A stretch of DNA of 64,000 nucleotides from Puniceicoccaceae bacterium (GTDB taxonomy: Bacteria > Verrucomicrobiota > Verrucomicrobiia > Opitutales > JAFGAQ01), in NCBI GenBank assembly GCA_028285755.1, contig JANQOQ010000008.1, forward strand, positions 815,399 to 879,398, read 5' to 3'. Made by a program: the position numbers and the translations under genes. How positions within the stretch are numbered: the first letter of the stretch is position 1; every line of letters starts with the position of its first letter. Of this stretch, positions 1-64,000 are shown piece after piece. The notes beneath the pieces are model-generated. The model saw only the letters and a list, made by a program, of their open reading frames with translations. It searched no databases and was not told the origin of the DNA.

Positions 1-1
1 A

Positions 2-409
2 GTCAACGGCATGTTTACAGATCAGACTCCCCAGCGGGTGACTCTATTCCCAGGTTGCACTTACTGCAACCCACAGGTGGCGAGTGTCGGCATGACCGAG
101 GCGAAAGCCAAGGAAGAAGGGCTCGATTATCTGGTGGGTAAATTCCCTTACACAGCGAACGGGCGGGCAGTCGCCTCCGAGCAGAGTGAGGGTTTTGTGA
201 AATTGATTACCGGCAAACAGCACGGGGAGGTATTGGGCGCGCATATAGTAGGCTATGATGCCACGGAGCTTATTGCCGAATACGTGTTGGCAATGAAAAT
301 GGAAGGCACGATCGATGAGATCCATGATACCATCCATGCACACCCGACTTTGACAGAGATGCTCGGTGAAGCCGCCGCTGCCGTTCACGGCGAAGCCATT
401 CACATCTAA
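2..409 (+). CDS. lpdA: Dihydrolipoyl dehydrogenase (E3), C-terminal part, cut by window edge
   Basis: The reading frame is open to the left edge, so only the last 135 residues are present. They form the C-terminal dimerisation domain of the pyridine nucleotide-disulfide oxidoreductase fold: NPQVASVG near the start, GAHIVG in the middle, and HAHPTLTE near the end, which carries the His-Glu pair that acts as acid-base catalyst in E3. E3 reoxidises the dihydrolipoyl groups of pyruvate and 2-oxoglutarate dehydrogenase complexes with FAD and NAD+. The flavin and disulfide part lies outside the window, so assignment to E3 rather than mercuric or glutathione reductase rests on HAHPTLTE and its surroundings, which fit E3 best. 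The gene ends 17 bp from the stop of the convergent tolB gene. Confidence 0.93.
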   Translation, partial: VNGMFTDQTPQRVTLFPGCTYCNPQVASVGMTEAKAKEEGLDYLVGKFPYTANGRAVASEQSEGFVKLITGKQHGEVLGAHIVGYDATELIAEYVLAMKMEGTIDEIHDTIHAHPTLTEMLGEAAAAVHGEAIHI

Positions 410-426
410 GAAATCGTTAACACTCC

Positions 427-1656
427 CTAATAAGGATAGACGAAGCTCGCTTCTGAAGCATCTCCGAACCGGGCGGAATGCAGCGCGGTCGATTTACCGG
501 TAACGGTATCGATCAGCTGCAGACGCTTGGTGCTTCCATCCCTTACAGTGTAAATAAGGTGCCGACCGTCATTGGTCCACTCGGGCTCTACACCATCTCC
601 CGAATGCTGGGTGACCAATTGGGATTCTCCCGTACTCATGTCGTGAATGGCAATTTGGAATAAACCTTCAACGCCTACGGTTACGGCCAGAATATTGGGG
701 TTGACCGGATTCCATGCAGGCTCTGCACAGTACCTTGAGAGTGTAATGTTCACCCGCTCCATATTGCCGCTAAAGCGGTCCAGCAGGAAAATCTGTGGAC
801 TGCCCAGACGATCAGAGGTGATCAGCAGTTGATCGCCCTTGGCCGACCACGACGGGGAAGTCTCGGAGCTGCGGTTGTTCGTAATGCGTTTGGGCCTTCG
901 GCCTTCATTATCAGAAATATAGATTTCGGTGGACGTACTGGAAGAGAGCACCATCGCCACCTCTGTTCCCTGGGTGCTGTAGGCTGCACCTGTATTTGAG
1001 CCCTTGTAAGTGGCAAACATACTGCGCTGCCCCGTAAGGATATTAATCTTAAAGATATCCGGAAAACCGGTGCGAAAGTAGCCCGTATAGAGAATGTTCA
1101 GTGCATCTGGAGACCATTCCGGGCTCAATGAGTAGGATTGATCTCGCGTCAGTTGATCCACCTTTTGAAAAAACAGATCACTCACATAGATCTCACGATG
1201 CCCGTCCCGGCGACCTACAAATGCCAGCTTGCCTGCAAAAAACCCTCTCAGGTCAGTCGTTTTTTCGACAATGATATCACAAATGCGTAAGGTGGCTACA
1301 TCCCAGCGATTGCTCTTAATGGAACCCTTGGCTACGTCCGACACCGGAGAATTGCGCTGCAATATGTAGGAAACGCGATTTTCTTCATCCAGATCCAACT
1401 TAAGTATATAAACGGGTGCACCATCCGCTGATGCATTAAATACGCCATGCGAATTAAAGGCTTTGGTCGCCAGTGCTTGAATGGATTCGTTATTGGAAAT
1501 GATCCGGATATTAATCGTTTGCACTTGTCCGGTTCTGGAAATTTCGGGAATCAGAATGCTGTTTTGAGCGATGGCTGAAGCACTTATTGCGAAAAGAGAA
1601 AGGGTGACTAGCCCGACGGAGATCAGTGATTGAACAGAAGTGTTTCTAAAAAGCAT
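427..1656 (-). CDS. tolB: TolB-like periplasmic beta-propeller protein
   Basis: This 409-residue protein starts with a signal peptide (hydrophobic stretch, then ASAIAQ) followed by a TolB N-terminal domain (about residues 25-160) and WD40-like PD40 beta-propeller repeats (about 165-405; repeated patterns such as SPEWSPDA, SPSWSAKG and EPEWTNDG). In the Tol-Pal system TolB is periplasmic, binds Pal and helps outer-membrane constriction at division. The ATG at 1654-1656 was chosen because it directly precedes the signal peptide; the longer frame to 1794 adds an atypical leader. No tolQRA or pal gene is adjacent, so the role in a full Tol system is inferred from the fold. The gene is divergent from mrp. 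Confidence 0.85.
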   Translation of the reverse strand: MLFRNTSVQSLISVGLVTLSLFAISASAIAQNSILIPEISRTGQVQTINIRIISNNESIQALATKAFNSHGVFNASADGAPVYILKLDLDEENRVSYILQRNSPVSDVAKGSIKSNRWDVATLRICDIIVEKTTDLRGFFAGKLAFVGRRDGHREIYVSDLFFQKVDQLTRDQSYSLSPEWSPDALNILYTGYFRTGFPDIFKINILTGQRSMFATYKGSNTGAAYSTQGTEVAMVLSSSTSTEIYISDNEGRRPKRITNNRSSETSPSWSAKGDQLLITSDRLGSPQIFLLDRFSGNMERVNITLSRYCAEPAWNPVNPNILAVTVGVEGLFQIAIHDMSTGESQLVTQHSGDGVEPEWTNDGRHLIYTVRDGSTKRLQLIDTVTGKSTALHSARFGDASEASFVYPY

Positions 1657-1826
1657 AACCCATTGTGTATGATTCTCATGCAAATGAAAAGATGATTTTA
1701 CAATATCTCTTATATAGATATCTGCATTGGGGAGTATCGGGTAAAAAAACGCATTTCGGTTGATAATTATTTTAAATAGATGAGATTTAATCACTTTGCT
1801 CCTTTAAGGATACAAGCAACTGCCCT

Positions 1827-2900
1827 ATGATTACTGAAGAATCGGTTTTAGAAGTTTTAAAACAGGTCGCATATCCCGGCTTTAGCAGAGACATTGTCTC
1901 TTTTGGTCTGGTGCGTGAGTGCCGTGTGGAAAATAGTGACATCCATGTGCGGCTTGAAGTTACGAGCGGGGATGCAAAGATTCCTGGTCAAATCAAGAAA
2001 TCAGCCGAACATGCACTGCGGGTCATGGATGGCGTCGGAGACGTGCATGTGAGTATTGTCGTCTCTAAGAAAGAAGCGCCCAAAAGCAATGCCGCGAGCA
2101 GCCTCCCCGAACAGTCCGAGATGGAAGGAGTGAAGCATATTGTTGCGGTGGCCAGTGGTAAAGGAGGGGTTGGCAAGTCTACGTTCGTAAGTAACTTGGC
2201 CTGTGCCATCAACGCATTACTCCACGAAAAAGGTTTGGGTGAAGGTAAAGTAGGCATCATGGACTGTGATATTTACGGGCCATCCATACCACTCATGATG
2301 GGCATCGGGGGCAGACCGGAGATTGAAGACAATATGATCTACCCTATGCTGGGTCATGGTGTCAAAGTCATGTCCATGGGTTTTCTTGTGGATGAAGGCA
2401 GCCCCATCATCTGGCGCGGACCCATGGTGATGAAGGCGATCCAGCAATTCACCCATCAGGTGAAATGGGGAGAACTAGAGTTTATGCTTATTGATCTTCC
2501 TCCGGGAACTGGTGATGCGCAAATATCACTAACACAGACCCTTCGCCTGGATGGAGCGCTCATTGTGACTACCCCCCAGGCAGCCGCCTATACAGTTGCA
2601 CGCAGAGGTGCCGGGCTCTTCGATAAAGTGGAAGTCCCTCTCTTGGGAGTCGCTGAAAATATGAGCTACCTGGAACTCCCCGTTACTGGAGAAAAACATT
2701 ACCTTTTTGGGCAGGATGGAGGTAAACATATTGCCGAAGATCTGGGTACGGAACTCCTGGGCCAAATCCCGCTAGAGCAGGATCTGCGGGAAGGGGGGGA
2801 CCGCGGTATCCCTCAGGTCATTGCCAATCCGGAGAGTAGTGCATCCCAGGCATTCAGGCACATCGCCTCCAAACTTATCGAGCAGGTTGAAAAATCTTAG
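1827..2900 (+). CDS. mrp: Mrp/ApbC-type P-loop iron-sulfur carrier ATPase
   Basis: The 357-residue protein has an N-terminal MIP18/DUF59 domain (about 1-80) and a ParA/Mrp-type ATPase domain (about 100-350) with deviant Walker A GKGGVGKS at residues 111-118, DCDIYGPS and LPPGTGDAQ. Family members bind and transfer Fe-S clusters to apoproteins. The usual CxxC cluster ligands after the ENMSY motif are absent: the sequence reads ENMSYLELPVTGEKHYLFG. I recall similar CxxC-less forms in Bacteroidetes Mrp, so cluster binding may differ. The gene stands divergent from tolB with a 170 bp shared upstream region; no strong ribosome-binding site precedes the ATG. Confidence 0.9.
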   Translation: MITEESVLEVLKQVAYPGFSRDIVSFGLVRECRVENSDIHVRLEVTSGDAKIPGQIKKSAEHALRVMDGVGDVHVSIVVSKKEAPKSNAASSLPEQSEMEGVKHIVAVASGKGGVGKSTFVSNLACAINALLHEKGLGEGKVGIMDCDIYGPSIPLMMGIGGRPEIEDNMIYPMLGHGVKVMSMGFLVDEGSPIIWRGPMVMKAIQQFTHQVKWGELEFMLIDLPPGTGDAQISLTQTLRLDGALIVTTPQAAAYTVARRGAGLFDKVEVPLLGVAENMSYLELPVTGEKHYLFGQDGGKHIAEDLGTELLGQIPLEQDLREGGDRGIPQVIANPESSASQAFRHIASKLIEQVEKS

Positions 2901-2961
2901 GTCATCCATACCTTAATTATAGGCTTGAGATATTTAGTAATCTCAGTCAGAAATTATTTGA

Positions 2962-3177
2962 ATGTTGGAAAACAAGGATAACGTGGACTCGGAGACCTTT
3001 GCATCAAAGTCCAGCCTCTATCAGGAGTTTTTAGAGGAAAGAGACGAAATTCTTAGGCATAAGTGGATTGAATCTGAAAAAGCAGGCAGAGATATCGGAT
3101 TTGAGCGTGCGCTTTTGGACTGGATAAAAAACCACCGTTCGGAATGGCGTAAAACACGCAACAAAAACACGGTTTAG
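2962..3177 (+). CDS. Small charged protein of unknown function
   Basis: This 71-residue acidic-to-basic soluble protein lies between mrp and serS, 61 bp after mrp and 54 bp before serS, all on the same strand. It has no signal peptide or membrane segment and is predicted mostly helical. A core with EKAGRDIGFE, then ALLDWIKNHR and SEWRK, looks like a conserved motif of short proteins near metabolic or stress genes, but I cannot name a family with certainty. Length, start ATG and codon use similar to neighbours support a real gene. Confidence 0.65.
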   Translation: MLENKDNVDSETFASKSSLYQEFLEERDEILRHKWIESEKAGRDIGFERALLDWIKNHRSEWRKTRNKNTV

Positions 3178-3231
3178 CGCTCGACTTTCATTACGGTCAT
3201 CTCTAGGCACGATTCATAATCAACACCTGAG

Positions 3232-4503
3232 ATGATAGACATCAATTTCCTGCGAAATAACGTTGATACCGTTAAGCAAGCGATCCAGAAGAAAAAGTTT
3301 AGCTGCGATATCGACGCGATCTTAGAGCTCGATCAAAAACGTCGAAAGGCGGTCACTGAAATCGAGAACCTGCGAGCTGCCCAAAAAGCGGCAAATACAG
3401 AAATGCGCTCCCTTAAAAAAGGGTCTGAGGAATTTCTGGCAAAAGTAGCTGAGCTCAAGCAGGTGTCGGATCAGGTAAAGGCGCTCGATGCAGATGTGAG
3501 GCAGATCGAGGAGGACTGGAATCATGCACTGCTTACAATACCCAATCTACCGCACGAGAGCGTGCCTATAGGCAAAGGAGAGCAGGACAATATAGAAATC
3601 GGACAATGGAAACCTGAGGGTTTCGACGAATCCGGAGAGTATCTTGCCCATTGGGATATTCCCGGTATAGCTGATTTTTTAGACTTTAACCGTGGTGTTA
3701 AGGTAACGGGTGCGGGTTTTCCCTTCTATCGGGGGCCACTTGCGCGTTTGTCCCGTGCGCTGATTCAGTTTTTGATCGATGAGGCTACCGAGTTGGGTTA
3801 TCAGGAAGTGCAAAGCCCATTGCTGGTCAATGCGGCATCCGGTACGGCTACCGGGCAGTTACCCGATAAAGAAGGGCAGATGTATCACATTGAGGAGGTG
3901 GATCTTTACCTGATTCCGACCGCTGAAGTTCCGGTTACCAATTACTTTCGGGATGAGATACTGGAAACATCGGACTTACCTGTCCATTTATGTGCATATA
4001 CCCCCTGCTTTCGCAAAGAAGCGGGTAGCTGGGGTAAGGATGTGCGGGGTTTAAACCGTCTGCATCAGTTTGATAAGGTCGAACTGGTGTCATTGGTTGA
4101 ACCTGCAGAGAGTTTTAAGGCGCTCGAAGCACTCCGTAAAAATGCAGAACACATGCTCCAAAAACTGGAGTTGCCCTACCGCATACTGGACGTCTGTTCC
4201 GGCGATATCGGCTTTCCCCATGCCAAACAATTTGACTTGGAAGTGTGGGCTGCCGGGCAGGGTCGCTGGCTAGAAGTTTCCAGCTGCAGCAACTTTACCG
4301 ATTTTCAGGCCCGAAGAGCTAAAATTCGATATCGGGGTGAGGATTCAAAAGTACACCCGGTACACACTTTAAATGGCTCTGCTTTGGGCTTGGCACGCAC
4401 TCTTGCAGCCATTTTGGAGAATAATTCTACGAAATCAGGTCAAATTTTTGTTCCAGAAGTGTTAAAACCTCGATTTGGAGCGGATAATTTCGGTTTTATA
4501 TAA
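3232..4503 (+). CDS. serS: Seryl-tRNA synthetase
   Basis: The 423-residue length is typical for bacterial SerRS. The N-terminal 110 residues form the long antiparallel coiled-coil arm that grips the tRNA-Ser variable arm. The class II catalytic core follows, with motif 2 around PCFRKEAGSWGKD and RLHQFDKVE, and motif 3 around LNGSALGLARTLAA near the C-terminus. The enzyme charges tRNA-Ser and tRNA-Sec with serine in the cytoplasm. The ATG follows CACCTGAG, a moderate ribosome-binding site. Nothing unusual is seen. Confidence 0.97.
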   Translation: MIDINFLRNNVDTVKQAIQKKKFSCDIDAILELDQKRRKAVTEIENLRAAQKAANTEMRSLKKGSEEFLAKVAELKQVSDQVKALDADVRQIEEDWNHALLTIPNLPHESVPIGKGEQDNIEIGQWKPEGFDESGEYLAHWDIPGIADFLDFNRGVKVTGAGFPFYRGPLARLSRALIQFLIDEATELGYQEVQSPLLVNAASGTATGQLPDKEGQMYHIEEVDLYLIPTAEVPVTNYFRDEILETSDLPVHLCAYTPCFRKEAGSWGKDVRGLNRLHQFDKVELVSLVEPAESFKALEALRKNAEHMLQKLELPYRILDVCSGDIGFPHAKQFDLEVWAAGQGRWLEVSSCSNFTDFQARRAKIRYRGEDSKVHPVHTLNGSALGLARTLAAILENNSTKSGQIFVPEVLKPRFGADNFGFI

Positions 4504-4556
4504 TTTTCTGGCTAAAGAATTTAGGTATTCCGACCGAATGGTTAAATTAACCTGGG

Positions 4557-7334
4557 ATGGATAAACTAGTTTCAAGCCATTTTCGTAACCTCCCTCCAAA
4601 CGGCAACTTCGGAAACTATAGGTGCAATAGGAGAGGGTTGCGTTTTGTTCTTTTCATGAGCCTGCTTTTGCTCTATGTCGGCATTTGTTGGTATGTCGAT
4701 TTTTCTATATTTCAAAGCAGTTTGCTGATGGCCGGTTCTTTACTACCTGTTGCAACGCTAAAAAAAGAGCAGGATACAGAGGATAATCAATTGATGGGAT
4801 TAGGATCCAGCGGATCCACAATGATTTTCCAGTTTAAGTATGATGAAATCTTCACCTTGCTTGATATTACGTCCAATTGTGAAGCGATTTTAGGGTTTGA
4901 TCGGACTGCCCTTTTGATGGAACCCTCCCTATGGCTCGAACGCATCAATTCGCTCGATTTATTGCGGGTTAAAGAAGAGCTGGAATCCCTGCCCAAGACC
5001 GATCGGTTATCCGTGGAATATCGCTTTAAGCATAAAAAGGGTCATGATGTATGGCTGCGCGATGAGTATGTGCCCAATTATGATGAGCACCATCGCCTGA
5101 TTAACGTCAGCGGTATTCGCTGGGATATTACCAAATGGAAGTTTAAAGAAGAAAAGCTGACACTCAGCGAACGGCAATACCGGGCATGTATTGACTATGC
5201 CCCGGACGGAGTTGCCATCATTGATGGTCAGGGCGAGTTTTGTCATATCAATGAAATGATGCTCAAGATTACCGGCCACAGCTCATATACGCTGGGTCGG
5301 CGCTCTATTATTGATTTGATCAATCTTGACTCGCGAAAGGAAGGTAAGGCCTGGTTTGCCAAGTTGCTCTCCGAAAAACGCGCTAATGGAGAATTTTGCT
5401 GTGAAAAGAGAAACGGAGCGGAACAGTACCTTTCCATGAGTGGTACCGCTTTGGATGATGATCATTTCCTCATTTATGTGAAGGATATCACCGCTGAGCA
5501 TCTCTCGAAAATGCGTATAGAACGCCGGGATCATCTGCTGTTCGCTCTTGTGCAGTCGATGAATAAGTTGCTCGCCTTTGACGATGAGGCCCAAAACGTA
5601 GAGGAGCACATTCAAAAGGACATTCTCGAATATTTGGGGAATGCACTCAGTGTGGATGTGGTATTCCTTTCGATGTGCAAGCGGTTGCAAAATCAAAAAA
5701 CGGAGGGGTTCGAGATTATCGAAACCTGGCAGCATGAAAATGTCACCCAGTGTGAGCTGGAAAAAGGCACGGAATTTACCTGGCAGGGGGGGGCAACCAG
5801 CTGGAGGAATCGCTTTATTACGAACCGATACGTCATTGAGCGCCAGGAAACGGATTTTGCTTCGTTGAACTCTCACCCTCTCATGGTGCAATCGGGCTGT
5901 AACAGCATCTTTATGGTACCCATGCTCGTGAAGAATGAGTTTTGGGGATTTATGGGCTTTGGTAAGAACGACACCGAAAAGAAATGGAAGCTCGTTGACA
6001 GGCGCGTACTTGTCGCAGCCGTCGACAGTATCATGCTTGCTATCCGTAACCGCATTGCCCAACACGAAATAGCCGCAGCAAATATAGAGCTGGAAAAAGC
6101 CATCGAAAAATCCAATCTCATGGCGATAGAGTCTGAGAAAGCCAATCAGGCAAAGAGCGAATTTGTAGCGAACATGAGCCATGAAATTCGCACACCGATG
6201 AACAGTATCCTGGGATTTACAGGGTTGCTGCTCGATTCAAGCTTGTCCCCGGAACACCGGGAATGGTTAAACATCGTGCAGGCCAGCGGCAATTCACTGC
6301 TTAGCCTCGTTAATAATATTCTGGATTTCTCAAAAATTGAAGCAGGTAGCCTTGAAATTGAGCGAAACCCCATGACATTTAAATCCTGCGTTGAAGATGT
6401 TACCGGTATTTTAAGCCATGAGGCTGCCAAAAGAGATCTTCAGCTTACATTTGAGGTAGATGAAAAGGTCCCTCATTCTATTCTGTCTGATGAAGCTCGT
6501 ATCAAAGAAATCCTACTCAATCTTGTCGGTAATGCCGTGAAATTCACGCACGAAGGTTATGTTAAGATACAGGTAGCCGTCCAAGGCAGTAAAAAATTAA
6601 AATCCGGGGATATGTGCTGCATCGAATGCAGTGTTACCGACACCGGTATCGGCATGCAGGAATCTGCACTCCACAATATATTTCAACCCTTTGCGCAGGC
6701 CGATACTTCGACGACTCGTAAATACGGGGGAACGGGTCTGGGTCTGGCGATCTCACGTAGCCTATGTCGCAACCTGGGCGGTGATATTCATGTAGAAAGC
6801 AAATACGGAGAAGGTTCTAAATTTACCTTCACTATTATGGCTGAGGTGTCTGAGGATGTTCGCATTCTAAATGCTCAAGTTCAAAAACCGGTGGTTCGCG
6901 ATTCTCTGGAAATCGATGAGAACAGCAAAATGGGCGAACAGTATCCGCTCAGTATTCTGGTGGCTGAAGACAATAAGACTAATCAAAAGGTATTACGCCT
7001 GATTCTCAAAAAAATTGGTTATTCAGCTGAATTTGTTGAGAATGGAAAGCTCGCTGCACAGGCAGTTACCCGTAACTACTACGACCTTGTTTTTATGGAT
7101 GTTCACATGCCGGAAATGGATGGCTATGAAGCCACCCGTACTATCCGGACATATGAAAATGAGCATTCAGATGTTAAAAACCATTATATCATAGCGCTTA
7201 CTGCGCATGCTATGAAAGGGGATAAGGAGAAATGCCTGGCATCCGGTATGGACGACTATCTTACGAAGCCCGTTAATCTGAAAGCTTTGAAAGTTGCTCT
7301 AAAAAAATGCATATCCCATCAGGGTATTCACTGA
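4557..7334 (+). CDS. Hybrid sensor histidine kinase (TM-PAS-PAS-GAF-HisKA-HATPase-REC)
   Basis: A 925-residue kinase with one or two membrane segments near residues 25-65, two PAS/PAC domains (about 90-200 and 205-320), a GAF domain (about 330-510), a HisKA domain with SHEIRTPMN (phosphoacceptor His542), an HATPase domain (N box [11 protein letters not shown]1 box DTGIGM, G2 GGTGLGLAI), and a C-terminal receiver ([10 protein letters not shown], phosphoacceptor Asp848; Lys in LTKPVN). No output domain or HPt is present, so the receiver either regulates the kinase or passes phosphate to an unlinked HPt. The gene ends about 155 bp upstream of the polyketide synthase on the same strand; a regulatory link is possible but not shown. 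Confidence 0.92.
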
Positions 7335-7430
7335 CGATACAAATTGTTAGCTGCTTATTATCAGGTATACCTAATTTGTGGTATCCGATAAATGGAATAT
7401 CGATTTTATTACTTGATTATACAATTAAAC

Positions 7431-7439
7431 TGCTATCCT
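7431..7439 (+). promoter_or_regulatory. Possible extended -10 element of the polyketide synthase gene
   Basis: TGCTATCCT matches the extended -10 pattern TGnTATnnT and lies about 50 bp upstream of the chosen ATG. A TTGATT hexamer at 7413-7418 is only 15 bp away from the -10 hexamer, so the -35 is poor. The surrounding 155 bp are AT-rich compared with the genes. Low confidence: made by eye only. Confidence 0.25.
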
Positions 7440-7489
7440 GTTCCCATGGGGATTAATGATTGTTTATGTAATCCTTGGATACCTATACA

Positions 7490-10400
7490 ATGAAGGCAAT
7501 TGCAGTAATTGGAATGGGCTGCCATTTTCCGGGTGGAGCGGTAAATCCTAAGCGCTATTGGCAAATGCTAATGAGCGGTCAGGATGCGATTATTGACGTG
7601 CCTTCAAATCGTTGGGACTACCGGCGCTTTTATGATGAAAATCCTGAAAAAGCGGGAAAAACCTACATGCGACGTGGAGGCTTTTTGCAGGAGGATATTT
7701 ACCAGTTTGACCCTTTATTCTTTGGGATTTCTCCAAAGGAAGCACAGGAGATGGATCCCCAACAGTGCCTCTTGCTGGAAACCACTTGGGAAGCGATTGA
7801 AGATGCCGGCCTGATTAGGGATGAGTTGAAAGGTAGCCCTACTGGGGTATTTATCGGGGGGTTCTGCCTCGATAATATGTTGCTTCGAGTCAATACACTG
7901 AATCGTGAGATTACGGGTATCCATACTGCGACCAGCTGTACGATGACACTCCTTTCGAATCGTATATCCCACGTGTTTGATTTGCAGGGCCCCAGCTTTA
8001 CGGTGGATACGGCATGCTCCTCTTCGTTGGTAGCGTTGAATTCTGCGTGTATGAGCCTCGAAAAAGGCGAGTGTGATACTGCTATCGTGGGTGGAGTGAA
8101 TATCATGCTCAAGCCGGATAACCCGATCATGATGAGTAAAGCCCGGCTGCTCTCACAGCACGGGCATAGTATGGCGTTTGACGAACGCGCAGCCGGGTAT
8201 AGCCGGGGCGAAGGTGCAGGGATTGTCATTGTGAAGCCACTGGAACAGGCAATAGAGGCTGGGGATCGCATACACGCGGTGATTCGTGCCACCGGTGCGA
8301 ACCAGGACGGTCACACTGCGGGCATATCGTTACCTAATGGAGATGCGCAATACGAGCTCATCAACCGCTTGTATGAACAATGCTTAGTCGACCCATCTGA
8401 TGTCGTTTATGTCGAGGCGCATGGGACAGGCACCAAAGCCGGGGACCCGATCGAAATTAACGCACTGAATCGTATGTTTGGAAAATCTCCCCGTTCTGAA
8501 AAACTGTGGGTAGGTTCCGTGAAATCCAATATGGGGCATCTGGAAGCGGCTGCGGGTATTGCTGGGTTGATCAAGGCCATACTTGTACTCAAGCACCAGA
8601 AGATTCCCAAAAACCTGCATTTTGAAAATGCAAATCCCCAAATCGACTTTCAAAACATGCAGCTGCAGATACCCGCGCAGCCCATTGATGTACATCGTGA
8701 GTCCTCAAAATCAATTTATGCATCAGTAAACTCTTTTGGGTATGGAGGTACAAATGCCCATGTGATTATCGAATCTGCCGACATACTTGAGAAGAGCTCT
8801 ACTAACACAGAATTACAGTGGCCTATTAACGTGCCGTTATCTGCAAATGATGTAAGCTCCCTGCGGCAATACGCGGGTAAATTGGCATTTAAGCTTACAC
8901 TTACAAAAACGGATGCGGATTTTGCAGATATTGTGCATACATTGATTTACCGACGCTCGCATCTGCGCGCCCGGGCATGGATCAAGGCAAGTTCGTTGGA
9001 TGACTTTAAACAAAAACTGAAGAAATTCAGTGTCGGTGAAAACATACCGGGCGTATATACAGCTGAAAGTCCCGAAAACCGGCAGAAACCGGTTTTTGTG
9101 TTTACCGGAATGGGCCCTCAATGGTGGCGCATGGGGCGCGACTTTTTTGAAAATGAACCGCAGGCCCGCGAGTTTCTGGAACAGGTGGACAGACACTTTA
9201 CTGAGATATCTGGATGGTCGATCCGGGATGAGCTCTTTAAGCCTGAAGGTGAAAGCCGTATGGCTGATACGGAAGTCGCCCAACCTGCAAATTTTGTTTT
9301 GCAGGCGGCATTGGCCCAATGGATGGTCTCCCAGGGGATTGAACCGGCGGCTATTGTCGGTCACAGTGTAGGCGAGGTGAGTGCGGCCTATATTTCCGGA
9401 GCGCTCAGCCTGGCGGATGCGATTCGGGTCAGTTACCATCGTAGTCGATTACAGCAAACGACCGCAGGTATGGGAGTAATGCTTGCTGTGGGCCTGCCCG
9501 CAGAAGAGATTGCCGCATGGATAGCGGACTATGGTGGAATCTCCGTCGCCGCGATTAACAGCCCCCAGTCTGTTACCCTCGCCGGAGATGAGGCAGCCTT
9601 GAACGCATTGGCTGAAAGACTCGACCAAGCGGAGATTTTTCAAAGATTCCTGCGGGTGAATATACCCTATCACAGTCACGTGATGGATACGATTCGGGAG
9701 GGTGTTTTTGAGTCTCTGGCAGCATTGAAACCTCATCAGGCAAGCTATCGGTTATATTCTACGGTTCACGCCAAACCTATGGATGGAGAGCATTGGAATG
9801 CAGGCTATTGGTGGCAGAATGTCCGTCAGCCCGTTCAATTCGCAAAGACCATCAGTCAAATGATGAAGGATGGTTATGATACATTCATTGAAGTGGGGCC
9901 TCATCCAGTATTAAGGACCAGCATTATCGAATGTGCCGAATCAATCGACCAATCGATCTACATCCAGCAAACGCTTAACCGCAAGGAAGATGAAAAAGAG
10001 CGCCTGGATGCCATCGCTGCCGAATATCATGTAAATGGCGGTAGTTTGCAGTGGGAATCCCTGTTCCCCAAGACTATCGGCAACTTCACGGACTTACCTC
10101 TCTATGCCTGGAATCATAAGCGCCACTGGATCGAGACCGATGAATCCACAATGGATCGTTTTGGTCTCAAAGGGCATGTCTATTTAAATGAAAAACTGAG
10201 TGGCCCACTTCCCGCCTGGCAGGTGGAAATCAATAAATATTTCTTTCCCTACATTGAGGATCACCGGGTGCTGGATAAGCCGGTTTTTCCAGGAGCAGGC
10301 TATGTCGAAGCGGGTATCGCCTATGCACGGGAAGAGCTGAAACTGCAAAACTTCGAAATCCGGGACTTAACTTTGCATTCCATGCTCACAGCAGAGCTTG

Positions 10401-13400
10401 CACAACCGCAAAAACTATCGGTCCAAGCCGGAGCGGATGGCAAATCCTACTCGGTCAATAGTATCATTAGGACTGAATCGGATGAGTGGGAGAAGCACGC
10501 TGAGGGTCATGTTTTAGAGATAGCTTCGAATAAACCCATGAAGCGAGCCCCGCTGGATTCAATTCAAAACGATTATTCGGAAGAGGTCGATATGCAGGCA
10601 TTCTATAAGCAACTGGCAAAGAGAGGTTTGGTTTACCGGCAAAGTTATCAGACTGTCAGTCATTTACGTACGAATAGTGATGGCGGGTTTTGGGCTGAAT
10701 TTGAGGATCCTTTTGCAGGTAAGGATTCCGAAAAAACCTATTACGTTAATCCGCGATTATTCGATGGAGCAATTCATTCAGTGCTGGTACATGTCCCTGG
10801 CAAAGAGGCTTACGTACCGGTACGTATGGGTAATGTACGCTATTACGGTGATAATCGGATACAGCCCAAATTTGTTAAAGGATGGGTGGAATGGGTGTCG
10901 ATTGACGTCGTTCGCGCAGATTTGACGCTCATCGCTGACAATGGCGATATACTGGTTGAAGTTACGGATGCACTATTTCAAAGGCTGCATCTCGCGGGAG
11001 TGAAAGATGCGGATGAATACCTTTATGAAGAGAATTGGGCTTCCTTCAATCTGCTTCCTAATGAAGCGCAGGAACCTCCAAGTCAAAACTGGCTGGTCAT
11101 TGACTCTTCTGAGAATCATGAAATCTGGAAGGCTGGACTTAAGGGGGCATCGATCGCTAAGATTGATTGTATATCCGAGCCGGATATTGAAAGCGTTTTT
11201 GAAAATACGAATGCGTGGTCGCATTGCCTTTGGCGAATACCCGCTTTGGAGCAAGAGGATTCAACAGAAAAATTGATGGATACCATTGCCAATCGTGCAG
11301 CCCAGTATTCACGGTTGGTTAAAGCATTGCAAGCACACCGCGAAGAACCTCTATATATGACGATTGTGGCCTCAAAATCGTTATCCGTAAATGATGAAGC
11401 CATTGAAAATTTACTACCCAACGCCTATTTGGGTTTAACAAATGTTGCTGCCAATGAAAATGCTCAACGGCTCGCTACCCGATATCTAGATATTGATGTT
11501 AAGGTTGACCATGCACTTATTCAGAAATTGGTGCCGTTGCTGCATTCCAATCACACCGGGGAGCTTATAGCTTTGCGTGGAGATCAATTTCTTGCGAAGC
11601 ATTTTTCAAGGAGCGCAAATGAAGGCAATGAAGCGGAATCGGTTGATAGTCCCGTCTTGAGAACCCTTAAAACGGATGAACGGGCGCAGCTAAATATACA
11701 GACCAGTTCGTCAGAACTCACCTTTGATCTCGTTGAAAAAAACGAATATTTAAAAGCACATGAAGTGGAAATCCAGGTTAATGCCACCGCTTTGACATAC
11801 AAAGATCTCCTTAAGGTGCGGGGGCGTATGCAGGCACTGGCCGTTGTGGATTCTTACCTGGGAGATGCGATCGGTATGGAGGTCACCGGAATAGTGAGCC
11901 GCACGGGTGCTGAAGTGACCCGTGTTAAAGTGGGAGACCGTGTATTGGCAGGTACGGGCAATACTCTCTCCAACTTTGCCGTTGCAGAGGAGTCCTTTGT
12001 TTTTCCACTTCCGAAGTCCATTGACGATGTTGGAGGGTTGATTTACACGAATTTTCTGACTGCCCAATACAGCCTACTGCATTTGGCATCCCTTAAGTCA
12101 GGGGATACGATACTGATTCACAGTGCAACTGGCGGAGTGGGCCTTGCGGCTATAGAAATCGCGAAATATGTGGGAGCTACAATTTTTGCGACCGCCAGCA
12201 GTGATTCCAAACGGGATTACTTGCGTGAACTGGGAGTGGATTTTGTCTTTGACTCCACTCAGTTGGACTTTGCCTCCGAAATATTAAAACACGTTGAGAC
12301 CGGTATCGATGTGGTGCTTAATTCACTGCCGGGCGAGTTTCTTGCGCGAAGCCTTGAAATAACAGCCCCGGGCGGCCGTTTCATTGAGTTGGGCAAAACG
12401 GACATACTGACCGGAGGCTCTCTGCCATTGAGTTTGTTTAATCGAAATATCGCATTTCATGCAGTGGATTTTGACCGCATGCATATTGAGCACCCGGCAC
12501 TCATTCAGGAGCTTGCAGCTGAAGTCTTAAAGGCCTTTGAAAGTGGAGACTATAAACCCGTTCGTACGGCTGAATACGCGATCGCGGAGGTCAATCAATG
12601 CCTGGTTGATATGGAAAAGCGTAACCTGATAGGTAAAGCCGTTCTAAGTATTGGGGAGTCTGCGGTATTTCCGTTGAGCGAAAATGCAGATAAATCTGCT
12701 TCAGACGATTTTATTGATACTCAAGCTGACGCGGCTTATCTCATTACAGGTGGAACAGGCGGTTTCGGGCTCGAAACTGCAAAATGGCTGGCGGGTATGG
12801 GCGCGCAGAACTTATTGCTGATGAGCCGCTCAGGGACTAGCCCGGAAGCAGAAGCATGGATTTCATTGCAAGAGAATCAAACGGCTAACATTCGGCTAAT
12901 TAAAGGCGACATCTGCGATTCCAGTGAACTTTCAAGAATCGCGCAAGGATTGAAAAACGATGGATTCAAAGTTGCCGGCATATTCCACGCTGCTGGCGTG
13001 CTTGATGATAAACGCATTGAAGCAATGGATTTCAGTAGTTATCAACGGGTGATCCGCCCCAAAGTAATGGGGGCTCTGAATCTCATTGAAGTGTTTCGGG
13101 ATTCGCCGCCTGATTTTATGGTTTGCTATTCGTCCGTCTCCAGCTTGGTGGGTAATCAGTATCAGGCTAACTATGCGGCCGCGAATGCACTCTTGGATGG
13201 CCTTGCAATGGCTGACCAACACGGAGGAACTCATATAGTGAGTGTCAACTGGGGCGCAATCGCAGATGCAGGGATGGTTGCTCGCGATAAGAATGTAGAA
13301 CAGATTTTAGCACAGTCTGGGATCATGCCCTTGGAGCTTTCCAGGGCTTTCGACGCAATGAAGCATGCACTCTCACAGCGCAAAAGTAGCCTGATAGCTG

Positions 13401-13798
13401 CTGAGGTGGATTGGCAGAAGTGGGCTCAGGCAAACCAGGGAATGGCCATACATCATTACTTTCGCGATTTCCTTAACAAAATAGCCCAAACCAATGAGAT
13501 TTCGGATAATGAAACCCACGTGTTTATCACGGAGTTATTAAGTAAACCATCGGAAGAGAGACTTGCTTATATTGAGGAATCAATTATCTTATTGGTTGAA
13601 ACAACTTTAAAACTTGAGTCTGGGAGTATAAAACCTCAACAAAATCTGGGAGATTTTGGTATAGATTCAATAACTGCACTCGAATTATCCGTTCTGTTTA
13701 AAAAAGATACGAGCATTACACTTACCGCTCAAGAATTAGCCAGGAATGCGACTCCTGAGAGTCTTTCCAAAAAAATTCTTAAGCGCCTGAACCTTTAA
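7490..13798 (+). CDS. Type I highly reducing polyketide synthase, single module KS-AT-DH-ER-KR-ACP
   Basis: This 2102-residue protein carries one complete reducing module. KS (about 1-430): Cys176 in DTACSSS, His311 in EAHGTGT and His350 in NMGHLEAAAG. AT (about 530-850): Ser626 in GHSVG and YHSH at 727-730, a signature I associate with iterative malonyl-using enzymes. DH (about 880-1160): His925 in HRVLDKPVFP, where the usual Gly of HxxxGxxxxP is Asp, and Asp1092/His1096. ER (about 1400-1710): NADPH motif HSATGGVG at 1544. KR (about 1745-1930): GGTGGFG, Ser1882, Tyr1895 and an LDD motif that marks B-type stereochemistry. ACP: Ser2060 in GIDSI. There is no thioesterase, docking or methyltransferase domain, so iterative use and release by another enzyme are inferred. 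The ATG at 7490 was preferred; an in-frame TTG at 7475 would add five residues. A PhcB-like methyltransferase follows 26 bp downstream. Confidence 0.95.
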   Translation: MKAIAVIGMGCHFPGGAVNPKRYWQMLMSGQDAIIDVPSNRWDYRRFYDENPEKAGKTYMRRGGFLQEDIYQFDPLFFGISPKEAQEMDPQQCLLLETTWEAIEDAGLIRDELKGSPTGVFIGGFCLDNMLLRVNTLNREITGIHTATSCTMTLLSNRISHVFDLQGPSFTVDTACSSSLVALNSACMSLEKGECDTAIVGGVNIMLKPDNPIMMSKARLLSQHGHSMAFDERAAGYSRGEGAGIVIVKPLEQAIEAGDRIHAVIRATGANQDGHTAGISLPNGDAQYELINRLYEQCLVDPSDVVYVEAHGTGTKAGDPIEINALNRMFGKSPRSEKLWVGSVKSNMGHLEAAAGIAGLIKAILVLKHQKIPKNLHFENANPQIDFQNMQLQIPAQPIDVHRESSKSIYASVNSFGYGGTNAHVIIESADILEKSSTNTELQWPINVPLSANDVSSLRQYAGKLAFKLTLTKTDADFADIVHTLIYRRSHLRARAWIKASSLDDFKQKLKKFSVGENIPGVYTAESPENRQKPVFVFTGMGPQWWRMGRDFFENEPQAREFLEQVDRHFTEISGWSIRDELFKPEGESRMADTEVAQPANFVLQAALAQWMVSQGIEPAAIVGHSVGEVSAAYISGALSLADAIRVSYHRSRLQQTTAGMGVMLAVGLPAEEIAAWIADYGGISVAAINSPQSVTLAGDEAALNALAERLDQAEIFQRFLRVNIPYHSHVMDTIREGVFESLAALKPHQASYRLYSTVHAKPMDGEHWNAGYWWQNVRQPVQFAKTISQMMKDGYDTFIEVGPHPVLRTSIIECAESIDQSIYIQQTLNRKEDEKERLDAIAAEYHVNGGSLQWESLFPKTIGNFTDLPLYAWNHKRHWIETDESTMDRFGLKGHVYLNEKLSGPLPAWQVEINKYFFPYIEDHRVLDKPVFPGAGYVEAGIAYAREELKLQNFEIRDLTLHSMLTAELAQPQKLSVQAGADGKSYSVNSIIRTESDEWEKHAEGHVLEIASNKPMKRAPLDSIQNDYSEEVDMQAFYKQLAKRGLVYRQSYQTVSHLRTNSDGGFWAEFEDPFAGKDSEKTYYVNPRLFDGAIHSVLVHVPGKEAYVPVRMGNVRYYGDNRIQPKFVKGWVEWVSIDVVRADLTLIADNGDILVEVTDALFQRLHLAGVKDADEYLYEENWASFNLLPNEAQEPPSQNWLVIDSSENHEIWKAGLKGASIAKIDCISEPDIESVFENTNAWSHCLWRIPALEQEDSTEKLMDTIANRAAQYSRLVKALQAHREEPLYMTIVASKSLSVNDEAIENLLPNAYLGLTNVAANENAQRLATRYLDIDVKVDHALIQKLVPLLHSNHTGELIALRGDQFLAKHFSRSANEGNEAESVDSPVLRTLKTDERAQLNIQTSSSELTFDLVEKNEYLKAHEVEIQVNATALTYKDLLKVRGRMQALAVVDSYLGDAIGMEVTGIVSRTGAEVTRVKVGDRVLAGTGNTLSNFAVAEESFVFPLPKSIDDVGGLIYTNFLTAQYSLLHLASLKSGDTILIHSATGGVGLAAIEIAKYVGATIFATASSDSKRDYLRELGVDFVFDSTQLDFASEILKHVETGIDVVLNSLPGEFLARSLEITAPGGRFIELGKTDILTGGSLPLSLFNRNIAFHAVDFDRMHIEHPALIQELAAEVLKAFESGDYKPVRTAEYAIAEVNQCLVDMEKRNLIGKAVLSIGESAVFPLSENADKSASDDFIDTQADAAYLITGGTGGFGLETAKWLAGMGAQNLLLMSRSGTSPEAEAWISLQENQTANIRLIKGDICDSSELSRIAQGLKNDGFKVAGIFHAAGVLDDKRIEAMDFSSYQRVIRPKVMGALNLIEVFRDSPPDFMVCYSSVSSLVGNQYQANYAAANALLDGLAMADQHGGTHIVSVNWGAIADAGMVARDKNVEQILAQSGIMPLELSRAFDAMKHALSQRKSSLIAAEVDWQKWAQANQGMAIHHYFRDFLNKIAQTNEISDNETHVFITELLSKPSEERLAYIEESIILLVETTLKLESGSIKPQQNLGDFGIDSITALELSVLFKKDTSITLTAQELARNATPESLSKKILKRLNL

Positions 13799-13824
13799 AC
13801 GACTGACTAAAACCATAACACACT

Positions 13825-15225
13825 GTGAATTCACTATCGGGTATCGACAGCATACTGCTATTTCAAAATAGCCAAGGTAAAGAAGGTCGCGGAACCTTGA
13901 TTCATATTACGCGTACGACGGTTGTCTTTGAGGTTTACAATCCCTATTCCATTATCCAGATCAGTGAGGTACTCCAGAAAGTGCGTGTTGTACGAGGGGA
14001 GCGTGTGATCTATGATGGGAAGGCAGTCGTCAGCAATATCGTGATGACCGGGTTAATGTTGATCGTATCAGCAACACTTGTGGATGCATGGAGCGACCTT
14101 TCAGAAATTGGTCCCGGTCGTGGGCTCAATACAGAAGCGAAGCGATTTGTAGACGATTGGGAAAACAGTAACCGCCTCTACCCGGGTTATCAGGTGGTGG
14201 TTAACTCCATTAGCAGTTTTCTTTCGGAGATTAGCCGGTGGTTGGAGGAGGCTGAAGTGGGCTCCGAGTTATCAGCCAATACGAATGGGCGTTTTGATGA
14301 AAAACTGTTTGAAGAATTTTACGAGGAGGTCAAGGAGCCGCTCAGCCCGAAGGTAACCGAGCTATTCGGTAGTTTTGAGGAAGTAGCCTCTAAAATTAGC
14401 CCCGAAGAGCTCAATGCCCATAAAGCATTTGCCAGGCGGGAATTGCATCCGGTTACCATGTGTTCGCCCTTCGTACACCGAACCTATGTCAAACCTCTCG
14501 GGTATGCCGGTGACTATGAAATGGTCAATATGATGCTCTACGAGTCGGATGCCAAGTGCCGTAGCATCTATGCGAAGTTGGTAGATGATTTCCATGTGGG
14601 GACATCCGCTCCCGAAGCACATCGCAATCGCATCGATTTACTGGTAGAGCGCCTCGAAAACGAAACCGTTCGCGCCATACAACAGGAGCGACCATTGGTG
14701 GCACTTAATGTCGGTTGTGGACCGGCCTCTGAGGTGCAACGCTTTCTCAAGAAGAGCGAATTATCCGATCACCTCATGCTCACCTTGATGGATTTTAATG
14801 ATGAAACCATCGCTTATTCCAAGCAGAGGACTTCGGCTGCCAGAGAGGATGCCGGGAGAGAGGCTACGCTTAACTATGTTCAAAAATCCGTAGATGATCT
14901 GCTCAGGGAAAGTCAGGTGGATGAGTTGGTTGAAGATCCGAAGTATGACTTTGTCTATTGTGCGGGACTCTTTGATTATTTTTCGGATCGCGTCTGCAAA
15001 AAACTGGTAGCATTGTTTTACAGCTGGGTGAAACCAGGTGGGCTGGTTTCGGTAACCAATGTTCATAAGTCGAATCCCAATCGTAATCAGATGGAACATT
15101 TGCTCGAATGGCACCTGATTTATCGGGATGATAAGGACATGCTTGCTTTGGCTCCTGAAGACACGCAGACGCAATTGATACAAGATGATACAGGAGTAAA
15201 TGTATTTCTAGATATTCGTAAATGA
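13825..15225 (+). CDS. PhcB-like SAM-dependent methyltransferase (candidate signal-ester synthase)
   Basis: The 466-residue protein begins with GTG. Its first ~95 residues are beta-rich and PilZ-like in pattern but without an evident RxxxR c-di-GMP motif. The middle contains KPLGYAGDYEMVNMM (about 215-230), which I recognise from proteins annotated as extracellular factor 3-hydroxypalmitate methyl ester biosynthesis (PhcB). The class I methyltransferase domain (about 280-466) has motif I NVGCGP at 295-300 and an acidic strand-2 region LMDFND. In Ralstonia, PhcB makes methyl 3-hydroxy fatty acid quorum signals. Next genes encode a PhcS/PhcR-like and a PhcQ-like protein, and the upstream gene is a polyketide synthase without a release domain, so methyl-ester release of its product is a fair inference. 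Substrate is unproven. Confidence 0.8.
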   Translation: MNSLSGIDSILLFQNSQGKEGRGTLIHITRTTVVFEVYNPYSIIQISEVLQKVRVVRGERVIYDGKAVVSNIVMTGLMLIVSATLVDAWSDLSEIGPGRGLNTEAKRFVDDWENSNRLYPGYQVVVNSISSFLSEISRWLEEAEVGSELSANTNGRFDEKLFEEFYEEVKEPLSPKVTELFGSFEEVASKISPEELNAHKAFARRELHPVTMCSPFVHRTYVKPLGYAGDYEMVNMMLYESDAKCRSIYAKLVDDFHVGTSAPEAHRNRIDLLVERLENETVRAIQQERPLVALNVGCGPASEVQRFLKKSELSDHLMLTLMDFNDETIAYSKQRTSAAREDAGREATLNYVQKSVDDLLRESQVDELVEDPKYDFVYCAGLFDYFSDRVCKKLVALFYSWVKPGGLVSVTNVHKSNPNRNQMEHLLEWHLIYRDDKDMLALAPEDTQTQLIQDDTGVNVFLDIRK

Positions 15226-15234
15226 TCCACGAAT

Positions 15235-17889
15235 ATGGCAAACTTGGTTAACAGCGTGATTACAACTCAAGAGCAGGCCTATTTAAAGGAAGACCGGCAG
15301 GTCAGGCAGTCGCGCTTGAAATACGCGGCCCTGATTGGAATAGTGGCAATGCCCACAGGGTTTGGGCTGGAGCTGGCGGTTTATCCTGAGATGTTTATCG
15401 AGTTTATGGGGGTACGTCTTTTCACTACCTTGCTTTTGTTCATATTATATGGGATTGTTAGGACGGATTTTGGTTATAAACATGCGATAAAATTAGGTTT
15501 TGTCTGGGCATTTATTATTACCACTTCTCTGGATTACATGATCTTTCGGACAGAAGGTGTGGCATCCCCTTATTATGCTGGGCTTAATCTGGTTATTCTG
15601 GGTTTGGGGGTCTTATTACCATGGTCGTTTCGAGAGACCCTTGCAGTTACGTTTGGAATATACCTTGTGTATCTGGTTGCATGTGCATCCCATTGGTTGG
15701 TGACTGCCATGCCTATATTGCCCAAGGACCTATTCTTGAGTTCTTTCTTTATTCTGGTTACCGGGGGTATAAGCGCAGTCTCGAGTATGGTTACCTCGCG
15801 TGCCAGGCGGGCAGACTTTTACCTCAAGCAGGAACTGGACGACCAAAACAGGAAATTGCAGGAACTGGATCAACTCAAATCCCAATTCTTTGCGAATATT
15901 AGTCATGAGCTGAGGACTCCTTTAACGTTGGTCTACTCTCCGGTAGAGCAGATTTTACAGAAATATGAATCGCTCCCGGGTCCCGTGCATGAGCATCTCG
16001 TTACCGTTCACCGTAATGCCCTGAGACTTCTAAAGCTCATTAACGAAATTTTAGATGTGATGAAGCTGGATCAGGGTATGATGCAGCTCAATAAGCAGCC
16101 GATTAAGTTGGACGAGTATATCGGTGGACTCGTCAATTCCGTCCAGCACCTGGGATCGGCTAAGCAGCTTAAATTTAAACTGGGTGGCTCCAACCCCGAT
16201 CTTGATATCATTGCAGATCGGGATCGTATGGAAAAGGTGATCCTGAATCTCCTGACCAACGCGATCAAATTTAGCCACCCGGGGGGAGTTATACAGGTTA
16301 AATGGTTTGAAGCATCGGGCGGAGTGCGCATCGATGTGGTTGATCAAGGGGTGGGTATTCCCGAAGACAAGGCGGAACGTGTCTTTGATCGCTTCTCTCA
16401 GGTGGATACTTCAAGCACGCGCAAGGCGCAGGGGGTAGGTCTTGGGCTGGCACTTGCCAAAGAAATTACAGAATTGCACGGAGGAAATTTGACGTTTGAA
16501 AGTGAATATGGAAAGGGAACCACTTTCTCCATATTACTTCCGCAAACAGAAATTGAGTCTCCTGTAACGGAATCTTCAGAATTGAAGGAAGAGACAACAG
16601 GAGTTGCGGGTGCAGAGACTTCTCCGGAACCCTACACGGAAGCCTTTAAAGCAGCGGATCGTTTTATGCCGTCGGAAGACCATCACATGGGGGATGAATT
16701 ACCCGAAGTGGGTAAAACCGGAAAGAGTGTACTTGTAGTGGATGACGAACCGGATATGCGGCGATTCATCGTTCAGAGCCTCAAACAGGATTTCCGCATC
16801 ATACAGGCCATTGATGGGGTGGAAGCCTTAAAGCAGGTGAAAAGCCAAAAACCGGATCTGGTCGTGTTGGACTGGATGTTGCCTGAAATGGACGGTATTG
16901 AAGTTTGTAAACAGATTAAGGCGGATGAAACGCTACTGGATACGAAGGTAATCATGCTCACGGCGCGCTCCGATGAACAGTCGAAGCTGGAGGGCCTTGA
17001 AAGTGGAGCGGATGATTTTCTTACCAAACCGTTCAGCTCACTTGAGCTGATTGCACGCATTCGGGTGGCATTGAATTTAAGGGAATTGCAGGATGCGTTG
17101 AGAGACCGTAATGTGGAACTGCAGGAGACTCTGGCAGAACTTAAGGAGGCAGAATCCAAATTGGTACATCATGAGAAAATGGCAGCTATGGGTGAGCTTT
17201 CGGCCGGTATATTACATGAAATCAATAATCCCCTGAACGCAATGGTCACGGCATTGAGCTTCGGCTTAAGATCCAAATTGGTAGAAGATGAAAAAGTTAT
17301 GGATCTCTTGACGGATTTAAAGGAAGGTGCGGATCGCATCCAGGGGATTACAACCGACCTTCGCACCTTTGCACATCCGGAGACCTTGAATAACCTGGAA
17401 TCATTTTCGCTGGGAGAACTCTTTGAATCGACTATTAATATGCTTTCCCATAAAGCTCAGGGGGTTGATATTAAAGCAACGGAAGGCACAGACCTGATTG
17501 TGGAGGCTGCGAAAGGCCAGATTTCTCAGGTATTGGTGAATCTCGTTAGTAATGCCATTGATGCGTTGAATAGCTGTGATGATCCTCAAAATCCCAGTGT
17601 GATCATGTATGGAAAGCAGTCCGGCAGCGATGAAAATGCGATTGAGGTGGGAGTAATTGATAATGCCGATGGCATGCCGGACGATGTGTTGAACCGAATA
17701 TTTGAGCCTTTTTATACAACGAAGGATATCAGTGAAGGAATGGGGCTTGGGCTCAGCATTAGCCATACTATTGTTAAAACACATTCCAGTGAGCTAAAAG
17801 TAGAAACTGAACTGGGCAAAGGAAGCCGATTTTATTTTGAACTGCCCGCCTACATGACCTCCAGGCGCGAAACTTTAATTGAAAATTAA
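15235..17889 (+). CDS. Six-TM sensor kinase fused to receiver and second kinase (PhcS-PhcR-like fusion)
   Basis: An 884-residue protein. Six membrane segments (about 25-190) have little loop sequence, as in sensors of membrane-soluble signals such as PhcS and LqsS. Then come a short coiled coil, HisKA with SHELRTPLT (His224), HATPase (NLLTNAIKFS; DQGVGIPED; GVGLGLALA), an acidic linker (about 440-490), a receiver (LDWMLPEMDG, Asp546; LTKPFS), a coiled coil, a second HisKA of the GELSAGILHEINNPL type (His661) and a second HATPase (NLVSNAIDAL; GMGLGLSIS). The first half resembles PhcS and the second half PhcR, which in Ralstonia are separate proteins. It starts 9 bp after the methyltransferase and ends 5 bp before the response regulator, so the three are co-transcribed. 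No output DNA-binding domain is seen. Confidence 0.9.
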   Translation: MANLVNSVITTQEQAYLKEDRQVRQSRLKYAALIGIVAMPTGFGLELAVYPEMFIEFMGVRLFTTLLLFILYGIVRTDFGYKHAIKLGFVWAFIITTSLDYMIFRTEGVASPYYAGLNLVILGLGVLLPWSFRETLAVTFGIYLVYLVACASHWLVTAMPILPKDLFLSSFFILVTGGISAVSSMVTSRARRADFYLKQELDDQNRKLQELDQLKSQFFANISHELRTPLTLVYSPVEQILQKYESLPGPVHEHLVTVHRNALRLLKLINEILDVMKLDQGMMQLNKQPIKLDEYIGGLVNSVQHLGSAKQLKFKLGGSNPDLDIIADRDRMEKVILNLLTNAIKFSHPGGVIQVKWFEASGGVRIDVVDQGVGIPEDKAERVFDRFSQVDTSSTRKAQGVGLGLALAKEITELHGGNLTFESEYGKGTTFSILLPQTEIESPVTESSELKEETTGVAGAETSPEPYTEAFKAADRFMPSEDHHMGDELPEVGKTGKSVLVVDDEPDMRRFIVQSLKQDFRIIQAIDGVEALKQVKSQKPDLVVLDWMLPEMDGIEVCKQIKADETLLDTKVIMLTARSDEQSKLEGLESGADDFLTKPFSSLELIARIRVALNLRELQDALRDRNVELQETLAELKEAESKLVHHEKMAAMGELSAGILHEINNPLNAMVTALSFGLRSKLVEDEKVMDLLTDLKEGADRIQGITTDLRTFAHPETLNNLESFSLGELFESTINMLSHKAQGVDIKATEGTDLIVEAAKGQISQVLVNLVSNAIDALNSCDDPQNPSVIMYGKQSGSDENAIEVGVIDNADGMPDDVLNRIFEPFYTTKDISEGMGLGLSISHTIVKTHSSELKVETELGKGSRFYFELPAYMTSRRETLIEN

Positions 17890-17894
17890 ATACC

Positions 17895-19103
17895 ATGGAT
17901 TCAAAACCAAAATATAAAATACTCTACGTAGACGACGAGCAAATGTCGCTTAAATATTTTGCTCAGGCCTTGGAAGATAAATTTGAAATCATTACCGCAT
18001 CGAGTGCTGATGAAGGCCTTGGCAAACTGCAAAAGCATGGCCATGAAATTGGAGTATTGGTCACTGACCAGCGGATGCCGGGTAAACTCGGTGTTGAATT
18101 ATTAAAGCAGGCGCGTGCCTACTACCCGAATATAGTCAGGATTTTAACGACTGCCCATTCGGATCTCAATTCAGCAATCCAGGCTACCAATAAGGGTGCG
18201 ATTTTTCACTACATATCCAAACCCTGGAATTTGGATGAGCTGGAATCCGTCATGCGCAGGGCGATGAATTTCTTTAACCTCAAAATTGAACGGGATGGGT
18301 TGTTGCGTGAAAAAATATCAACCATCCAGCGCACTGCATTGATCAATAAAATTGAGAGTTTACTGGTATGGGCACAAACCAATAAAAACAGTGTTCAAAA
18401 TGGGTCGACTGCCGTAAATTATATTGTTGATAGTATTCAGGTGGATCCGGGCGCTGTTGTTGATTACAACCAGTTTTACGGGCAGGATTATGGTCGGTGG
18501 AATAGTAACTACACCAATCTGAATCTCGTTGAATCATTGACAGATTCTGAGGTCATTAAAGGTATTGATCAGTTGGCACCCGGTGAAGGGTTTGAGCCGG
18601 CTGCATGCTTGAGCAATTTAAGGGAGGCATTTCCCCAAATTATCTGTGCGATTACGACTCTACCCAATGAATCCTGCGAAAATTCGGAAATCGGGTTACG
18701 ACTTTGCACCGCGATTAAGCAAATGGTTAATTGCTGGATGCCAGAAGCCGACAAATCGCGTATTCTCGAAGTAGGGGAGACTGCAGATACTCGGGGTGGG
18801 CCGAAGTGGTTCACCATGCGCTGTAGCTCATTGGGTGAAAAGTCACCCGAATCAACAAAGGCGAATGCCGATCAGTATTGTGGGAACAATTTTGATGCTA
18901 CCAAAGAGCTTGCCTGGTTTAACATGGCCTTCCTCATTGCCCATTGTGGGGGAGAGGTGGAAGTCGATGAATTATCCAATGATCATTTTTCATTGAGACT
19001 GCGTTTTGATAATCCCGGTATTAAGTATTATTCAGCAACACAAGTAGTCGACCGTTTGCTCAATCGCATTGAGAATTGGGTAGTCGGTGAAGTGGCTGCA
19101 TAG
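17895..19103 (+). CDS. PhcQ-like response regulator
   Basis: A 402-residue protein with an N-terminal receiver (about 1-125): acidic pair in YVDDEQ, phosphoacceptor Asp58 in TDQRMPG, Thr in LTTAHSD and Lys in SKPWN. The remaining ~270 residues contain no HTH, GGDEF, HD or ATPase motif that I recognise; they are predicted mixed alpha/beta with a short helix linker after the receiver. In the Ralstonia phc locus PhcQ is a receiver protein that acts between the sensor kinase and the PhcA regulator, and the order methyltransferase-kinase-regulator is the same here. It starts 5 bp after the kinase gene. The downstream transcription factor it would control is not in the window. Confidence 0.82.
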   Translation: MDSKPKYKILYVDDEQMSLKYFAQALEDKFEIITASSADEGLGKLQKHGHEIGVLVTDQRMPGKLGVELLKQARAYYPNIVRILTTAHSDLNSAIQATNKGAIFHYISKPWNLDELESVMRRAMNFFNLKIERDGLLREKISTIQRTALINKIESLLVWAQTNKNSVQNGSTAVNYIVDSIQVDPGAVVDYNQFYGQDYGRWNSNYTNLNLVESLTDSEVIKGIDQLAPGEGFEPAACLSNLREAFPQIICAITTLPNESCENSEIGLRLCTAIKQMVNCWMPEADKSRILEVGETADTRGGPKWFTMRCSSLGEKSPESTKANADQYCGNNFDATKELAWFNMAFLIAHCGGEVEVDELSNDHFSLRLRFDNPGIKYYSATQVVDRLLNRIENWVVGEVAA

Positions 19104-19117
19104 AGCAATAACATTTC

Positions 19118-19840
19118 ATGATAGCACAGGTAATCTTGGAGGCTGCTTCCCAATTACGAGAAGAGGTCAATAAGCTTACATTTGGTGAGCCGGTTCACAC
19201 TATCTATAATCCATTGGACTATGCTTGGTCACCCCACAGGCAGTATATCGAACGCTTCGGTAATGGCCCTAAAAAGGTGATCTTTCTCGGGATGAACCCT
19301 GGGCCTTGGGGTATGGCGCAGGTGGGTGTGCCATTTGGGGAGATCGATGCGGTAAAGTCCTGGATGAATATTGATAGCAAGGTGCATAAACCCACGATTG
19401 AGCACCCCAAAAGACCGATTACGGGTTTCGAAACAACACGATCTGAAGTAAGCGGTAAGCGGCTTTGGGGGCTTTTTGAGCAGAAATTTGTAATACCTGA
19501 ACGTTTTTTTCAGGATCATTTCGTTGCGAATTATTGTCCGTTGGTTTTTATGGAAGAGAGTGGTCGTAATTACACGCCCGATAAGTTGCGAAGATCGGAA
19601 CGTGATGCCCTCTACGCAGCTTGTGACGAACATTTAAGGCAAATCGTAGCGGTTATGCAGCCGGAATGGGTAATCGGTGTGGGTAAGTTTGCTTATGATC
19701 GTGCTAATGATGCTTTGAAAGATCTCAGCCTGAAAACTGAAACAATACTGCACCCCAGCCCCGCGAGTCCTGCAGCAAACCGGGGGTGGTCCGAAATCGT
19801 TGAAAAAAAATTGAAGGCTTTGAGTATCTGGGAGTCTTAA
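19118..19840 (+). CDS. SMUG1-type uracil-DNA glycosylase
   Basis: The 240-residue protein has the two hallmark motifs of the SMUG1 group of the uracil-DNA glycosylase superfamily: GMNPGPWGMAQVGVPFG (about 65-81), which forms the water-activating and uracil-binding pocket, and HPSPASPAANRGW near the C-terminus, with the catalytic-loop His. It removes uracil and 5-hydroxymethyluracil from DNA in base-excision repair. It starts 14 bp after the response regulator and may share its transcript, although there is no functional link. Start ATG is well placed and the length is normal. Confidence 0.9.
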   Translation: MIAQVILEAASQLREEVNKLTFGEPVHTIYNPLDYAWSPHRQYIERFGNGPKKVIFLGMNPGPWGMAQVGVPFGEIDAVKSWMNIDSKVHKPTIEHPKRPITGFETTRSEVSGKRLWGLFEQKFVIPERFFQDHFVANYCPLVFMEESGRNYTPDKLRRSERDALYAACDEHLRQIVAVMQPEWVIGVGKFAYDRANDALKDLSLKTETILHPSPASPAANRGWSEIVEKKLKALSIWES

Positions 19841-19856
19841 TAATTATAGGATAGTT

Positions 19857-19878
19857 TACTTTTTACTGCACAAAAGTA
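19857..19878 (+). terminator. Weak hairpin after the glycosylase gene
   Basis: TACTTTT and AAAAGTA form a perfect 7-bp stem with an 8-nt loop in the 69 bp gap between the glycosylase and the next gene. It is AT-rich and followed by ATATTATT, so it would be weak as a terminator; it may instead be an operator or chance. Confidence 0.3.
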
Positions 19879-19909
19879 ATATTATTCCGTATATTAGAGT
19901 AGGCTGAAT

Positions 19910-20494
19910 ATGAGTGATCAAGAACAGGACTATGGCGATTTCTCAGAGTGGTTATCGCGCATTGATAAGGAGATAAGCAAAAACCCGGATGCTATCCCTC
20001 CAATGGGCAATGACGATGAGGAAGATATGGATGTGGCCCAAATTCTGAATGTGATTGATTATTGGGTGAAAAAACTACAGCACGCTCCCACCACCACCTG
20101 GAAAGATGAGCTTGAAGTCAGGGGATTTGAGTTTCCTGTATATACTGACGCTCCGAAGCAGAAAGTCTCAGACAGACTATGGCAACTGATCCATTGCCTG
20201 GCGGGCCTGCGTGTATTTTTAATCAATACCGATCATTTAAGCGATTTTGAGCTTTATGATAAAGTGGTCAGTGATTATATGAATCGTACCATACTGCATA
20301 TCCCTTTTGATGAAACGTCAGGCTGCCTGATCGATTTTGCCAGTAAAGACTCGGACGAGGGCACCCAAGACTGGCTCAAATTTTACGCGACGAATCCTGA
20401 TAGGATCGAGTGGGCAAAAGCCAACCCGGGAAAGCCATTGCCTGTTTCGGAGTTGCCAGCATATTCAAGGGATAGCATATTGCCAAAACCCTGA
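19910..20494 (+). CDS. Acidic soluble protein of unknown function
   Basis: This 194-residue protein has no signal peptide or membrane segments. The N-terminal 45 residues are strongly acidic (NDDEEDMD). The middle contains Trp and aromatic positions such as IDYWVKK and LWQLIHCLAGLRVFL, predicted helical. I recognise no catalytic motif. It begins 69 bp after the glycosylase gene and ends 5 bp before the LOG-family gene, with which it is probably co-transcribed. Confidence 0.7.
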   Translation: MSDQEQDYGDFSEWLSRIDKEISKNPDAIPPMGNDDEEDMDVAQILNVIDYWVKKLQHAPTTTWKDELEVRGFEFPVYTDAPKQKVSDRLWQLIHCLAGLRVFLINTDHLSDFELYDKVVSDYMNRTILHIPFDETSGCLIDFASKDSDEGTQDWLKFYATNPDRIEWAKANPGKPLPVSELPAYSRDSILPKP

Positions 20495-20499
20495 ATATT

Positions 20500-21339
20500 A
20501 TGACGCAACCAAAGTATCCTACGCCCGAAAAGGCCTACAAAAATCTGCAATTCCTAAATAGTCACGATGCGCGCAGCATACGTGTGCTCTGTGAGCTTAT
20601 CGAACCTGAAACCCGCTTTGAGGAGCAATGCGTGCAGCACACGATTGTTTTCTTTGGTTCGGCAAGATCGGTAGACTGCGATCGGGCCCCTGCAGCGATA
20701 GACGCGCTCAAAAAACGGCTGCAACTCACGAGGGACGAGGCTGAAATCAAAATGCTGAAGCGCCGCATCAACCATGTGGAGCGTTTTTCAAGCTATTATG
20801 AAAAGGCGGAAGAGCTTGCTGAAAAAATGACTCGCTGGTCGTTGACGATTCCCGAGGAAAAGGATCGCTTTTATGTATGCTCCGGAGGCGGGCCCGGAAT
20901 GATGGAGGCTGCCAATAAGGGAGCTAAGCTTGCGGGCGGTAAGTCGATCGGCTTGGGTATCAGTTTGCCCTTTGAGCAACACTTGAACGCGTATTGCGAT
21001 GAAGAGCTCAGCTTTGAGTTTCACTACTTCTTCATGCGTAAATATTGGTTCCTCTATCTCGCAAAAGCTTTGGTCGCATTCCCTGGGGGATTCGGGACCA
21101 TGGATGAGCTATTTGAGGTGTTGACATTAATTCAGACGCGCAAGGCGCTTAAGAAATTACCGATCGTGCTGTTTGGTTCCGAATTCTGGAATGATATTAT
21201 GAACTTCGATAACTTCCTGAAATGGGGTGTCATCTCTGAGGATGACCTGCGCCTCTTCAAAATCATGGACGATGTGGATGAAGTTGCGGATTATCTGAAG
21301 TATGAGCTCAAGAGCAACCCGCTGGACACCTCTTTTTAA
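20500..21339 (+). CDS. LOG-family protein (TIGR00730-like nucleotide phosphoribohydrolase)
   Basis: The 279-residue Rossmann-fold protein shows both family motifs: SGGGPGMMEAANKGA (about 126-140) and PGGFGTMDELFEVLT (about 192-206). LOG proteins cleave ribose-phosphate from cytokinin nucleotides or other nucleoside 5'-monophosphates; the older label is possible lysine decarboxylase. It is longer than the ~190-residue plant-type enzymes, carrying about 85 extra N-terminal residues with a helical hairpin around 65-100, as in the larger bacterial LOG subgroup. The stop overlaps the stop of the convergent phosphopantetheinyl transferase by 4 bp. Confidence 0.85.
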   Translation: MTQPKYPTPEKAYKNLQFLNSHDARSIRVLCELIEPETRFEEQCVQHTIVFFGSARSVDCDRAPAAIDALKKRLQLTRDEAEIKMLKRRINHVERFSSYYEKAEELAEKMTRWSLTIPEEKDRFYVCSGGGPGMMEAANKGAKLAGGKSIGLGISLPFEQHLNAYCDEELSFEFHYFFMRKYWFLYLAKALVAFPGGFGTMDELFEVLTLIQTRKALKKLPIVLFGSEFWNDIMNFDNFLKWGVISEDDLRLFKIMDDVDEVADYLKYELKSNPLDTSF

Positions 21340-21986
21340 CAAACTTGGCTACAGGTTAGCACATGGTCCTGCCAGAAGGTATACCTGCCAATATGATTGT
21401 CGACCGCATCCGTTTTATCTGAGCTGAAGGTATAACTGCTATTTTCAGGATTGATACTGATCTCCACATCCTGGAAGCCAAGCCAATCTCTGGTTTCTCC
21501 AAATTGAAATTTGAAGAACGCTTCCTTTGCGCTGAATGTAATCGCCATCAATTGTGTGGGTGAGATTTTTAAACTTTTTGCCAACTCAATGATATTTTTA
21601 AGCTCTTCTTTGCTCGTTAATTTGTTCCAGAGGCTTGGTTTTACGCGTTCAAATTGCTCCAGATCGACGCCGATTGCGTTTGAGCTTTTATGAGCTGCGA
21701 CAGTGCAGATGCCTCTGCAGTGGGTGATGCTGCCATTCATGCCCTCAGGCCAGAGGGGCTGCCCATCTGAACCCGTTAACACCGGTCCGGAATAGGACAG
21801 GAGCTGCCGGATAATCGATCGGGATGTGCTGTATTCGTGCTGTTTCAGGGAGCTCCGTTCTGCAATATAGAGTCTTTCCTCGTGATGAATCTCATCGGTA
21901 TAATCGGAAATGAAACGAGTCTCCACAAAGCAGCCTTCAGGCAGGATGCTTTTCCAGAGATTATCCAGTTCCTGATAATTATGCAT
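21336..21986 (-). CDS. 4'-phosphopantetheinyl transferase (EntD/Sfp-like)
   Basis: A 216-residue enzyme of the Sfp/EntD group: GSITHCRG (about 85-92), IGVDLEQ (about 105-111; Mg2+-binding Asp-x-Glu) and FSAKEAFFKFQF (about 146-157). It transfers the phosphopantetheine arm of CoA to the serine of carrier proteins. The ATG at 21984-21986 overlaps the stop of the upstream dehydrogenase (ATGcaTAA), so translation is coupled; the longer frame to 22091 would lie inside that gene and was rejected. It is a natural candidate to activate the ACP of the polyketide synthase 8 kb away, although it could also serve fatty acid synthase ACP. Confidence 0.88.
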   Translation of the reverse strand: MHNYQELDNLWKSILPEGCFVETRFISDYTDEIHHEERLYIAERSSLKQHEYSTSRSIIRQLLSYSGPVLTGSDGQPLWPEGMNGSITHCRGICTVAAHKSSNAIGVDLEQFERVKPSLWNKLTSKEELKNIIELAKSLKISPTQLMAITFSAKEAFFKFQFGETRDWLGFQDVEISINPENSSYTFSSDKTDAVDNHIGRYTFWQDHVLTCSQVC

Positions 21987-22956
21987 CAACCTTACCAATC
22001 TCCTTGAGCCATTGGATCGTAGGCTCCAGCGTTTCGCGTGCATTTCTAAATGATGTGCCAAGATCGTTGGTCGCATTTTCATTCCCTGCATACCAGTAGT
22101 GCATCGCGTATCGATACTTGGTTACGCTCTGGCTGAGACCTGAGATCCGAACGACTGAAAAAACCGCATTGTAGAGATGCAGTATGAAATGGGGAATGGT
22201 TATAATCGGCTTCTTTTTGCCGTGAATAGTGAGTGATAAATGGGCCAGCTGCTTAAGGCTGAGCATCTCCCCGGCAAGATGATATCGCTTGCCTGTTTTT
22301 CCATTTTCTAGCGCACTTACGATTCCGTTGGCTACATCATCGACATGTGCGATGGTGATACCTCCGTTGCAAACCAGACACATTGGCCCTTTGCAAAAGT
22401 CGATTATCGATCCGGCAGTTACTAAGTTATGGTCTTCGGGGCCATAGGTTTCTCCCGGATTCACCATGACAATATTCGCTCCTTTTTCCTGTACTGTCTT
22501 CAGGCAATGTTGCTCAGCTTCATTTTTCAATGCTGCGTAGCGATACCGTTTGGGATTCAGATTAAATGGCGAAGCTTCGTCTCGTTTATCATCAGGTCTT
22601 TTGCTCGCTCCAAACGTGGCTGCACTACTCACATAAACCATTCGCAGTTTCTTTTCGGCGACGGTATCTGCTAATCGTTGAGTAGCGCCCACTATGACCT
22701 CCTTCAATTCTGGAGAATCCAGTTTGTCCCAGCTGGAGAGTGAAGCTGCGTGTATAACGGCATCACACCCCTGAAGGGCCTCTTGCCATTGGATAGTCCT
22801 GATATCACCCACGTATTCCTCAAATTCCACCCCTTCCAATGGGCTTCGGTTACTGCCCTGCCTCAAAACGAGCCGCAGGGCATGCCCCTGGTCATACAGT
22901 AGTTGGACGACCCGGGATCCAATAAACCCATTACCTCCGGTGACGAGTATTTTCAT
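21979..22956 (-). CDS. NAD-dependent epimerase/dehydratase, extended SDR family
   Basis: The 325-residue protein has an N-terminal Rossmann motif GGNGFIGSRV (residues 7-16), a conserved HAAS at about 70, the catalytic Ser in VSSAATFG and the YxxxK pair in YAALK (about 140). The C-terminal 130 residues form the substrate-binding part, with a hydrophobic stretch around 255-275. It resembles dihydroflavonol-4-reductase/HpnA-type and 3-beta-hydroxysteroid-type reductases that act on lipid or polyketide-like hydroxy ketones. The coupled downstream phosphopantetheinyl transferase suggests a role in acyl or polyketide metabolism; the substrate is unknown. It follows the phosphoesterase gene by 5 bp. 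Confidence 0.85.
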   Translation of the reverse strand: MKILVTGGNGFIGSRVVQLLYDQGHALRLVLRQGSNRSPLEGVEFEEYVGDIRTIQWQEALQGCDAVIHAASLSSWDKLDSPELKEVIVGATQRLADTVAEKKLRMVYVSSAATFGASKRPDDKRDEASPFNLNPKRYRYAALKNEAEQHCLKTVQEKGANIVMVNPGETYGPEDHNLVTAGSIIDFCKGPMCLVCNGGITIAHVDDVANGIVSALENGKTGKRYHLAGEMLSLKQLAHLSLTIHGKKKPIITIPHFILHLYNAVFSVVRISGLSQSVTKYRYAMHYWYAGNENATNDLGTSFRNARETLEPTIQWLKEIGKVDA

Positions 22957-22961
22957 GGCTA

Positions 22962-23759
22962 TTACATGTGGAGTATGTTCTCGCCCAGTTGAATCTGGCG
23001 GATGCTTTGAGCCAGCCCAAACTCATTAATCGTTACCAGGCATCCCCACAATTGGATATCTCCCTCCGCCACTGGAAATTTTCGTGGCATCCCGTCCTTG
23101 AAACGATCGATAACGGGCATTACTTCCCTGCCTAAAACGGATTGATAGGGTCCGGTCATTCCCGCATCGCTGAGGTAGGCCGTACCATTGGGTAACACTT
23201 TTGCGTCTGCAGTTGGGATATGCGTGTGTGTGCCCACGACCAGTGAAACCTGGCCATCAAGGTAAAACCCCATGGCCACTTTTTCCGATGTGGCTTCTGC
23301 GTGCACTTCCACCATTACCGCATCACACGTTTCTTTTAACTCTGGAAGTATTTCATCGATGCAGCTGAAGGCATTATCAGCCGGGATTTTCATGAAATTT
23401 CTTCCCATCAATGTGCAGATGCCGAGCTTATAGTCGCCTTTTTCGATAATCAAAAAACGCCTCCCGGGGCATTCAGGCGGCAGATTGGCAGGGCGGCATA
23501 CAAAGTCCAGTTGATCGATATCGATCTCAAATCCTTTTTGATCCCACACGTGATCTCCCAGCGTGATGGCATCCACCCCATGTTTCTTGATTTCCAAAGC
23601 AATGGATTTGGTGATTCCCGCACCTCCGGCAGCATTTTCGCCGTTGGCGACCACGATGTCGATAGCCTCCTGTTTGATAAGCGTTTTTAATTTTTGCTCA
23701 ACTATCTGCCTGCCCGGTTTGCCAACTATATCTCCTATAAATAATACTCGTTTACTCAT
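22962..23759 (-). CDS. ymdB: YmdB-family metallophosphoesterase (TIGR00282)
   Basis: A 265-residue calcineurin-like phosphoesterase of the YmdB family. Visible metal ligands are FIGDIVGKPGR at the N-terminus, NGENAAGG (about 40-47), LGDHVWDQ (about 65-72), VEVHAEAT and GTHTHIPTAD (about 175). Members hydrolyse 2',3'-cyclic nucleotides and in Bacillus influence RNA turnover and biofilm choice. The ATG at 23757-23759 was preferred to the TTG at 23771, as the family begins close to MSKRVLFIGD. It heads a three-gene minus-strand operon with the dehydrogenase and phosphopantetheinyl transferase. Confidence 0.9.
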   Translation of the reverse strand: MSKRVLFIGDIVGKPGRQIVEQKLKTLIKQEAIDIVVANGENAAGGAGITKSIALEIKKHGVDAITLGDHVWDQKGFEIDIDQLDFVCRPANLPPECPGRRFLIIEKGDYKLGICTLMGRNFMKIPADNAFSCIDEILPELKETCDAVMVEVHAEATSEKVAMGFYLDGQVSLVVGTHTHIPTADAKVLPNGTAYLSDAGMTGPYQSVLGREVMPVIDRFKDGMPRKFPVAEGDIQLWGCLVTINEFGLAQSIRQIQLGENILHM

Positions 23760-23797
23760 TAATTTATCCAAAACCTGAGCTTCCGGGCTGAATCCTC

Positions 23798-23827
23798 TTG
23801 ATTTTTAGCCCAATCAACGCTCTATAT
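23798..23827 (+). promoter_or_regulatory. Possible sigma-70-type promoter of ilvB
   Basis: TTGATT at 23798-23803 and CTATAT at 23822-23827 are 18 bp apart, and lie 33 bp before the ilvB ATG in an AT-rich stretch. Four of six bases match consensus in the -35 and about three in the -10 hexamer. Found by eye; no start-site data. Confidence 0.3.
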
Positions 23828-23860
23828 CTCACTTTTTCTTAATATTAACAATATAAATTC

Positions 23861-25636
23861 ATGAAAGCACAAACAGTAAACACAGACTCACTCAAGGGCG
23901 AATACGGACCAACGATGAAGGGTGCGGACGTCGTCGTGGAATCTTTGATTCGTGAGGGTGTGGATGTGATCTTCGCTTATCCGGGCGGTGCTTCTCTTGA
24001 ATTACACCAGGCACTCGTTAAACGTGAAGACGAAATTCGCACCATTCTTCCCCGCTTTGAGCAGGGCGGCGGGTTCATGGCGCATGGCTATGCACGTGCA
24101 ACCGGTAAGGCAGGCGTATGCATGGCAACCAGTGGCCCGGGTGCAACCAACCTCGTCACTTGCATTGCGGATGCTTACATGGACAGTATACCGCTGATCG
24201 CGATTACCGGGCAGGTCTATCAGGAATTTATTGGAAAGGCAGCCTTTCAGGAAACGGATTTTCTGGATATGACCATGCCGGTCGTTAAGCACAGCTATCT
24301 GGTATTGGATTATAGGGATCTGCCAAAAGTCATCAAGGAAGCATTTCACATTGCAACTACCGGAAGACCCGGACCCGTTGTGATTGATATTCCCAAGGAT
24401 GTTCAGCAGGCGGCATTTGAGCCATTCTTTCCCGAATCGGTGGATTTACCCGGATATCCCGAGCCACCCAAGGCGAGTGACGAGGAGTTGATCGAGATCC
24501 TAAAGCTGATCGAACAATCGAAGAAGCCTGTTCTTTACACCGGCGGGGGAATCATATCGAGTGACTCATCGGAAGCGCTGCGTGAATTTCTAAAGCTTAC
24601 CGGAATTGCCCACTCATCCACGCTTATGGGCCTCGGTGCGGTTGATGCGGATGACCCGCAATCACTGTATTGGTTTGGTATGCACGGAACAGTTGCGGGG
24701 AACTGGGCGGTTTATGAGAGTGACCTGCTGATCTGTGCGGGCGCACGTTTTGATGATCGTATTACCGGAGAAGTCAGTAAGTTTTCACCGAACTCGAAGA
24801 TCGTTCACATCGATCTGGATCGCTCTGAGCACAATAAGAACGTCCTCGTAGATGTTGCGATCCACTCGGATATCGGCTATGCCATCACACGCATGGTGGA
24901 GTTGCTCAAAGCGGGTCACGAGTTTACCAAACCTGATGTAACTGAATGGATGGCTACCCTGGATGGCTGGAAAAAGGAGCACCCGTTCAGCTATGAAGAG
25001 AGTCGCCATATACTCCCTCAGGAGGCGGTTGAAATCCTTTACGAGGAGAGTAATGGGGATGCACTCATCACGACCGGCGTAGGTCAGCATCAGATGTGGG
25101 CCGCCCAATACTATCGTTTTAAGAATCCGCGCAGCTACATCAGCTCGCTGGGTTTGGGAACGATGGGCTTTGGTTATCCTGCGGCAGTTGGAGCCAAGGT
25201 TGCCTACCCGGATAAGGAGGTCATCGATATCGACGGCGACGGTTCATTCGTGATGAATATCCAGGAGCTGGCGACTGCTGCGATCGAGAAGATCAATGCC
25301 AAGTGCCTGTTGCTCAATAATCAACACCTAGGCATGGTGGTGCAGTGGGAAGACCGTTTTTACGACAGTGTTCGCGGGCAGACGATTCTCGGTGATCCTG
25401 AAAACATCGGCAGCCCTGAAAACATTGATGGGCTCTACCCGAATTTCGTTCAGATTGCCGAAGGATTCGGCGTAAAGGCACGCCGGGTTATCCGGAAGGA
25501 AGAGCTTCGTGATGCGATCAAGGAGATGTTGGCGCACGAAGGGCCATACTTGCTGGATGTGATTGTTCCTTATACCGAGCACGTTTTACCGATGATTCCG
25601 CAGAAAAAGTCTGCAAGGGAAATCATCATCAAGTAA
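23861..25636 (+). CDS. ilvB: Acetolactate synthase large subunit
   Basis: The 591-residue thiamine-diphosphate enzyme has the three TPP-fold domains: N-terminal Pyr domain with [10 protein letters not shown] and the catalytic Glu in [16 protein letters not shown], central FAD-binding domain (GARFDDR), and C-terminal PP domain with [15 protein letters not shown] and [11 protein letters not shown]. The last two motifs favour the FAD-dependent anabolic acetohydroxyacid synthase. It condenses two pyruvates, or pyruvate and 2-oxobutyrate, for valine, leucine and isoleucine synthesis. No small subunit gene (ilvN) follows; the next gene is convergent and overlaps by 8 bp, so ilvN is elsewhere. Confidence 0.95.
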
Positions 25637-26204
25637 TCAGCTTACTTTTTTGCAGCATCCAGAAGATCGGCCCCCGGTTTTCTGGATGTTCGCTATCCTT
25701 CTCTTCGAGGATCTGCAGATTAGCCTGGTCATTGATCCAGCCTTTAACCGCTTCGTGTTCTTCCATACCACCCGCATGGCCGCGATACGCGAGTATGCTG
25801 ATAATGCCTGATGGCTTCAGGATATTAAGAGCGGCATCTAAAGCGCAGAGGGTAGTCTCAGGCTGGGTAGTCAGTGATTTATCCCCATGGGGCAGGTAAC
25901 CCAGGTTAAACATGACTAGCGCCACCTGACCCTGTTCGGATTCAGGGATTTTAGTGAGTATTTTATCGTGGGATTTTTGGATGAGTTCAGTCTGGTGGTG
26001 GCACTTTTTGCTCTTGATGAGAAACCCCGCCATTTCCAGCGCGATTTCCTGGATGTCAAATCCATATACTTTACCGGTAGGCCCGACACCCTGAGCGAGA
26101 AATACGGTGTCATGCCCATTGCCAACTGTGGCATCGACTACGGTGTCGCCAGGCTTGAGGTGGCTGCTCAGTATGCGGTGTGCGTAGTCGACCAGCCGTT
26201 CCAT
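25629..26204 (-). CDS. mnmM: MnmM/YtqB-like tRNA (mnm5U34) methyltransferase, PF06962
   Basis: A 191-residue class I SAM methyltransferase of the family long named putative rRNA methylase. SAM motif [16 protein letters not shown] (about 22-37), acidic strand 2 [18 protein letters not shown] (about 103-114) as catalytic-loop signature, and [14 protein letters not shown] near 145. Bacillus YtqB was shown to methylate nm5U34 of tRNA, so the same is likely here. It is the last gene of the uppS-to-ispG operon, 6 bp after ispG, and its end overlaps the end of ilvB. Confidence 0.8.
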
Positions 26205-26210
26205 CGCAGA

Positions 26211-28238
26211 TTATACTTCTTGCACCTCGGGTTCTACCCACTTGCCATGCTCGCGGATCAGGTCTACCAGCCGATCCAGGGCTTCCGCCTCCGGTATGCC
26301 GACTTTCACGCACTTCTTGCCGACGTAGAGATTCACTTTGCCCGGTGCACCACCCACATATCCGAAGTCGGCATCGGCCATCTCACCGGGCCCATTTACG
26401 ATGCAGCCCATGATTGCGATCGTGACCCCCTTGAGGTGATCCGTACGCCCGCGGATTTTTTGCGTAGTCGATTGCAAATCAAAGAGCGTTCGCCCACAGC
26501 TCGGGCAGGCGACAAACTCCGTCTTTGATATTCGCGCCCGTGCCCCTTGCAGGATGTTATAGGCGAGTGCAGTGGCTTTGAGCAGGTTGGGCTCAGTCTC
26601 TACACTGATCAGGTTGCCTATTCCGTCGCAGATTAAACTGCCGGAGAGAATGCTGCTATCCAGAAGCTGGTATGCAAAATGGGGATTTTCCAACTGGTAG
26701 TGAGCGCGCGTATTGCGCAACCAGAAAGCAGGATGTTTGTCGTATGCTTCAAAAATTACAACTAGTTTCCTATACAGCCCGATGCTATGACTGTGGTTAT
26801 TTTGATTTTGGCTAGAGGTGACGATGAAGTGATCTGGCAAATAATCAATGTGATTGCCTATGAATGATTGTGCCTCAGGAATGCTGGAAAAATCCAAACT
26901 CAGTGTGAAACGCCTAGGTATTTCGACTTTATCTGCATTAATCCAGTTTTGGATTCGTATGTTGACGATATATTTGAGGTCATCTGGCAGTGAATCGGGC
27001 GCTTCATTGAAGGCTTCAATATTCCTGCAATCAATGATTAAGCCCAAGATCGTATCCTTTAAATTATCTGCCAAACTTTGAATATGAGTCCAATCTTCTG
27101 TTTGAGCTAAATCGATAATCAGAAATTCGACGGGAGCATCTTTTTGGCGTACTTGTATCTCACGGGTTTGTTGAGCGAGTTGGTCTATTGTTACAGCTTC
27201 AGGAGCCTTAATAGCCACAAAAGGGGGTGAATCTGTCTCGATATTCCGGGTGTCATTGAGCTCTATAGATTCGATTTTGCGCTTTTCAAACTCATAAGGA
27301 TTCAGGCTCTCCTCGACTTCTTCAAAAGAGGTTGGAGAAATATCCTTTTGGATTTTAGCGGCCCAGGCAACGAGTTGTCGGGCGACCGGCACTTCATAGA
27401 TGGGATCTTCCGTTAAAGATACACGGATCGTGTCTCCCAAACCATCCGCAAGCAAAGAGCCGATGCCGATAGCACTTTTTACGCGGGCATCTTCGCCATC
27501 TCCGGCTTCGGTGACGCCCAGGTGCAGCGGGTAGTGCATATCTTCCTCCAACATCCTTGCAACGACCAGTCGATAGGCCTGAATCATGACCTTCGGGTTG
27601 CTGGCCTTCATGGAGAGCACGATATCGCGGTAGTTATGCGATTCCGCTATGCGAATAAACTCCAGGGCAGACTCCACCATACCCAGCGGCGTATCCCCAT
27701 AGCGATTCATAATACGGTCGGAGAGAGAGCCGTGATTGGTGCCGATACGCATGGCCTTACCCAATTCCTTGCAGCGTAAAACAATGGGAGAAAAGGCTTC
27801 ATGTAACCGTTCTAGCTCCGCCTCATACTCATCATCCGAGTATTCCTTTACTTTAAATTTCTTGCGATCCGCGTAGTTACCAGGATTAATCCGCACCTTT
27901 TCGACATGTTCCACAGCCTCCATTGCCGCTTTGGGCAGGAAGTGAATATCCGCGACGATCGGAGTCTCGATCTTGCGATCGAGCAGCCCGGCCTTAATCT
28001 CCTTGAGCGCCCGTGCAGCCCGTAAAGTCGGAGCAGTGATCCGTACGATATCGCAGCCTGCCTCCGCGAGTGCTGCACTTTGCTCGATAGTCGCCTGTAT
28101 ATCCTCGGTATCAGTAGTCGTCATCGACTGTACCGTGATTGGGTGGTCACCTCCGATTTTTACATTCCCGATAGTCACTTCTCGGGCTTTGCGGCGGATG
28201 GCTACCGTGCGGGATTCACAATAACGATGTGTGCTCAC
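26211..28238 (-). CDS. ispG: (E)-4-hydroxy-3-methylbut-2-enyl-diphosphate synthase, long three-domain form
   Basis: IspG/GcpE catalyses the penultimate step of the MEP isoprenoid pathway with a [4Fe-4S] cluster. This 675-residue form has the TIM barrel (about 1-290; QSMTTTDTED, VADIHFLPKAA, RINPGN), an inserted domain (about 300-540) as in plant, Chlamydia and Bacteroidetes enzymes, and the C-terminal reductase-like domain with cluster ligands CPSC (about 576-579) and the Cys of IMGCIVNGPGE (about 610). The short E. coli type has ~370 residues. The insert region is less conserved and AT-richer. It follows rseP by 15 bp and shares the operon with dxr, another MEP gene. Confidence 0.95.
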   Translation of the reverse strand: MSTHRYCESRTVAIRRKAREVTIGNVKIGGDHPITVQSMTTTDTEDIQATIEQSAALAEAGCDIVRITAPTLRAARALKEIKAGLLDRKIETPIVADIHFLPKAAMEAVEHVEKVRINPGNYADRKKFKVKEYSDDEYEAELERLHEAFSPIVLRCKELGKAMRIGTNHGSLSDRIMNRYGDTPLGMVESALEFIRIAESHNYRDIVLSMKASNPKVMIQAYRLVVARMLEEDMHYPLHLGVTEAGDGEDARVKSAIGIGSLLADGLGDTIRVSLTEDPIYEVPVARQLVAWAAKIQKDISPTSFEEVEESLNPYEFEKRKIESIELNDTRNIETDSPPFVAIKAPEAVTIDQLAQQTREIQVRQKDAPVEFLIIDLAQTEDWTHIQSLADNLKDTILGLIIDCRNIEAFNEAPDSLPDDLKYIVNIRIQNWINADKVEIPRRFTLSLDFSSIPEAQSFIGNHIDYLPDHFIVTSSQNQNNHSHSIGLYRKLVVIFEAYDKHPAFWLRNTRAHYQLENPHFAYQLLDSSILSGSLICDGIGNLISVETEPNLLKATALAYNILQGARARISKTEFVACPSCGRTLFDLQSTTQKIRGRTDHLKGVTIAIMGCIVNGPGEMADADFGYVGGAPGKVNLYVGKKCVKVGIPEAEALDRLVDLIREHGKWVEPEVQEV

Positions 28239-28253
28239 GGCCAGATTCCTTCG

Positions 28254-30089
28254 TCAGGGTTGAGTAGAGTCCGGCTCAATAAACTGCGGCCGGATGCGTA
28301 ACTTCTCCTGCAGCTCTCGCTCACTTTGTACCTGAGAATTATCAATGATGCGGGTACTGTCTTTAAACAACACAAAGAAGATCATACCCATGAGCAAAAT
28401 CATGAAAGCACCTTGCAGGTTTGCCATTAAATTAATGGGTAACGGCTTCTTGCGCAGCTTTGCAATGGTTGCAAACATGATGTGACCCCCATCCAGAACC
28501 GGTATGGGCAATAAATTCAATATCCCGAGATTTACGTTAATCAGGATCAGGATAGCAAATAGGAAACGGAAGTCAGTCTGTGTCGCGCGACTCAGTAAAT
28601 CCACCATGCCTACAGGTCCTGCCAAATGGCCTACACTTATGTTGGAACCTGTGTGGAACAATGCGCGCAGAATGCGAAGAGTGATGCCAATCTGATCTGC
28701 GATCTGGGTAAACGGATCGATGTGAGCAATACTCGTGCTGTTACGGATTTCAAAGCCGACGAGCTGCCGGGTGAGTGGCTCAATTTGCTCAGTGGAAACC
28801 AGCGAAAATACGACGGCCGCTTCAAGGGTGCGCCCATTGCGTCCTACGGTTATCTGTGCAACGGGCCCCGCGAGTGTATCGAGTTTCTCTTGTAAATCCT
28901 CAAGGGACTCTACAGCTTTGCCTGCCACGGCGATAATGCGATCTTCAGGTCTCAAATTACTCAACGCATCTGCGGAGTCATCCACGATTTGATGGATAAC
29001 GAGCGACGAGGAAATAGTCGGATCGGTTTTGGATCCCTCATACCCCTCAGCATAATCCGGCCGGATTTGGATCACCGACTCCTGCCCACTCCGCGTAAAG
29101 CGTGCCTGCAATACAGGCTTGGTGAGCGCTACGTTTACCGGGGTGAGTGCAATATCGCGCATTTGCTCATCCCGCTCGAGGGTTAGCATCGTGGATTGCA
29201 GGTCCGGGGCTGAGACAATATCTATAAATGTACGCAGATCGAGCAGGGGGGTGCCATCGGCGGAAACCAGGCGATCGCCAGGCTGTAAGCCTGCGGCTTC
29301 AGCAGGGGAATTCGCTTCCACGCGCTCGATGACGAGATCATAAGCCGCCGAGATACCGATCATCCGCATGCGGTCATTCGTACGATTTACAGGAATCAAC
29401 TCGGGGAAAACCATGAAGCTCTGGGATTGCCCTTCACGCAAGACGGTAATCTCCGTTTGCGGTTGCCCGTCCGCATTACGATCCACTCCGGTGATGATGG
29501 ATTCCTGGATCTTGATAAAATTCTTAACGGGGTTGCCATCGATGTGTGTTATGACGTCCCCGGGGCGAATCCCGGCCTGGTAAGCAGGACCCGCAATGAC
29601 TTCCGGTTCGGAAACACTGTCCAAAGCTACCTCAAAGTTCTCATTTACGTATCCTACGACATTCGTGGCGTTCTGATCAGCGACCGGTTGACCGATGACC
29701 CAAAGCGTGACCGCCAGTGCAATTGCGAGTAAAAAGTTAAAGACTGCACCCGCTACGGAAACGATTACTTTATCGGTAAAGCTTATGGACGGAAGTGGAT
29801 CTTCGTTTTCACCTTCTTTACCTCCTTCGAGTCGCCCCATATCGGCTAATTGGGGCAACGCGACATACCCACCGATCGGTAGCCACGAGATGCGATAATC
29901 GACCCCATCCTTAGTCCAGCCAAACATCTTTGGCCCCATGCCTACAGAAAAGCGGGTAACCTTCAGTCCACGCCAGCGTGCAGCAAGATAATGACCGAGC
30001 TCATGCACGAATATGCAGAGTCCGAGCGCAAAGATACCGCCAATGATGAATGGCAGATTCTGCAGGAGTTCAAGTAGGTCACCGAGCAT
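28254..30089 (-). CDS. rseP: Site-2 intramembrane metalloprotease with three PDZ-like domains
   Basis: A 611-residue RseP/S2P protease. The zinc motif HELGH lies in the first membrane segment (about 29-33), and the second metal motif NLLPIPVLDGG in the C-terminal segments (about 520-530). Between are three PDZ-like modules with carboxylate-binding or end motifs AGIRPGDVITHIDG, AGLQPGDRLVSADG and SNLRPEDRIIAVAG; E. coli RseP has two and is ~450 residues long. RseP cuts anti-sigma factors and signal-peptide remnants in the inner membrane in envelope stress response. The start overlaps the dxr stop by 11 bp, indicating coupled translation. Confidence 0.93.
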   Translation of the reverse strand: MLGDLLELLQNLPFIIGGIFALGLCIFVHELGHYLAARWRGLKVTRFSVGMGPKMFGWTKDGVDYRISWLPIGGYVALPQLADMGRLEGGKEGENEDPLPSISFTDKVIVSVAGAVFNFLLAIALAVTLWVIGQPVADQNATNVVGYVNENFEVALDSVSEPEVIAGPAYQAGIRPGDVITHIDGNPVKNFIKIQESIITGVDRNADGQPQTEITVLREGQSQSFMVFPELIPVNRTNDRMRMIGISAAYDLVIERVEANSPAEAAGLQPGDRLVSADGTPLLDLRTFIDIVSAPDLQSTMLTLERDEQMRDIALTPVNVALTKPVLQARFTRSGQESVIQIRPDYAEGYEGSKTDPTISSSLVIHQIVDDSADALSNLRPEDRIIAVAGKAVESLEDLQEKLDTLAGPVAQITVGRNGRTLEAAVVFSLVSTEQIEPLTRQLVGFEIRNSTSIAHIDPFTQIADQIGITLRILRALFHTGSNISVGHLAGPVGMVDLLSRATQTDFRFLFAILILINVNLGILNLLPIPVLDGGHIMFATIAKLRKKPLPINLMANLQGAFMILLMGMIFFVLFKDSTRIIDNSQVQSERELQEKLRIRPQFIEPDSTQP

Positions 30090-31254
30090 GTTTTTGTATA
30101 AAGGTTTGGCTGATTTCGCGAGCGTTACGATCCACGTTTAATATAGCATCTATGGAGTCAAGAGATGTCATCTCTATTTCTGAAAGAGTTAACTCAATAA
30201 TGCGGGGAATATCAAGAAAACCTATTTGATTTTGAATAAAAGCATCCACGGCAAGTTCATTAGCGGCATTGAAAGCGGTAGTTGCCCCGCCTCCGGTCTT
30301 TAAGCTGTCGATGGCCAATTTAAGGCAGGGGAAGCGCTCGTTGTCCGGGCTGGCGAAGTCCAGCGAGAAGCTTTGGCTAAAGTCCAGGGGTGGATCTACC
30401 GGTGAATGCCTCTCGGGAAATAGCAGGCAATTCTGGATAGCGAAGCTCATGTTAGTTGGGGAAAGCTGCGCGATCAAATTTCCATCTTTGAATTGAACCA
30501 TGGAGTGAATGATGCTCTGACGTTGGATCACCACATCGAGTTGCTCAGGCGCCAGATCGAACAACCACTTGGCTTCAATCAGCTCCAGCCCCTTATTGGC
30601 CATGGTCGAGGAATCGATGGAGTTTTTGGGCCCCATATTCCAATTGGGGTGCTTGATTGCCTCATTGGCAGTGACGGTTCGCAACTCCTCGATGGGTGTA
30701 TCAAAATATCGCCCTCCGGATGCAGTGAGGATGACCTTCTCAATTTCATGCGTGCTCTCGCCCCTGAGGCATTGAAAAATAGCGTTATGCTCGCTGTCGA
30801 TAGGCAGCAATGGGGTTCCATGCTTTTCTGCGAGCGGCATGATGTAAGACCCTGCCATTACCAGGATTTCCTTAGTGGCCAGCGAGATCATCTTGTCTGC
30901 CTGAATGGCGTCAATGCAGGGTTGCATTGCAAGTGTGCCCACGACTGAAATCAAAACCATATCCACTTCATCCAGGGTGGCGAGCCAGCTGAGTCCTTCA
31001 GCACCGTATTCGATCTGTGTGTTGAGGGGGAATCGTTTGAGTATGTCTTCGTGAGTTTCGGTTTCCGGTTTGGAATAAACCGCTACGTTTCGCACGCCCA
31101 ATTCGTGGGCGATTTCTGCCAACGGCTCTATGCGTGCATGCCCGGCTATACCAACGAGCTCCAGTTTATCCGAATGAGCGCGGATGACACGAAGCGCATT
31201 GAGGCCAATAGACCCCGTGGCCCCCAGAATGGCGATTTTCCGCTTATTACTCAT
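30079..31254 (-). CDS. dxr: 1-deoxy-D-xylulose 5-phosphate reductoisomerase
   Basis: The 391-residue enzyme converts DXP to MEP with NADPH and a divalent metal, the first committed step of the MEP pathway. The N-terminus has the NADPH motif GATGSIGLNALRV, the metal-binding acidic segment PIDSEHNAIFQCL (about 152-164), SGGRYF and the loop with HPNWNMGPKNSIDS. Length is normal. Its start forms TAATG with the cdsA stop, and its end overlaps rseP by 11 bp. Confidence 0.97.
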   Translation of the reverse strand: MSNKRKIAILGATGSIGLNALRVIRAHSDKLELVGIAGHARIEPLAEIAHELGVRNVAVYSKPETETHEDILKRFPLNTQIEYGAEGLSWLATLDEVDMVLISVVGTLAMQPCIDAIQADKMISLATKEILVMAGSYIMPLAEKHGTPLLPIDSEHNAIFQCLRGESTHEIEKVILTASGGRYFDTPIEELRTVTANEAIKHPNWNMGPKNSIDSSTMANKGLELIEAKWLFDLAPEQLDVVIQRQSIIHSMVQFKDGNLIAQLSPTNMSFAIQNCLLFPERHSPVDPPLDFSQSFSLDFASPDNERFPCLKLAIDSLKTGGGATTAFNAANELAVDAFIQNQIGFLDIPRIIELTLSEIEMTSLDSIDAILNVDRNAREISQTFIQKHAR

Positions 31255-32165
31255 TAAAAAACGATATACTTAATATACAGGTAAGCAACAGGGGTTGTGA
31301 ATATCAGACTGTCTGTCAAATCCCAAATCCCTCCCAAACCGGGGAGCCACCCACCTGAGTTTTTTTTGCCAACAAGGCGTTTCAGCGCGGATTCATAGAG
31401 ATCGCCCAGAGTGCCGGCCACATTGGTTAGCAATGCATAACCCACCTGTAGCATTAGCCAGTGGAATGTCGAAAATTGAAGGTAATCCTCATATAAATCA
31501 ATGAGGAACAGAAAGTGGGTCAGTATGAGCCAGAAGAGGCAAAAAAAGAACCCCCCCAATACCCCTTCTACCGTTTTCGCAGGACTAATGCGGGGAGCCA
31601 AAGCAGTCTTACCTGTCATGGAGCCGATTAAGAGCGCCCCGATGTCATTCATTTTGGTAAATGCGATAATTATCAGTGAGCCCACAAGTGCTGCGTCGAA
31701 CGATACCCCTTGGTCATTTAGGAAAAAAGTGAGTATAACGAGCGCACTGAAAGGCAGGCTGATACCCCAGATACTGTAGAATGGGCTGGCGGTCAGCTGC
31801 TTCAAAATAGCATACTTCCAGATACCGAATAAGTGAAGTATCCATACAACAAGAAGTAAGCCCTCAAATGCGATAAGCCCCATTCCCCTTATGGGATATT
31901 GTTTGCCCATTTCGTATAAAAGAATGGGTGTTAAGAATGCGAGGACTGCAAAAAACACCTTGAATACAAGCGGGAGCTTACGATGGCGCAGAGTTAGAAA
32001 CTCTACGCTGGTGAGTCCGCATAAGAATGCCAAAAAGTAGACCCCTCCCACGAGCTTAAAGTGATTGAGGTAGATAAATGCGGCTGCTGCGAAAATAAGC
32101 GAGGTTACGATCCTTTTAAGCCACTTTACGGATTTACGAGGCTGGGCGTATTGAGTGTCCTGCAT
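31254..32165 (-). CDS. cdsA: Phosphatidate cytidylyltransferase
   Basis: A 303-residue integral membrane protein with about eight hydrophobic segments and a cytoplasmic signature SPAKTVEGVLGG (about 202-213), with NDIGALLIGS before it and a D-rich end WDLTDSLIF. It makes CDP-diacylglycerol from phosphatidate and CTP for phospholipid synthesis. It starts 7 bp after uppS and its stop overlaps the dxr start (TAATG). The uppS-cdsA-dxr-rseP order is widespread in bacteria. Confidence 0.95.
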   Translation of the reverse strand: MQDTQYAQPRKSVKWLKRIVTSLIFAAAAFIYLNHFKLVGGVYFLAFLCGLTSVEFLTLRHRKLPLVFKVFFAVLAFLTPILLYEMGKQYPIRGMGLIAFEGLLLVVWILHLFGIWKYAILKQLTASPFYSIWGISLPFSALVILTFFLNDQGVSFDAALVGSLIIIAFTKMNDIGALLIGSMTGKTALAPRISPAKTVEGVLGGFFFCLFWLILTHFLFLIDLYEDYLQFSTFHWLMLQVGYALLTNVAGTLGDLYESALKRLVGKKNSGGWLPGLGGIWDLTDSLIFTTPVAYLYIKYIVF

Positions 32166-32172
32166 ATGTGCT

Positions 32173-32919
32173 TCAACAACCTGCCTTTACCTGCTCTCCC
32201 GTTTTGCCGAAGCGCCGCTCCCGGCTCGCATATAGTTCGAGTGCTTTTACGAATTCATTCCGGTCAAAATCGGGCCAATACTTGGGAGAGTAATAGATTT
32301 CGGCATAGGCGCCCTGGAGTAGCAGGAAATTGCTCAATCGGGTTTCCCCGGATGTGCGGATGATCAAATCCGGGTCTGGTAATCCTTCAGTGTAGAGGTG
32401 CTTCTCGATACAATTCCAGTCGAGATCTTTGGGATTACAGGCTCCCTTTTGAATATCTTCGTAGAGGCTCTTAAAAGCATCGATGACCTCTGTCCTGGAC
32501 CCGTAGCTCAGTGCGATACAAAGGGTTTTCTCATATTTCTGAGTCGCTTTTTCAGTCTTATTGAGGAGTGCCTGGATATGCCTGGGCAGCTCCCATTTTC
32601 TGCCTATGATGCGCAGCTTGATCTTATTATCATGGAGCAAACTCTCACGATTGGTTAGAAAGTCACCCAATAGCTCCATAAGCCCGGATACCTCGCTTCG
32701 GGGTCGTTTCCAGTTCTCGCTGCTAAATGCAAACAGCGTAAGCACGCGGAGATCGAGCTCATTGGCGAGCTTGACGACTTCTTCCACATTCTTGACACCG
32801 TTTTTGTGGCCCTCCAGACGAGGCAATCCCTGCTCATTGGCCCAGCGGCCGTTGCCATCCATGATAATGGCGATATGACAGGGTCTCGATTGAAATTGCT
32901 CTTTAAGCGTAGGTGGCAT
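32173..32919 (-). CDS. uppS: Isoprenyl (undecaprenyl) diphosphate synthase
   Basis: A 248-residue cis-prenyltransferase: IIMDGNGRWA with the catalytic Asp (about residue 20), GHKNGVKN, TLFAFSSENWKRP (about 60-72), and DLIIRTSGETRLSNFLL with the diphosphate-binding Arg-Ser region. It condenses isopentenyl diphosphate onto farnesyl diphosphate to produce the C55 carrier lipid for peptidoglycan. It is first in the minus-strand operon that also encodes two MEP enzymes supplying its substrates. Confidence 0.96.
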   Translation of the reverse strand: MPPTLKEQFQSRPCHIAIIMDGNGRWANEQGLPRLEGHKNGVKNVEEVVKLANELDLRVLTLFAFSSENWKRPRSEVSGLMELLGDFLTNRESLLHDNKIKLRIIGRKWELPRHIQALLNKTEKATQKYEKTLCIALSYGSRTEVIDAFKSLYEDIQKGACNPKDLDWNCIEKHLYTEGLPDPDLIIRTSGETRLSNFLLLQGAYAEIYYSPKYWPDFDRNEFVKALELYASRERRFGKTGEQVKAGC

Positions 32920-33050
32920 ACGAACTTATAAAGTACAAATATAGGATTGAAATTCCTCCTGAGCCAAGCAATTCCGGTAGAAACTGCTAAAATCAAGGCG
33001 AAAAGTTGCCGTTGACACTACACTTTGAATACTGTCGTATATTAATCGCA

Positions 33051-33344
33051 ATGCTGAGACCATTAACCGAACCTGAATTGAACAAAGAATTAACCTTGCT
33101 TCGAGGTTGGAAATACGAAGATCCGCGTATCGTTAAAACCTTCCAGTTTAAGCACTTTGCGGAGGCAATGTCATTCATTATTCGGTTATCGTATGCCTGT
33201 GAACGCAGTAATCATCACCCCGAGATTTATAACTTATACAACATTGTAACGATTGGGCTGAATACACACGAAGCGGGGGGCAAGGTCACAGCGAAAGATA
33301 TCGTTCTTGCGAAGGATATCGACCATTTTGCATGGAGAGATTAA
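33051..33344 (+). CDS. Pterin-4a-carbinolamine dehydratase
   Basis: The 97-residue protein has the family active site: SNHHPEIYNLYN (two His of the dehydratase triad) followed by VTIGLNTHEAGGKVTAKD. It dehydrates 4a-hydroxytetrahydropterin, recycling the cofactor of aromatic amino acid hydroxylases, although many bacteria have the enzyme without such a hydroxylase (a molybdopterin link has been suggested). The ATG at 33051 gives the usual length; the TTG at 33006 was rejected. It is divergent from uppS. Confidence 0.92.
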   Translation: MLRPLTEPELNKELTLLRGWKYEDPRIVKTFQFKHFAEAMSFIIRLSYACERSNHHPEIYNLYNIVTIGLNTHEAGGKVTAKDIVLAKDIDHFAWRD

Positions 33345-33463
33345 TCGCCAGGTTAAAAAAGGTGGATGCCTTTACCTGGTTTTTTCTTTTGGCGATCACG
33401 GCCTATTTTGGCGTTCAGCTTTTACTGGGTAATTGTAGCATTTGTTTTACATCCCGGCTATAG
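33332..33463 (+). CDS. Possible 43-residue single-TM peptide overlapping the dehydratase end
   Basis: ATG at 33332 opens a 43-codon frame, overlapping the last 13 bp of the dehydratase gene and ending TAG at 33461-33463. The peptide has a basic N-terminus (MERLIARLKK), one hydrophobic helix (FFLLAITAYFGVQLLLG) and a C-terminal CSIC motif. This resembles small membrane proteins with a Cys pair. Evidence for expression is only the coupled start and the peptide-like composition; an alternative reading of the same DNA is a terminator hairpin. Confidence 0.4.
   Translation: MERLIARLKKVDAFTWFFLLAITAYFGVQLLLGNCSICFTSRL
33348..33390 (+). terminator. Possible rho-independent terminator after the dehydratase gene
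   Basis: CCAGGT at 33348 and ACCTGG ending at 33379 pair, with further pairing of AA..GG to CC..TT inside (one unpaired run of A), followed by TTTTTTCTTTT. The position, 4 bp after the stop, suits a terminator. It lies inside the 43-codon frame, so only one interpretation may be functional. Confidence 0.6.
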
Positions 33464-33545
33464 TTTTTAATTGCAAGGGGCTCGTATAAGCGCTTAAAAT
33501 AGGCATTATTATCGCTGTATATATACCATTTACTATACTAATACT

Positions 33546-34520
33546 ATGATTACATTGAACCCTAATAAGTTCGTGGCGATTTCTGCCATTTCTCTGCTAT
33601 CGGTTACGTCTGCATTCGCTCTATTTGATCGAAAAACTACTACTGAAGACGGTAACGCTGAACTGGATTTACCCCCCTACGACGGTATCAAGCATGCGAT
33701 TGGTGTGTTGCCGGTTGAAAACACTTCTATTTGGAGAGGAAGTATCGATCTGGTTGAGAACATGACCATTATGCTCGAAAACGTGTTACTGCAATCTGAC
33801 AGATTTGTGGTAGTAGATCGGTCTAATCTCAATGCGACTATAGGTGAGCAGGACTTACAAAATAGCGGTCGTGCTGCCCAGGCCAATAACGTGGCCTCAA
33901 CAGGCCAGATCCGCAGTGCTAAATATTTGGCTCAATGTCAAATCACCGGTGTAGAGGCGAATGAATCCGGCCAAAGCGGAGGTGTAGGCCTTGGAAAATT
34001 CCGCGTAGGCCTGAGTGGGGGAAAAGCACAGATTGAAATGATCGTTAAGATTTTTGACAGCACTACCAGTGAGGTGGTCGCTAGCCAGCGTGTCGTGGGT
34101 AAAGCAGGTAAGCGTGGTTTTAGTTTAGGTTTTAATGAACCTGGTTTTAACACCAGTATTGGGGGATTCTCCAAGACTCCCTTAGGCGAGGCAGCTTACG
34201 ATACAGTAGCCCAGGCGGTAGTATACATGGCCGGTGAATTTGAAGACTACAGCATGGATGCATCGGTTGTAACGGTAACCGGCGATGGTCGCATTGTTAT
34301 CAATCGCGGTAGTCAATATAACGTAGGCGTTGGCCAGCGTTTCCAGGTGCAGGAGCTCGGTGAAGTGCTCATTGATCCGGGAACCGGAGAGGTTCTTGAC
34401 CGCTTGGAAGGTGCCGTTACCGGTACGATTGAAGTGACGCGTGTTACCGATAAAGTTGCCTACTGTAAGCTGGTCGATGGGGTTGCCCCCCAGCGCGGAG
34501 ACACTGCCATAGCGATCTAG
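33546..34520 (+). CDS. CsgG/HfaB-like exported protein
   Basis: A 324-residue protein with an N-terminal signal peptide (SAISLLSVTSAFA) and a CsgG-type core: IGVLPVEN (about 53-60), RFVVVDRSNL (about 94-103), AKYLAQCQITGVE and GGKAQIEMIVKIFDSTTSEVV. The C-terminal 80 residues (about 245-324) resemble a small beta-barrel with a GRIVINRG..GVGQRF pattern. CsgG is the outer-membrane channel for curli subunits, but many relatives lack curli genes and have an unknown role. No lipobox Cys follows the signal peptide, unlike CsgG itself, and no csgA/B/E/F gene is near. It is monocistronic, with a strong terminator downstream. Confidence 0.75.
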   Translation: MITLNPNKFVAISAISLLSVTSAFALFDRKTTTEDGNAELDLPPYDGIKHAIGVLPVENTSIWRGSIDLVENMTIMLENVLLQSDRFVVVDRSNLNATIGEQDLQNSGRAAQANNVASTGQIRSAKYLAQCQITGVEANESGQSGGVGLGKFRVGLSGGKAQIEMIVKIFDSTTSEVVASQRVVGKAGKRGFSLGFNEPGFNTSIGGFSKTPLGEAAYDTVAQAVVYMAGEFEDYSMDASVVTVTGDGRIVINRGSQYNVGVGQRFQVQELGEVLIDPGTGEVLDRLEGAVTGTIEVTRVTDKVAYCKLVDGVAPQRGDTAIAI

Positions 34521-34545
34521 AGTAACTACTTTCAACTTTCTTTCT

Positions 34546-34575
34546 AAGGCTGAGTGACTATACTCGGCCTTTTTT
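34546..34575 (+). terminator. Rho-independent terminator
   Basis: AAGGCTGAGT and ACTCGGCCTT form a 10-bp stem (one G-T pair) with loop GACTAT, followed by a run of T. It lies 25 bp after the CsgG-like gene and ends only 7 bp before the ATG of the next gene. Confidence 0.85.
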
Positions 34576-34582
34576 ATATGCG

Positions 34583-35356
34583 ATGGATTATGAGCTTACA
34601 GGTAAAGTTGCGCTAATAACGGGCAGTTCGCGGGGCATAGGATTTGCGATTGCTAAGTGTCTGGCAGCTTACGGATGTAAGGTGGCTATTTGCGGACGTA
34701 ATGCAGATGACGTTAAGAAAGCGGAGACGAAAATTAGCCTGACCGGGGCTGAGGTATTTTCAAGGGTCGTAGATTTATCTCAGACCGCTGCAGTAGCTGA
34801 TATTGTAAAGAGTGTTACTGATCACTGGGGTGGCGTGGATATCCTGGTGAATAATGTGGGTGGCAATCGGCGAAAACCCTTTGAAGAGACAACTGAAGCG
34901 GATTGGGATGACCTGCTTGCGATAAACCTGCGCAATCAAATCACAGCATCCCGTGCGGTGATCCCCTACATGAAGGCTCAGCAATCAGGCAGCATCCTTT
35001 TCATTTCTACGATTTACGCTAAGGAGGTTGGAGCCAAAGGCCTCAGCCTTTACCAGGTGACCAAAGCCGCAGTAAATTCACTCTCCAAGGCGATGGCTGT
35101 GGAACTGGCCGAGCATGGAATACGGGTGAATACGGTTGCCCCGGGTTCGACCCGATTTGAAGGGGGAAGCTGGGATAAACGGGTCAAGGCGGATCCTGAA
35201 GGTATGGCTGAATTTGTTAAGCAGCAAATCCCCGCAGGCCGATTCGGAACAGCCCCCGAGATTGCTGAGACCGTTGCTTTCCTGGCGTCGCAAAAAGCAA
35301 GCATGATCACTGGGGCATGCCTCAATGTGGACGGAGGGCAGTCCAGGATTATCTGA
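34583..35356 (+). CDS. Short-chain dehydrogenase/reductase
   Basis: The 257-residue classical SDR has the cofactor motif GSSRGIGF (about 14-21), NNVGG (about 90-94), and the catalytic Ser (ISTIY), Tyr and Lys of YQVTK (about 153-157). The C-terminus ends in the typical NVDGG. The substrate cannot be read from the sequence; 3-oxoacyl-ACP reductase-like or sugar-alcohol oxidising activity are both possible. The stop is 2 bp before the ATG of the amidohydrolase gene, so they are co-translated. Its own promoter has no room after the terminator at 34575. Confidence 0.9.
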   Translation: MDYELTGKVALITGSSRGIGFAIAKCLAAYGCKVAICGRNADDVKKAETKISLTGAEVFSRVVDLSQTAAVADIVKSVTDHWGGVDILVNNVGGNRRKPFEETTEADWDDLLAINLRNQITASRAVIPYMKAQQSGSILFISTIYAKEVGAKGLSLYQVTKAAVNSLSKAMAVELAEHGIRVNTVAPGSTRFEGGSWDKRVKADPEGMAEFVKQQIPAGRFGTAPEIAETVAFLASQKASMITGACLNVDGGQSRII

Positions 35357-35358
35357 GT

Positions 35359-36249
35359 ATGATTATCGACGCACATACCCACCTTTTCTGCCCGGAGATT
35401 ATCACGGATCCGTGCAAGTATGGGGATATTATCGGAGAGCAGCACTGGAAGGCATTGATGTGCCCCGAAACCGGGCAGTCTCTACAGAGCTGGGTAAGCC
35501 CGGAGAAAATGCTCGAAGATATGCAGGCTGCCGGAGTGGATCATGCGATCCTGCTTGCCTGGTATTGGCAACAGGAGGCGAGCTGTGAGCAGCACAATCG
35601 TTTCTATGCCCAGTGTTTAAAGGATTTCCCGGGTCATTTTTCTGCTTTTTTGGGTATCGTTCCAAAAAACAAGGATCATGTGAAACGCCAGCTGGAGTTT
35701 GCGCTTGAACACGGATTCATCGGAATTGGGGAGATGCATCCGGGAGTTCAGAAGTTCAGTCTCAAGGATGATTTATGGGTGGAGGTCATTGAGTTTGCGG
35801 TGGAAAACAACCTGGCAGTGAACCTCCACGTAACGGAGCCGCTGGGTCGTAATTATACCCCTCGCGCGGATACTGACTTTCGGGAAATCCAGTGGCTCAT
35901 CGAGCATTTCCCTGATCTCAAGCTGGTGCTCTCACACTGGGGTGGATTGGTCTTATTTCATGAGCTCAATCCATACATCCGCAAGTGCTTTAAAAATGTG
36001 TATTACGATACCGCGGCGAGTCCCTTGTTATATGACAATGCTATCTTTAATCATGCGTTCACTGTGATCAGTGATGATAAACTGATCTATGGCTCCGACT
36101 ATTCGCTCAATCTCTATCCATCCCAAAATAGCGATGCGGACTTTAAGAGTTTCCTCGATAATATCGATAACCTTGAGTTGACTGAGTCGCAAAAAGCAAA
36201 ACTGCTGTCAGAGAATGCAAAAAAGCGATTTGGAATTGGACTTACCTGA
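35359..36249 (+). CDS. Amidohydrolase family 2 (TIM-barrel) hydrolase
   Basis: A 296-residue PF04909 protein: metal ligands DAHTHLF at the N-terminus, GEMHPG (about 128), LHVTEPLG (about 156; His ligand), LSHWGG (about 195; His) and YGSDYSL (about 249; Asp). These enzymes act as decarboxylases or hydrolases on small aromatic or lactone substrates. The ATG at 35359 begins right at the conserved MIIDAHTH; the longer frame to 35317 runs inside the SDR gene. Overlap by 35 bp with the next gene suggests one operon. Substrate unknown. Confidence 0.88.
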   Translation: MIIDAHTHLFCPEIITDPCKYGDIIGEQHWKALMCPETGQSLQSWVSPEKMLEDMQAAGVDHAILLAWYWQQEASCEQHNRFYAQCLKDFPGHFSAFLGIVPKNKDHVKRQLEFALEHGFIGIGEMHPGVQKFSLKDDLWVEVIEFAVENNLAVNLHVTEPLGRNYTPRADTDFREIQWLIEHFPDLKLVLSHWGGLVLFHELNPYIRKCFKNVYYDTAASPLLYDNAIFNHAFTVISDDKLIYGSDYSLNLYPSQNSDADFKSFLDNIDNLELTESQKAKLLSENAKKRFGIGLT

Positions 36250-36742
36250 TTTAAATCTCGGGGCAACGGCCTTGGCTCCTCAGCTATTGGCGTGCAATCT
36301 CTGTCTGCAAAAAGGGGAGACTGTCGTGAAGTATCCGATCAATGAGGTTGAGGCCTACGAAGGTTTTGAGGATAAGGCTTCGCATGCGCATCGGGGGATG
36401 ACCCCGCGCAATGAAATCATGTTCGGGCCTGCGGGCTATTGGTATGTTTACTTATGTTACGGGGTGCATTGGCTGCTGAATTTGGTCAGTGGCCCGGCCG
36501 AATATCCATCGGCGGTCCTAATCCGTGGGATCGGTTCCTATGATGGGCCGGGAAAACTAACCAAAGCGCTCAACATCGACAAATCCTTTAACAAAGAACG
36601 CTGTGATCCTGTGAGTGGGCTCTGGATGGAACGCAATTCGATGCTCTCCGAAGTTCAATATGATATTACCCCGCGGATTGGCGTGGACTCCGCCGGCAGG
36701 GAGTGGGCTGATAAACCGTTGCGCTTCGTGATCAGGAATTAG
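36215..36742 (+). CDS. 3-methyladenine DNA glycosylase (AAG/MPG family)
   Basis: The 175-residue protein matches the alkyladenine glycosylase family (PF02245): NEVEAYEGFEDKASHAHRGMTPRN (catalytic Glu in EVEAY, shown here with its followers in short), MFGPAGYWYVYLCYGVHW and AVLIRG. It removes alkylated purines by flipping the base. It is about 20 residues shorter than many relatives. The ATG at 36215 overlaps the amidohydrolase end by 35 bp; a TTG at about 36231 is an alternative. The stop overlaps the convergent HAD gene by 11 bp. Confidence 0.88.
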   Translation: MQKSDLELDLPDLNLGATALAPQLLACNLCLQKGETVVKYPINEVEAYEGFEDKASHAHRGMTPRNEIMFGPAGYWYVYLCYGVHWLLNLVSGPAEYPSAVLIRGIGSYDGPGKLTKALNIDKSFNKERCDPVSGLWMERNSMLSEVQYDITPRIGVDSAGREWADKPLRFVIRN

Positions 36743-37448
36743 CGGTTTCCTGGAGTTGAATCAGAAGATCCGGAAGCTCCTGAATCGATTTTAGTGCAAA
36801 AAAGCCCGGAGTATCTTCATCGGGAACTTCGGCCACTTCATGAACCCATGTAATTTCGTAGGGTATGTAGGCAGCGTTACCGCCAAGCTCGAGTATGGGC
36901 AATATATCCGAGCGCAGGGAATTACCTACCATCAAGATTTCTTCCGGGCACAGGCCCAGCTGGTTGAGGATTTTGCCATAACCTTTTGCACTCTTATCAC
37001 TGACAATGTGGATATTCTGAAAGTAATTACTTAAACCAGACCGTCTGATTTTGGCCTGCTGATCCCGCAGATCGCCCTTGGTAATCAATATTAATGGATA
37101 GATGCTCGCGACCCCTTCGATAACTTCCTTTACATCGTCCAGCAGAACCACATCTGCCTCCAGCATGGAACGCGTAATATCCAGTATTTTCTGGATTTCG
37201 CTGGCCGGTATCTGATGTTCGGTTAGGCTGAGTGCTGTTTCAATCATGGATAGAGTGAAGGCCTTGATACCGTATCCATATAACTCCAGATTACGCATTT
37301 CGGTGTCATGCAACGACTTTTCCACCCATGCTTTTTCGTGATATTTGGACATGAGCTGAAAATACTGGTCATGAGCGACAGAGAATAAGTGCTCATTGTG
37401 CCAGAGGGTGTCGTCTGCATCGAAAGCGATTAACCGAATCTTGCTCAT
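36732..37448 (-). CDS. HAD-superfamily hydrolase
   Basis: A 238-residue HAD phosphatase: motif I DADDTLW (residues 10-16, nucleophile Asp10), motif II ITKGD with Thr-Lys, motif III around Lys in SDKSAKGYGKIL, and motif IV VGNSLRSDILP with Asp (about 172-182). A cap domain sits after motif I (about 20-90), a C1-type helical cap. The substrate is unknown; phosphoglycolate-type or nucleotidase-type activity are possible. It is monocistronic on the minus strand. Confidence 0.88.
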   Translation of the reverse strand: MSKIRLIAFDADDTLWHNEHLFSVAHDQYFQLMSKYHEKAWVEKSLHDTEMRNLELYGYGIKAFTLSMIETALSLTEHQIPASEIQKILDITRSMLEADVVLLDDVKEVIEGVASIYPLILITKGDLRDQQAKIRRSGLSNYFQNIHIVSDKSAKGYGKILNQLGLCPEEILMVGNSLRSDILPILELGGNAAYIPYEITWVHEVAEVPDEDTPGFFALKSIQELPDLLIQLQETANS

Positions 37449-37516
37449 ACACGCGATATGTATTTTCTACAGCTGGGTGTCGATAGTGATTTTTAAAGAT
37501 TGTAAAAAAACGCCGA

Positions 37517-37576
37517 TAACAGATATGAAATCCTGTTACAACCTCTTAACATAAGCAAAGCGATTTTGCTTGTTAA
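37517..37576. promoter_or_regulatory. Two inverted repeats in the leader of the 1149-residue gene
   Basis: TAACAG (37517-37522) and CTGTTA (37533-37538) form a perfect 6-bp dyad spaced by 10 bp, a pattern usual for operators. Directly after, TTAACA..AGCAAA (from 37546) pairs with TTTGCTTGTTAA (to 37576) around a small loop with a 2-nt bulge. Both lie 68-127 bp upstream of the ATG at 37644, where the 195 bp gap holds no gene. Function unknown. Confidence 0.4.
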
Positions 37577-37643
37577 GGCTGGTGTTAATTGTTGGAAACA
37601 AATTTAATAACTATCTACTAAACGCCGAACTAACATCAAAACT

Positions 37644-40600
37644 ATGAATCAAGAAGAAATGGAATTGCGTCTGGGCTGGGAAAAAGAAAGCGATGCCCAG
37701 GAAGTTGTAGAATACATTAACCTGAAGTTAGCTGCATTAGGGCACCCGATCTTCGGGGATATGGACGACTTTAAGTTCCTGCGTATGAGCTCTTCGATTC
37801 TGGCGAACATGCGTGAAAAAAACCGCCTGCTGAGTGAGCACCTTCCGCCGGTAGATCGCCGTATACAGGACTTTCTGGACCGTCAACTGAGCGAAGTATT
37901 CGGTGACTCCGTGCCGCGCCTTCCAACCGGCACCTTTGTATTGGACAGGCATGGACTTGCACGTTGCATGTCGCTGCCGCCCGATCAGGATTACTTTGAG
38001 TCTGACATCGTAAAATCATACCGTGTAAAGCAGGGTATCCTGAATAACCCGAAGGCAGACCGCCGAACTACAAAAGGCTCCTTCCACGTTGCGGAAACCG
38101 GGTTTCCCATTCCTGCAGACAAGATTGCGGTGCCCTTGGTTACATTTGGTAAACTATACGAACTAGCGCTGCAACCACCCCCAGAAGTTAAGGAATTGCC
38201 GTTTACTGCCACGCAGGAAGACAAGGCACGCATCTTCGTTTCCCTGATGCTGAAACCCAAAGTCATACCCAATGTGGCAGGTTTCAGCAGTGAAATGCAC
38301 AACGAGATTCGTTTCTTTGCACCGGGAACCCTGATTTCAAACCTTGATTTCGTGGAATCCATTTTTGGCAACGCCGGAGACCCTTTCCTTCCTGAAAATG
38401 ACTCAGCGCTCGACCCTGAAGGTTGGACCGGTCATAGCGGTTGTATCATTCTGGCCCCTCAATTGACCAAGGCCAAAAAGAAGGACGTAGGTTTGCCACA
38501 CATCGATGATGCCACTGAGGTTCAAAAAGCGACCGGTATGTGCTGGGAGAGTGAGGATGAGCTCTACAATAATGGTACGCCTTTCAAGATTACATGTCGC
38601 GATAACTCGGGGGTTATGGTCACCTTGATCGCAGATAACTACTACGGTTACTGTAAAAAGGAGGTGAAGACACAGATCGGCTTCTCAGCCAACCTGCATG
38701 GGCTGGCCGAGGAAGAGCACGCGGGAGGTGCAGTTGCCTACGCTTCTTACGATTTGGGGGAGGATGTTCAATTTCCCAACCGCGATTTGGATACGGACCA
38801 CCGCTTTGAAGATACACTGGCAGCACTCGGTGACTCAGCGATTGTTCAGGAAGGTGGCTGGGCGATAGATCGCAACGATCCGAACATCATCTATTTGCCG
38901 CATGAAGTGCGCTTTGATCTGCCGAATGTGCAGATCAGCTGGCAATACGAAGGAGAAACCGTTTCCATTAAAATTGGACCCAATAAGACATACATCATGC
39001 CTTCAGGCTACAAAGTGCGTATGGAGCGCCCTACGGAAACCGCACGCTGGTCACTCGTGGGAACGGTTGCCGAAGGGGTATTCTGTCACAAACCTTGTAC
39101 CGTTTCGGGTGGAGGTAAGAGTGAAATATCTAAATCCATCCAGGACGCGATTCTTTACGGCTCATTCTTTATCGTGAATTTTCATCGCGATTTCGATCAG
39201 GTGGAGCAGATATTGGATGCCTCCTACGGAGGAAGATATGCGGATCCGGCTTTCAATCACGGTGAGAATTCCCGTGGTATTCTGGATCCAAAGCGCTCGC
39301 TTGGCTCTGTTGTGAAGTTGCTAACTCCATCGGATGAATATACCGAGGAATACAACCGTTGGTTAAAGGGCATTCCCTCTCACGTGAAGGATTTGGTGTT
39401 CCTGATCAAGCGATACTATCGTGACGATTGGGGCGACAATTGGCGTGAGCGTTTCGCGGTGGATGATATTAATGGCAAGAATGGGCATGAGTTGAAGTAT
39501 CGCAATATGTATATCCAGAGTGGAGCGCTGCGAATCGGCTATAATGAGGATACGGGTTGGCGCACATTTGGTCTGCGCAAGGATTTCTATCCGGCTACTA
39601 AAATACAAACCGAGGATGATATTTCAGCATCTGTGGTCGTGCCTCTGGAGCGTATCGAAGGCAAGTTACCTGCGAATTCCACACGCCCTGCTTACAAGTT
39701 TATTAATAACTGTGAGTATCGTTTGTTTCAGCGCCCGGATGAAGCGATCCACCGCGGCTATGATAAAACCACCGAGCATGACTACGCGAAGGGAAATCTC
39801 TTCTTCTCGAATTATGAGCCTTTGACGCATGATCAGGCCAAAGAGCTGGTGCAGGATGCTATCCGCTTTAGCTACTACACCGAGCCGATGCAAAAGGTGA
39901 TCCGCGAGTATGTGGAAAACCCAACCACGGATTACATGATTTCCAGTGCTCACCCGCGCCTTGTAGATGGCATTCCCACGAAAAACCCGCGCTACTTGCA
40001 GAACCGTCCGGATCTTACGAAACCTGAGGTGCAATACGTTTCCGATATTGGCACTCATTTGCGCCGACGCATTCCCTTGAATGAGCCTTTGCCCGTGCCC
40101 GTGAAGGCCGTGCTTGCCGGCCGTCGCAATAATCCGCCCGATGAGGGAGTTCGAGCCCTTTGTGTCTATAATCCTATTCACTATCAAGAGCTCCCTGAGC
40201 TTTTCATGGATTTTATCGCGAGTTTGACGGGTAAGAGCCCATCCACGACCGGAGCAGGTTCTGAGGGAGCACTTACCAAGGGTCCATTTAACGCCCTTCC
40301 ACCGATTATTGACCTGAATAACGCACTGGTATCCTACATTCTGACAGGCACCGGTTGCTTCTCAAGTGCTGCAGGTTATGTAGGACCCAAGATGAAGGTC
40401 GACCATGATGTGTCACTGCTGGTCCCGGAAATCTGGTGCCGCATGCGTGACCATGAGCGCGATCCGCAATGGCTGATGGACAATGAATACATGAGTCAGT
40501 GCCAGGATTTTCAGCACAATGGTAATCTGGTGCTGGGAAGCCGTCTCGGTTGGCGTATCAATAACAAATTTGTTATCGAGATTTTGGGTAGAATTTTCTC

Positions 40601-41093
40601 AAATCCAACAACGGTATTCACAGAGTCCATGATCTTCCCTGAAAAGCAGGATATGGATATCTTTGTGGATGGCGTAAATAATATCGTGGAAGCGCAGAAA
40701 TGGGTTGCCCAATACTATTTCGATGATGGTAGCGTGGAGCTGGCATGTCCCCCGTTGAAAGCACTCTTGCACATTATGGTGAATGGTGAATACAATGGAC
40801 AATGGGTCACCAGTGAAGAGCTGCGCAATCAGTTTACATACGAAAGCATGATCAACAGTGATTGGTATGCGGAACGTCTCGATACTTATCAGCAGCTTGA
40901 AACCAAGCGTTTAGAGAAAATTAAGAACTACATCGAGCGCTATAAAACCAATCCTGCGAATATCGAGTTCTTTGGGGCTGATAATATTGAAGCGCGCATG
41001 AACTTTATTGAGAGCCGTCTGGGTCAAATCCAGTCGGACGGTTTTAAGGCGGCGTATCAAGGTTCCCTGGGAACCGACCCTGCGGTGTCCTGA
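37644..41093 (+). CDS. Large conserved protein of unknown function (1149 residues)
   Basis: I recognise this as a conserved, unnamed family of ~1150-residue cytoplasmic proteins found in Bacteroidetes and Verrucomicrobia, but not its function. No signal peptide or membrane segment. Visible features are an N-terminal helical part (1-110) with VLDRHGLARCMSLPPDQD, RTTKGSFHV at about 145, FFAPG..NLDFVESIFGNAGDP at about 230, a segment GFSANLHGLAEEEHAGGA, and a glycine-rich SGGGKSEISKS (Lys492) that looks like a phosphate-binding loop, preceded by CHKPC. The C-terminal 60 residues are coiled-coil-like. The gene has its own leader with two dyads and is monocistronic. Confidence 0.85.
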   Translation: MNQEEMELRLGWEKESDAQEVVEYINLKLAALGHPIFGDMDDFKFLRMSSSILANMREKNRLLSEHLPPVDRRIQDFLDRQLSEVFGDSVPRLPTGTFVLDRHGLARCMSLPPDQDYFESDIVKSYRVKQGILNNPKADRRTTKGSFHVAETGFPIPADKIAVPLVTFGKLYELALQPPPEVKELPFTATQEDKARIFVSLMLKPKVIPNVAGFSSEMHNEIRFFAPGTLISNLDFVESIFGNAGDPFLPENDSALDPEGWTGHSGCIILAPQLTKAKKKDVGLPHIDDATEVQKATGMCWESEDELYNNGTPFKITCRDNSGVMVTLIADNYYGYCKKEVKTQIGFSANLHGLAEEEHAGGAVAYASYDLGEDVQFPNRDLDTDHRFEDTLAALGDSAIVQEGGWAIDRNDPNIIYLPHEVRFDLPNVQISWQYEGETVSIKIGPNKTYIMPSGYKVRMERPTETARWSLVGTVAEGVFCHKPCTVSGGGKSEISKSIQDAILYGSFFIVNFHRDFDQVEQILDASYGGRYADPAFNHGENSRGILDPKRSLGSVVKLLTPSDEYTEEYNRWLKGIPSHVKDLVFLIKRYYRDDWGDNWRERFAVDDINGKNGHELKYRNMYIQSGALRIGYNEDTGWRTFGLRKDFYPATKIQTEDDISASVVVPLERIEGKLPANSTRPAYKFINNCEYRLFQRPDEAIHRGYDKTTEHDYAKGNLFFSNYEPLTHDQAKELVQDAIRFSYYTEPMQKVIREYVENPTTDYMISSAHPRLVDGIPTKNPRYLQNRPDLTKPEVQYVSDIGTHLRRRIPLNEPLPVPVKAVLAGRRNNPPDEGVRALCVYNPIHYQELPELFMDFIASLTGKSPSTTGAGSEGALTKGPFNALPPIIDLNNALVSYILTGTGCFSSAAGYVGPKMKVDHDVSLLVPEIWCRMRDHERDPQWLMDNEYMSQCQDFQHNGNLVLGSRLGWRINNKFVIEILGRIFSNPTTVFTESMIFPEKQDMDIFVDGVNNIVEAQKWVAQYYFDDGSVELACPPLKALLHIMVNGEYNGQWVTSEELRNQFTYESMINSDWYAERLDTYQQLETKRLEKIKNYIERYKTNPANIEFFGADNIEARMNFIESRLGQIQSDGFKAAYQGSLGTDPAVS

Positions 41094-41110
41094 TTTTTTT
41101 AACTAGAGCG

Positions 41111-41545
41111 CTATTCCATCAAATGGGGGTAGCGCTCAAACAAAATCGCCGGAATCTGACCCAGGCACAGGAAGATAATCGTCCCTTCGAGCCCGGGGAC
41201 TCCGAGTCGCCGCCCCTCTGAGGCTGCGACGGAGGAGTCGATCATGATATTCGCGATCAGCAGAAAGACGAATACGAAGGAGAGGATGAGAAAGCCGATC
41301 ATACCAACCTTCCATTGCTTCGCAGATTTCAGTTTAATCCAGGGAAACACCATCCAGATCGCGTAGAGCATTGTATAAAAAAAACTCAGATAATTGACCC
41401 AGGGGTAGAGCGCGGCATCTACTGCCAGGAGTTTATTGACCGCCCATACCAGCAGCAGTACGGCGACTGCATAAGCCGACATCCGTGCATACTTAATCAG
41501 TATGCGATTGTATTTACTGGTATCTGTAGAGTCGTAGGTTGTCAT
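41111..41545 (-). CDS. Small four-TM membrane protein, unknown function
   Basis: A 144-residue protein with four hydrophobic segments (about 20-38, 45-65, 78-102, 120-140) and short charged loops. I recognise no family motif. It is last in the minus-strand SCO operon, and its ATG overlaps the stop of the upstream lipoprotein gene (ATGA), so it is translated with the copper/oxidase accessory genes. The ATG at 41543-41545 was chosen; the frame open to 41572 would add a leader inside the previous gene. Confidence 0.75.
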   Translation of the reverse strand: MTTYDSTDTSKYNRILIKYARMSAYAVAVLLLVWAVNKLLAVDAALYPWVNYLSFFYTMLYAIWMVFPWIKLKSAKQWKVGMIGFLILSFVFVFLLIANIMIDSSVAASEGRRLGVPGLEGTIIFLCLGQIPAILFERYPHLME

Positions 41546-41961
41546 GGCTGAATGGGATTTACGATAATCCACGCATCTTCTTTTTTGCCAACCAGCAAAT
41601 TCAGCTCCTGCGAGATTTCGGTATCATAGCGCACATACATTATCCAGAGCGGCTGCAGGTTTGGCTTAAAGGTTGCGGGAAAATAAATGGGGTCATGTTG
41701 CTCAGGGATGTATTCCTGAAATGCAACGTCCAGGATAGGGATGTCCTGCTCGTAGTAATAAGCCTGCAGAATGCTCTGTCGCATTTCAGCACTTACATTA
41801 TCCCAGTAGTAGAGTTCGAATAGTGCCGAGGTGTTTTGCGCGTTGTGCTGCTTTTTGAAGGTTTTTCCAAAATCAATGAGCCCATCGGGTAATTCCACCC
41901 GTTGACAGCCGATCGTGATTAAGAGGAGTGCAAGCAGCCAGGCGTTAGATAACCTCAACAT
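41542..41961 (-). CDS. Putative lipoprotein, unknown function
   Basis: A 139-residue protein with a lipoprotein signal peptide ending ITIGC (lipobox; Cys about residue 19), so probably membrane-anchored in the periplasm. The mature part contains aromatic and acidic residues such as LYYWDN and AYYYEQD. No family recognised. The start overlaps the end of the upstream His-rich gene by 17 bp and its stop overlaps the next start; part of the SCO operon. Confidence 0.75.
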   Translation of the reverse strand: MLRLSNAWLLALLLITIGCQRVELPDGLIDFGKTFKKQHNAQNTSALFELYYWDNVSAEMRQSILQAYYYEQDIPILDVAFQEYIPEQHDPIYFPATFKPNLQPLWIMYVRYDTEISQELNLLVGKKEDAWIIVNPIQP

Positions 41962-42814
41962 CGCGCGGAATGTAATGCATTTGCCCATCAATCATGATTT
42001 GCGCCCACAATTTATAGGTACCTGGCTCATTGGTGAAAAAGGTGAAATCCACTTGAGCGGTATTATCCACGAGGGTTGCTTCATCCTCAATCGGGTGAAT
42101 GTGAGCAAATCCTATTCGCCCCGGTAGAAAAGCGACGACATGTGCGTAGGCATCCATCACCTTTTCCAGATTAACCGCATTGCCTCCCTTATCGACGACT
42201 TGGACGGAGAAATCATTCCAGCGTTTCTTGCGGACGGTTTCGGCATCAAAATTCCAGACTACATCAATGGAATCCGGTAGGGTGCTTTGCAGGATTTCCG
42301 GTTTTTCAACATTTTCCGCGACCAATGCTCCAGTAGTGATGGCCTGTGAGCGGGTTTTGATCGGCACGCACTCCACGTAGATTTCATAATTACCGGGCAA
42401 CCGCGGTTGAAAGCTGAATGTCCATTCCCCGGTGGGCCCGAGCGGGGTGGGGTGCAGGTGATGATAATCCTGATAGGACTCGTGGATGAGCATCATGTGA
42501 ATTCTTTCGGTATGGGTAATGGCCAGCTCGTGCGGCAGGATAAGCTCACCCTTAGGGCTCAATACCTGGACACTGCCTTCGATAATATCCGCTTGTTGAT
42601 CGTAGGCCATTGCCAACTGAGTGGGGAATCCCAATACCTCAAGGTCGAGAAATCCGGCCGGCCCATCTGCGCACATTTCAATACCGTCTTCGGTAACCTT
42701 CGTCACCTCATAATGAAGAAATTCACATTTGGCAGCCGGGATATTGCGCAGCCCAAAATAAACTCCCACAAAGAACAGGGAAATGAGTAAAACTGAAATG
42801 TTTGTGCGGTTCAT
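41945..42814 (-). CDS. Membrane-anchored His-rich periplasmic protein of the SCO operon
   Basis: The 289-residue protein has one N-terminal membrane segment (about 7-25), then beta-rich periplasmic sequence. His and Met residues occur in patterns fit for copper: MMLIHESYQDYHHLHP (about 106-121), VMDAYAHV with GFAHIHPIED (about 240-250), and GQMHYIP at the end. A YtkA- or FixH-like Ig-type fold is possible. It starts 3 bp after the SCO gene. I infer a role in copper delivery to cytochrome oxidase; this is not proved by a named family. Confidence 0.65.
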   Translation of the reverse strand: MNRTNISVLLISLFFVGVYFGLRNIPAAKCEFLHYEVTKVTEDGIEMCADGPAGFLDLEVLGFPTQLAMAYDQQADIIEGSVQVLSPKGELILPHELAITHTERIHMMLIHESYQDYHHLHPTPLGPTGEWTFSFQPRLPGNYEIYVECVPIKTRSQAITTGALVAENVEKPEILQSTLPDSIDVVWNFDAETVRKKRWNDFSVQVVDKGGNAVNLEKVMDAYAHVVAFLPGRIGFAHIHPIEDEATLVDNTAQVDFTFFTNEPGTYKLWAQIMIDGQMHYIPRDVEVI

Positions 42815-42817
42815 AGC

Positions 42818-43681
42818 TTATGATTGGGAGCGTAATACTCGGTTGACAAAATCCTTAGCGCTCCAGCGTGTGCCGTCCTTGCGCATAACGATTTTCCCGG
42901 TTTTATCAAAAAGCAGAGTTGTGACAGTATGATCTACGATGTTCTCACTTTCATACGCGATGACCCCAAACTGCTTGAGTACATCGATTATCACGTCTTT
43001 GGGACCTGTGAGATAGTCAAAGTTCTCGGGGTCAATTTCATAGGCATTGGCATATTGTCGCAGAATGCCCGGTGTGTCATAATTCGGATCAAAGGTAATA
43101 CTTGCAAAATGAATATTATCGACACCCTTTTCCGCGAGAGTCTGCTGCATTTCTTTCATTTTTTTGGTTTGCGCAGGGCACATTTCGGGCACCCGGCAAC
43201 GGGTAAAGATGAAATTCAGTATCAGCCATTCCCCCTGGTAGGTGCGGCTTTGCACGACCTTGCCGTGGTCGTTGAATAAGGCAAAATTGATCATGTAGTC
43301 ACCCTCTTTGCGAAACTGGCGGTTCTTGCGGGTAGCGGTGTCCTGCCGCAGCAGGCGATTGGCTGCAATCATCTGATTACCTTCGACTTCGTATATGGGC
43401 CAAATCTTGTCGACCCGCCAGTTGCCATTGCTTTCGTATACCCGGGCATTCACCCTTTGCCCCTCATAGCCGATTTCGATATCGCCTACCCCTGCAGTAG
43501 CAAGTAAGGGATTTGCATGCTCAAATGCTTCTTCAGAGTGGATATCGATGAGCTCCACTTTTTTGGTTTCAGCGTCAATGGAGTCGATGGTTGCACTGAT
43601 ATAATGCCGTTGAGTCTGCGCAAAGAGGTTGCTGAAAAATGCGGTTAGGGTCAGAAAAAAGGCGAGAAACAACTTATTCAT
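42818..43681 (-). CDS. SCO1/SenC-type copper chaperone for cytochrome c oxidase
   Basis: The 287-residue protein has a signal peptide (FFSNLFA), a ~115-residue N-terminal extension of unknown fold (part resembling the Cu-related repeat in photosystem/SCO-like proteins), and a thioredoxin-fold SCO domain (about 125-285): LNFIFTRCRVPEMCPA carries the two Cys spaced CX5C instead of the usual CX3C, ITFDPNYDTP, and the conserved copper His in VDHTVT. SCO delivers copper to the CuA site of subunit II. It lies divergent from ctaA and close to the whole oxidase operon. Confidence 0.88.
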   Translation of the reverse strand: MNKLFLAFFLTLTAFFSNLFAQTQRHYISATIDSIDAETKKVELIDIHSEEAFEHANPLLATAGVGDIEIGYEGQRVNARVYESNGNWRVDKIWPIYEVEGNQMIAANRLLRQDTATRKNRQFRKEGDYMINFALFNDHGKVVQSRTYQGEWLILNFIFTRCRVPEMCPAQTKKMKEMQQTLAEKGVDNIHFASITFDPNYDTPGILRQYANAYEIDPENFDYLTGPKDVIIDVLKQFGVIAYESENIVDHTVTTLLFDKTGKIVMRKDGTRWSAKDFVNRVLRSQS

Positions 43682-43792
43682 AGTAGTAAGATTACTGCAG
43701 ACTGCATCAATTAGCGATAATTTGACTGATTTTATTGATCTAATTTAAAAAATTTGGCAGCAATCAGTATAAGTATTCTTTAGAGGAGTCGT

Positions 43793-43846
43793 GTGTTTAT
43801 CAAGAAAAACCCGAATTTATTCTCGTTTGCTAATCTTAACTATTAG
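43793..43846 (+). other. 17-codon in-frame leader reading frame before ctaA
   Basis: A GAGGAG ribosome-binding sequence at 43783-43788 precedes GTG at 43793 (a second GTG is at 43791 in another frame). The frame reads MFIKKNPNLFSFANLNY and stops with TAG at 43844-43846, immediately before the TTG that starts ctaA in the same frame. It may be a leader peptide whose termination couples translation of ctaA. Confidence 0.35.
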
Positions 43847-44836
43847 TTGCTGTTGAACCCTAATTCTGAAATTCGTTACAATCGCTATTTATTTTGGTTG
43901 GGAGTATTCTCCCTTGTGTGGATGACTTTGCTGTTGTTTGCCGGAGGGGCGACGACCAGTATCCGCGCCGGCATGGCGTTTTTGGACTGGCCACTGTCGA
44001 ACGGCTCGCTGAATCCGGAGGGGTGGACTACCAAACCTGATCAGCTTGCAGAGCATTCGCATCGCTTGTTGGGTATGAAGATGGGACTGCTGAGCATCAT
44101 TATGGCAGTGCTTTGCCAGATTTACGATAGGCGCGGCTGGGTGCGAAAGCTGGCGTGGAGCATCGTGGGAGTAATCATCCTTCAGGGGGTGCTCGGGGGG
44201 CTCAGGGTGTTGCTCGATGAGCAAAACATCCAGGTAGAGGGTAATTGGATTGCCCAGGTGTTTCTGATCTTGCACGCGACCGGCGCTCAGGTTACACTCT
44301 GTATGTGGGTGACTTTGGTGATTGCACTCTCGCGGCAATGGATAGCGGGAGATCGTAGCTGGCTGGACGAAGTGGGGCCCGAAATGTTCCGCATCGGAGT
44401 GATTGTTATGATCACGCTCACAATTCAGCTGCTCTGGGGTGCGATGGTGCGTCACTTTCATGCAGCAACGATCTTTGCCAATAATTTTCCTTTTCTAACC
44501 GCAAATTTACAGGGGCTGTCCAGCATATTGCCGGACGACTGGAACCTGCAGGTATTCGTACATTTTATGCACCGGGCCTGGGCCTGGGTGGTCTTTGCGG
44601 CAATTGCCTGGTTTTATTATAAAATCTGGGCCAACAAGGCAGTTTGGGGCGTATTGGGAAAATGGATGATAGCCGGGAAGGTATTATTCTTTTTGCAAAT
44701 ACTGCTGGGGGCACTTGTGGTGTGGACCTTTCGCAATCCCCATGCCGCAACCGTGCATACACTCATTGGCGCCGCCATCATGGCAATTAACTGGTCATTG
44801 ACTTTTTGGTTAGGGCAGGGGAAAGCTAGAGCTTAA
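43847..44836 (+). CDS. ctaA: Heme A synthase (COX15/CtaA)
   Basis: The 329-residue eight-TM protein oxidises heme O to heme A. Heme-ligand His motifs are seen in EHSHRLLG (about 62-69), HATGAQVTLCMW (about 145-156), MHRAWAWVV (about 242-250) and HTLIGAAI (about 305-312). No ATG is in a fitting place; TTG at 43847 (or 43853) begins 12 residues before the first membrane segment, right after an in-frame TAG. Ends TAATG with ctaB, so they are translationally coupled. Confidence 0.93.
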   Translation: MLLNPNSEIRYNRYLFWLGVFSLVWMTLLLFAGGATTSIRAGMAFLDWPLSNGSLNPEGWTTKPDQLAEHSHRLLGMKMGLLSIIMAVLCQIYDRRGWVRKLAWSIVGVIILQGVLGGLRVLLDEQNIQVEGNWIAQVFLILHATGAQVTLCMWVTLVIALSRQWIAGDRSWLDEVGPEMFRIGVIVMITLTIQLLWGAMVRHFHAATIFANNFPFLTANLQGLSSILPDDWNLQVFVHFMHRAWAWVVFAAIAWFYYKIWANKAVWGVLGKWMIAGKVLFFLQILLGALVVWTFRNPHAATVHTLIGAAIMAINWSLTFWLGQGKARA

Positions 44837-45723
44837 TGGTTGAAGTTTCCAAATCTCCCATAGCATATTTGCGTGCGCTCATATCCCTTACCAAGCCAAG
44901 GCTGAGTTTCCTATCGGTATTGACGGGACTGGTTGGCTATGCAGTGGCTCCTGCACCATTCAGCTGGACGGTCGTGATTGGCCTATTTGTAGGTATGGGT
45001 ATGGCCGCAGGTTCTGCAGCAGCCTTAAACCAGTGGATGGAGCAAAAGCGGGATGCTATGATGGAGCGTACTCGGGAGCGACCGATACCCTCGGGTGAGG
45101 TCAGTTCGATTGCTGCACTCGTATTTGGCCTCTTGATCGGAATCGTTGGTTTGGGGATTTTATTGGCAACGACCCATTGGCTTGCCATGACCCTTACATT
45201 CCTGACATTGGTCACATACTTGGCAATCTACACCCCTTCCAAGAGCTTTACACCCTGGTGTACCGCCATTGGGACGATCCCTGGGGCACTGCCACCACTC
45301 ATTGGTTGGGCCGCTTCGGAAGGAACTTTATCGACGGAGGCCTGGCTGTTATTCATTGCCATGGTCGCCTGGCAGATACCCCATTTTATGGCATTGGCCT
45401 GGATGTACCGGGAAGACTACGCAAAAGCGGATATCCCGATGATATCGGTTGTCGATACCAGTGGAAACATTGCCGCGCAGCAATCCCTGCTATTCATCAT
45501 TGTATTGATCGCATCGATGGCCGCGCTCACATTTCTGGGCCTCGCCTCCATTTGGTTTTTGGCTTTCTCGCTCATTGTTGGAGGGGTTAAACTGATTTTG
45601 GGGCTGCGATTTTTAGTTAAGCGTGAAGATGAGCAGAGCTCTAAACAACTCTTTTTCTTTTCGCTGCTTTATCTACCCATTGTATTCGGGGGATTGGTAG
45701 CAGATGTGTTATGGATTTCTTAA
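44836..45723 (+). CDS. ctaB: Heme O synthase (protoheme IX farnesyltransferase)
   Basis: A 295-residue UbiA-type prenyltransferase with about nine membrane segments. The first Asp-rich motif is in NQWMEQKRDAMMERTRERP (about 54-72), and the second loop YREDYAKADIPM (about 193-204). It farnesylates heme B to heme O, the substrate of CtaA encoded just before it. The ATG overlaps the ctaA stop (TAATG). Confidence 0.95.
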   Translation: MVEVSKSPIAYLRALISLTKPRLSFLSVLTGLVGYAVAPAPFSWTVVIGLFVGMGMAAGSAAALNQWMEQKRDAMMERTRERPIPSGEVSSIAALVFGLLIGIVGLGILLATTHWLAMTLTFLTLVTYLAIYTPSKSFTPWCTAIGTIPGALPPLIGWAASEGTLSTEAWLLFIAMVAWQIPHFMALAWMYREDYAKADIPMISVVDTSGNIAAQQSLLFIIVLIASMAALTFLGLASIWFLAFSLIVGGVKLILGLRFLVKREDEQSSKQLFFFSLLYLPIVFGGLVADVLWIS

Positions 45724-45726
45724 GCG

Positions 45727-46146
45727 ATGAATATACCTTTTCCAGAGATTAATGCGGGTTTGAATAGTTTGGCGACCTTGCTTCTGCTTGCGGGGTTTGC
45801 AGCAATCCGGCAGGAGAAAAAAGAGCTGCACCGGAAGTGCATGGTGTCGGCATTTATCGTATCGGCGCTATTTCTGGTGTTCTATGTCACTCACAAAATT
45901 ATCGTTAAAGGGGTGCACACCCCGTTTCAGGGGGAGGGCTTCTGGCAGATCTTTTACTATGCGATGCTGGTGACGCATGTGATCCTAGCGATGGTCGTAT
46001 TGCCCCTGATTCTGCGGACCCTCTGGCTCGCGATCAAAGAACGTTTTGAAACCCATAAAAAATGGGCCCGCTGGACTTACCCCATCTGGCTCTATGTTTC
46101 GGTCACCGGTGTGCTGGTCTATTTCTTCCTTTACCAGTGGTTTTAA
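45727..46146 (+). CDS. DUF420-family membrane protein (oxidase-associated)
   Basis: A 139-residue protein with four membrane segments and conserved His residues in LHRKCMV, VTHK and LVTHVIL, as in DUF420 (PF04238), whose members are regularly found with heme A synthesis and cytochrome oxidase genes; Staphylococcus CtaM of this type is needed for aa3-oxidase maturation. It starts 3 bp after ctaB, so it is part of the same operon. Confidence 0.88.
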   Translation: MNIPFPEINAGLNSLATLLLLAGFAAIRQEKKELHRKCMVSAFIVSALFLVFYVTHKIIVKGVHTPFQGEGFWQIFYYAMLVTHVILAMVVLPLILRTLWLAIKERFETHKKWARWTYPIWLYVSVTGVLVYFFLYQWF

Positions 46147-46183
46147 AAAAGGAAATCCGATACCCCATGTAGGAGTATCGGAT
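46143..46183 (-). terminator. Rho-independent terminator (minus strand)
   Basis: ATCCGATAC (46155-46163) and GTATCGGAT (46175-46183) form a 9-bp stem, with two more G-C pairs beyond a mismatch. Read on the minus strand, it is followed by TTTCCTTTTTT, so it serves the gene ending at 46213. The plus strand has no T-run after it. Confidence 0.8.
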
Positions 46184-46212
46184 AAGGGTTGGAGGAGAAA
46201 AGCTTTAGTTTT

Positions 46213-47517
46213 TTAGTTCCAATCTTCGAAGGTCTCCTGGGTTCTTGCCTTTAACTGGTGCCAGGTAAATTTGCGACCTTCCAGAAAGCTTGCACCAATT
46301 ACGACCGCTAAGCCCAGTCCCGCCAATGCAATCCAGCTAATGCTATCGTGCTGAGATATTGCTAGAACCGCATAGTAAATGACTCCGAATAGGATCATGA
46401 ATGTACCATTAACCAATTCGAAAAGTTCTCGCATATGGAAGCCAATAACAACACTGATCAGCCCAATTGCGATGGCTATGAAGCCAATCCAGTCAAATAG
46501 ATCAAGTAGTGTGAAAAAACCGAGTGTAATCGTTACCAGCAGAATGGTTACTGAACGCAGATTTCGAGTATCCTCAGCTCTGACCATCAAAATAGAATAC
46601 GTTAAGCTAAGAAAAAGTAAGCTCTGAACATAACCAGGAACTTCAGGAAGAAATTCCGTGATTAGGTTATTCGTGTTCAATGTGAGTGAAAAGGCTGCGA
46701 GGAAGTTGATGATTCCGAAAACTCGAAAGACATTTCGCGTTCCCTTCATTTTGCATTCACGAACAATCGTATAATTACAAACTACTCCAAGAGTAACCAA
46801 TACTAATGAGAGTAGCAGGTAACTTCCTTCTACCTCTACTAGGTTTCGACCCACGAGCACGGCAATGGGAGGAATAAAAGCAAGGCGTGCGATTATACCT
46901 TCGGGGCTACGCAGGATAGAGTGTTTCTTAGATAAGTTTCCAACGATTACGATGGATGGGATGGCCATCAAGAGAACCTGAATAGCAATAAAATCTGGAT
47001 CTCTAAATGGTAATAGCAATGCGAAGTTCATTATTATATATAGCGGTGCCAATGTGCTCGAAAGCTTGCGTAGCCAACCGGCATAACCCAGCCAGGTCGT
47101 TGCGATGAGTATCGGTACGCTTACTCCCATGAGCAGTGTTAGCTCCCCATAGCCAATATACCAGGTGCTGTCAGTTAGCCCTTGATATCGTGCATAGATA
47201 AATGCTGCATGTTGAGCCAAATGAACGGGCAAAATGATTGCGGTCAACCCCAGCAAGGTGCGCCCACCGGCACTGTCTTTCCAACGCTTCGCGCAGAACC
47301 AGCCTCCAGCCGCCAGTGCTATTGTAAATCCGAGGAATGTGTAATAACTTCCCAGAATGTTGTCGCCCACCACGTCACGCATAATAAATTGGTATGCGGC
47401 AACGAGAAGGATGACGACTCCGCTGATCCTCAACAGGCGCATTATGTTCATAGCATTTCGCTGAGCAGTTGAAGTTTCACTCGTATTGGGATTTCCGGCC
47501 TCCAGTGATGTGTTCAT
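46213..47517 (-). CDS. Polytopic membrane protein of unknown function
   Basis: A 434-residue protein with about twelve hydrophobic segments from residue 28 onward, short loops, and a cytoplasmic-looking hydrophilic N-terminus of 25 residues. No transporter or enzyme motif was recognised; general pattern is like DUF2157-type or other unnamed membrane families. Its ATG overlaps the stop of the pspA-like gene (TAATG), indicating a two-gene envelope-stress unit, with its own terminator. Confidence 0.8.
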   Translation of the reverse strand: MNTSLEAGNPNTSETSTAQRNAMNIMRLLRISGVVILLVAAYQFIMRDVVGDNILGSYYTFLGFTIALAAGGWFCAKRWKDSAGGRTLLGLTAIILPVHLAQHAAFIYARYQGLTDSTWYIGYGELTLLMGVSVPILIATTWLGYAGWLRKLSSTLAPLYIIMNFALLLPFRDPDFIAIQVLLMAIPSIVIVGNLSKKHSILRSPEGIIARLAFIPPIAVLVGRNLVEVEGSYLLLSLVLVTLGVVCNYTIVRECKMKGTRNVFRVFGIINFLAAFSLTLNTNNLITEFLPEVPGYVQSLLFLSLTYSILMVRAEDTRNLRSVTILLVTITLGFFTLLDLFDWIGFIAIAIGLISVVIGFHMRELFELVNGTFMILFGVIYYAVLAISQHDSISWIALAGLGLAVVIGASFLEGRKFTWHQLKARTQETFEDWN

Positions 47518-48173
47518 TATGCGTTCTCCTTGTTTTGGGATTGGATTAAAGCATCCAGCTCAGCGCTTAGCTCAGCATCGGAATCTGCCTTTTCGAATTC
47601 GCGGTCAAGGTGGTCAATGTCTTCCACCTCGTCCTCGTTGCAAATCTCGTTGGTGAGCACCTTTTCTTCCCAACGATCAAAAACGCCTGTCAGGTCGGAG
47701 CCCTCATCGCATATTCCTTGGGTTTCTGAGATTGCCTTTGCCTGGTAATCCCGGGCAGCAAGCACATCTTTCTTATGCTTCATCTCAGAAACCTTGTTGC
47801 TGAGTGTATTGGAAGTTGCCTCGACCTTATCAATGACCTGCTTCAGGTTCTTGAGTTCTGCCTCGAGCTTCTTGACTTGTTCTTCGTTGGCTTTTTTGCG
47901 GCGAAGGCACCCCAGGGCCTTTTCCTTGTCATTCGCAGCATTTGCAGCTGCCCGCTCCTGCCAGACCTCCTGCTTTTTACAGGCCTCCTCAATGCGGGTT
48001 TCAAGAGACTCCTGTTGTTTTTGCAGGCGTTGCAGCCTAACGCGCACTTTTGCGAGGTGCTCCTGCGACTCTTTAATGACTGCTTCTGTGGCAGCCTCAT
48101 GGTTTTCGACACTGTTTAAGAGCCCCTCGATACTGGAGCTTAAACTGACTTTGATTCGTTTAAATAACTTCAT
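47517..48173 (-). CDS. PspA/IM30-like coiled-coil protein
   Basis: A 218-residue highly charged protein, starting MKLFKRIKVSLSSSIEGLL (amphipathic membrane-binding helix), then a long coiled coil (about 25-150), as in PspA, IM30/Vipp1 and LiaH. The C-terminal 60 residues are strongly acidic with QSQNKENA at the end. PspA proteins form ESCRT-III-like coats that stabilise the inner membrane under stress. The ATG at 48171-48173 was chosen because family members begin at this helix. The next gene encodes a membrane protein that could be its membrane partner. Confidence 0.8.
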   Translation of the reverse strand: MKLFKRIKVSLSSSIEGLLNSVENHEAATEAVIKESQEHLAKVRVRLQRLQKQQESLETRIEEACKKQEVWQERAAANAANDKEKALGCLRRKKANEEQVKKLEAELKNLKQVIDKVEATSNTLSNKVSEMKHKKDVLAARDYQAKAISETQGICDEGSDLTGVFDRWEEKVLTNEICNEDEVEDIDHLDREFEKADSDAELSAELDALIQSQNKENA

Positions 48174-48412
48174 AATGTTTTTTTGGTTATACGAATCTCT
48201 ACATTGCATTGAGCTTACCAGTTATGAGTATAAATTTTGTAAAGTATTGATATTCATATATAAAAGAACCTTTGAGTTATGTTTTTGTAGATATAATACT
48301 GGTTATGATATACAAAATTTAATTACAGGTATTCATATTATGTATATTATTTGAAGCAAGATAAGGTTTTTAAGGTTGAAAATTAAGCAGGAATTTGAAG
48401 CGTTGCGGATTT
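48174..48412. other. AT-rich divergent intergenic region
   Basis: 239 bp between the pspA-like gene (minus) and the adenosine kinase gene (plus). The sequence is much richer in A/T than the genes, with TATTCATATATAAAAG, TATAATACTGG and TATGTATATTATT stretches that could be -10 elements on either strand. No gene, tRNA or clear terminator is seen. Confidence 0.5.
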
Positions 48413-49420
48413 ATGGAGTTTGAGAAAGACCGGAAATACGACGTTTACGGCGTCGGAAACGCAATAGTGGATATCCTCGCATTTACGGACGATGCCTTTA
48501 TACAGAAGCTGGATCTAAGCAAGGGCAGTATGAACCTGGTGGATGCAGATCGCCAAAGACTTATTCTGGATGGCCTTGAGGATATTGAGCTTAAGATGAA
48601 ATCGGGCGGCTCGGGTGCAAACTCCATGGTGGGGATCGCCCAAAGCGGCGGTACGGGTATTTTTGTCGGCAAAGTGGCCGATGATATTCACGGCGACTTT
48701 TATGTGGAGGATATGCGGGAGACGGGCATCGTATTTGATATCCCCCCGGCGGTAGACAGCCACAGTCCGACTGCGACCTCTGTGATTTTGACGACCTCAG
48801 ATGCGGAGCGCACCATGTGCACACACCTCGGGGCTTCGATTGATTTAAGTAAGACAGATATTGAGGAGACTGCTATCCGTGAGAGCAAGGTTGTCTACGT
48901 AGAAGGTTATCTCTGGATGGGGCCCGGAACCAAGGAGGCATGCGTTCGTGCACTGGAGATTGCGAAGCAAGTGGGCACCAAGGTCAGCTTTACCTTTTCC
49001 GATTCTTTCGTGGTAGAGGGTCTGGCTGATGAATTTAAGGCACTTGTGAGTGATTATTGTGACATTGTTTTTTGCAATGCGGACGAAGCACGGGCGTTTA
49101 GTGGTGAGACCGATCTGGATGCCGCCGGCTTAAGCATCGGTGAAAGCGTGGAACTTGTTTTTATAACCGATGGGAGCGCCGGTTGCCTTGTTATCGAGGA
49201 GGGTAAGATCGAGCGTGTTGAGGGATTTAAGGTGGATGCACTGGATACGGTTGGTGCGGGGGATGCCTTTGCCGGGGGGGCTTTATTTGGCTTAACGCAT
49301 GGTTATTCTTCCCAACAGGCAGCGCGTTGGGGAAATTACCTGGCGTCGGAGGTTGTGAAAATCCATGGACCCCGATTATCAGGGGATTTAAGGCCACAAC
49401 TTGAAAAAATCCTCTCCTAA
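48413..49420 (+). CDS. Adenosine kinase, PfkB family
   Basis: A 335-residue sugar/nucleoside kinase. PfkB signature 1 is GSGANSMVGIAQSGG (about 67-81), and signature 2 DTVGAGDAFAGG (about 280-291) holds the catalytic Asp. The N-terminal YGVGNAIVDI and the long lid with YVEGYLW fit the adenosine-kinase-like branch rather than ribokinase or fructokinase. It phosphorylates adenosine to AMP, or inosine/guanosine in some relatives. The ATG at 48413 was preferred to a TTG at 48395. Confidence 0.85.
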   Translation: MEFEKDRKYDVYGVGNAIVDILAFTDDAFIQKLDLSKGSMNLVDADRQRLILDGLEDIELKMKSGGSGANSMVGIAQSGGTGIFVGKVADDIHGDFYVEDMRETGIVFDIPPAVDSHSPTATSVILTTSDAERTMCTHLGASIDLSKTDIEETAIRESKVVYVEGYLWMGPGTKEACVRALEIAKQVGTKVSFTFSDSFVVEGLADEFKALVSDYCDIVFCNADEARAFSGETDLDAAGLSIGESVELVFITDGSAGCLVIEEGKIERVEGFKVDALDTVGAGDAFAGGALFGLTHGYSSQQAARWGNYLASEVVKIHGPRLSGDLRPQLEKILS

Positions 49421-49432
49421 GCACTAAAAAAG

Positions 49433-49445
49433 TTACTTATAAGTC
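49433..49445. repeat. 13-bp element with 10-bp palindrome, copy 1
   Basis: TTACTTATAAGTC contains the perfect palindrome ACTTATAAGT (49435-49444). It lies 141 bp before ctaC. An identical 13-mer follows ctaG at 54643-54655. Confidence 0.6.
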
Positions 49446-49585
49446 ATATAATTGAAAATAGTAGGTTGAAATTTTGAATTCATTCCTTTTGCATAGGCAC
49501 ACTGTTGCTGTAGTAGTTACCTGCTGATTCATTTTTTTGGATGGGGTTTGTGGGGGCTACCTATCTAGTTGCTCTCTATTAGTGT

Positions 49586-50818
49586 ATGAACCGTATCTTA
49601 AAAGGAATGGGTAAGTTCTTGGGACTTATCGGAATATTGCTGCTAGCCGGTTGTGATTATCAAAGTCGCCAGTCGACTTTTGATCCGAAGGGCCCGGTAG
49701 CGCTCAGGCAGTTGGAGCTCTTCAACCTCACTGTGTGGGTGTGCACGTTTATTTTTATCTTTGTAGGGGGAGCCCTCGCCTACGCCGTTTGGAAGTATCG
49801 CGAACGGAAATCGGATGATCCCGATTTTAAGCCGAAGCAGTCCCATGGGAATCCCCTGGTGGAAATCGGGCTTATTGTTGCGTCTATATTACTGTTGGTC
49901 GTAATCGCCATTCCTACACTCGATGCGATCTGGTATACCCATGATACGCCCGACGATGAAGCCAGTAAGCTCGGTGCATGGTATCAGGGCGAACTCTCTG
50001 AAGGTGCGGAAACCGAAGTGCTGGAAGTGGTAGTATACGGGCTGCAATGGTGGTGGGAATTTCAATATCCGCAATTGGGCATTACGACCGCAAATGAACT
50101 GATCATCCCTGTTGGTAAGGTGGTGCACGTCGAGCTGCGTTCCCGTGATGTATTACACTCATTCTGGTTACCGAAGATTGCGGGTAAGGTGGACACCATA
50201 CCCGGCCGCGCCAACAGCATGTGGATTCAGGCAGACGAAGAGGGGCACTATTACGGACAGTGTGCGGAGTATTGCGGAGAGAGCCATGCTTACATGCTTT
50301 TTCGTGCGGATGCACTGAGCAATGAAGATTTTCACAAATGGGTAGAACACCAGAAAACCCCTCCCAAGGCACCTGATGGTGGTGACGACTGGGGCGCTTG
50401 GATCAGCAGTGTCAATGCAAACCCCGATAGTGTAAAAGGGGATGATGTTTTGGAAGGTGCGAGCCTGTTTTACTCGAAAACCTGTGTAGTATGCCACGCG
50501 ATCCAGGGTGCGGGCATCGCTGGAATCGGCGGACCGGATCTTACCCATGTGGCAAGCCGTAAGACCCTCGCGGCCGGTTGGCTCGATAACCGCAAGGAGA
50601 CCAATGACGAAAGCGGGGATGCCGAGATTGATCCCGAGATCCAGCTGGAGAACCTGACTCGGTGGATCTACGAGTCTGAGAACATCAAGCCGGGTAACCG
50701 CATGTATATCGGCAGTGTTGGGGTGCAAAATGGCCTGAATACATTAAAAGGCACACCGAATGAAATCACTGAGGAAGAAGCCCGCAAGATCGCGATCTTC
50801 CTGCAAAATTTAAAATAA
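49586..50818 (+). CDS. ctaC: Cytochrome c oxidase subunit II with fused cytochrome c (caa3 type)
   Basis: A 410-residue lipoprotein: signal peptide ending LLLAGC (lipid Cys23), two membrane segments (about 45-70 and 90-112), the aromatic electron-entry patch QWWWEFQYP (about 152-160), CuA ligands in YGQCAEYCGESHAYM (Cys226, Cys230, His234), and a C-terminal cytochrome c domain with CVVCH (Cys300, Cys303, His304) and a Met ligand later in the domain (NRMYIG). It accepts electrons from cytochrome c and passes them to subunit I. It is first in a five-gene operon. Confidence 0.96.
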   Translation: MNRILKGMGKFLGLIGILLLAGCDYQSRQSTFDPKGPVALRQLELFNLTVWVCTFIFIFVGGALAYAVWKYRERKSDDPDFKPKQSHGNPLVEIGLIVASILLLVVIAIPTLDAIWYTHDTPDDEASKLGAWYQGELSEGAETEVLEVVVYGLQWWWEFQYPQLGITTANELIIPVGKVVHVELRSRDVLHSFWLPKIAGKVDTIPGRANSMWIQADEEGHYYGQCAEYCGESHAYMLFRADALSNEDFHKWVEHQKTPPKAPDGGDDWGAWISSVNANPDSVKGDDVLEGASLFYSKTCVVCHAIQGAGIAGIGGPDLTHVASRKTLAAGWLDNRKETNDESGDAEIDPEIQLENLTRWIYESENIKPGNRMYIGSVGVQNGLNTLKGTPNEITEEEARKIAIFLQNLK

Positions 50819-50837
50819 CTACCCGGAGATTATACGT

Positions 50838-52781
50838 ATGTCTGACGATTCACACGCTTTGAAACCAGAGAAAAGTCTATTAGGCCTGATGCGCCCGGAT
50901 CACTCACGCGGCTGGGTAGATTGGCTGACGACGGTCGATCACAAAAAGATCGGCATCATGTATGGGCTGGCAGGTCTCTTCTTCTTTATTGTAGGTGGCA
51001 TTGAGGTAATGCTGATCCGTATCCAGCTTGCCCAACCGGAGCTCAACTTCATTTCTGCGCAGGCTTATAATCAGCTCTTTACCATGCACGGTACCACGAT
51101 GATCTTCCTGGGTGCCATGCCTTTGATTGCTGCGTTTTTCAACTTTATGGTGCCCTTGCAGATAGGTGCGCGGGACGTTGCCTTTCCCCGGTTGAATGCG
51201 TTCAGCCTCTGGGTGTTTATGGCCGGTGCATTGGTGCTTAATATCAGTTGGCTGTTCCAGTTGTTTTACCTGTTTGGCTGGTTTGATCCCATTGGCGGCA
51301 AGGACATTGTCCCCTCGGTCGGCTGGTTTGGGTATGCGCCGATTACTACAACAGAATTTAGTGGTATTGGGTCTGACTTCTGGGTCTTTGGCCTGCAGAT
51401 ACTGGGTATCGCATCCATTGCGGCATCGCTGAACTTTATTGTGACCATCCTCAATATGCGTGCGCCGGGCCTCACCATGATGCGTCTGCCGGTGTTTACC
51501 TGGATGGCATTGGTGACGTCTTTCCTGATCATCTTTGCATTCCCGGCGCTGACTATTGCCCTGCTGGAGCTGATGTTTGACCGTCTTTTTGAAACGAATT
51601 TCTTCCGTGTGGAGCAGGGTGGCCAACCGATACTCTGGCAGCACTTATTCTGGGTCTTTGGGCACCCGGAGGTATACATTTTGATTCTCCCTGCGATGGG
51701 AATTATTTCCGAAATCCTGCCGGCATTCTCTCGTAAGCCATTGTTTGGTTATCCGATTATTGTCTTTTCCGGGGCAGTGATCGGTTTCCTGGGATTTGCG
51801 GTATGGAGTCACCACATGTTTACCACAGGCCTCGGAAATATCGCAACGGCGGCGTTTTCGCTGCTAACGATGGCCATCGCGGTGCCGACCGGTGTTAAGA
51901 TCTTTAACTGGGTGGGCACGATATGGGGCGGTCGCATTAAATTCACAGTGCCCATGATTTACGCGGTAGGTTTTATCTGGATGTTTATGATGGGCGGTTT
52001 CAGCGGGATCATGCACTCAGCTGCACCTGCAGACGCTCAACAACAGGACACTTACTTTGTAGTTGCTCACTTCCACTATGTGATCATCGGAGGTATCGTC
52101 ATGGCGCTCTTCGGGGGCCTTTATTACTGGTTACCCAAAATCACAGGTAAAATGTGGGAAGGAAAGCTCGGTTACTGGGCTGTGGGGTTTGTAGTAGTAG
52201 GGTTGAATTTAACCTTTGGACCCATGCACTGGCTCGGCCTGCTCGGTATGCCGCGCCGCACGCATACTTACCTTGAGGAGACTGGCTTTGGTACGCTTAA
52301 CTTGTGGGTGACCATCGGTGCGTTTATCCTGGCGTTCGGCTTGTTAATGGTGTTCATCGACATGATCATCTTGTTGCGCAAAAAGAAGACCGCAGGTAAG
52401 GATCCCTGGGATGCACGCACGCTTGAGTGGACGACTGACTCGCCCCCCAAGGTTTATAACTTTCATGCGACTCCGGTAATCAGAAGCCGGGATGCCTACT
52501 GGTACCATAAGCACGGCACCCCAGAACAAAAAATGGGATGGGAGGATGAAGGTAAAGGTATTCACATGCCCAGCCAATCGTGGTTCCCGCTCCTGATAGG
52601 CATTGGTATGGCGGTGATGGGTACTGCATTGTCCCTGCATTCGGGGGGAGTTCCATTTATGGGATACATCGGCATAGCAGGAATTGTGATTGTGGCCCTG
52701 GGTTCATACCTCTGGGTATTTGAAGGACCGGGTGGCTACCACATTCATCCCGACGAAGAAACCTCAGACGATAATTCCTAA
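50838..52781 (+). CDS. ctaD: Cytochrome c oxidase subunit I
   Basis: A 647-residue heme-copper oxidase subunit with at least 12 core membrane segments plus two C-terminal ones. Ligands are visible: the low-spin heme His in FTMHGTTMIF, CuB His and the cross-linked Tyr in GHPEVYIL, the His pair in WSHHMF and the two heme His in VVAHFHYVIIGG. Glu of the D channel is not in the usual XGHPEV position (VFGHPEVY holds the ordinary Glu). The ~100 C-terminal residues form an extension typical of bacterial caa3 enzymes. It reduces O2 to water and pumps protons. It starts 19 bp after ctaC. Confidence 0.97.
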   Translation: MSDDSHALKPEKSLLGLMRPDHSRGWVDWLTTVDHKKIGIMYGLAGLFFFIVGGIEVMLIRIQLAQPELNFISAQAYNQLFTMHGTTMIFLGAMPLIAAFFNFMVPLQIGARDVAFPRLNAFSLWVFMAGALVLNISWLFQLFYLFGWFDPIGGKDIVPSVGWFGYAPITTTEFSGIGSDFWVFGLQILGIASIAASLNFIVTILNMRAPGLTMMRLPVFTWMALVTSFLIIFAFPALTIALLELMFDRLFETNFFRVEQGGQPILWQHLFWVFGHPEVYILILPAMGIISEILPAFSRKPLFGYPIIVFSGAVIGFLGFAVWSHHMFTTGLGNIATAAFSLLTMAIAVPTGVKIFNWVGTIWGGRIKFTVPMIYAVGFIWMFMMGGFSGIMHSAAPADAQQQDTYFVVAHFHYVIIGGIVMALFGGLYYWLPKITGKMWEGKLGYWAVGFVVVGLNLTFGPMHWLGLLGMPRRTHTYLEETGFGTLNLWVTIGAFILAFGLLMVFIDMIILLRKKKTAGKDPWDARTLEWTTDSPPKVYNFHATPVIRSRDAYWYHKHGTPEQKMGWEDEGKGIHMPSQSWFPLLIGIGMAVMGTALSLHSGGVPFMGYIGIAGIVIVALGSYLWVFEGPGGYHIHPDEETSDDNS

Positions 52782-52793
52782 ATCTTTTAAGTT

Positions 52794-53414
52794 ATGAGTG
52801 ATACTGCTGCAAATGTAGACGACCATGGAAGCCATAGCCTCAATACGGCAACGGGCATTGATAACAAGAAGTTGCTGATGTGGCTTTTCCTTGGCTCGGA
52901 CTGTATGTTTTTCGGGACGTTGATTTCGACCCACCTCATTTACCGGAAACTGTATCCGGTCGTCGAGATGCCCCCAACGAAGATATTTGATATCGAGCTG
53001 ACGACTTTCAGTAGCTTTATCCTGCTGCTCAGTTCGTTCTTTATGGCACTGGCGGTTTCCGCGATCCACAAAGGGCAGTTGAAGAGCTACCGCACGTGGA
53101 ATCTTGCGGTGATCCTGGGCGGTCTGGTCTTTCTGGGCGGTCAGGTTTACGAGTTCCAGCACTTTGTGCATGCTTATGACTTTACCATCTGGTCCGGCAC
53201 GATGGGCTCCACCTTTTACCTGCTAACGGGCACACACGGTTGCCACGTGGCAATCGGAGTGCTTATATTGATTTCGCAGCACATCGCATCCTACCGGGGT
53301 CGTTTGAATACTTCAAACGCGATGGATGTCGAAATAGCGGGGCTCTACTGGCACTTTGTAGATATTGTCTGGATTATTATCTTCACAGCTGTTTATCTCG
53401 TAGAATATCTGTAA
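52794..53414 (+). CDS. ctaE: Cytochrome c oxidase subunit III
   Basis: A 206-residue protein with five membrane segments and the family motifs FLGSDCMFFGTLISTH (about 31-46), GTHGCHVAIG (about 144-153) and YWHFVDIVWIIIFTAVYL at the C-terminus. It is the five-helix short form common in caa3-type enzymes, where it stabilises subunit I and protects turnover. Starts 12 bp after ctaD. Confidence 0.95.
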   Translation: MSDTAANVDDHGSHSLNTATGIDNKKLLMWLFLGSDCMFFGTLISTHLIYRKLYPVVEMPPTKIFDIELTTFSSFILLLSSFFMALAVSAIHKGQLKSYRTWNLAVILGGLVFLGGQVYEFQHFVHAYDFTIWSGTMGSTFYLLTGTHGCHVAIGVLILISQHIASYRGRLNTSNAMDVEIAGLYWHFVDIVWIIIFTAVYLVEYL

Positions 53415-53431
53415 TTTAACTTCGTTTTTTT

Positions 53432-53791
53432 ATGTCAGACCATTCGGACCATATCGCTGTTGAGCAAAAGCGTTATCATACATTCTACAACCTGGCTATC
53501 CTCCTGTCGTTTATCACCTTTGTGGAGCTGGTGTTGATCTTCCTGCCGTTTATTACGGGTTTTCTGTTTTGGACGCTCGTCGTGCTTTCGGTGGCTAAGT
53601 TCTTTGCGGTGATCTTCATTTTCATGCATTTGATCTACGACAAGACGATTTATACGCTCTTGTTTATGTCGGGGCTTACCTTAGCGACGGGTACCGTGAT
53701 AGCGCTGGTGGTATTGCTTAGCCCCAAAGCAGTTGATTTTGAGGCAATGCCGGACGTAGTGCCGCCTGAGGAAGTGGCGGAAACTGAATAA
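53432..53791 (+). CDS. ctaF: Cytochrome c oxidase subunit IV-type protein
   Basis: A 119-residue protein with three membrane segments (about 18-42, 45-68, 73-95) and HLIYDK after the second, as in bacterial prokaryotic subunit IV (COX4_pro). The C-terminus is acidic (PPEEVAETE). Small subunit of the caa3 oxidase; its position after subunit III matches other operons. Confidence 0.88.
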   Translation: MSDHSDHIAVEQKRYHTFYNLAILLSFITFVELVLIFLPFITGFLFWTLVVLSVAKFFAVIFIFMHLIYDKTIYTLLFMSGLTLATGTVIALVVLLSPKAVDFEAMPDVVPPEEVAETE

Positions 53792-53806
53792 GCTGAGGAC
53801 GATAAA

Positions 53807-54613
53807 GTGCAATTTCACTGGCATACCGAACCGTTTTTACTGATCGGTCTGCTAGTACCCTGTTGGCTTTACGCGATGATCATCGGCCCCTATCGGGATC
53901 GCTGGTATCGAGGGGATTCGAACATCCTGTTATGGCGAGCAGTGTCTTTTTACGCAGGGTGGGCATTCTTTTACATCGCTGTGGGCTCACCCATTGATCA
54001 ACTGGGCGAAGACTACCTTTTCTTCGTGCACATGATACAGCACATGCTGCTGATCTATATAGTGCCGCCATTGCTGATAGTAGGCCTGCCACCGCAATTA
54101 GTAGACCAAATCCCATCACAATCGTTCTTGGCGAAGGCACTGAGAGTATTCTTTAACCCGATTTTTGCAGGTCTTACCTTTAGTGTAGTCTACACACTCT
54201 GGCATATTCCCTTGCTCTATGAACTCGCATTGCGGGATAAGCCGATGCACATCCTTGAACATGCGACGATGTTTGGGCTGGGATTTTGCATGTGGTGGCC
54301 CGTTATAGGATCGTCTCATAAAGTTTTGCCCAAATCAGGCTTTGGGGTGCGTATTCTCTACACCTTTTTACTTATGGTTGGGCAGCTCCCGGTATTCGCG
54401 TTTCTGTGTTTTTCGGGTAATGCTCTCTACGATACTTACGTTTGGGCTCCCCGCATCATTGAAGGGCTGGATCCGTTGAATGATCAGATCCTCGGAGGCA
54501 TTATTATGAAGGTAAGTAATATGGCCGTATCCCTTGGCACAATCGCTTACTGCTTCTACAGCTGGTATTTGCGGGATGCGGCACAGGAATTTGGTGCAGC
54601 CGAACAGGCCTGA
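53807..54613 (+). CDS. ctaG: CtaG-type cytochrome oxidase assembly factor (caa3-CtaG)
   Basis: The 268-residue protein has seven membrane segments and the CtaG_caa3 (PF09678) pattern: GSPIDQLGEDYLFFVHMIQHMLL (about 58-80, in parts), ILEHATMFGLGFCMWWPVIG and conserved His/Met pairs that may bind copper. This family helps form the CuB centre in caa3 oxidase of Bacillus. It uses a GTG start (53807), 15 bp after ctaF, with weak GAGGACGAT upstream. Confidence 0.88.
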   Translation: MQFHWHTEPFLLIGLLVPCWLYAMIIGPYRDRWYRGDSNILLWRAVSFYAGWAFFYIAVGSPIDQLGEDYLFFVHMIQHMLLIYIVPPLLIVGLPPQLVDQIPSQSFLAKALRVFFNPIFAGLTFSVVYTLWHIPLLYELALRDKPMHILEHATMFGLGFCMWWPVIGSSHKVLPKSGFGVRILYTFLLMVGQLPVFAFLCFSGNALYDTYVWAPRIIEGLDPLNDQILGGIIMKVSNMAVSLGTIAYCFYSWYLRDAAQEFGAAEQA

Positions 54614-54642
54614 AATCGCCGAATCGCACTTTATCACAAGCT

Positions 54643-54655
54643 TTACTTATAAGTC
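54643..54655. repeat. 13-bp element with 10-bp palindrome, copy 2
   Basis: TTACTTATAAGTC, identical to 49433-49445, in the 261 bp non-coding gap between ctaG and the secretin gene. The rest of that gap is AT-rich with A and T runs; no gene, tRNA or clear terminator was seen. Confidence 0.6.
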
Positions 54656-54874
54656 TGTGTAAACTTTTTTTAAACTCGGGCGAAAAAAATGCGATTATTA
54701 TAAGACGATCCGTTAATTTTTTTAACAGAGTACTCGCTAAAATATCGTAAAAATGTGAATAAATCCACGCACTATGTGAATAAGTATTGAGAGACCGCTT
54801 TTTTTCTTCTAATTTTACAAAATATCTTTGATGATCCAAAATAACGCTTAAGTTCCGCCAAACTTGCTTTTTTG

Positions 54875-57046
54875 ATGACATTTTCCAACGCCAAATTTGA
54901 TCCCCACCGAAAAAGTCAGCGCCCCCAATCGGTGCTGATTGCCTCACTGCTGTTTATGTTCCTGTTCAGTGGTTTGCCATTATCCGCCCAACTCCAGACT
55001 ATTGACCGCACACGTGAAGTTGTCTCTGAAAATAACGAGCGCGTGGAAGAGTTGAATGAGATTGTTGAATTTGCTGAAGAGCAGCGCAATGCCCGCAGTC
55101 AAAACGGGGGCAATGGATCGGCAACCAACGATGAGCCGGAGACCATTAGCCTGAATGTGGATGATCAGGAAATCAGTGTGATCCTGACCAATATCGCCGA
55201 GCTTTTTGAATTGAATCTGGTTATACCGGATGATCTGGAGGGGCGCACCTCTCTTAACTTACGTGATGTTACCTGGCAGCAGGTCTTCGATATTGTGCTG
55301 GAGGAGATCGGATATTCCTGGGTGGAAGTCGGAGGCATTATCCGTATCCGCGCCGGGCTTGAGCAGACCGATGACCTCGAAGATCCGCGCATCCAGGTAT
55401 TGGCGGATGGAACATTACGTGTGGATTTTCGCAATGCAGCAGTGGCGGATATTATTTCGGTCATCGCTCGCACTCTGGACCTGAATGTGGTGATCGCGCC
55501 TGATCCGGAGCTGGATAACCCGCTGGATTTGCGCCTGCGCAATGTCACCTGGGAGCAGATCTTTGCTGTGGCGCTCAATCAATACGGCTACGGCTATATC
55601 GATGCGGATGGCATCGTCATCATTAAAACGCTCGAAGAAATTAACAGCGTACCCCCAATTTCCCGCGTATTTCAAATCAAGTATTCGGAGGCCGATTCCA
55701 TTTCAGAGCTTATTGCAGAGCAGAGTGGAGTTGAGAGTGTAGTCGTCGATACGCGCAGTAATGTGCTTATCATCAAAGGCAACCCGGCCAATATGGCAGA
55801 CATTAAGGCCCTCATCGATACCTTGGACCGACCCACGCCGCAGGTGATGATCGAATCGCGCTTTGTGGAAATTTCGGATGAGGGCGTTAAGAACATTGGT
55901 GTGAACTGGCAGGGGCTTGCAAATTTCGGTCTCGGATTTGATGGAGGCACACGTGAATATAGCCGTACGAATTCCCGGGATGATGGTTCCAATGATAGTG
56001 ATACCAATAATTTTTCATCGAGCAGTACCCGCTCGGGAACGCCTGCGGTTACCGAGACGAACACCTTGGTGAGCACGGCGCTGGATCAGGTAAGAACTCT
56101 GGTGGACAGTACGGCTACCAGCCGGACCGATACGGCCATTTTCAGTGCGGATGCGTTTAGAATCGTTCTCAGTGCATTGAATACCGTTACGGATTCCAAG
56201 ATCGTATCGAACCCGACAGTCATTTCACTGAATGGGCAGGAAGCGGAAATTCGCCTTACGGACCATTACTATTTACAGAAACCGGGAACCGTCTCTGAAG
56301 ACGGGCGCGTCGTACCGGGTGAGGTTGAAAAGTTGGATCCCCTGCCGGGCATAGAGCTGAAAGTCACACCGACCATCAGTGGCGGCGACTTTATCTCGCT
56401 CAAGGTAGTTCCGCAGGTGAATGAGATCGTATCCGAGCAATTTTTCATCGATACGGAAATCCCGGTGGTGCGCCAGCGCACTGCGCTTACCCATGTGATG
56501 GTGAAGGACCGCGAAACCCTTGCAATTGGCGGATTGATAGATGAGCTGAGCCGCGAAGTGGAAAACAAGGTGCCCCTGCTGGGATCTATCCCCGGAGTAG
56601 GTAGGCTCTTCTCGCACAAGAATTTAACGACCGATTCCACCAATCAGATCATTTTCATTACAGCGAGCATTCTTAACCCGAACGAGACCAACTACATCGA
56701 TATTATCGGGCGTGAGCGCATGAATACCCTCGGCCTTACGGATCGGGATGTGATGGGCAGCAACTTCCCGCTGACTGACGAAGAAAAGGCGCTGAATGAG
56801 GCCATCTATAACTATCGCACCGGTATTGAAGACGCCAAACGCCGCGAACGCCTGCAGAAGCAGATGGATGCCTTCCGTGCGATTGAGCGCAAGAACTCTG
56901 AGGTCGCAGAAAGTGATTTCAGCGAATTCGAAGAAGAAACTCTCGACGACCAAACACCCTCGGATGTTGCCGAGCTGCCGGAACGTTCTGGCATGGATGA
57001 GCTGAGGGAGCGCCGCAACACCAGCAACGTAATCCCCATATTTTAA
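54875..57046 (+). CDS. Secretin-family outer-membrane protein (GspD/PilQ-like)
   Basis: A 723-residue protein with signal peptide (FSGLPLSAQ), a coiled-coil-like part (about 45-85), two STN-like N domains (about 95-165 and 180-255; repeated ITWQQVFDIVL/VTWEQIFAVAL pattern), an NolW domain (about 262-325; VDTRSNVLIIKG), and the secretin core (about 330-590) with IESRFVEIS, VKDRETLAIGGLID and PLLGSIPGVGRLF. The C-terminal ~120 residues are charged and helical, a possible pilotin or partner site. Secretins form the outer-membrane pore of type II secretion, type IV pili or related machines. No ATPase, pseudopilin or platform gene is near. The ATG at 54875 was preferred to the TTG one codon earlier. 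Confidence 0.92.
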   Translation: MTFSNAKFDPHRKSQRPQSVLIASLLFMFLFSGLPLSAQLQTIDRTREVVSENNERVEELNEIVEFAEEQRNARSQNGGNGSATNDEPETISLNVDDQEISVILTNIAELFELNLVIPDDLEGRTSLNLRDVTWQQVFDIVLEEIGYSWVEVGGIIRIRAGLEQTDDLEDPRIQVLADGTLRVDFRNAAVADIISVIARTLDLNVVIAPDPELDNPLDLRLRNVTWEQIFAVALNQYGYGYIDADGIVIIKTLEEINSVPPISRVFQIKYSEADSISELIAEQSGVESVVVDTRSNVLIIKGNPANMADIKALIDTLDRPTPQVMIESRFVEISDEGVKNIGVNWQGLANFGLGFDGGTREYSRTNSRDDGSNDSDTNNFSSSSTRSGTPAVTETNTLVSTALDQVRTLVDSTATSRTDTAIFSADAFRIVLSALNTVTDSKIVSNPTVISLNGQEAEIRLTDHYYLQKPGTVSEDGRVVPGEVEKLDPLPGIELKVTPTISGGDFISLKVVPQVNEIVSEQFFIDTEIPVVRQRTALTHVMVKDRETLAIGGLIDELSREVENKVPLLGSIPGVGRLFSHKNLTTDSTNQIIFITASILNPNETNYIDIIGRERMNTLGLTDRDVMGSNFPLTDEEKALNEAIYNYRTGIEDAKRRERLQKQMDAFRAIERKNSEVAESDFSEFEEETLDDQTPSDVAELPERSGMDELRERRNTSNVIPIF

Positions 57047-57054
57047 CAATAAGG

Positions 57055-57768
57055 ATGGCTTTGAGGATGGAAAGGAAGTTTGCAATCGTCAGATACTTGA
57101 TGAAGCGGCTCGGCCTCTTGAGCCTCGTGTGCGGGGTATTGGTTGCTCAGGATGATCCCTTTGCGGAGGAGTTTAAATACTTTCAAAGCACGCAGCATGG
57201 CGAGCGCCTGGTGGTCAGCTATCCGGATAGTGAGAGCGACCGCGTACGCGCAATGGAGCTCACCCTGTTCGAGGAGAGCTATTACAATGTTGAGAGCCGG
57301 GGGTACCGTCAACGCCTCGTAGGCATTATTACCGGTATGGGCCTGGGGAGTACGGGCCTGAAAATAGTGATCACCGACCGCAATCAGATTTTTCGCATTA
57401 GCCGTGTGCTCGATGAGTTTAAACGCGTGCATGAGACGTTCCTGGAAAGCCGGGAGCGCATCGAAGAGGAAACCGAAGACTGGATGGGGGCCTCCTGGGA
57501 GGCATTCAGCGATGGGCGGCCTATCGGCAGTGTTTACTTTTACCCCTCGCAAAAGGAACTGGAAGCAGAATTTAACTGGGACTTTGAGCTGGACCGTGTG
57601 TGGCTGAGTATCGGGCAGCGCATCTTTCTCGACCACGATATGGTGCCTTTTTTGCATCATTACCTAAACCATATCGAAGATTATGCCGATCAATTCTATG
57701 ATTACCGTGCACAACTCAATGAAAAGAATGAACAGATCGACCGGATATTAGGAATTAGCCAATACTAA
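57055..57768 (+). CDS. Exported protein of unknown function, secretin operon
   Basis: A 237-residue protein with an N-terminal hydrophobic signal (LGLLSLVCGVLVAQ). The mature part is rich in Glu and aromatic residues; a helical stretch around 120-150 and a repeating HHYLNHIEDYADQFYDYR near the C-terminus. No family recognised. It starts 8 bp after the secretin gene and ends 8 bp before the Ig-repeat gene, so a role with the secretin at the cell envelope is likely. Confidence 0.75.
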   Translation: MALRMERKFAIVRYLMKRLGLLSLVCGVLVAQDDPFAEEFKYFQSTQHGERLVVSYPDSESDRVRAMELTLFEESYYNVESRGYRQRLVGIITGMGLGSTGLKIVITDRNQIFRISRVLDEFKRVHETFLESRERIEEETEDWMGASWEAFSDGRPIGSVYFYPSQKELEAEFNWDFELDRVWLSIGQRIFLDHDMVPFLHHYLNHIEDYADQFYDYRAQLNEKNEQIDRILGISQY

Positions 57769-57776
57769 ACGCTTTG

Positions 57777-60734
57777 ATGACCATGACCTCGCTTACATAC
57801 AGATTTCGCCTTTTCCTCCTCCTGCTCATGGGGGCATTGGGATTATCCCATTCACTCCATTCAGTAACGTCAGTACAATCAGTGACACCTGGTAATGGCA
57901 CTCTCTTTGAAAACCAGGTAGGCCAGGCAATATCGATAACCGTAGTGATCGCTTCAACGGTTATTGATGGTAGTGATGACGGAGTATTTGCAATTACGTG
58001 GTCTAACAGTGATAGCACGGTCTTTAATGAAGAAATCTTAAATACATCCAGTTTGACATTTCCGACTGCTGCAGCTGGCACACAATCAATGACAGCCAGC
58101 TTTACACCTCCCTATACGGGAACATTTAATTTCAATGTGCGCAGCCCGTCGGGTGTTATTGGCACATTCTCATACAACGTGCCCTCTGTGGGTTCAGTGC
58201 CTTCAGGAGTTAACATCACCTTCCCTGCGGATGGGGCAAGTTTCCTGCCCGGTGAGCAAATTACCATTACTGCGCAGGCGAGTGATCCCGACGGCTCTAT
58301 CTCCAAGGTTGAATTCCTTCTGGGAGATGCGACCAGTGGGCTGACGGGCAACCCGATCTTTACCGTCCTGGCGGAAGATACCACGGCTCCCTATTCGACG
58401 ACTTTTACGATCGGTGGTGTTGGCGAGTATAAGATTTCTGCTCGGGCTTTTGACAGTGCGGGCAACAGCACGCGTAGCTCAACAGTGTCCTTCTTCGGTT
58501 CGGAGACTCCCGTGCTACAGACATTGACAAGTGTGGTGATGCGCACCCCGCTGGACGGGTCGAGTGTTTCAGTGATCAACCCGGTCGAGCTCTCCGCAGT
58601 CGTTCAACCGGCTGCCCTGCGCACACAGGTCTCACTCGACTATTTCGTAGATGGGTTCAAGGTCAATGACACGCCAATTACCGAGTCCAGCACCGAGGGG
58701 TTTTTTGAGTTTAGCTATGAAGGTTATGTGGGCACGTATCCCATAACGGCACGGGCCAGCCTGAATAATGGTACCTTTGTGGAGACTTTAAACGCGGCAG
58801 ACGTTACCTTTGTGGCGGTTGGCAGCGACCCGCAGATGTCAATCTCAGCACCCCTGGGAGCGGGCGTAACGATCGGAACTACCCGCCAATTTACCGTGCA
58901 GGCAGCCGACAGTGGTGCACTCATTGAGGAAGTCGAGCTCATCGTGAATGGAGAATCCGTTGCGACGGAGACCCGCTCTTCATTTCCGTTTGTTTTTGAT
59001 TTTACGTTCCCGAGTATGGGCTTCTTCGATATCTATGCGATTGGTACCTTTACCAATGGTAACCGGGCGCGCACAAACGTGATATCCATTACCGTAGGAG
59101 CAGGAGCAGCCCCCTCGGTTTCGGTGGTAGCTCCCTTGAGCGGAGGTCAGTTTTTGCCGGGCACGAATCTACCGATACTTGTCACCGCAAACGATCCGAA
59201 CAGCCTGATCGAGCAAGTGCAGATTTTTGTAAACAACACGCTGATCCAAACCGCCTTGCGACAAACGGGCGGCAGTTTCAGCCCCGAGCTGAATACATTC
59301 TCTTACGTTTTCCCCTTCCCGGGAGATTATTCGATCTATGCCCAGGCACAAGATGCCAGCGGCAATGTTTCGCAATCGAATGTCGTAAATGTAAAGGCAG
59401 CGAACAATGATAATACGACTCCGAAAGTGGTGATGAGCCACCCCTTGCCCGTGGGTGGGGGCGATACGGTGAACGATGTATCCGTGGGCTCAAGCATGTT
59501 TCTCAATGCATTGGCGACGGATGGGGATGGCACCATCCAGCAAGTGCGGTTCTACATCAATGGACAGCAGATCGGCACCACCTCGACAAAATTCCGCGAT
59601 ACCTATTCGCTGTTTTTCGAGCCGACCACACCCGGTACCTACTATATCTTCGCCGAAGCGGTGGATAATGATGGCAAAATCGGGCAGTCTTCACCTTTGC
59701 AGCTCAGCGTGAATGCACTGGAGGCCTCTTTACCGATCATCCAGATTCAACCATTGAATGCAAACAACAGCTTTATCGACCAGGGGAGCAGTGTGAACAT
59801 CAGCGCTCTTGCCGATGGAGGGTTGATTGGTATCGATCAGGTGAATTTTTATGTGAATGGAGTCTTCCTGGATGCGGATGACGCTGCAGATGATGGCAAT
59901 GATTTGTTATTTACATCCGACTTTTTGGTCGATGAGGCCGGAACATTCCTGGTCTACGGACGTGCGATCCAGATCGACCCCAACGGGCTAACCACCGATA
60001 ATTGGGTGATCTCTGATCCCGTGGGTCTCGTGGTTTCCCCGCGCAGCAGCAATCGGGATTTTGTGATCCGCACTCAGCAGGATTTCTTCGGGGTCACACT
60101 CAGTCAGTCAGATTTGGACCAACAGGTGAGCCGACTGGACTCAGGGCAGGTCTCCCAGGCTCAGTATATTTTCGAACTCACCCAGCAAGCCAGTTATCTG
60201 AATACGCGTGAAGGGCTCATGGCGCGCTTCCTGTTAAGTGGGGATTGGCCAAACCCGAGCGTGCAGTTTCAGGATCTGAATACGATGAATACCCTCGGGC
60301 TGGGGAATTTGGTAACGGTGTTACTCCCGGTATTCCAGAATACCTATTTCGCTGGCAAACGTATTCCCGATGCTTTTTCGAGTGATGCGGACTATGAGGA
60401 ATTCTTCCGCCTGCTATTTAATAATAAGTATGGATCGGATCCTCAGGGAGATCAAACCAGCCGCGGAGTGCAACAGATGAAAGCGCTCGGCACCAATAAT
60501 TTTGTAATCGAGTTTATTCGCGATACGGATGCGCTGCCATTTGGAGGTGGTACGATCTCGGCCATCCTGGGCATCCCGAACCCACCGAACACCCGCCTGC
60601 CTGACCTTGCTGACAGTGCATCGATCCTGATCAATATGCTCAATATAGATCCCAGCACTCAGGAAGTCGAAAATCTGAGCAACCAGCCGCTGCTGAATCA
60701 AATCCAGTCGCTCCTGCAGGATTCGCGCTACTAA
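57777..60734 (+). CDS. Large secreted Ig-repeat protein with DUF4214-like C-terminus
   Basis: A 985-residue protein with signal peptide and about seven bacterial Ig-like repeats of ~100 residues, many carrying the calcium-fold-like signature ASDPDGSISKVEF, AADSGALIEEVEL, ANDPNSLIEQVQI or ATDGDGTIQQVRF. The C-terminal ~250 residues (about 740-985) are helical and look like DUF4214, a domain of S-layer and surface-associated proteins. Presumably a surface or secreted adhesin-type protein exported by the Sec system and possibly through the neighbouring secretin. The ATG at 57777 was chosen over the TTG at 57774. Confidence 0.82.
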   Translation: MTMTSLTYRFRLFLLLLMGALGLSHSLHSVTSVQSVTPGNGTLFENQVGQAISITVVIASTVIDGSDDGVFAITWSNSDSTVFNEEILNTSSLTFPTAAAGTQSMTASFTPPYTGTFNFNVRSPSGVIGTFSYNVPSVGSVPSGVNITFPADGASFLPGEQITITAQASDPDGSISKVEFLLGDATSGLTGNPIFTVLAEDTTAPYSTTFTIGGVGEYKISARAFDSAGNSTRSSTVSFFGSETPVLQTLTSVVMRTPLDGSSVSVINPVELSAVVQPAALRTQVSLDYFVDGFKVNDTPITESSTEGFFEFSYEGYVGTYPITARASLNNGTFVETLNAADVTFVAVGSDPQMSISAPLGAGVTIGTTRQFTVQAADSGALIEEVELIVNGESVATETRSSFPFVFDFTFPSMGFFDIYAIGTFTNGNRARTNVISITVGAGAAPSVSVVAPLSGGQFLPGTNLPILVTANDPNSLIEQVQIFVNNTLIQTALRQTGGSFSPELNTFSYVFPFPGDYSIYAQAQDASGNVSQSNVVNVKAANNDNTTPKVVMSHPLPVGGGDTVNDVSVGSSMFLNALATDGDGTIQQVRFYINGQQIGTTSTKFRDTYSLFFEPTTPGTYYIFAEAVDNDGKIGQSSPLQLSVNALEASLPIIQIQPLNANNSFIDQGSSVNISALADGGLIGIDQVNFYVNGVFLDADDAADDGNDLLFTSDFLVDEAGTFLVYGRAIQIDPNGLTTDNWVISDPVGLVVSPRSSNRDFVIRTQQDFFGVTLSQSDLDQQVSRLDSGQVSQAQYIFELTQQASYLNTREGLMARFLLSGDWPNPSVQFQDLNTMNTLGLGNLVTVLLPVFQNTYFAGKRIPDAFSSDADYEEFFRLLFNNKYGSDPQGDQTSRGVQQMKALGTNNFVIEFIRDTDALPFGGGTISAILGIPNPPNTRLPDLADSASILINMLNIDPSTQEVENLSNQPLLNQIQSLLQDSRY

Positions 60735-60786
60735 GTGCTGAACGATCAGGGATTGCCCCCTGTCAAATAGCTGGTAGGTATAAATT

Positions 60787-61698
60787 ATGGATGCGAAAAC
60801 GCAGGAAATGCTGAAACGGGTGCGGATGCTCGAAATCCAGACGCGTAAGATTGTCAATCAGGCATTAACGGGCTCTTATCAGAGTGCATTCAAGGGCAGA
60901 GGTATTGATTTTGAGGAAGTGCGCGAATACGCCTATGGGGATGACGTTCGCTCCATCGATTGGAATGTCACCGCACGTTCAGACTGGCCCTACGTGAAGC
61001 AGTTTCGCGAGGAGCGAGAGCTCTCAATTATCCTCATGCTTGATTTGAGCGCATCGGGTTTTTTTGGCAGTAGCAGCCAGAGCAAGCGCGACCTGGCTAT
61101 CGAGCTGGCGAGTGTTCTGGCGTTTTCCGCTTCGTTAAGTAATGACAAGGTAGGACTGGTGTTGTTTACGGACCGTATTGAAAAGCTGATCATCCCCGCG
61201 AAGGGGCGTAAGCATGTTTTGCGCATCATTCGGGAGCTACTGGTATTTGAATCGGAGGGAAAGTCGACCGATATCATCGGAGCGCTAGGCTATGTTTTAA
61301 AAATGATGAAAAAGCGCTCGGTCATTTTTCTGTTGTCAGACTTTTTGCAGTTTTCAGATGCCTACCCGCAAACGGACAGCCGCCAGCCCCTCTTTAAGAC
61401 ACTCCGCCTTGCCGAGCAAAAGCACGACTTAATCTGTGGCATTATATCGGACCCCCGGGAAGAGGAGTTGCCTTCCGTAGGCATCATCGAGCTCGAAGAT
61501 GCGGAGACCGGGGATATCGTGGAAGTGAATACCCAATCCCGCCGCTTACGTGAGCGCTATGCGCATGTGAACCGGGAATTTAAGAAACGCCGCGATATTG
61601 CATTTAAGAAAAGCGGGCTTGATTATTTGCATTTGAGGACGAACGAGTCCTATGTTAAGGCATTGCAGGGCTTGTTTGAACGCCGAGCAAATGCCTGA
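60787..61698 (+). CDS. DUF58 domain protein
   Basis: A 303-residue DUF58 protein (MoxR-linked family). The family stretch GRGIDFEEVREYAYGDDVR and SIDWNVTAR lies at about 38-66. A vWA-like domain follows with LDLSASGFFGS (DxSxS metal site at about 85), and FLLSDFLQF (about 178). These proteins usually pair with a MoxR AAA+ ATPase and take part in assembling metalloenzymes or envelope proteins; here no moxR gene is adjacent within the window. It follows the Ig-repeat gene by 52 bp. Confidence 0.88.
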   Translation: MDAKTQEMLKRVRMLEIQTRKIVNQALTGSYQSAFKGRGIDFEEVREYAYGDDVRSIDWNVTARSDWPYVKQFREERELSIILMLDLSASGFFGSSSQSKRDLAIELASVLAFSASLSNDKVGLVLFTDRIEKLIIPAKGRKHVLRIIRELLVFESEGKSTDIIGALGYVLKMMKKRSVIFLLSDFLQFSDAYPQTDSRQPLFKTLRLAEQKHDLICGIISDPREEELPSVGIIELEDAETGDIVEVNTQSRRLRERYAHVNREFKKRRDIAFKKSGLDYLHLRTNESYVKALQGLFERRANA

Positions 61699-61727
61699 TC
61701 TTTTATCATTTTAATTATTGTCATGTC

Positions 61728-61750
61728 GTGGTATACTTATTGCATACCAC
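61728..61750. promoter_or_regulatory. Inverted repeat upstream of the outer-membrane barrel gene
   Basis: GTGGTATAC and GCATACCAC form a 9-bp dyad with one mismatch and a 5-bp spacer (TTATT), 22 bp before the TTG start of the barrel gene. No T-run follows, so an operator for a dimeric repressor is more likely than a terminator. Confidence 0.4.
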
Positions 61751-61771
61751 TGAGTTGTAGACTCACCAAAG

Positions 61772-63853
61772 TTGAAAAAGTTATTAGCAGTTTGGTTTGG
61801 GTTAAGTAGTTGTTGGCTTACCCAGGCAGCCGAATGGGTGGAATTGGAAAGTTATTGGACTTCCCAGGACTCGTTGTATTGGGGAGATTCCCGGCTGGGA
61901 AGTGATGGTGTACAGAATGGCACGCGTGATCTCACTTTTCAGGAGCTCCGAAACCTCATGCCTGAAATCCGATCCTGGGGTGAACAGCGCAATGTTGCCG
62001 TGGATTATTCAGCAGGGGTGTTTAATAACCGCCTGGATCTGGGCCTGGGATTTGATAGTCCCGGTCTTACGAATTTCTCCCCGCGCTTAATGCCTTTCGG
62101 TGGACCCCTTTCATATAGTCAGGGACGTGACTTTACTTTCAGGCTCGAAGACAGTGAATTTGTAGAGCAGGGTCAGGGTTTTCTGGATTATTACCGATTG
62201 GATTTACCATTTGATGATACGAAGACCGTTGTTGAGGCCTCATTTGGCCAATTTGATTCTATGACAGCTTCGCTGGAATCTGAGGTAAATATGGGTGCCA
62301 TGCAGATGGACGTGAAAACCGCTCTGCGTGAGTTTGGTAACTTTACCGACGGAAAGGGTGTGCGCCTTACCGATAGCCTGGATCTGGCGAATCCTAAATT
62401 CCGCTACAGTGATGATGCTGACAGCCGCAGTATATACTCCATACGTGAATATCAAATGCAGGGGCGCTACTTCATTTCCCGGGATCAGCAATTTCAAATA
62501 TCGGGCAAATATACCGATGCGAGTGATGTGTATTTTCCGCAGTTGAGGATGGATGCTCTCTACGACCGGGGCTCCACCGTTTCCATGGCGTATATGGCGC
62601 GCCGGCCTTCGGCATCTCTTCAAAACATGACAATACGTGCATATGCGAGTAACGCTCAGCAGCTATTCAATGACCGGCTTAGGGTGAGTAAATTTCGTTT
62701 TATCGAAAACCCTGAAGCAGATGATTTTTTCACCGAGGCGAGATCCCGCAGTAGTGCGCAAGGTTTTGAAATGAGCGGAACCAAAGAATATGTGGATGGT
62801 CAGATAGGATTTGGTCTGCGCTGGAATAATCAGGAGTGGGATGCGGTCACCAATACGCTTGGGGTGATTTCTCAGATGTTACCCGATATCAGCCAGACGT
62901 TGATGGGTGGATTTATTGAAGGTCAACGTTATGTGGGTAACTTTCAGATCTCGGGAACGTTGCAGATTGATCAACAGGAAACTACCGCAAACGGAAGTCA
63001 GATCATTTTACGCCGCTATCGCAACTTTGCCCCCAAACGCGCAGATAATTCATCCCTGCGCAGCTCGATGAAATTGCTCTACGAGATCAATGATAACAGC
63101 AATGCGTATGTCCAGCTTGGCTATTCAGTGAGAGCACCTGATCCGCATGAGCTGTTTTTGCAGTATCAGCATGAGCAGGCACCCGGAAACTTGTTACTAT
63201 GGTTGGGTAATCCCGATTTGGATGAGGTGCGCAATACTTCTATGGATATTGGGTACACTGCGAGGACCCGTAAGCTCAGCTTCAGTATGAAGGGCTTCTA
63301 TTCATTTATTCAGGATTTAATATACATTGAAAATTTGAATCCGAACCAAATCGGCGGTGAGCAATTTATAGGCACTGCAATCAGCTACAATAATATTGAT
63401 GCTCTGGTTTTTGGCGGAGACCTGGAGGTAGCGCTGGATTTCACCAAAAATCTTCGACTTGAAGGCGGTGTGGAAATGCTTAAGGGCAAAAAGCGCAGGC
63501 TGAATACGTTTTCCGGCGATGAGGATCTTGCCGAGATGCCTCCTTTGCAAGGCCACGTGGCACTTAGTTTTGATAATGACCAAATCTTCGGAAAATTCGA
63601 AGTACGTATGGCGGATGCTCAGTTGGATGTGGATGAGTCCATCTCGGAAGTCAGGCTCGATAGCTATACGATTTTGAATTTAATGATGGGTTACAATCTA
63701 ACGACCAATACTCTTTGGACGGTGGGTGTTGAGAATATTGGGGACCAGGTTTATACGCGCCAAAATGCCAATATCCGGAATCCTTTCACTAATTACGGTA
63801 TTGTAAATGAAACCGGACGTTTCGTTTTTATGTCTCTAAAATGGCAGTTTTAG
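61772..63853 (+). CDS. TonB-dependent-receptor-like outer-membrane protein
   Basis: A 693-residue protein with a TTG start and signal peptide (LLAVWFGLSSCWLTQA). The main part (about 150-693) is a beta-barrel with alternating amphipathic strands, GYSVRAPDPHELFLQY, NTSMDIGYTARTRKL and a C-terminal VFMSLKWQF with terminal Phe, all typical of TonB-dependent receptors, including the C-terminal VGVENIGDQVYTR. The N-terminal ~110 residues do not show the normal plug motifs or a TonB box. Ligand unknown; I incline to a receptor of the copper or siderophore type with a reduced plug. An inverted repeat lies just upstream. Confidence 0.8.
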   Translation: MKKLLAVWFGLSSCWLTQAAEWVELESYWTSQDSLYWGDSRLGSDGVQNGTRDLTFQELRNLMPEIRSWGEQRNVAVDYSAGVFNNRLDLGLGFDSPGLTNFSPRLMPFGGPLSYSQGRDFTFRLEDSEFVEQGQGFLDYYRLDLPFDDTKTVVEASFGQFDSMTASLESEVNMGAMQMDVKTALREFGNFTDGKGVRLTDSLDLANPKFRYSDDADSRSIYSIREYQMQGRYFISRDQQFQISGKYTDASDVYFPQLRMDALYDRGSTVSMAYMARRPSASLQNMTIRAYASNAQQLFNDRLRVSKFRFIENPEADDFFTEARSRSSAQGFEMSGTKEYVDGQIGFGLRWNNQEWDAVTNTLGVISQMLPDISQTLMGGFIEGQRYVGNFQISGTLQIDQQETTANGSQIILRRYRNFAPKRADNSSLRSSMKLLYEINDNSNAYVQLGYSVRAPDPHELFLQYQHEQAPGNLLLWLGNPDLDEVRNTSMDIGYTARTRKLSFSMKGFYSFIQDLIYIENLNPNQIGGEQFIGTAISYNNIDALVFGGDLEVALDFTKNLRLEGGVEMLKGKKRRLNTFSGDEDLAEMPPLQGHVALSFDNDQIFGKFEVRMADAQLDVDESISEVRLDSYTILNLMMGYNLTTNTLWTVGVENIGDQVYTRQNANIRNPFTNYGIVNETGRFVFMSLKWQF

Positions 63854-63922
63854 TTACGGTATACCCATTTTTATACTTTTCAATCCTCCCTGCATAAGTC
63901 CTAATGACCGCTTTTAGCTGTT

Positions 63923-64000
63923 ATGCGCCTGTCGATCATTATATCTGTTTACAATTGCGTGGACTTGACGCGGCGTTGTTTGGACACGCTCTTGCCGACG
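63923..64000 (+). CDS. Family 2 glycosyltransferase, N-terminal start only
   Basis: The first 26 codons, running off the right edge: MRLSIIISVYNCVDLTRRC and so on. SIIISVYN is the beta-strand and nucleotide-sugar pocket typical of GT2 (GT-A fold). Acceptor cannot be judged. It begins 69 bp after the barrel gene. Confidence 0.75.
   Translation, partial: MRLSIIISVYNCVDLTRRCLDTLLPT

Follow-up and report, generated by a model that had tools for sequence, protein, structure and literature searches.

Why should a polyketide synthase (PKS) head an operon whose remaining genes resemble a quorum-sensing locus? Phc signalling has been described in plant-pathogenic Ralstonia and their kin, with a chain drawn from fatty acid synthesis; in Ralstonia the signal is methyl 3-hydroxymyristate or methyl 3-hydroxypalmitate. 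The question is raised by a 64,000-nucleotide stretch of DNA (the window) from a Puniceicoccaceae bacterium with a genome of 4.25 Mb and with kin in the Opitutales group of the Verrucomicrobiota. In the preliminary description, a PKS gene is followed by genes for a methyltransferase (MT), a kinase and a regulator, the successive gaps being 26, 9 and 5 bp. The four open reading frames on the + strand (7475/7490–13798, 13825–15225, 15235–17889 and 17895–19103) reproduce this layout exactly, and they encode a PKS of 2,102 aa, an MT of 466 aa, a hybrid kinase of 884 aa and a response regulator of 402 aa. The features are located as follows.

7490–13798, + strand: single-module reducing type I PKS (Pfam; catalytic motifs in 12 relatives; best solved relative mycocerosic acid synthase)
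7493–13771, + strand, PKS domains (Pfam): KS 7493–8776, AT 9092–10039, DH 10211–10990, ER 11744–12649 (ADH_zinc_N), KR 12731–13264, ACP 13583–13771 (PP-binding)
13825–15225, + strand: PhcB-family SAM methyltransferase, 466 aa, GTG start (43% identity to Cupriavidus PhcB; tree; 28/28 core residues)
13849–14079, + strand: predicted N-terminal PilZ-fold domain of the MT, residues 9–85, containing R22 (AlphaFold2; fold search, Z 10.8 to 2gjg; motif scan)
14479–15222, + strand: class I SAM-methyltransferase domain of the MT, residues 219–466 (AlphaFold2; fold search)
15235–17889, + strand: hybrid sensor kinase (Pfam; domain-wise comparison with Cupriavidus PhcS; H-boxes; hydropathy)
15325–17850, + strand, kinase parts (Pfam, PhcS comparison, H-boxes, hydropathy): membrane sensor about 15325–15792, HK1 15877–16548, receiver 16729–17064, PhcS-type HK2 17161–17850 (H661)
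17895–19103, + strand: PhcQ-like response regulator with a receiver and a C-terminal part (Pfam; alignment; 44–52% to Burkholderiales PhcQ receivers)
21336–22091, − strand: 4'-phosphopantetheinyl transferase, possible ACP activator, outside the conserved cassette (Pfam)

A PAS-rich hybrid kinase at 4557–7334, on the same strand, ends 155 bp before the PKS and was rejected as an operon member because its place is not conserved in relatives. No 4'-phosphopantetheinyl transferase is found near the PKS in three related loci (L058, L064 and L092). Predicted sigma-70 promoters and terminators in the window are no more numerous than in shuffled sequences.

The named genomes were scanned with an alignment of the MT, which yielded 80 loci. 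In 12 of these, a PKS lies directly upstream of the MT, with the kinase and the PhcQ-like gene always next, and three further PKS-linked loci (G039, G757 and G801) bring the total to 16 genomes, including that of the window. The gaps measured in 11 relatives are 17–60 bp between PKS and MT, about 0 between MT and kinase, and −8 to 69 bp between kinase and regulator; flanking genes are not shared among the loci, near-identical pairs excepted. Chance is ruled out because order, close spacing and strand recur in 16 genomes with unrelated flanks, and the locus is not a single curiosity. The same gene order is thus found in relatives, as the preliminary description had suggested looking for, and the partner of the MT in close relatives is regularly a synthase. 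All carriers belong to the Verrucomicrobiota apart from a single MAG with a Gammaproteobacteria label (L060); the trees group it inside the Opitutales, and it may be mis-binned. Cultured bacteria are among the carriers, namely Puniceicoccaceae K14 (L092) and Spartobacteria LR76 (L073). A synthase of the window's KS clade is present in 10 of 273 Opitutales genomes, and phc genes come next in all eight that have readable downstream DNA. No MT was found in G784 and G795, two fragmented assemblies with broken contigs in which a KS of the PKS-linked clade is present. At another locus (L197), a long open frame without any further Pfam domain is fused to the MT, probably by read-through.

The Pfam domain order of the window PKS is KS-AT-DH-ER-KR-ACP, with no thioesterase domain, and the cassette encodes no thioesterase or other release enzyme. 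The earlier account of a single-module reducing synthase without a release domain is therefore correct, and from the single module we infer that it would be used iteratively. The catalytic motifs of KS, AT, DH, KR and ACP are intact in the window and in 11 relatives. The nucleotide motif of the ER, which the window PKS retains, is eroded in five relatives, given which the products probably differ between lineages. The AT substrate motif is YHSH, by which malonyl and methylmalonyl are not told apart. The KR had been called B-type, with an R-hydroxy product; it does carry the LDD mark of this type, but the predicted product is weak, since the DH and ER motifs are intact as well. An intact DH-ER-KR set by default yields a saturated chain. 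A 3-hydroxy product is not the default prediction for this reason, and the window PKS would be expected to make a reduced chain; only an early stop in the final cycle would change this, and a 3-hydroxy ester is one, weakly predicted, option.

Among solved structures, the window PKS comes closest to mycocerosic acid synthase, an enzyme of envelope-lipid synthesis that likewise lacks a thioesterase. The window enzyme shares with this and similar single-module reducing PKSs the KS-AT-DH-ER-KR-ACP order and a length of about 2,100 aa. In contrast to mycocerosic acid synthase, to which its similarity is only moderate, it lies in an operon with a sensor and an MT and belongs to a distinct KS clade that, within the genomes searched, is found only in Verrucomicrobiota. 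A PKS family of other Opitutales (L234, L235, L236 and L237), whose open frames reach about 4,000 aa, is sister to the phc-linked KS clade and has no phc genes nearby.

The gene order in Cupriavidus is MT, PhcS, PhcR, PhcQ, the same as that of the published phc operon, in which an MT (PhcB) is followed by a membrane kinase (PhcS), a receiver-kinase (PhcR) and a receiver (PhcQ) (PMC8578825). Proteins from Cupriavidus (genus from 16S) and Paraburkholderia were used as PhcB references, standing in for R. solanacearum PhcB. The window MT aligns with Cupriavidus PhcB from end to end at 42–44% identity, and each of 60 Cupriavidus genomes contains a match, nearly always full-length and in this range. 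When 100 MTs are placed in a tree, those linked to a PKS form one clade (SH-aLRT 99), which an inner group (99) unites with Burkholderiales PhcB. The PKS-linked clade is adjoined by PKS-free MTs from Planctomycetota, Myxococcota and Proteobacteria, including Burkholderiales PhcB. The MT thus lies inside the PhcB family, as proposed, and a position outside it is rejected by this tree. The window MT retains all 28 core residues; MTs that were not part of the core-defining alignment keep 27–28 of 28, except for two deep branches (22 and 24) and the decayed proteins described below.

In the KS tree, one clade (100/100) likewise takes in the linked synthases together with the KS domains of G784 and G795, and separate recruitment of the window PKS is unsupported since all linked KS domains fall within it. 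Because the linked MTs and the linked KS domains each form one clade, and PhcB relatives elsewhere are PKS-free, a single acquisition explains the presence of the synthase most simply, and it was probably gained once. The position of the window within the PKS-linked clade is uncertain, as the MT and KS trees disagree and both are weakly supported here.

In a Pedosphaera MAG (L083:13655–19437), an unrelated PKS, encoded on the opposite strand, has its end about 100 bp past a phc-type kinase, which is a possible second, independent pairing. On an Enterobacter ludwigii plasmid (L054:12673–15810), the terminal domain of a PKS is about 26% identical to the catalytic half of the MT; judged by sequence, a distant relative of the window MT sits there at the end of an assembly line.

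The AlphaFold2 model of the window MT consists of a class I MT with an additional N-terminal beta-barrel. When the barrel was folded alone, the first 22 matches listed in the fold search were all PilZ-containing chains, with Z-scores of 8.6–10.8, and Foldseek also gave PilZ matches (E 1e-3 to 1e-2); Pfam finds no PilZ match in the MT N-terminus. An N-terminal PilZ fold in PhcB-family MTs, as predicted by these models, is new here, and a search of open-licence papers found none that reports such a domain for PhcB. PilZ folds are mostly found in intracellular regulation. Since the canonical c-di-GMP motif pair, RxxxR and [DN]xSxxG, is present in none of the 100 MTs, canonical c-di-GMP binding by this domain is rejected, and c-di-GMP binding is not implied. 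The R22C change in Ralstonia PhcB, which arose in evolved strains, lowers signal output (PMC6989110). R22 falls within the PilZ-fold domain, and the same residue is present in the window and Cupriavidus proteins.

The kinase had been described as a six-transmembrane protein. Its hydropathy, with about five to six hydrophobic segments between residues 31 and 186, is compatible with six transmembrane helices; it is not, however, a plain PhcS, since its order is membrane part, kinase, receiver, kinase. Compared with Burkholderiales PhcS, the membrane part is 27–34% identical (E about 1e-18) and HK2 is 34–38% identical (E about 1e-50), with an HK1-receiver block inserted between these two PhcS-like regions. 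Read in this way, the kinase is a PhcS with a second kinase and a receiver inserted, an arrangement that is new here. The H-box histidine of HK2, H661 (LHEINNP), corresponds to H233 of Cupriavidus PhcS (LHEVNNP); in Ralstonia PhcS, the phosphorylated residue is H230 (PMC11960443).

A separate phcR (receiver-kinase) gene is absent from the window operon, and because of this absence the cassette is a variant and not phcBSRQ proper. In most PKS-linked relatives, one or two extra receiver or receiver-kinase genes follow. The last gene of the window operon was rightly called PhcQ-like: its product is a receiver protein in which no DNA-binding domain was found, and the receiver is 44–52% identical to Burkholderiales PhcQ receivers. 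Its C-terminal part corresponds to a vestigial kinase in relatives; PhcQ-like proteins of other lineages show a kinase ATPase domain that is unrecognisable in the window protein.

Genera without the PKS allow a comparison. Genus g155 (G794 and G773), from the window's own family, has the MT, kinase and PhcQ-like genes, with no PKS next to the MT locus and with unrelated genes upstream on an unbroken contig. In the MT and kinase trees, G794 stands beside the window inside the PKS-linked group, so the PKS was most likely lost in g155; in the kinase tree, the PKS-linked loci split into two groups. The G794 MT (assembly 77% complete) retains 21 of 28 core residues, with an end branch of 1.57 versus 0.35 for the window, and its kinase keeps the H-boxes, the receiver Asp and the G-boxes, with a branch of 1.0 versus 0.78. 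In genus g154 (G752 and G783), which shares the window's chromosomal place with the same downstream genes (UDG, ORF194 and LOG), the MT keeps 7–8 of 28 core residues, and PKS and kinase are absent. At two loci of this genus (L253:1644–4253 and L254), a degenerate MT and a PhcQ-like gene remain without kinase or PKS. MT decay is thus seen in draft assemblies of two genera of one family. Decay after loss of the PKS argues for an MT that acts on the polyketide, with the PKS supplying its substrate, and a decayed MT beside an intact kinase fits a receiver that outlasted production. With its kinase intact, g155 may only listen.

The reading that we favour, and consider fairly probable, is a self-contained phc-type signalling cassette that took in its own chain builder. 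With KS, AT, DH, ER, KR and ACP motifs intact, the PKS would elongate and reduce an acyl chain on its ACP. A SAM-dependent MT requires a free acid, and the acid would be released by an enzyme encoded outside the cassette. The MT, by its family and its decay upon loss of the PKS, would turn this acid into a methyl ester, which would be sensed by the PhcS-derived membrane kinase, and the kinase architecture suggests that phosphate would flow via its own receiver, directly to the PhcQ-like regulator, or both. The interpretation given in the preliminary description is partly supported. Of the three outcomes named there as refuting it, two were checked, an MT outside the PhcB clade and a partner in relatives that is never a synthase, and neither was found; the interpretation is plausible and is strengthened by the decay of the MT.

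Alternatively, as in Ralstonia, fatty acid synthesis could still supply the phc genes, which would make and sense a 3-hydroxy fatty acid methyl ester; the PKS would then be a quorum-controlled output, making a lipid or metabolite and placed in the operon for regulation. Many PhcB relatives are intact without a PKS, so the MT family needs none, and in Ralstonia the Phc system is known to place a polyketide product under quorum control (PMC9197120). However, an MT fed by the fatty acid pool should survive the loss of the PKS, yet within the window's family the MT decays and the kinase persists; moreover, the PKS is the only biosynthetic gene retained alongside the signalling genes in relatives. 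This alternative is rather unlikely. A lipid homeostasis switch, in which the PKS product is a membrane or envelope lipid that the MT modifies and whose level the kinase reads within the same cell, would suit the kinship with mycocerosic acid synthase and the PilZ fold of the MT, but it is quite improbable, as the set of MT, PhcS-type sensor and PhcQ serves a diffusible signal in Burkholderiales (PMC8578825, PMC11960443) and the cassette travels without envelope-lipid genes.

With phcBSRQ of Ralstonia and Cupriavidus the cassette shares a full-length PhcB homologue (43%), a PhcS-type sensor-kinase, a PhcQ-type receiver protein and the gene order; it differs in being headed by a PKS, in the extra HK1-receiver block of its kinase and, in the window, in the missing phcR. 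The idea of a type I PKS product controlling the behaviour of its producer is shared with Clostridium acetobutylicum, whose polyketides regulate the organism that makes them (PMC5686105); the abstract of that work names no phc-type set of MT, kinase and regulator. Nothing relevant on a pairing of phc genes with a PKS, or on release by a terminal methyltransferase, was found in the open-licence literature, in keeping with the earlier remark that no described case was known.

The PKS-headed cassette would be a new form of phc-type signalling, and its carriers probably produce their own dedicated signal molecule. It is conceivable, though we propose it only tentatively, that the cassette defines a new class of autoinducer: a polyketide methyl ester, built for the purpose, which one self-contained cassette both makes and senses across the Verrucomicrobiota. 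Lineage-specific products, with the ER kept or lost, would then act as private dialects, the MT would be gated by its PilZ-fold domain, and sister genera without production would keep the receiver and eavesdrop. The PilZ fold heading PhcB-family enzymes, as the site of the Ralstonia R22 change, is a point at which control of Phc signal synthesis could be tested. The phc-type set of synthase and sensor spans several phyla, and in the Verrucomicrobiota, for which no described signal was found, it has its own chain builder. For these bacteria, the cassette offers a concrete candidate class of molecule, a candidate receptor and targets for knockouts.
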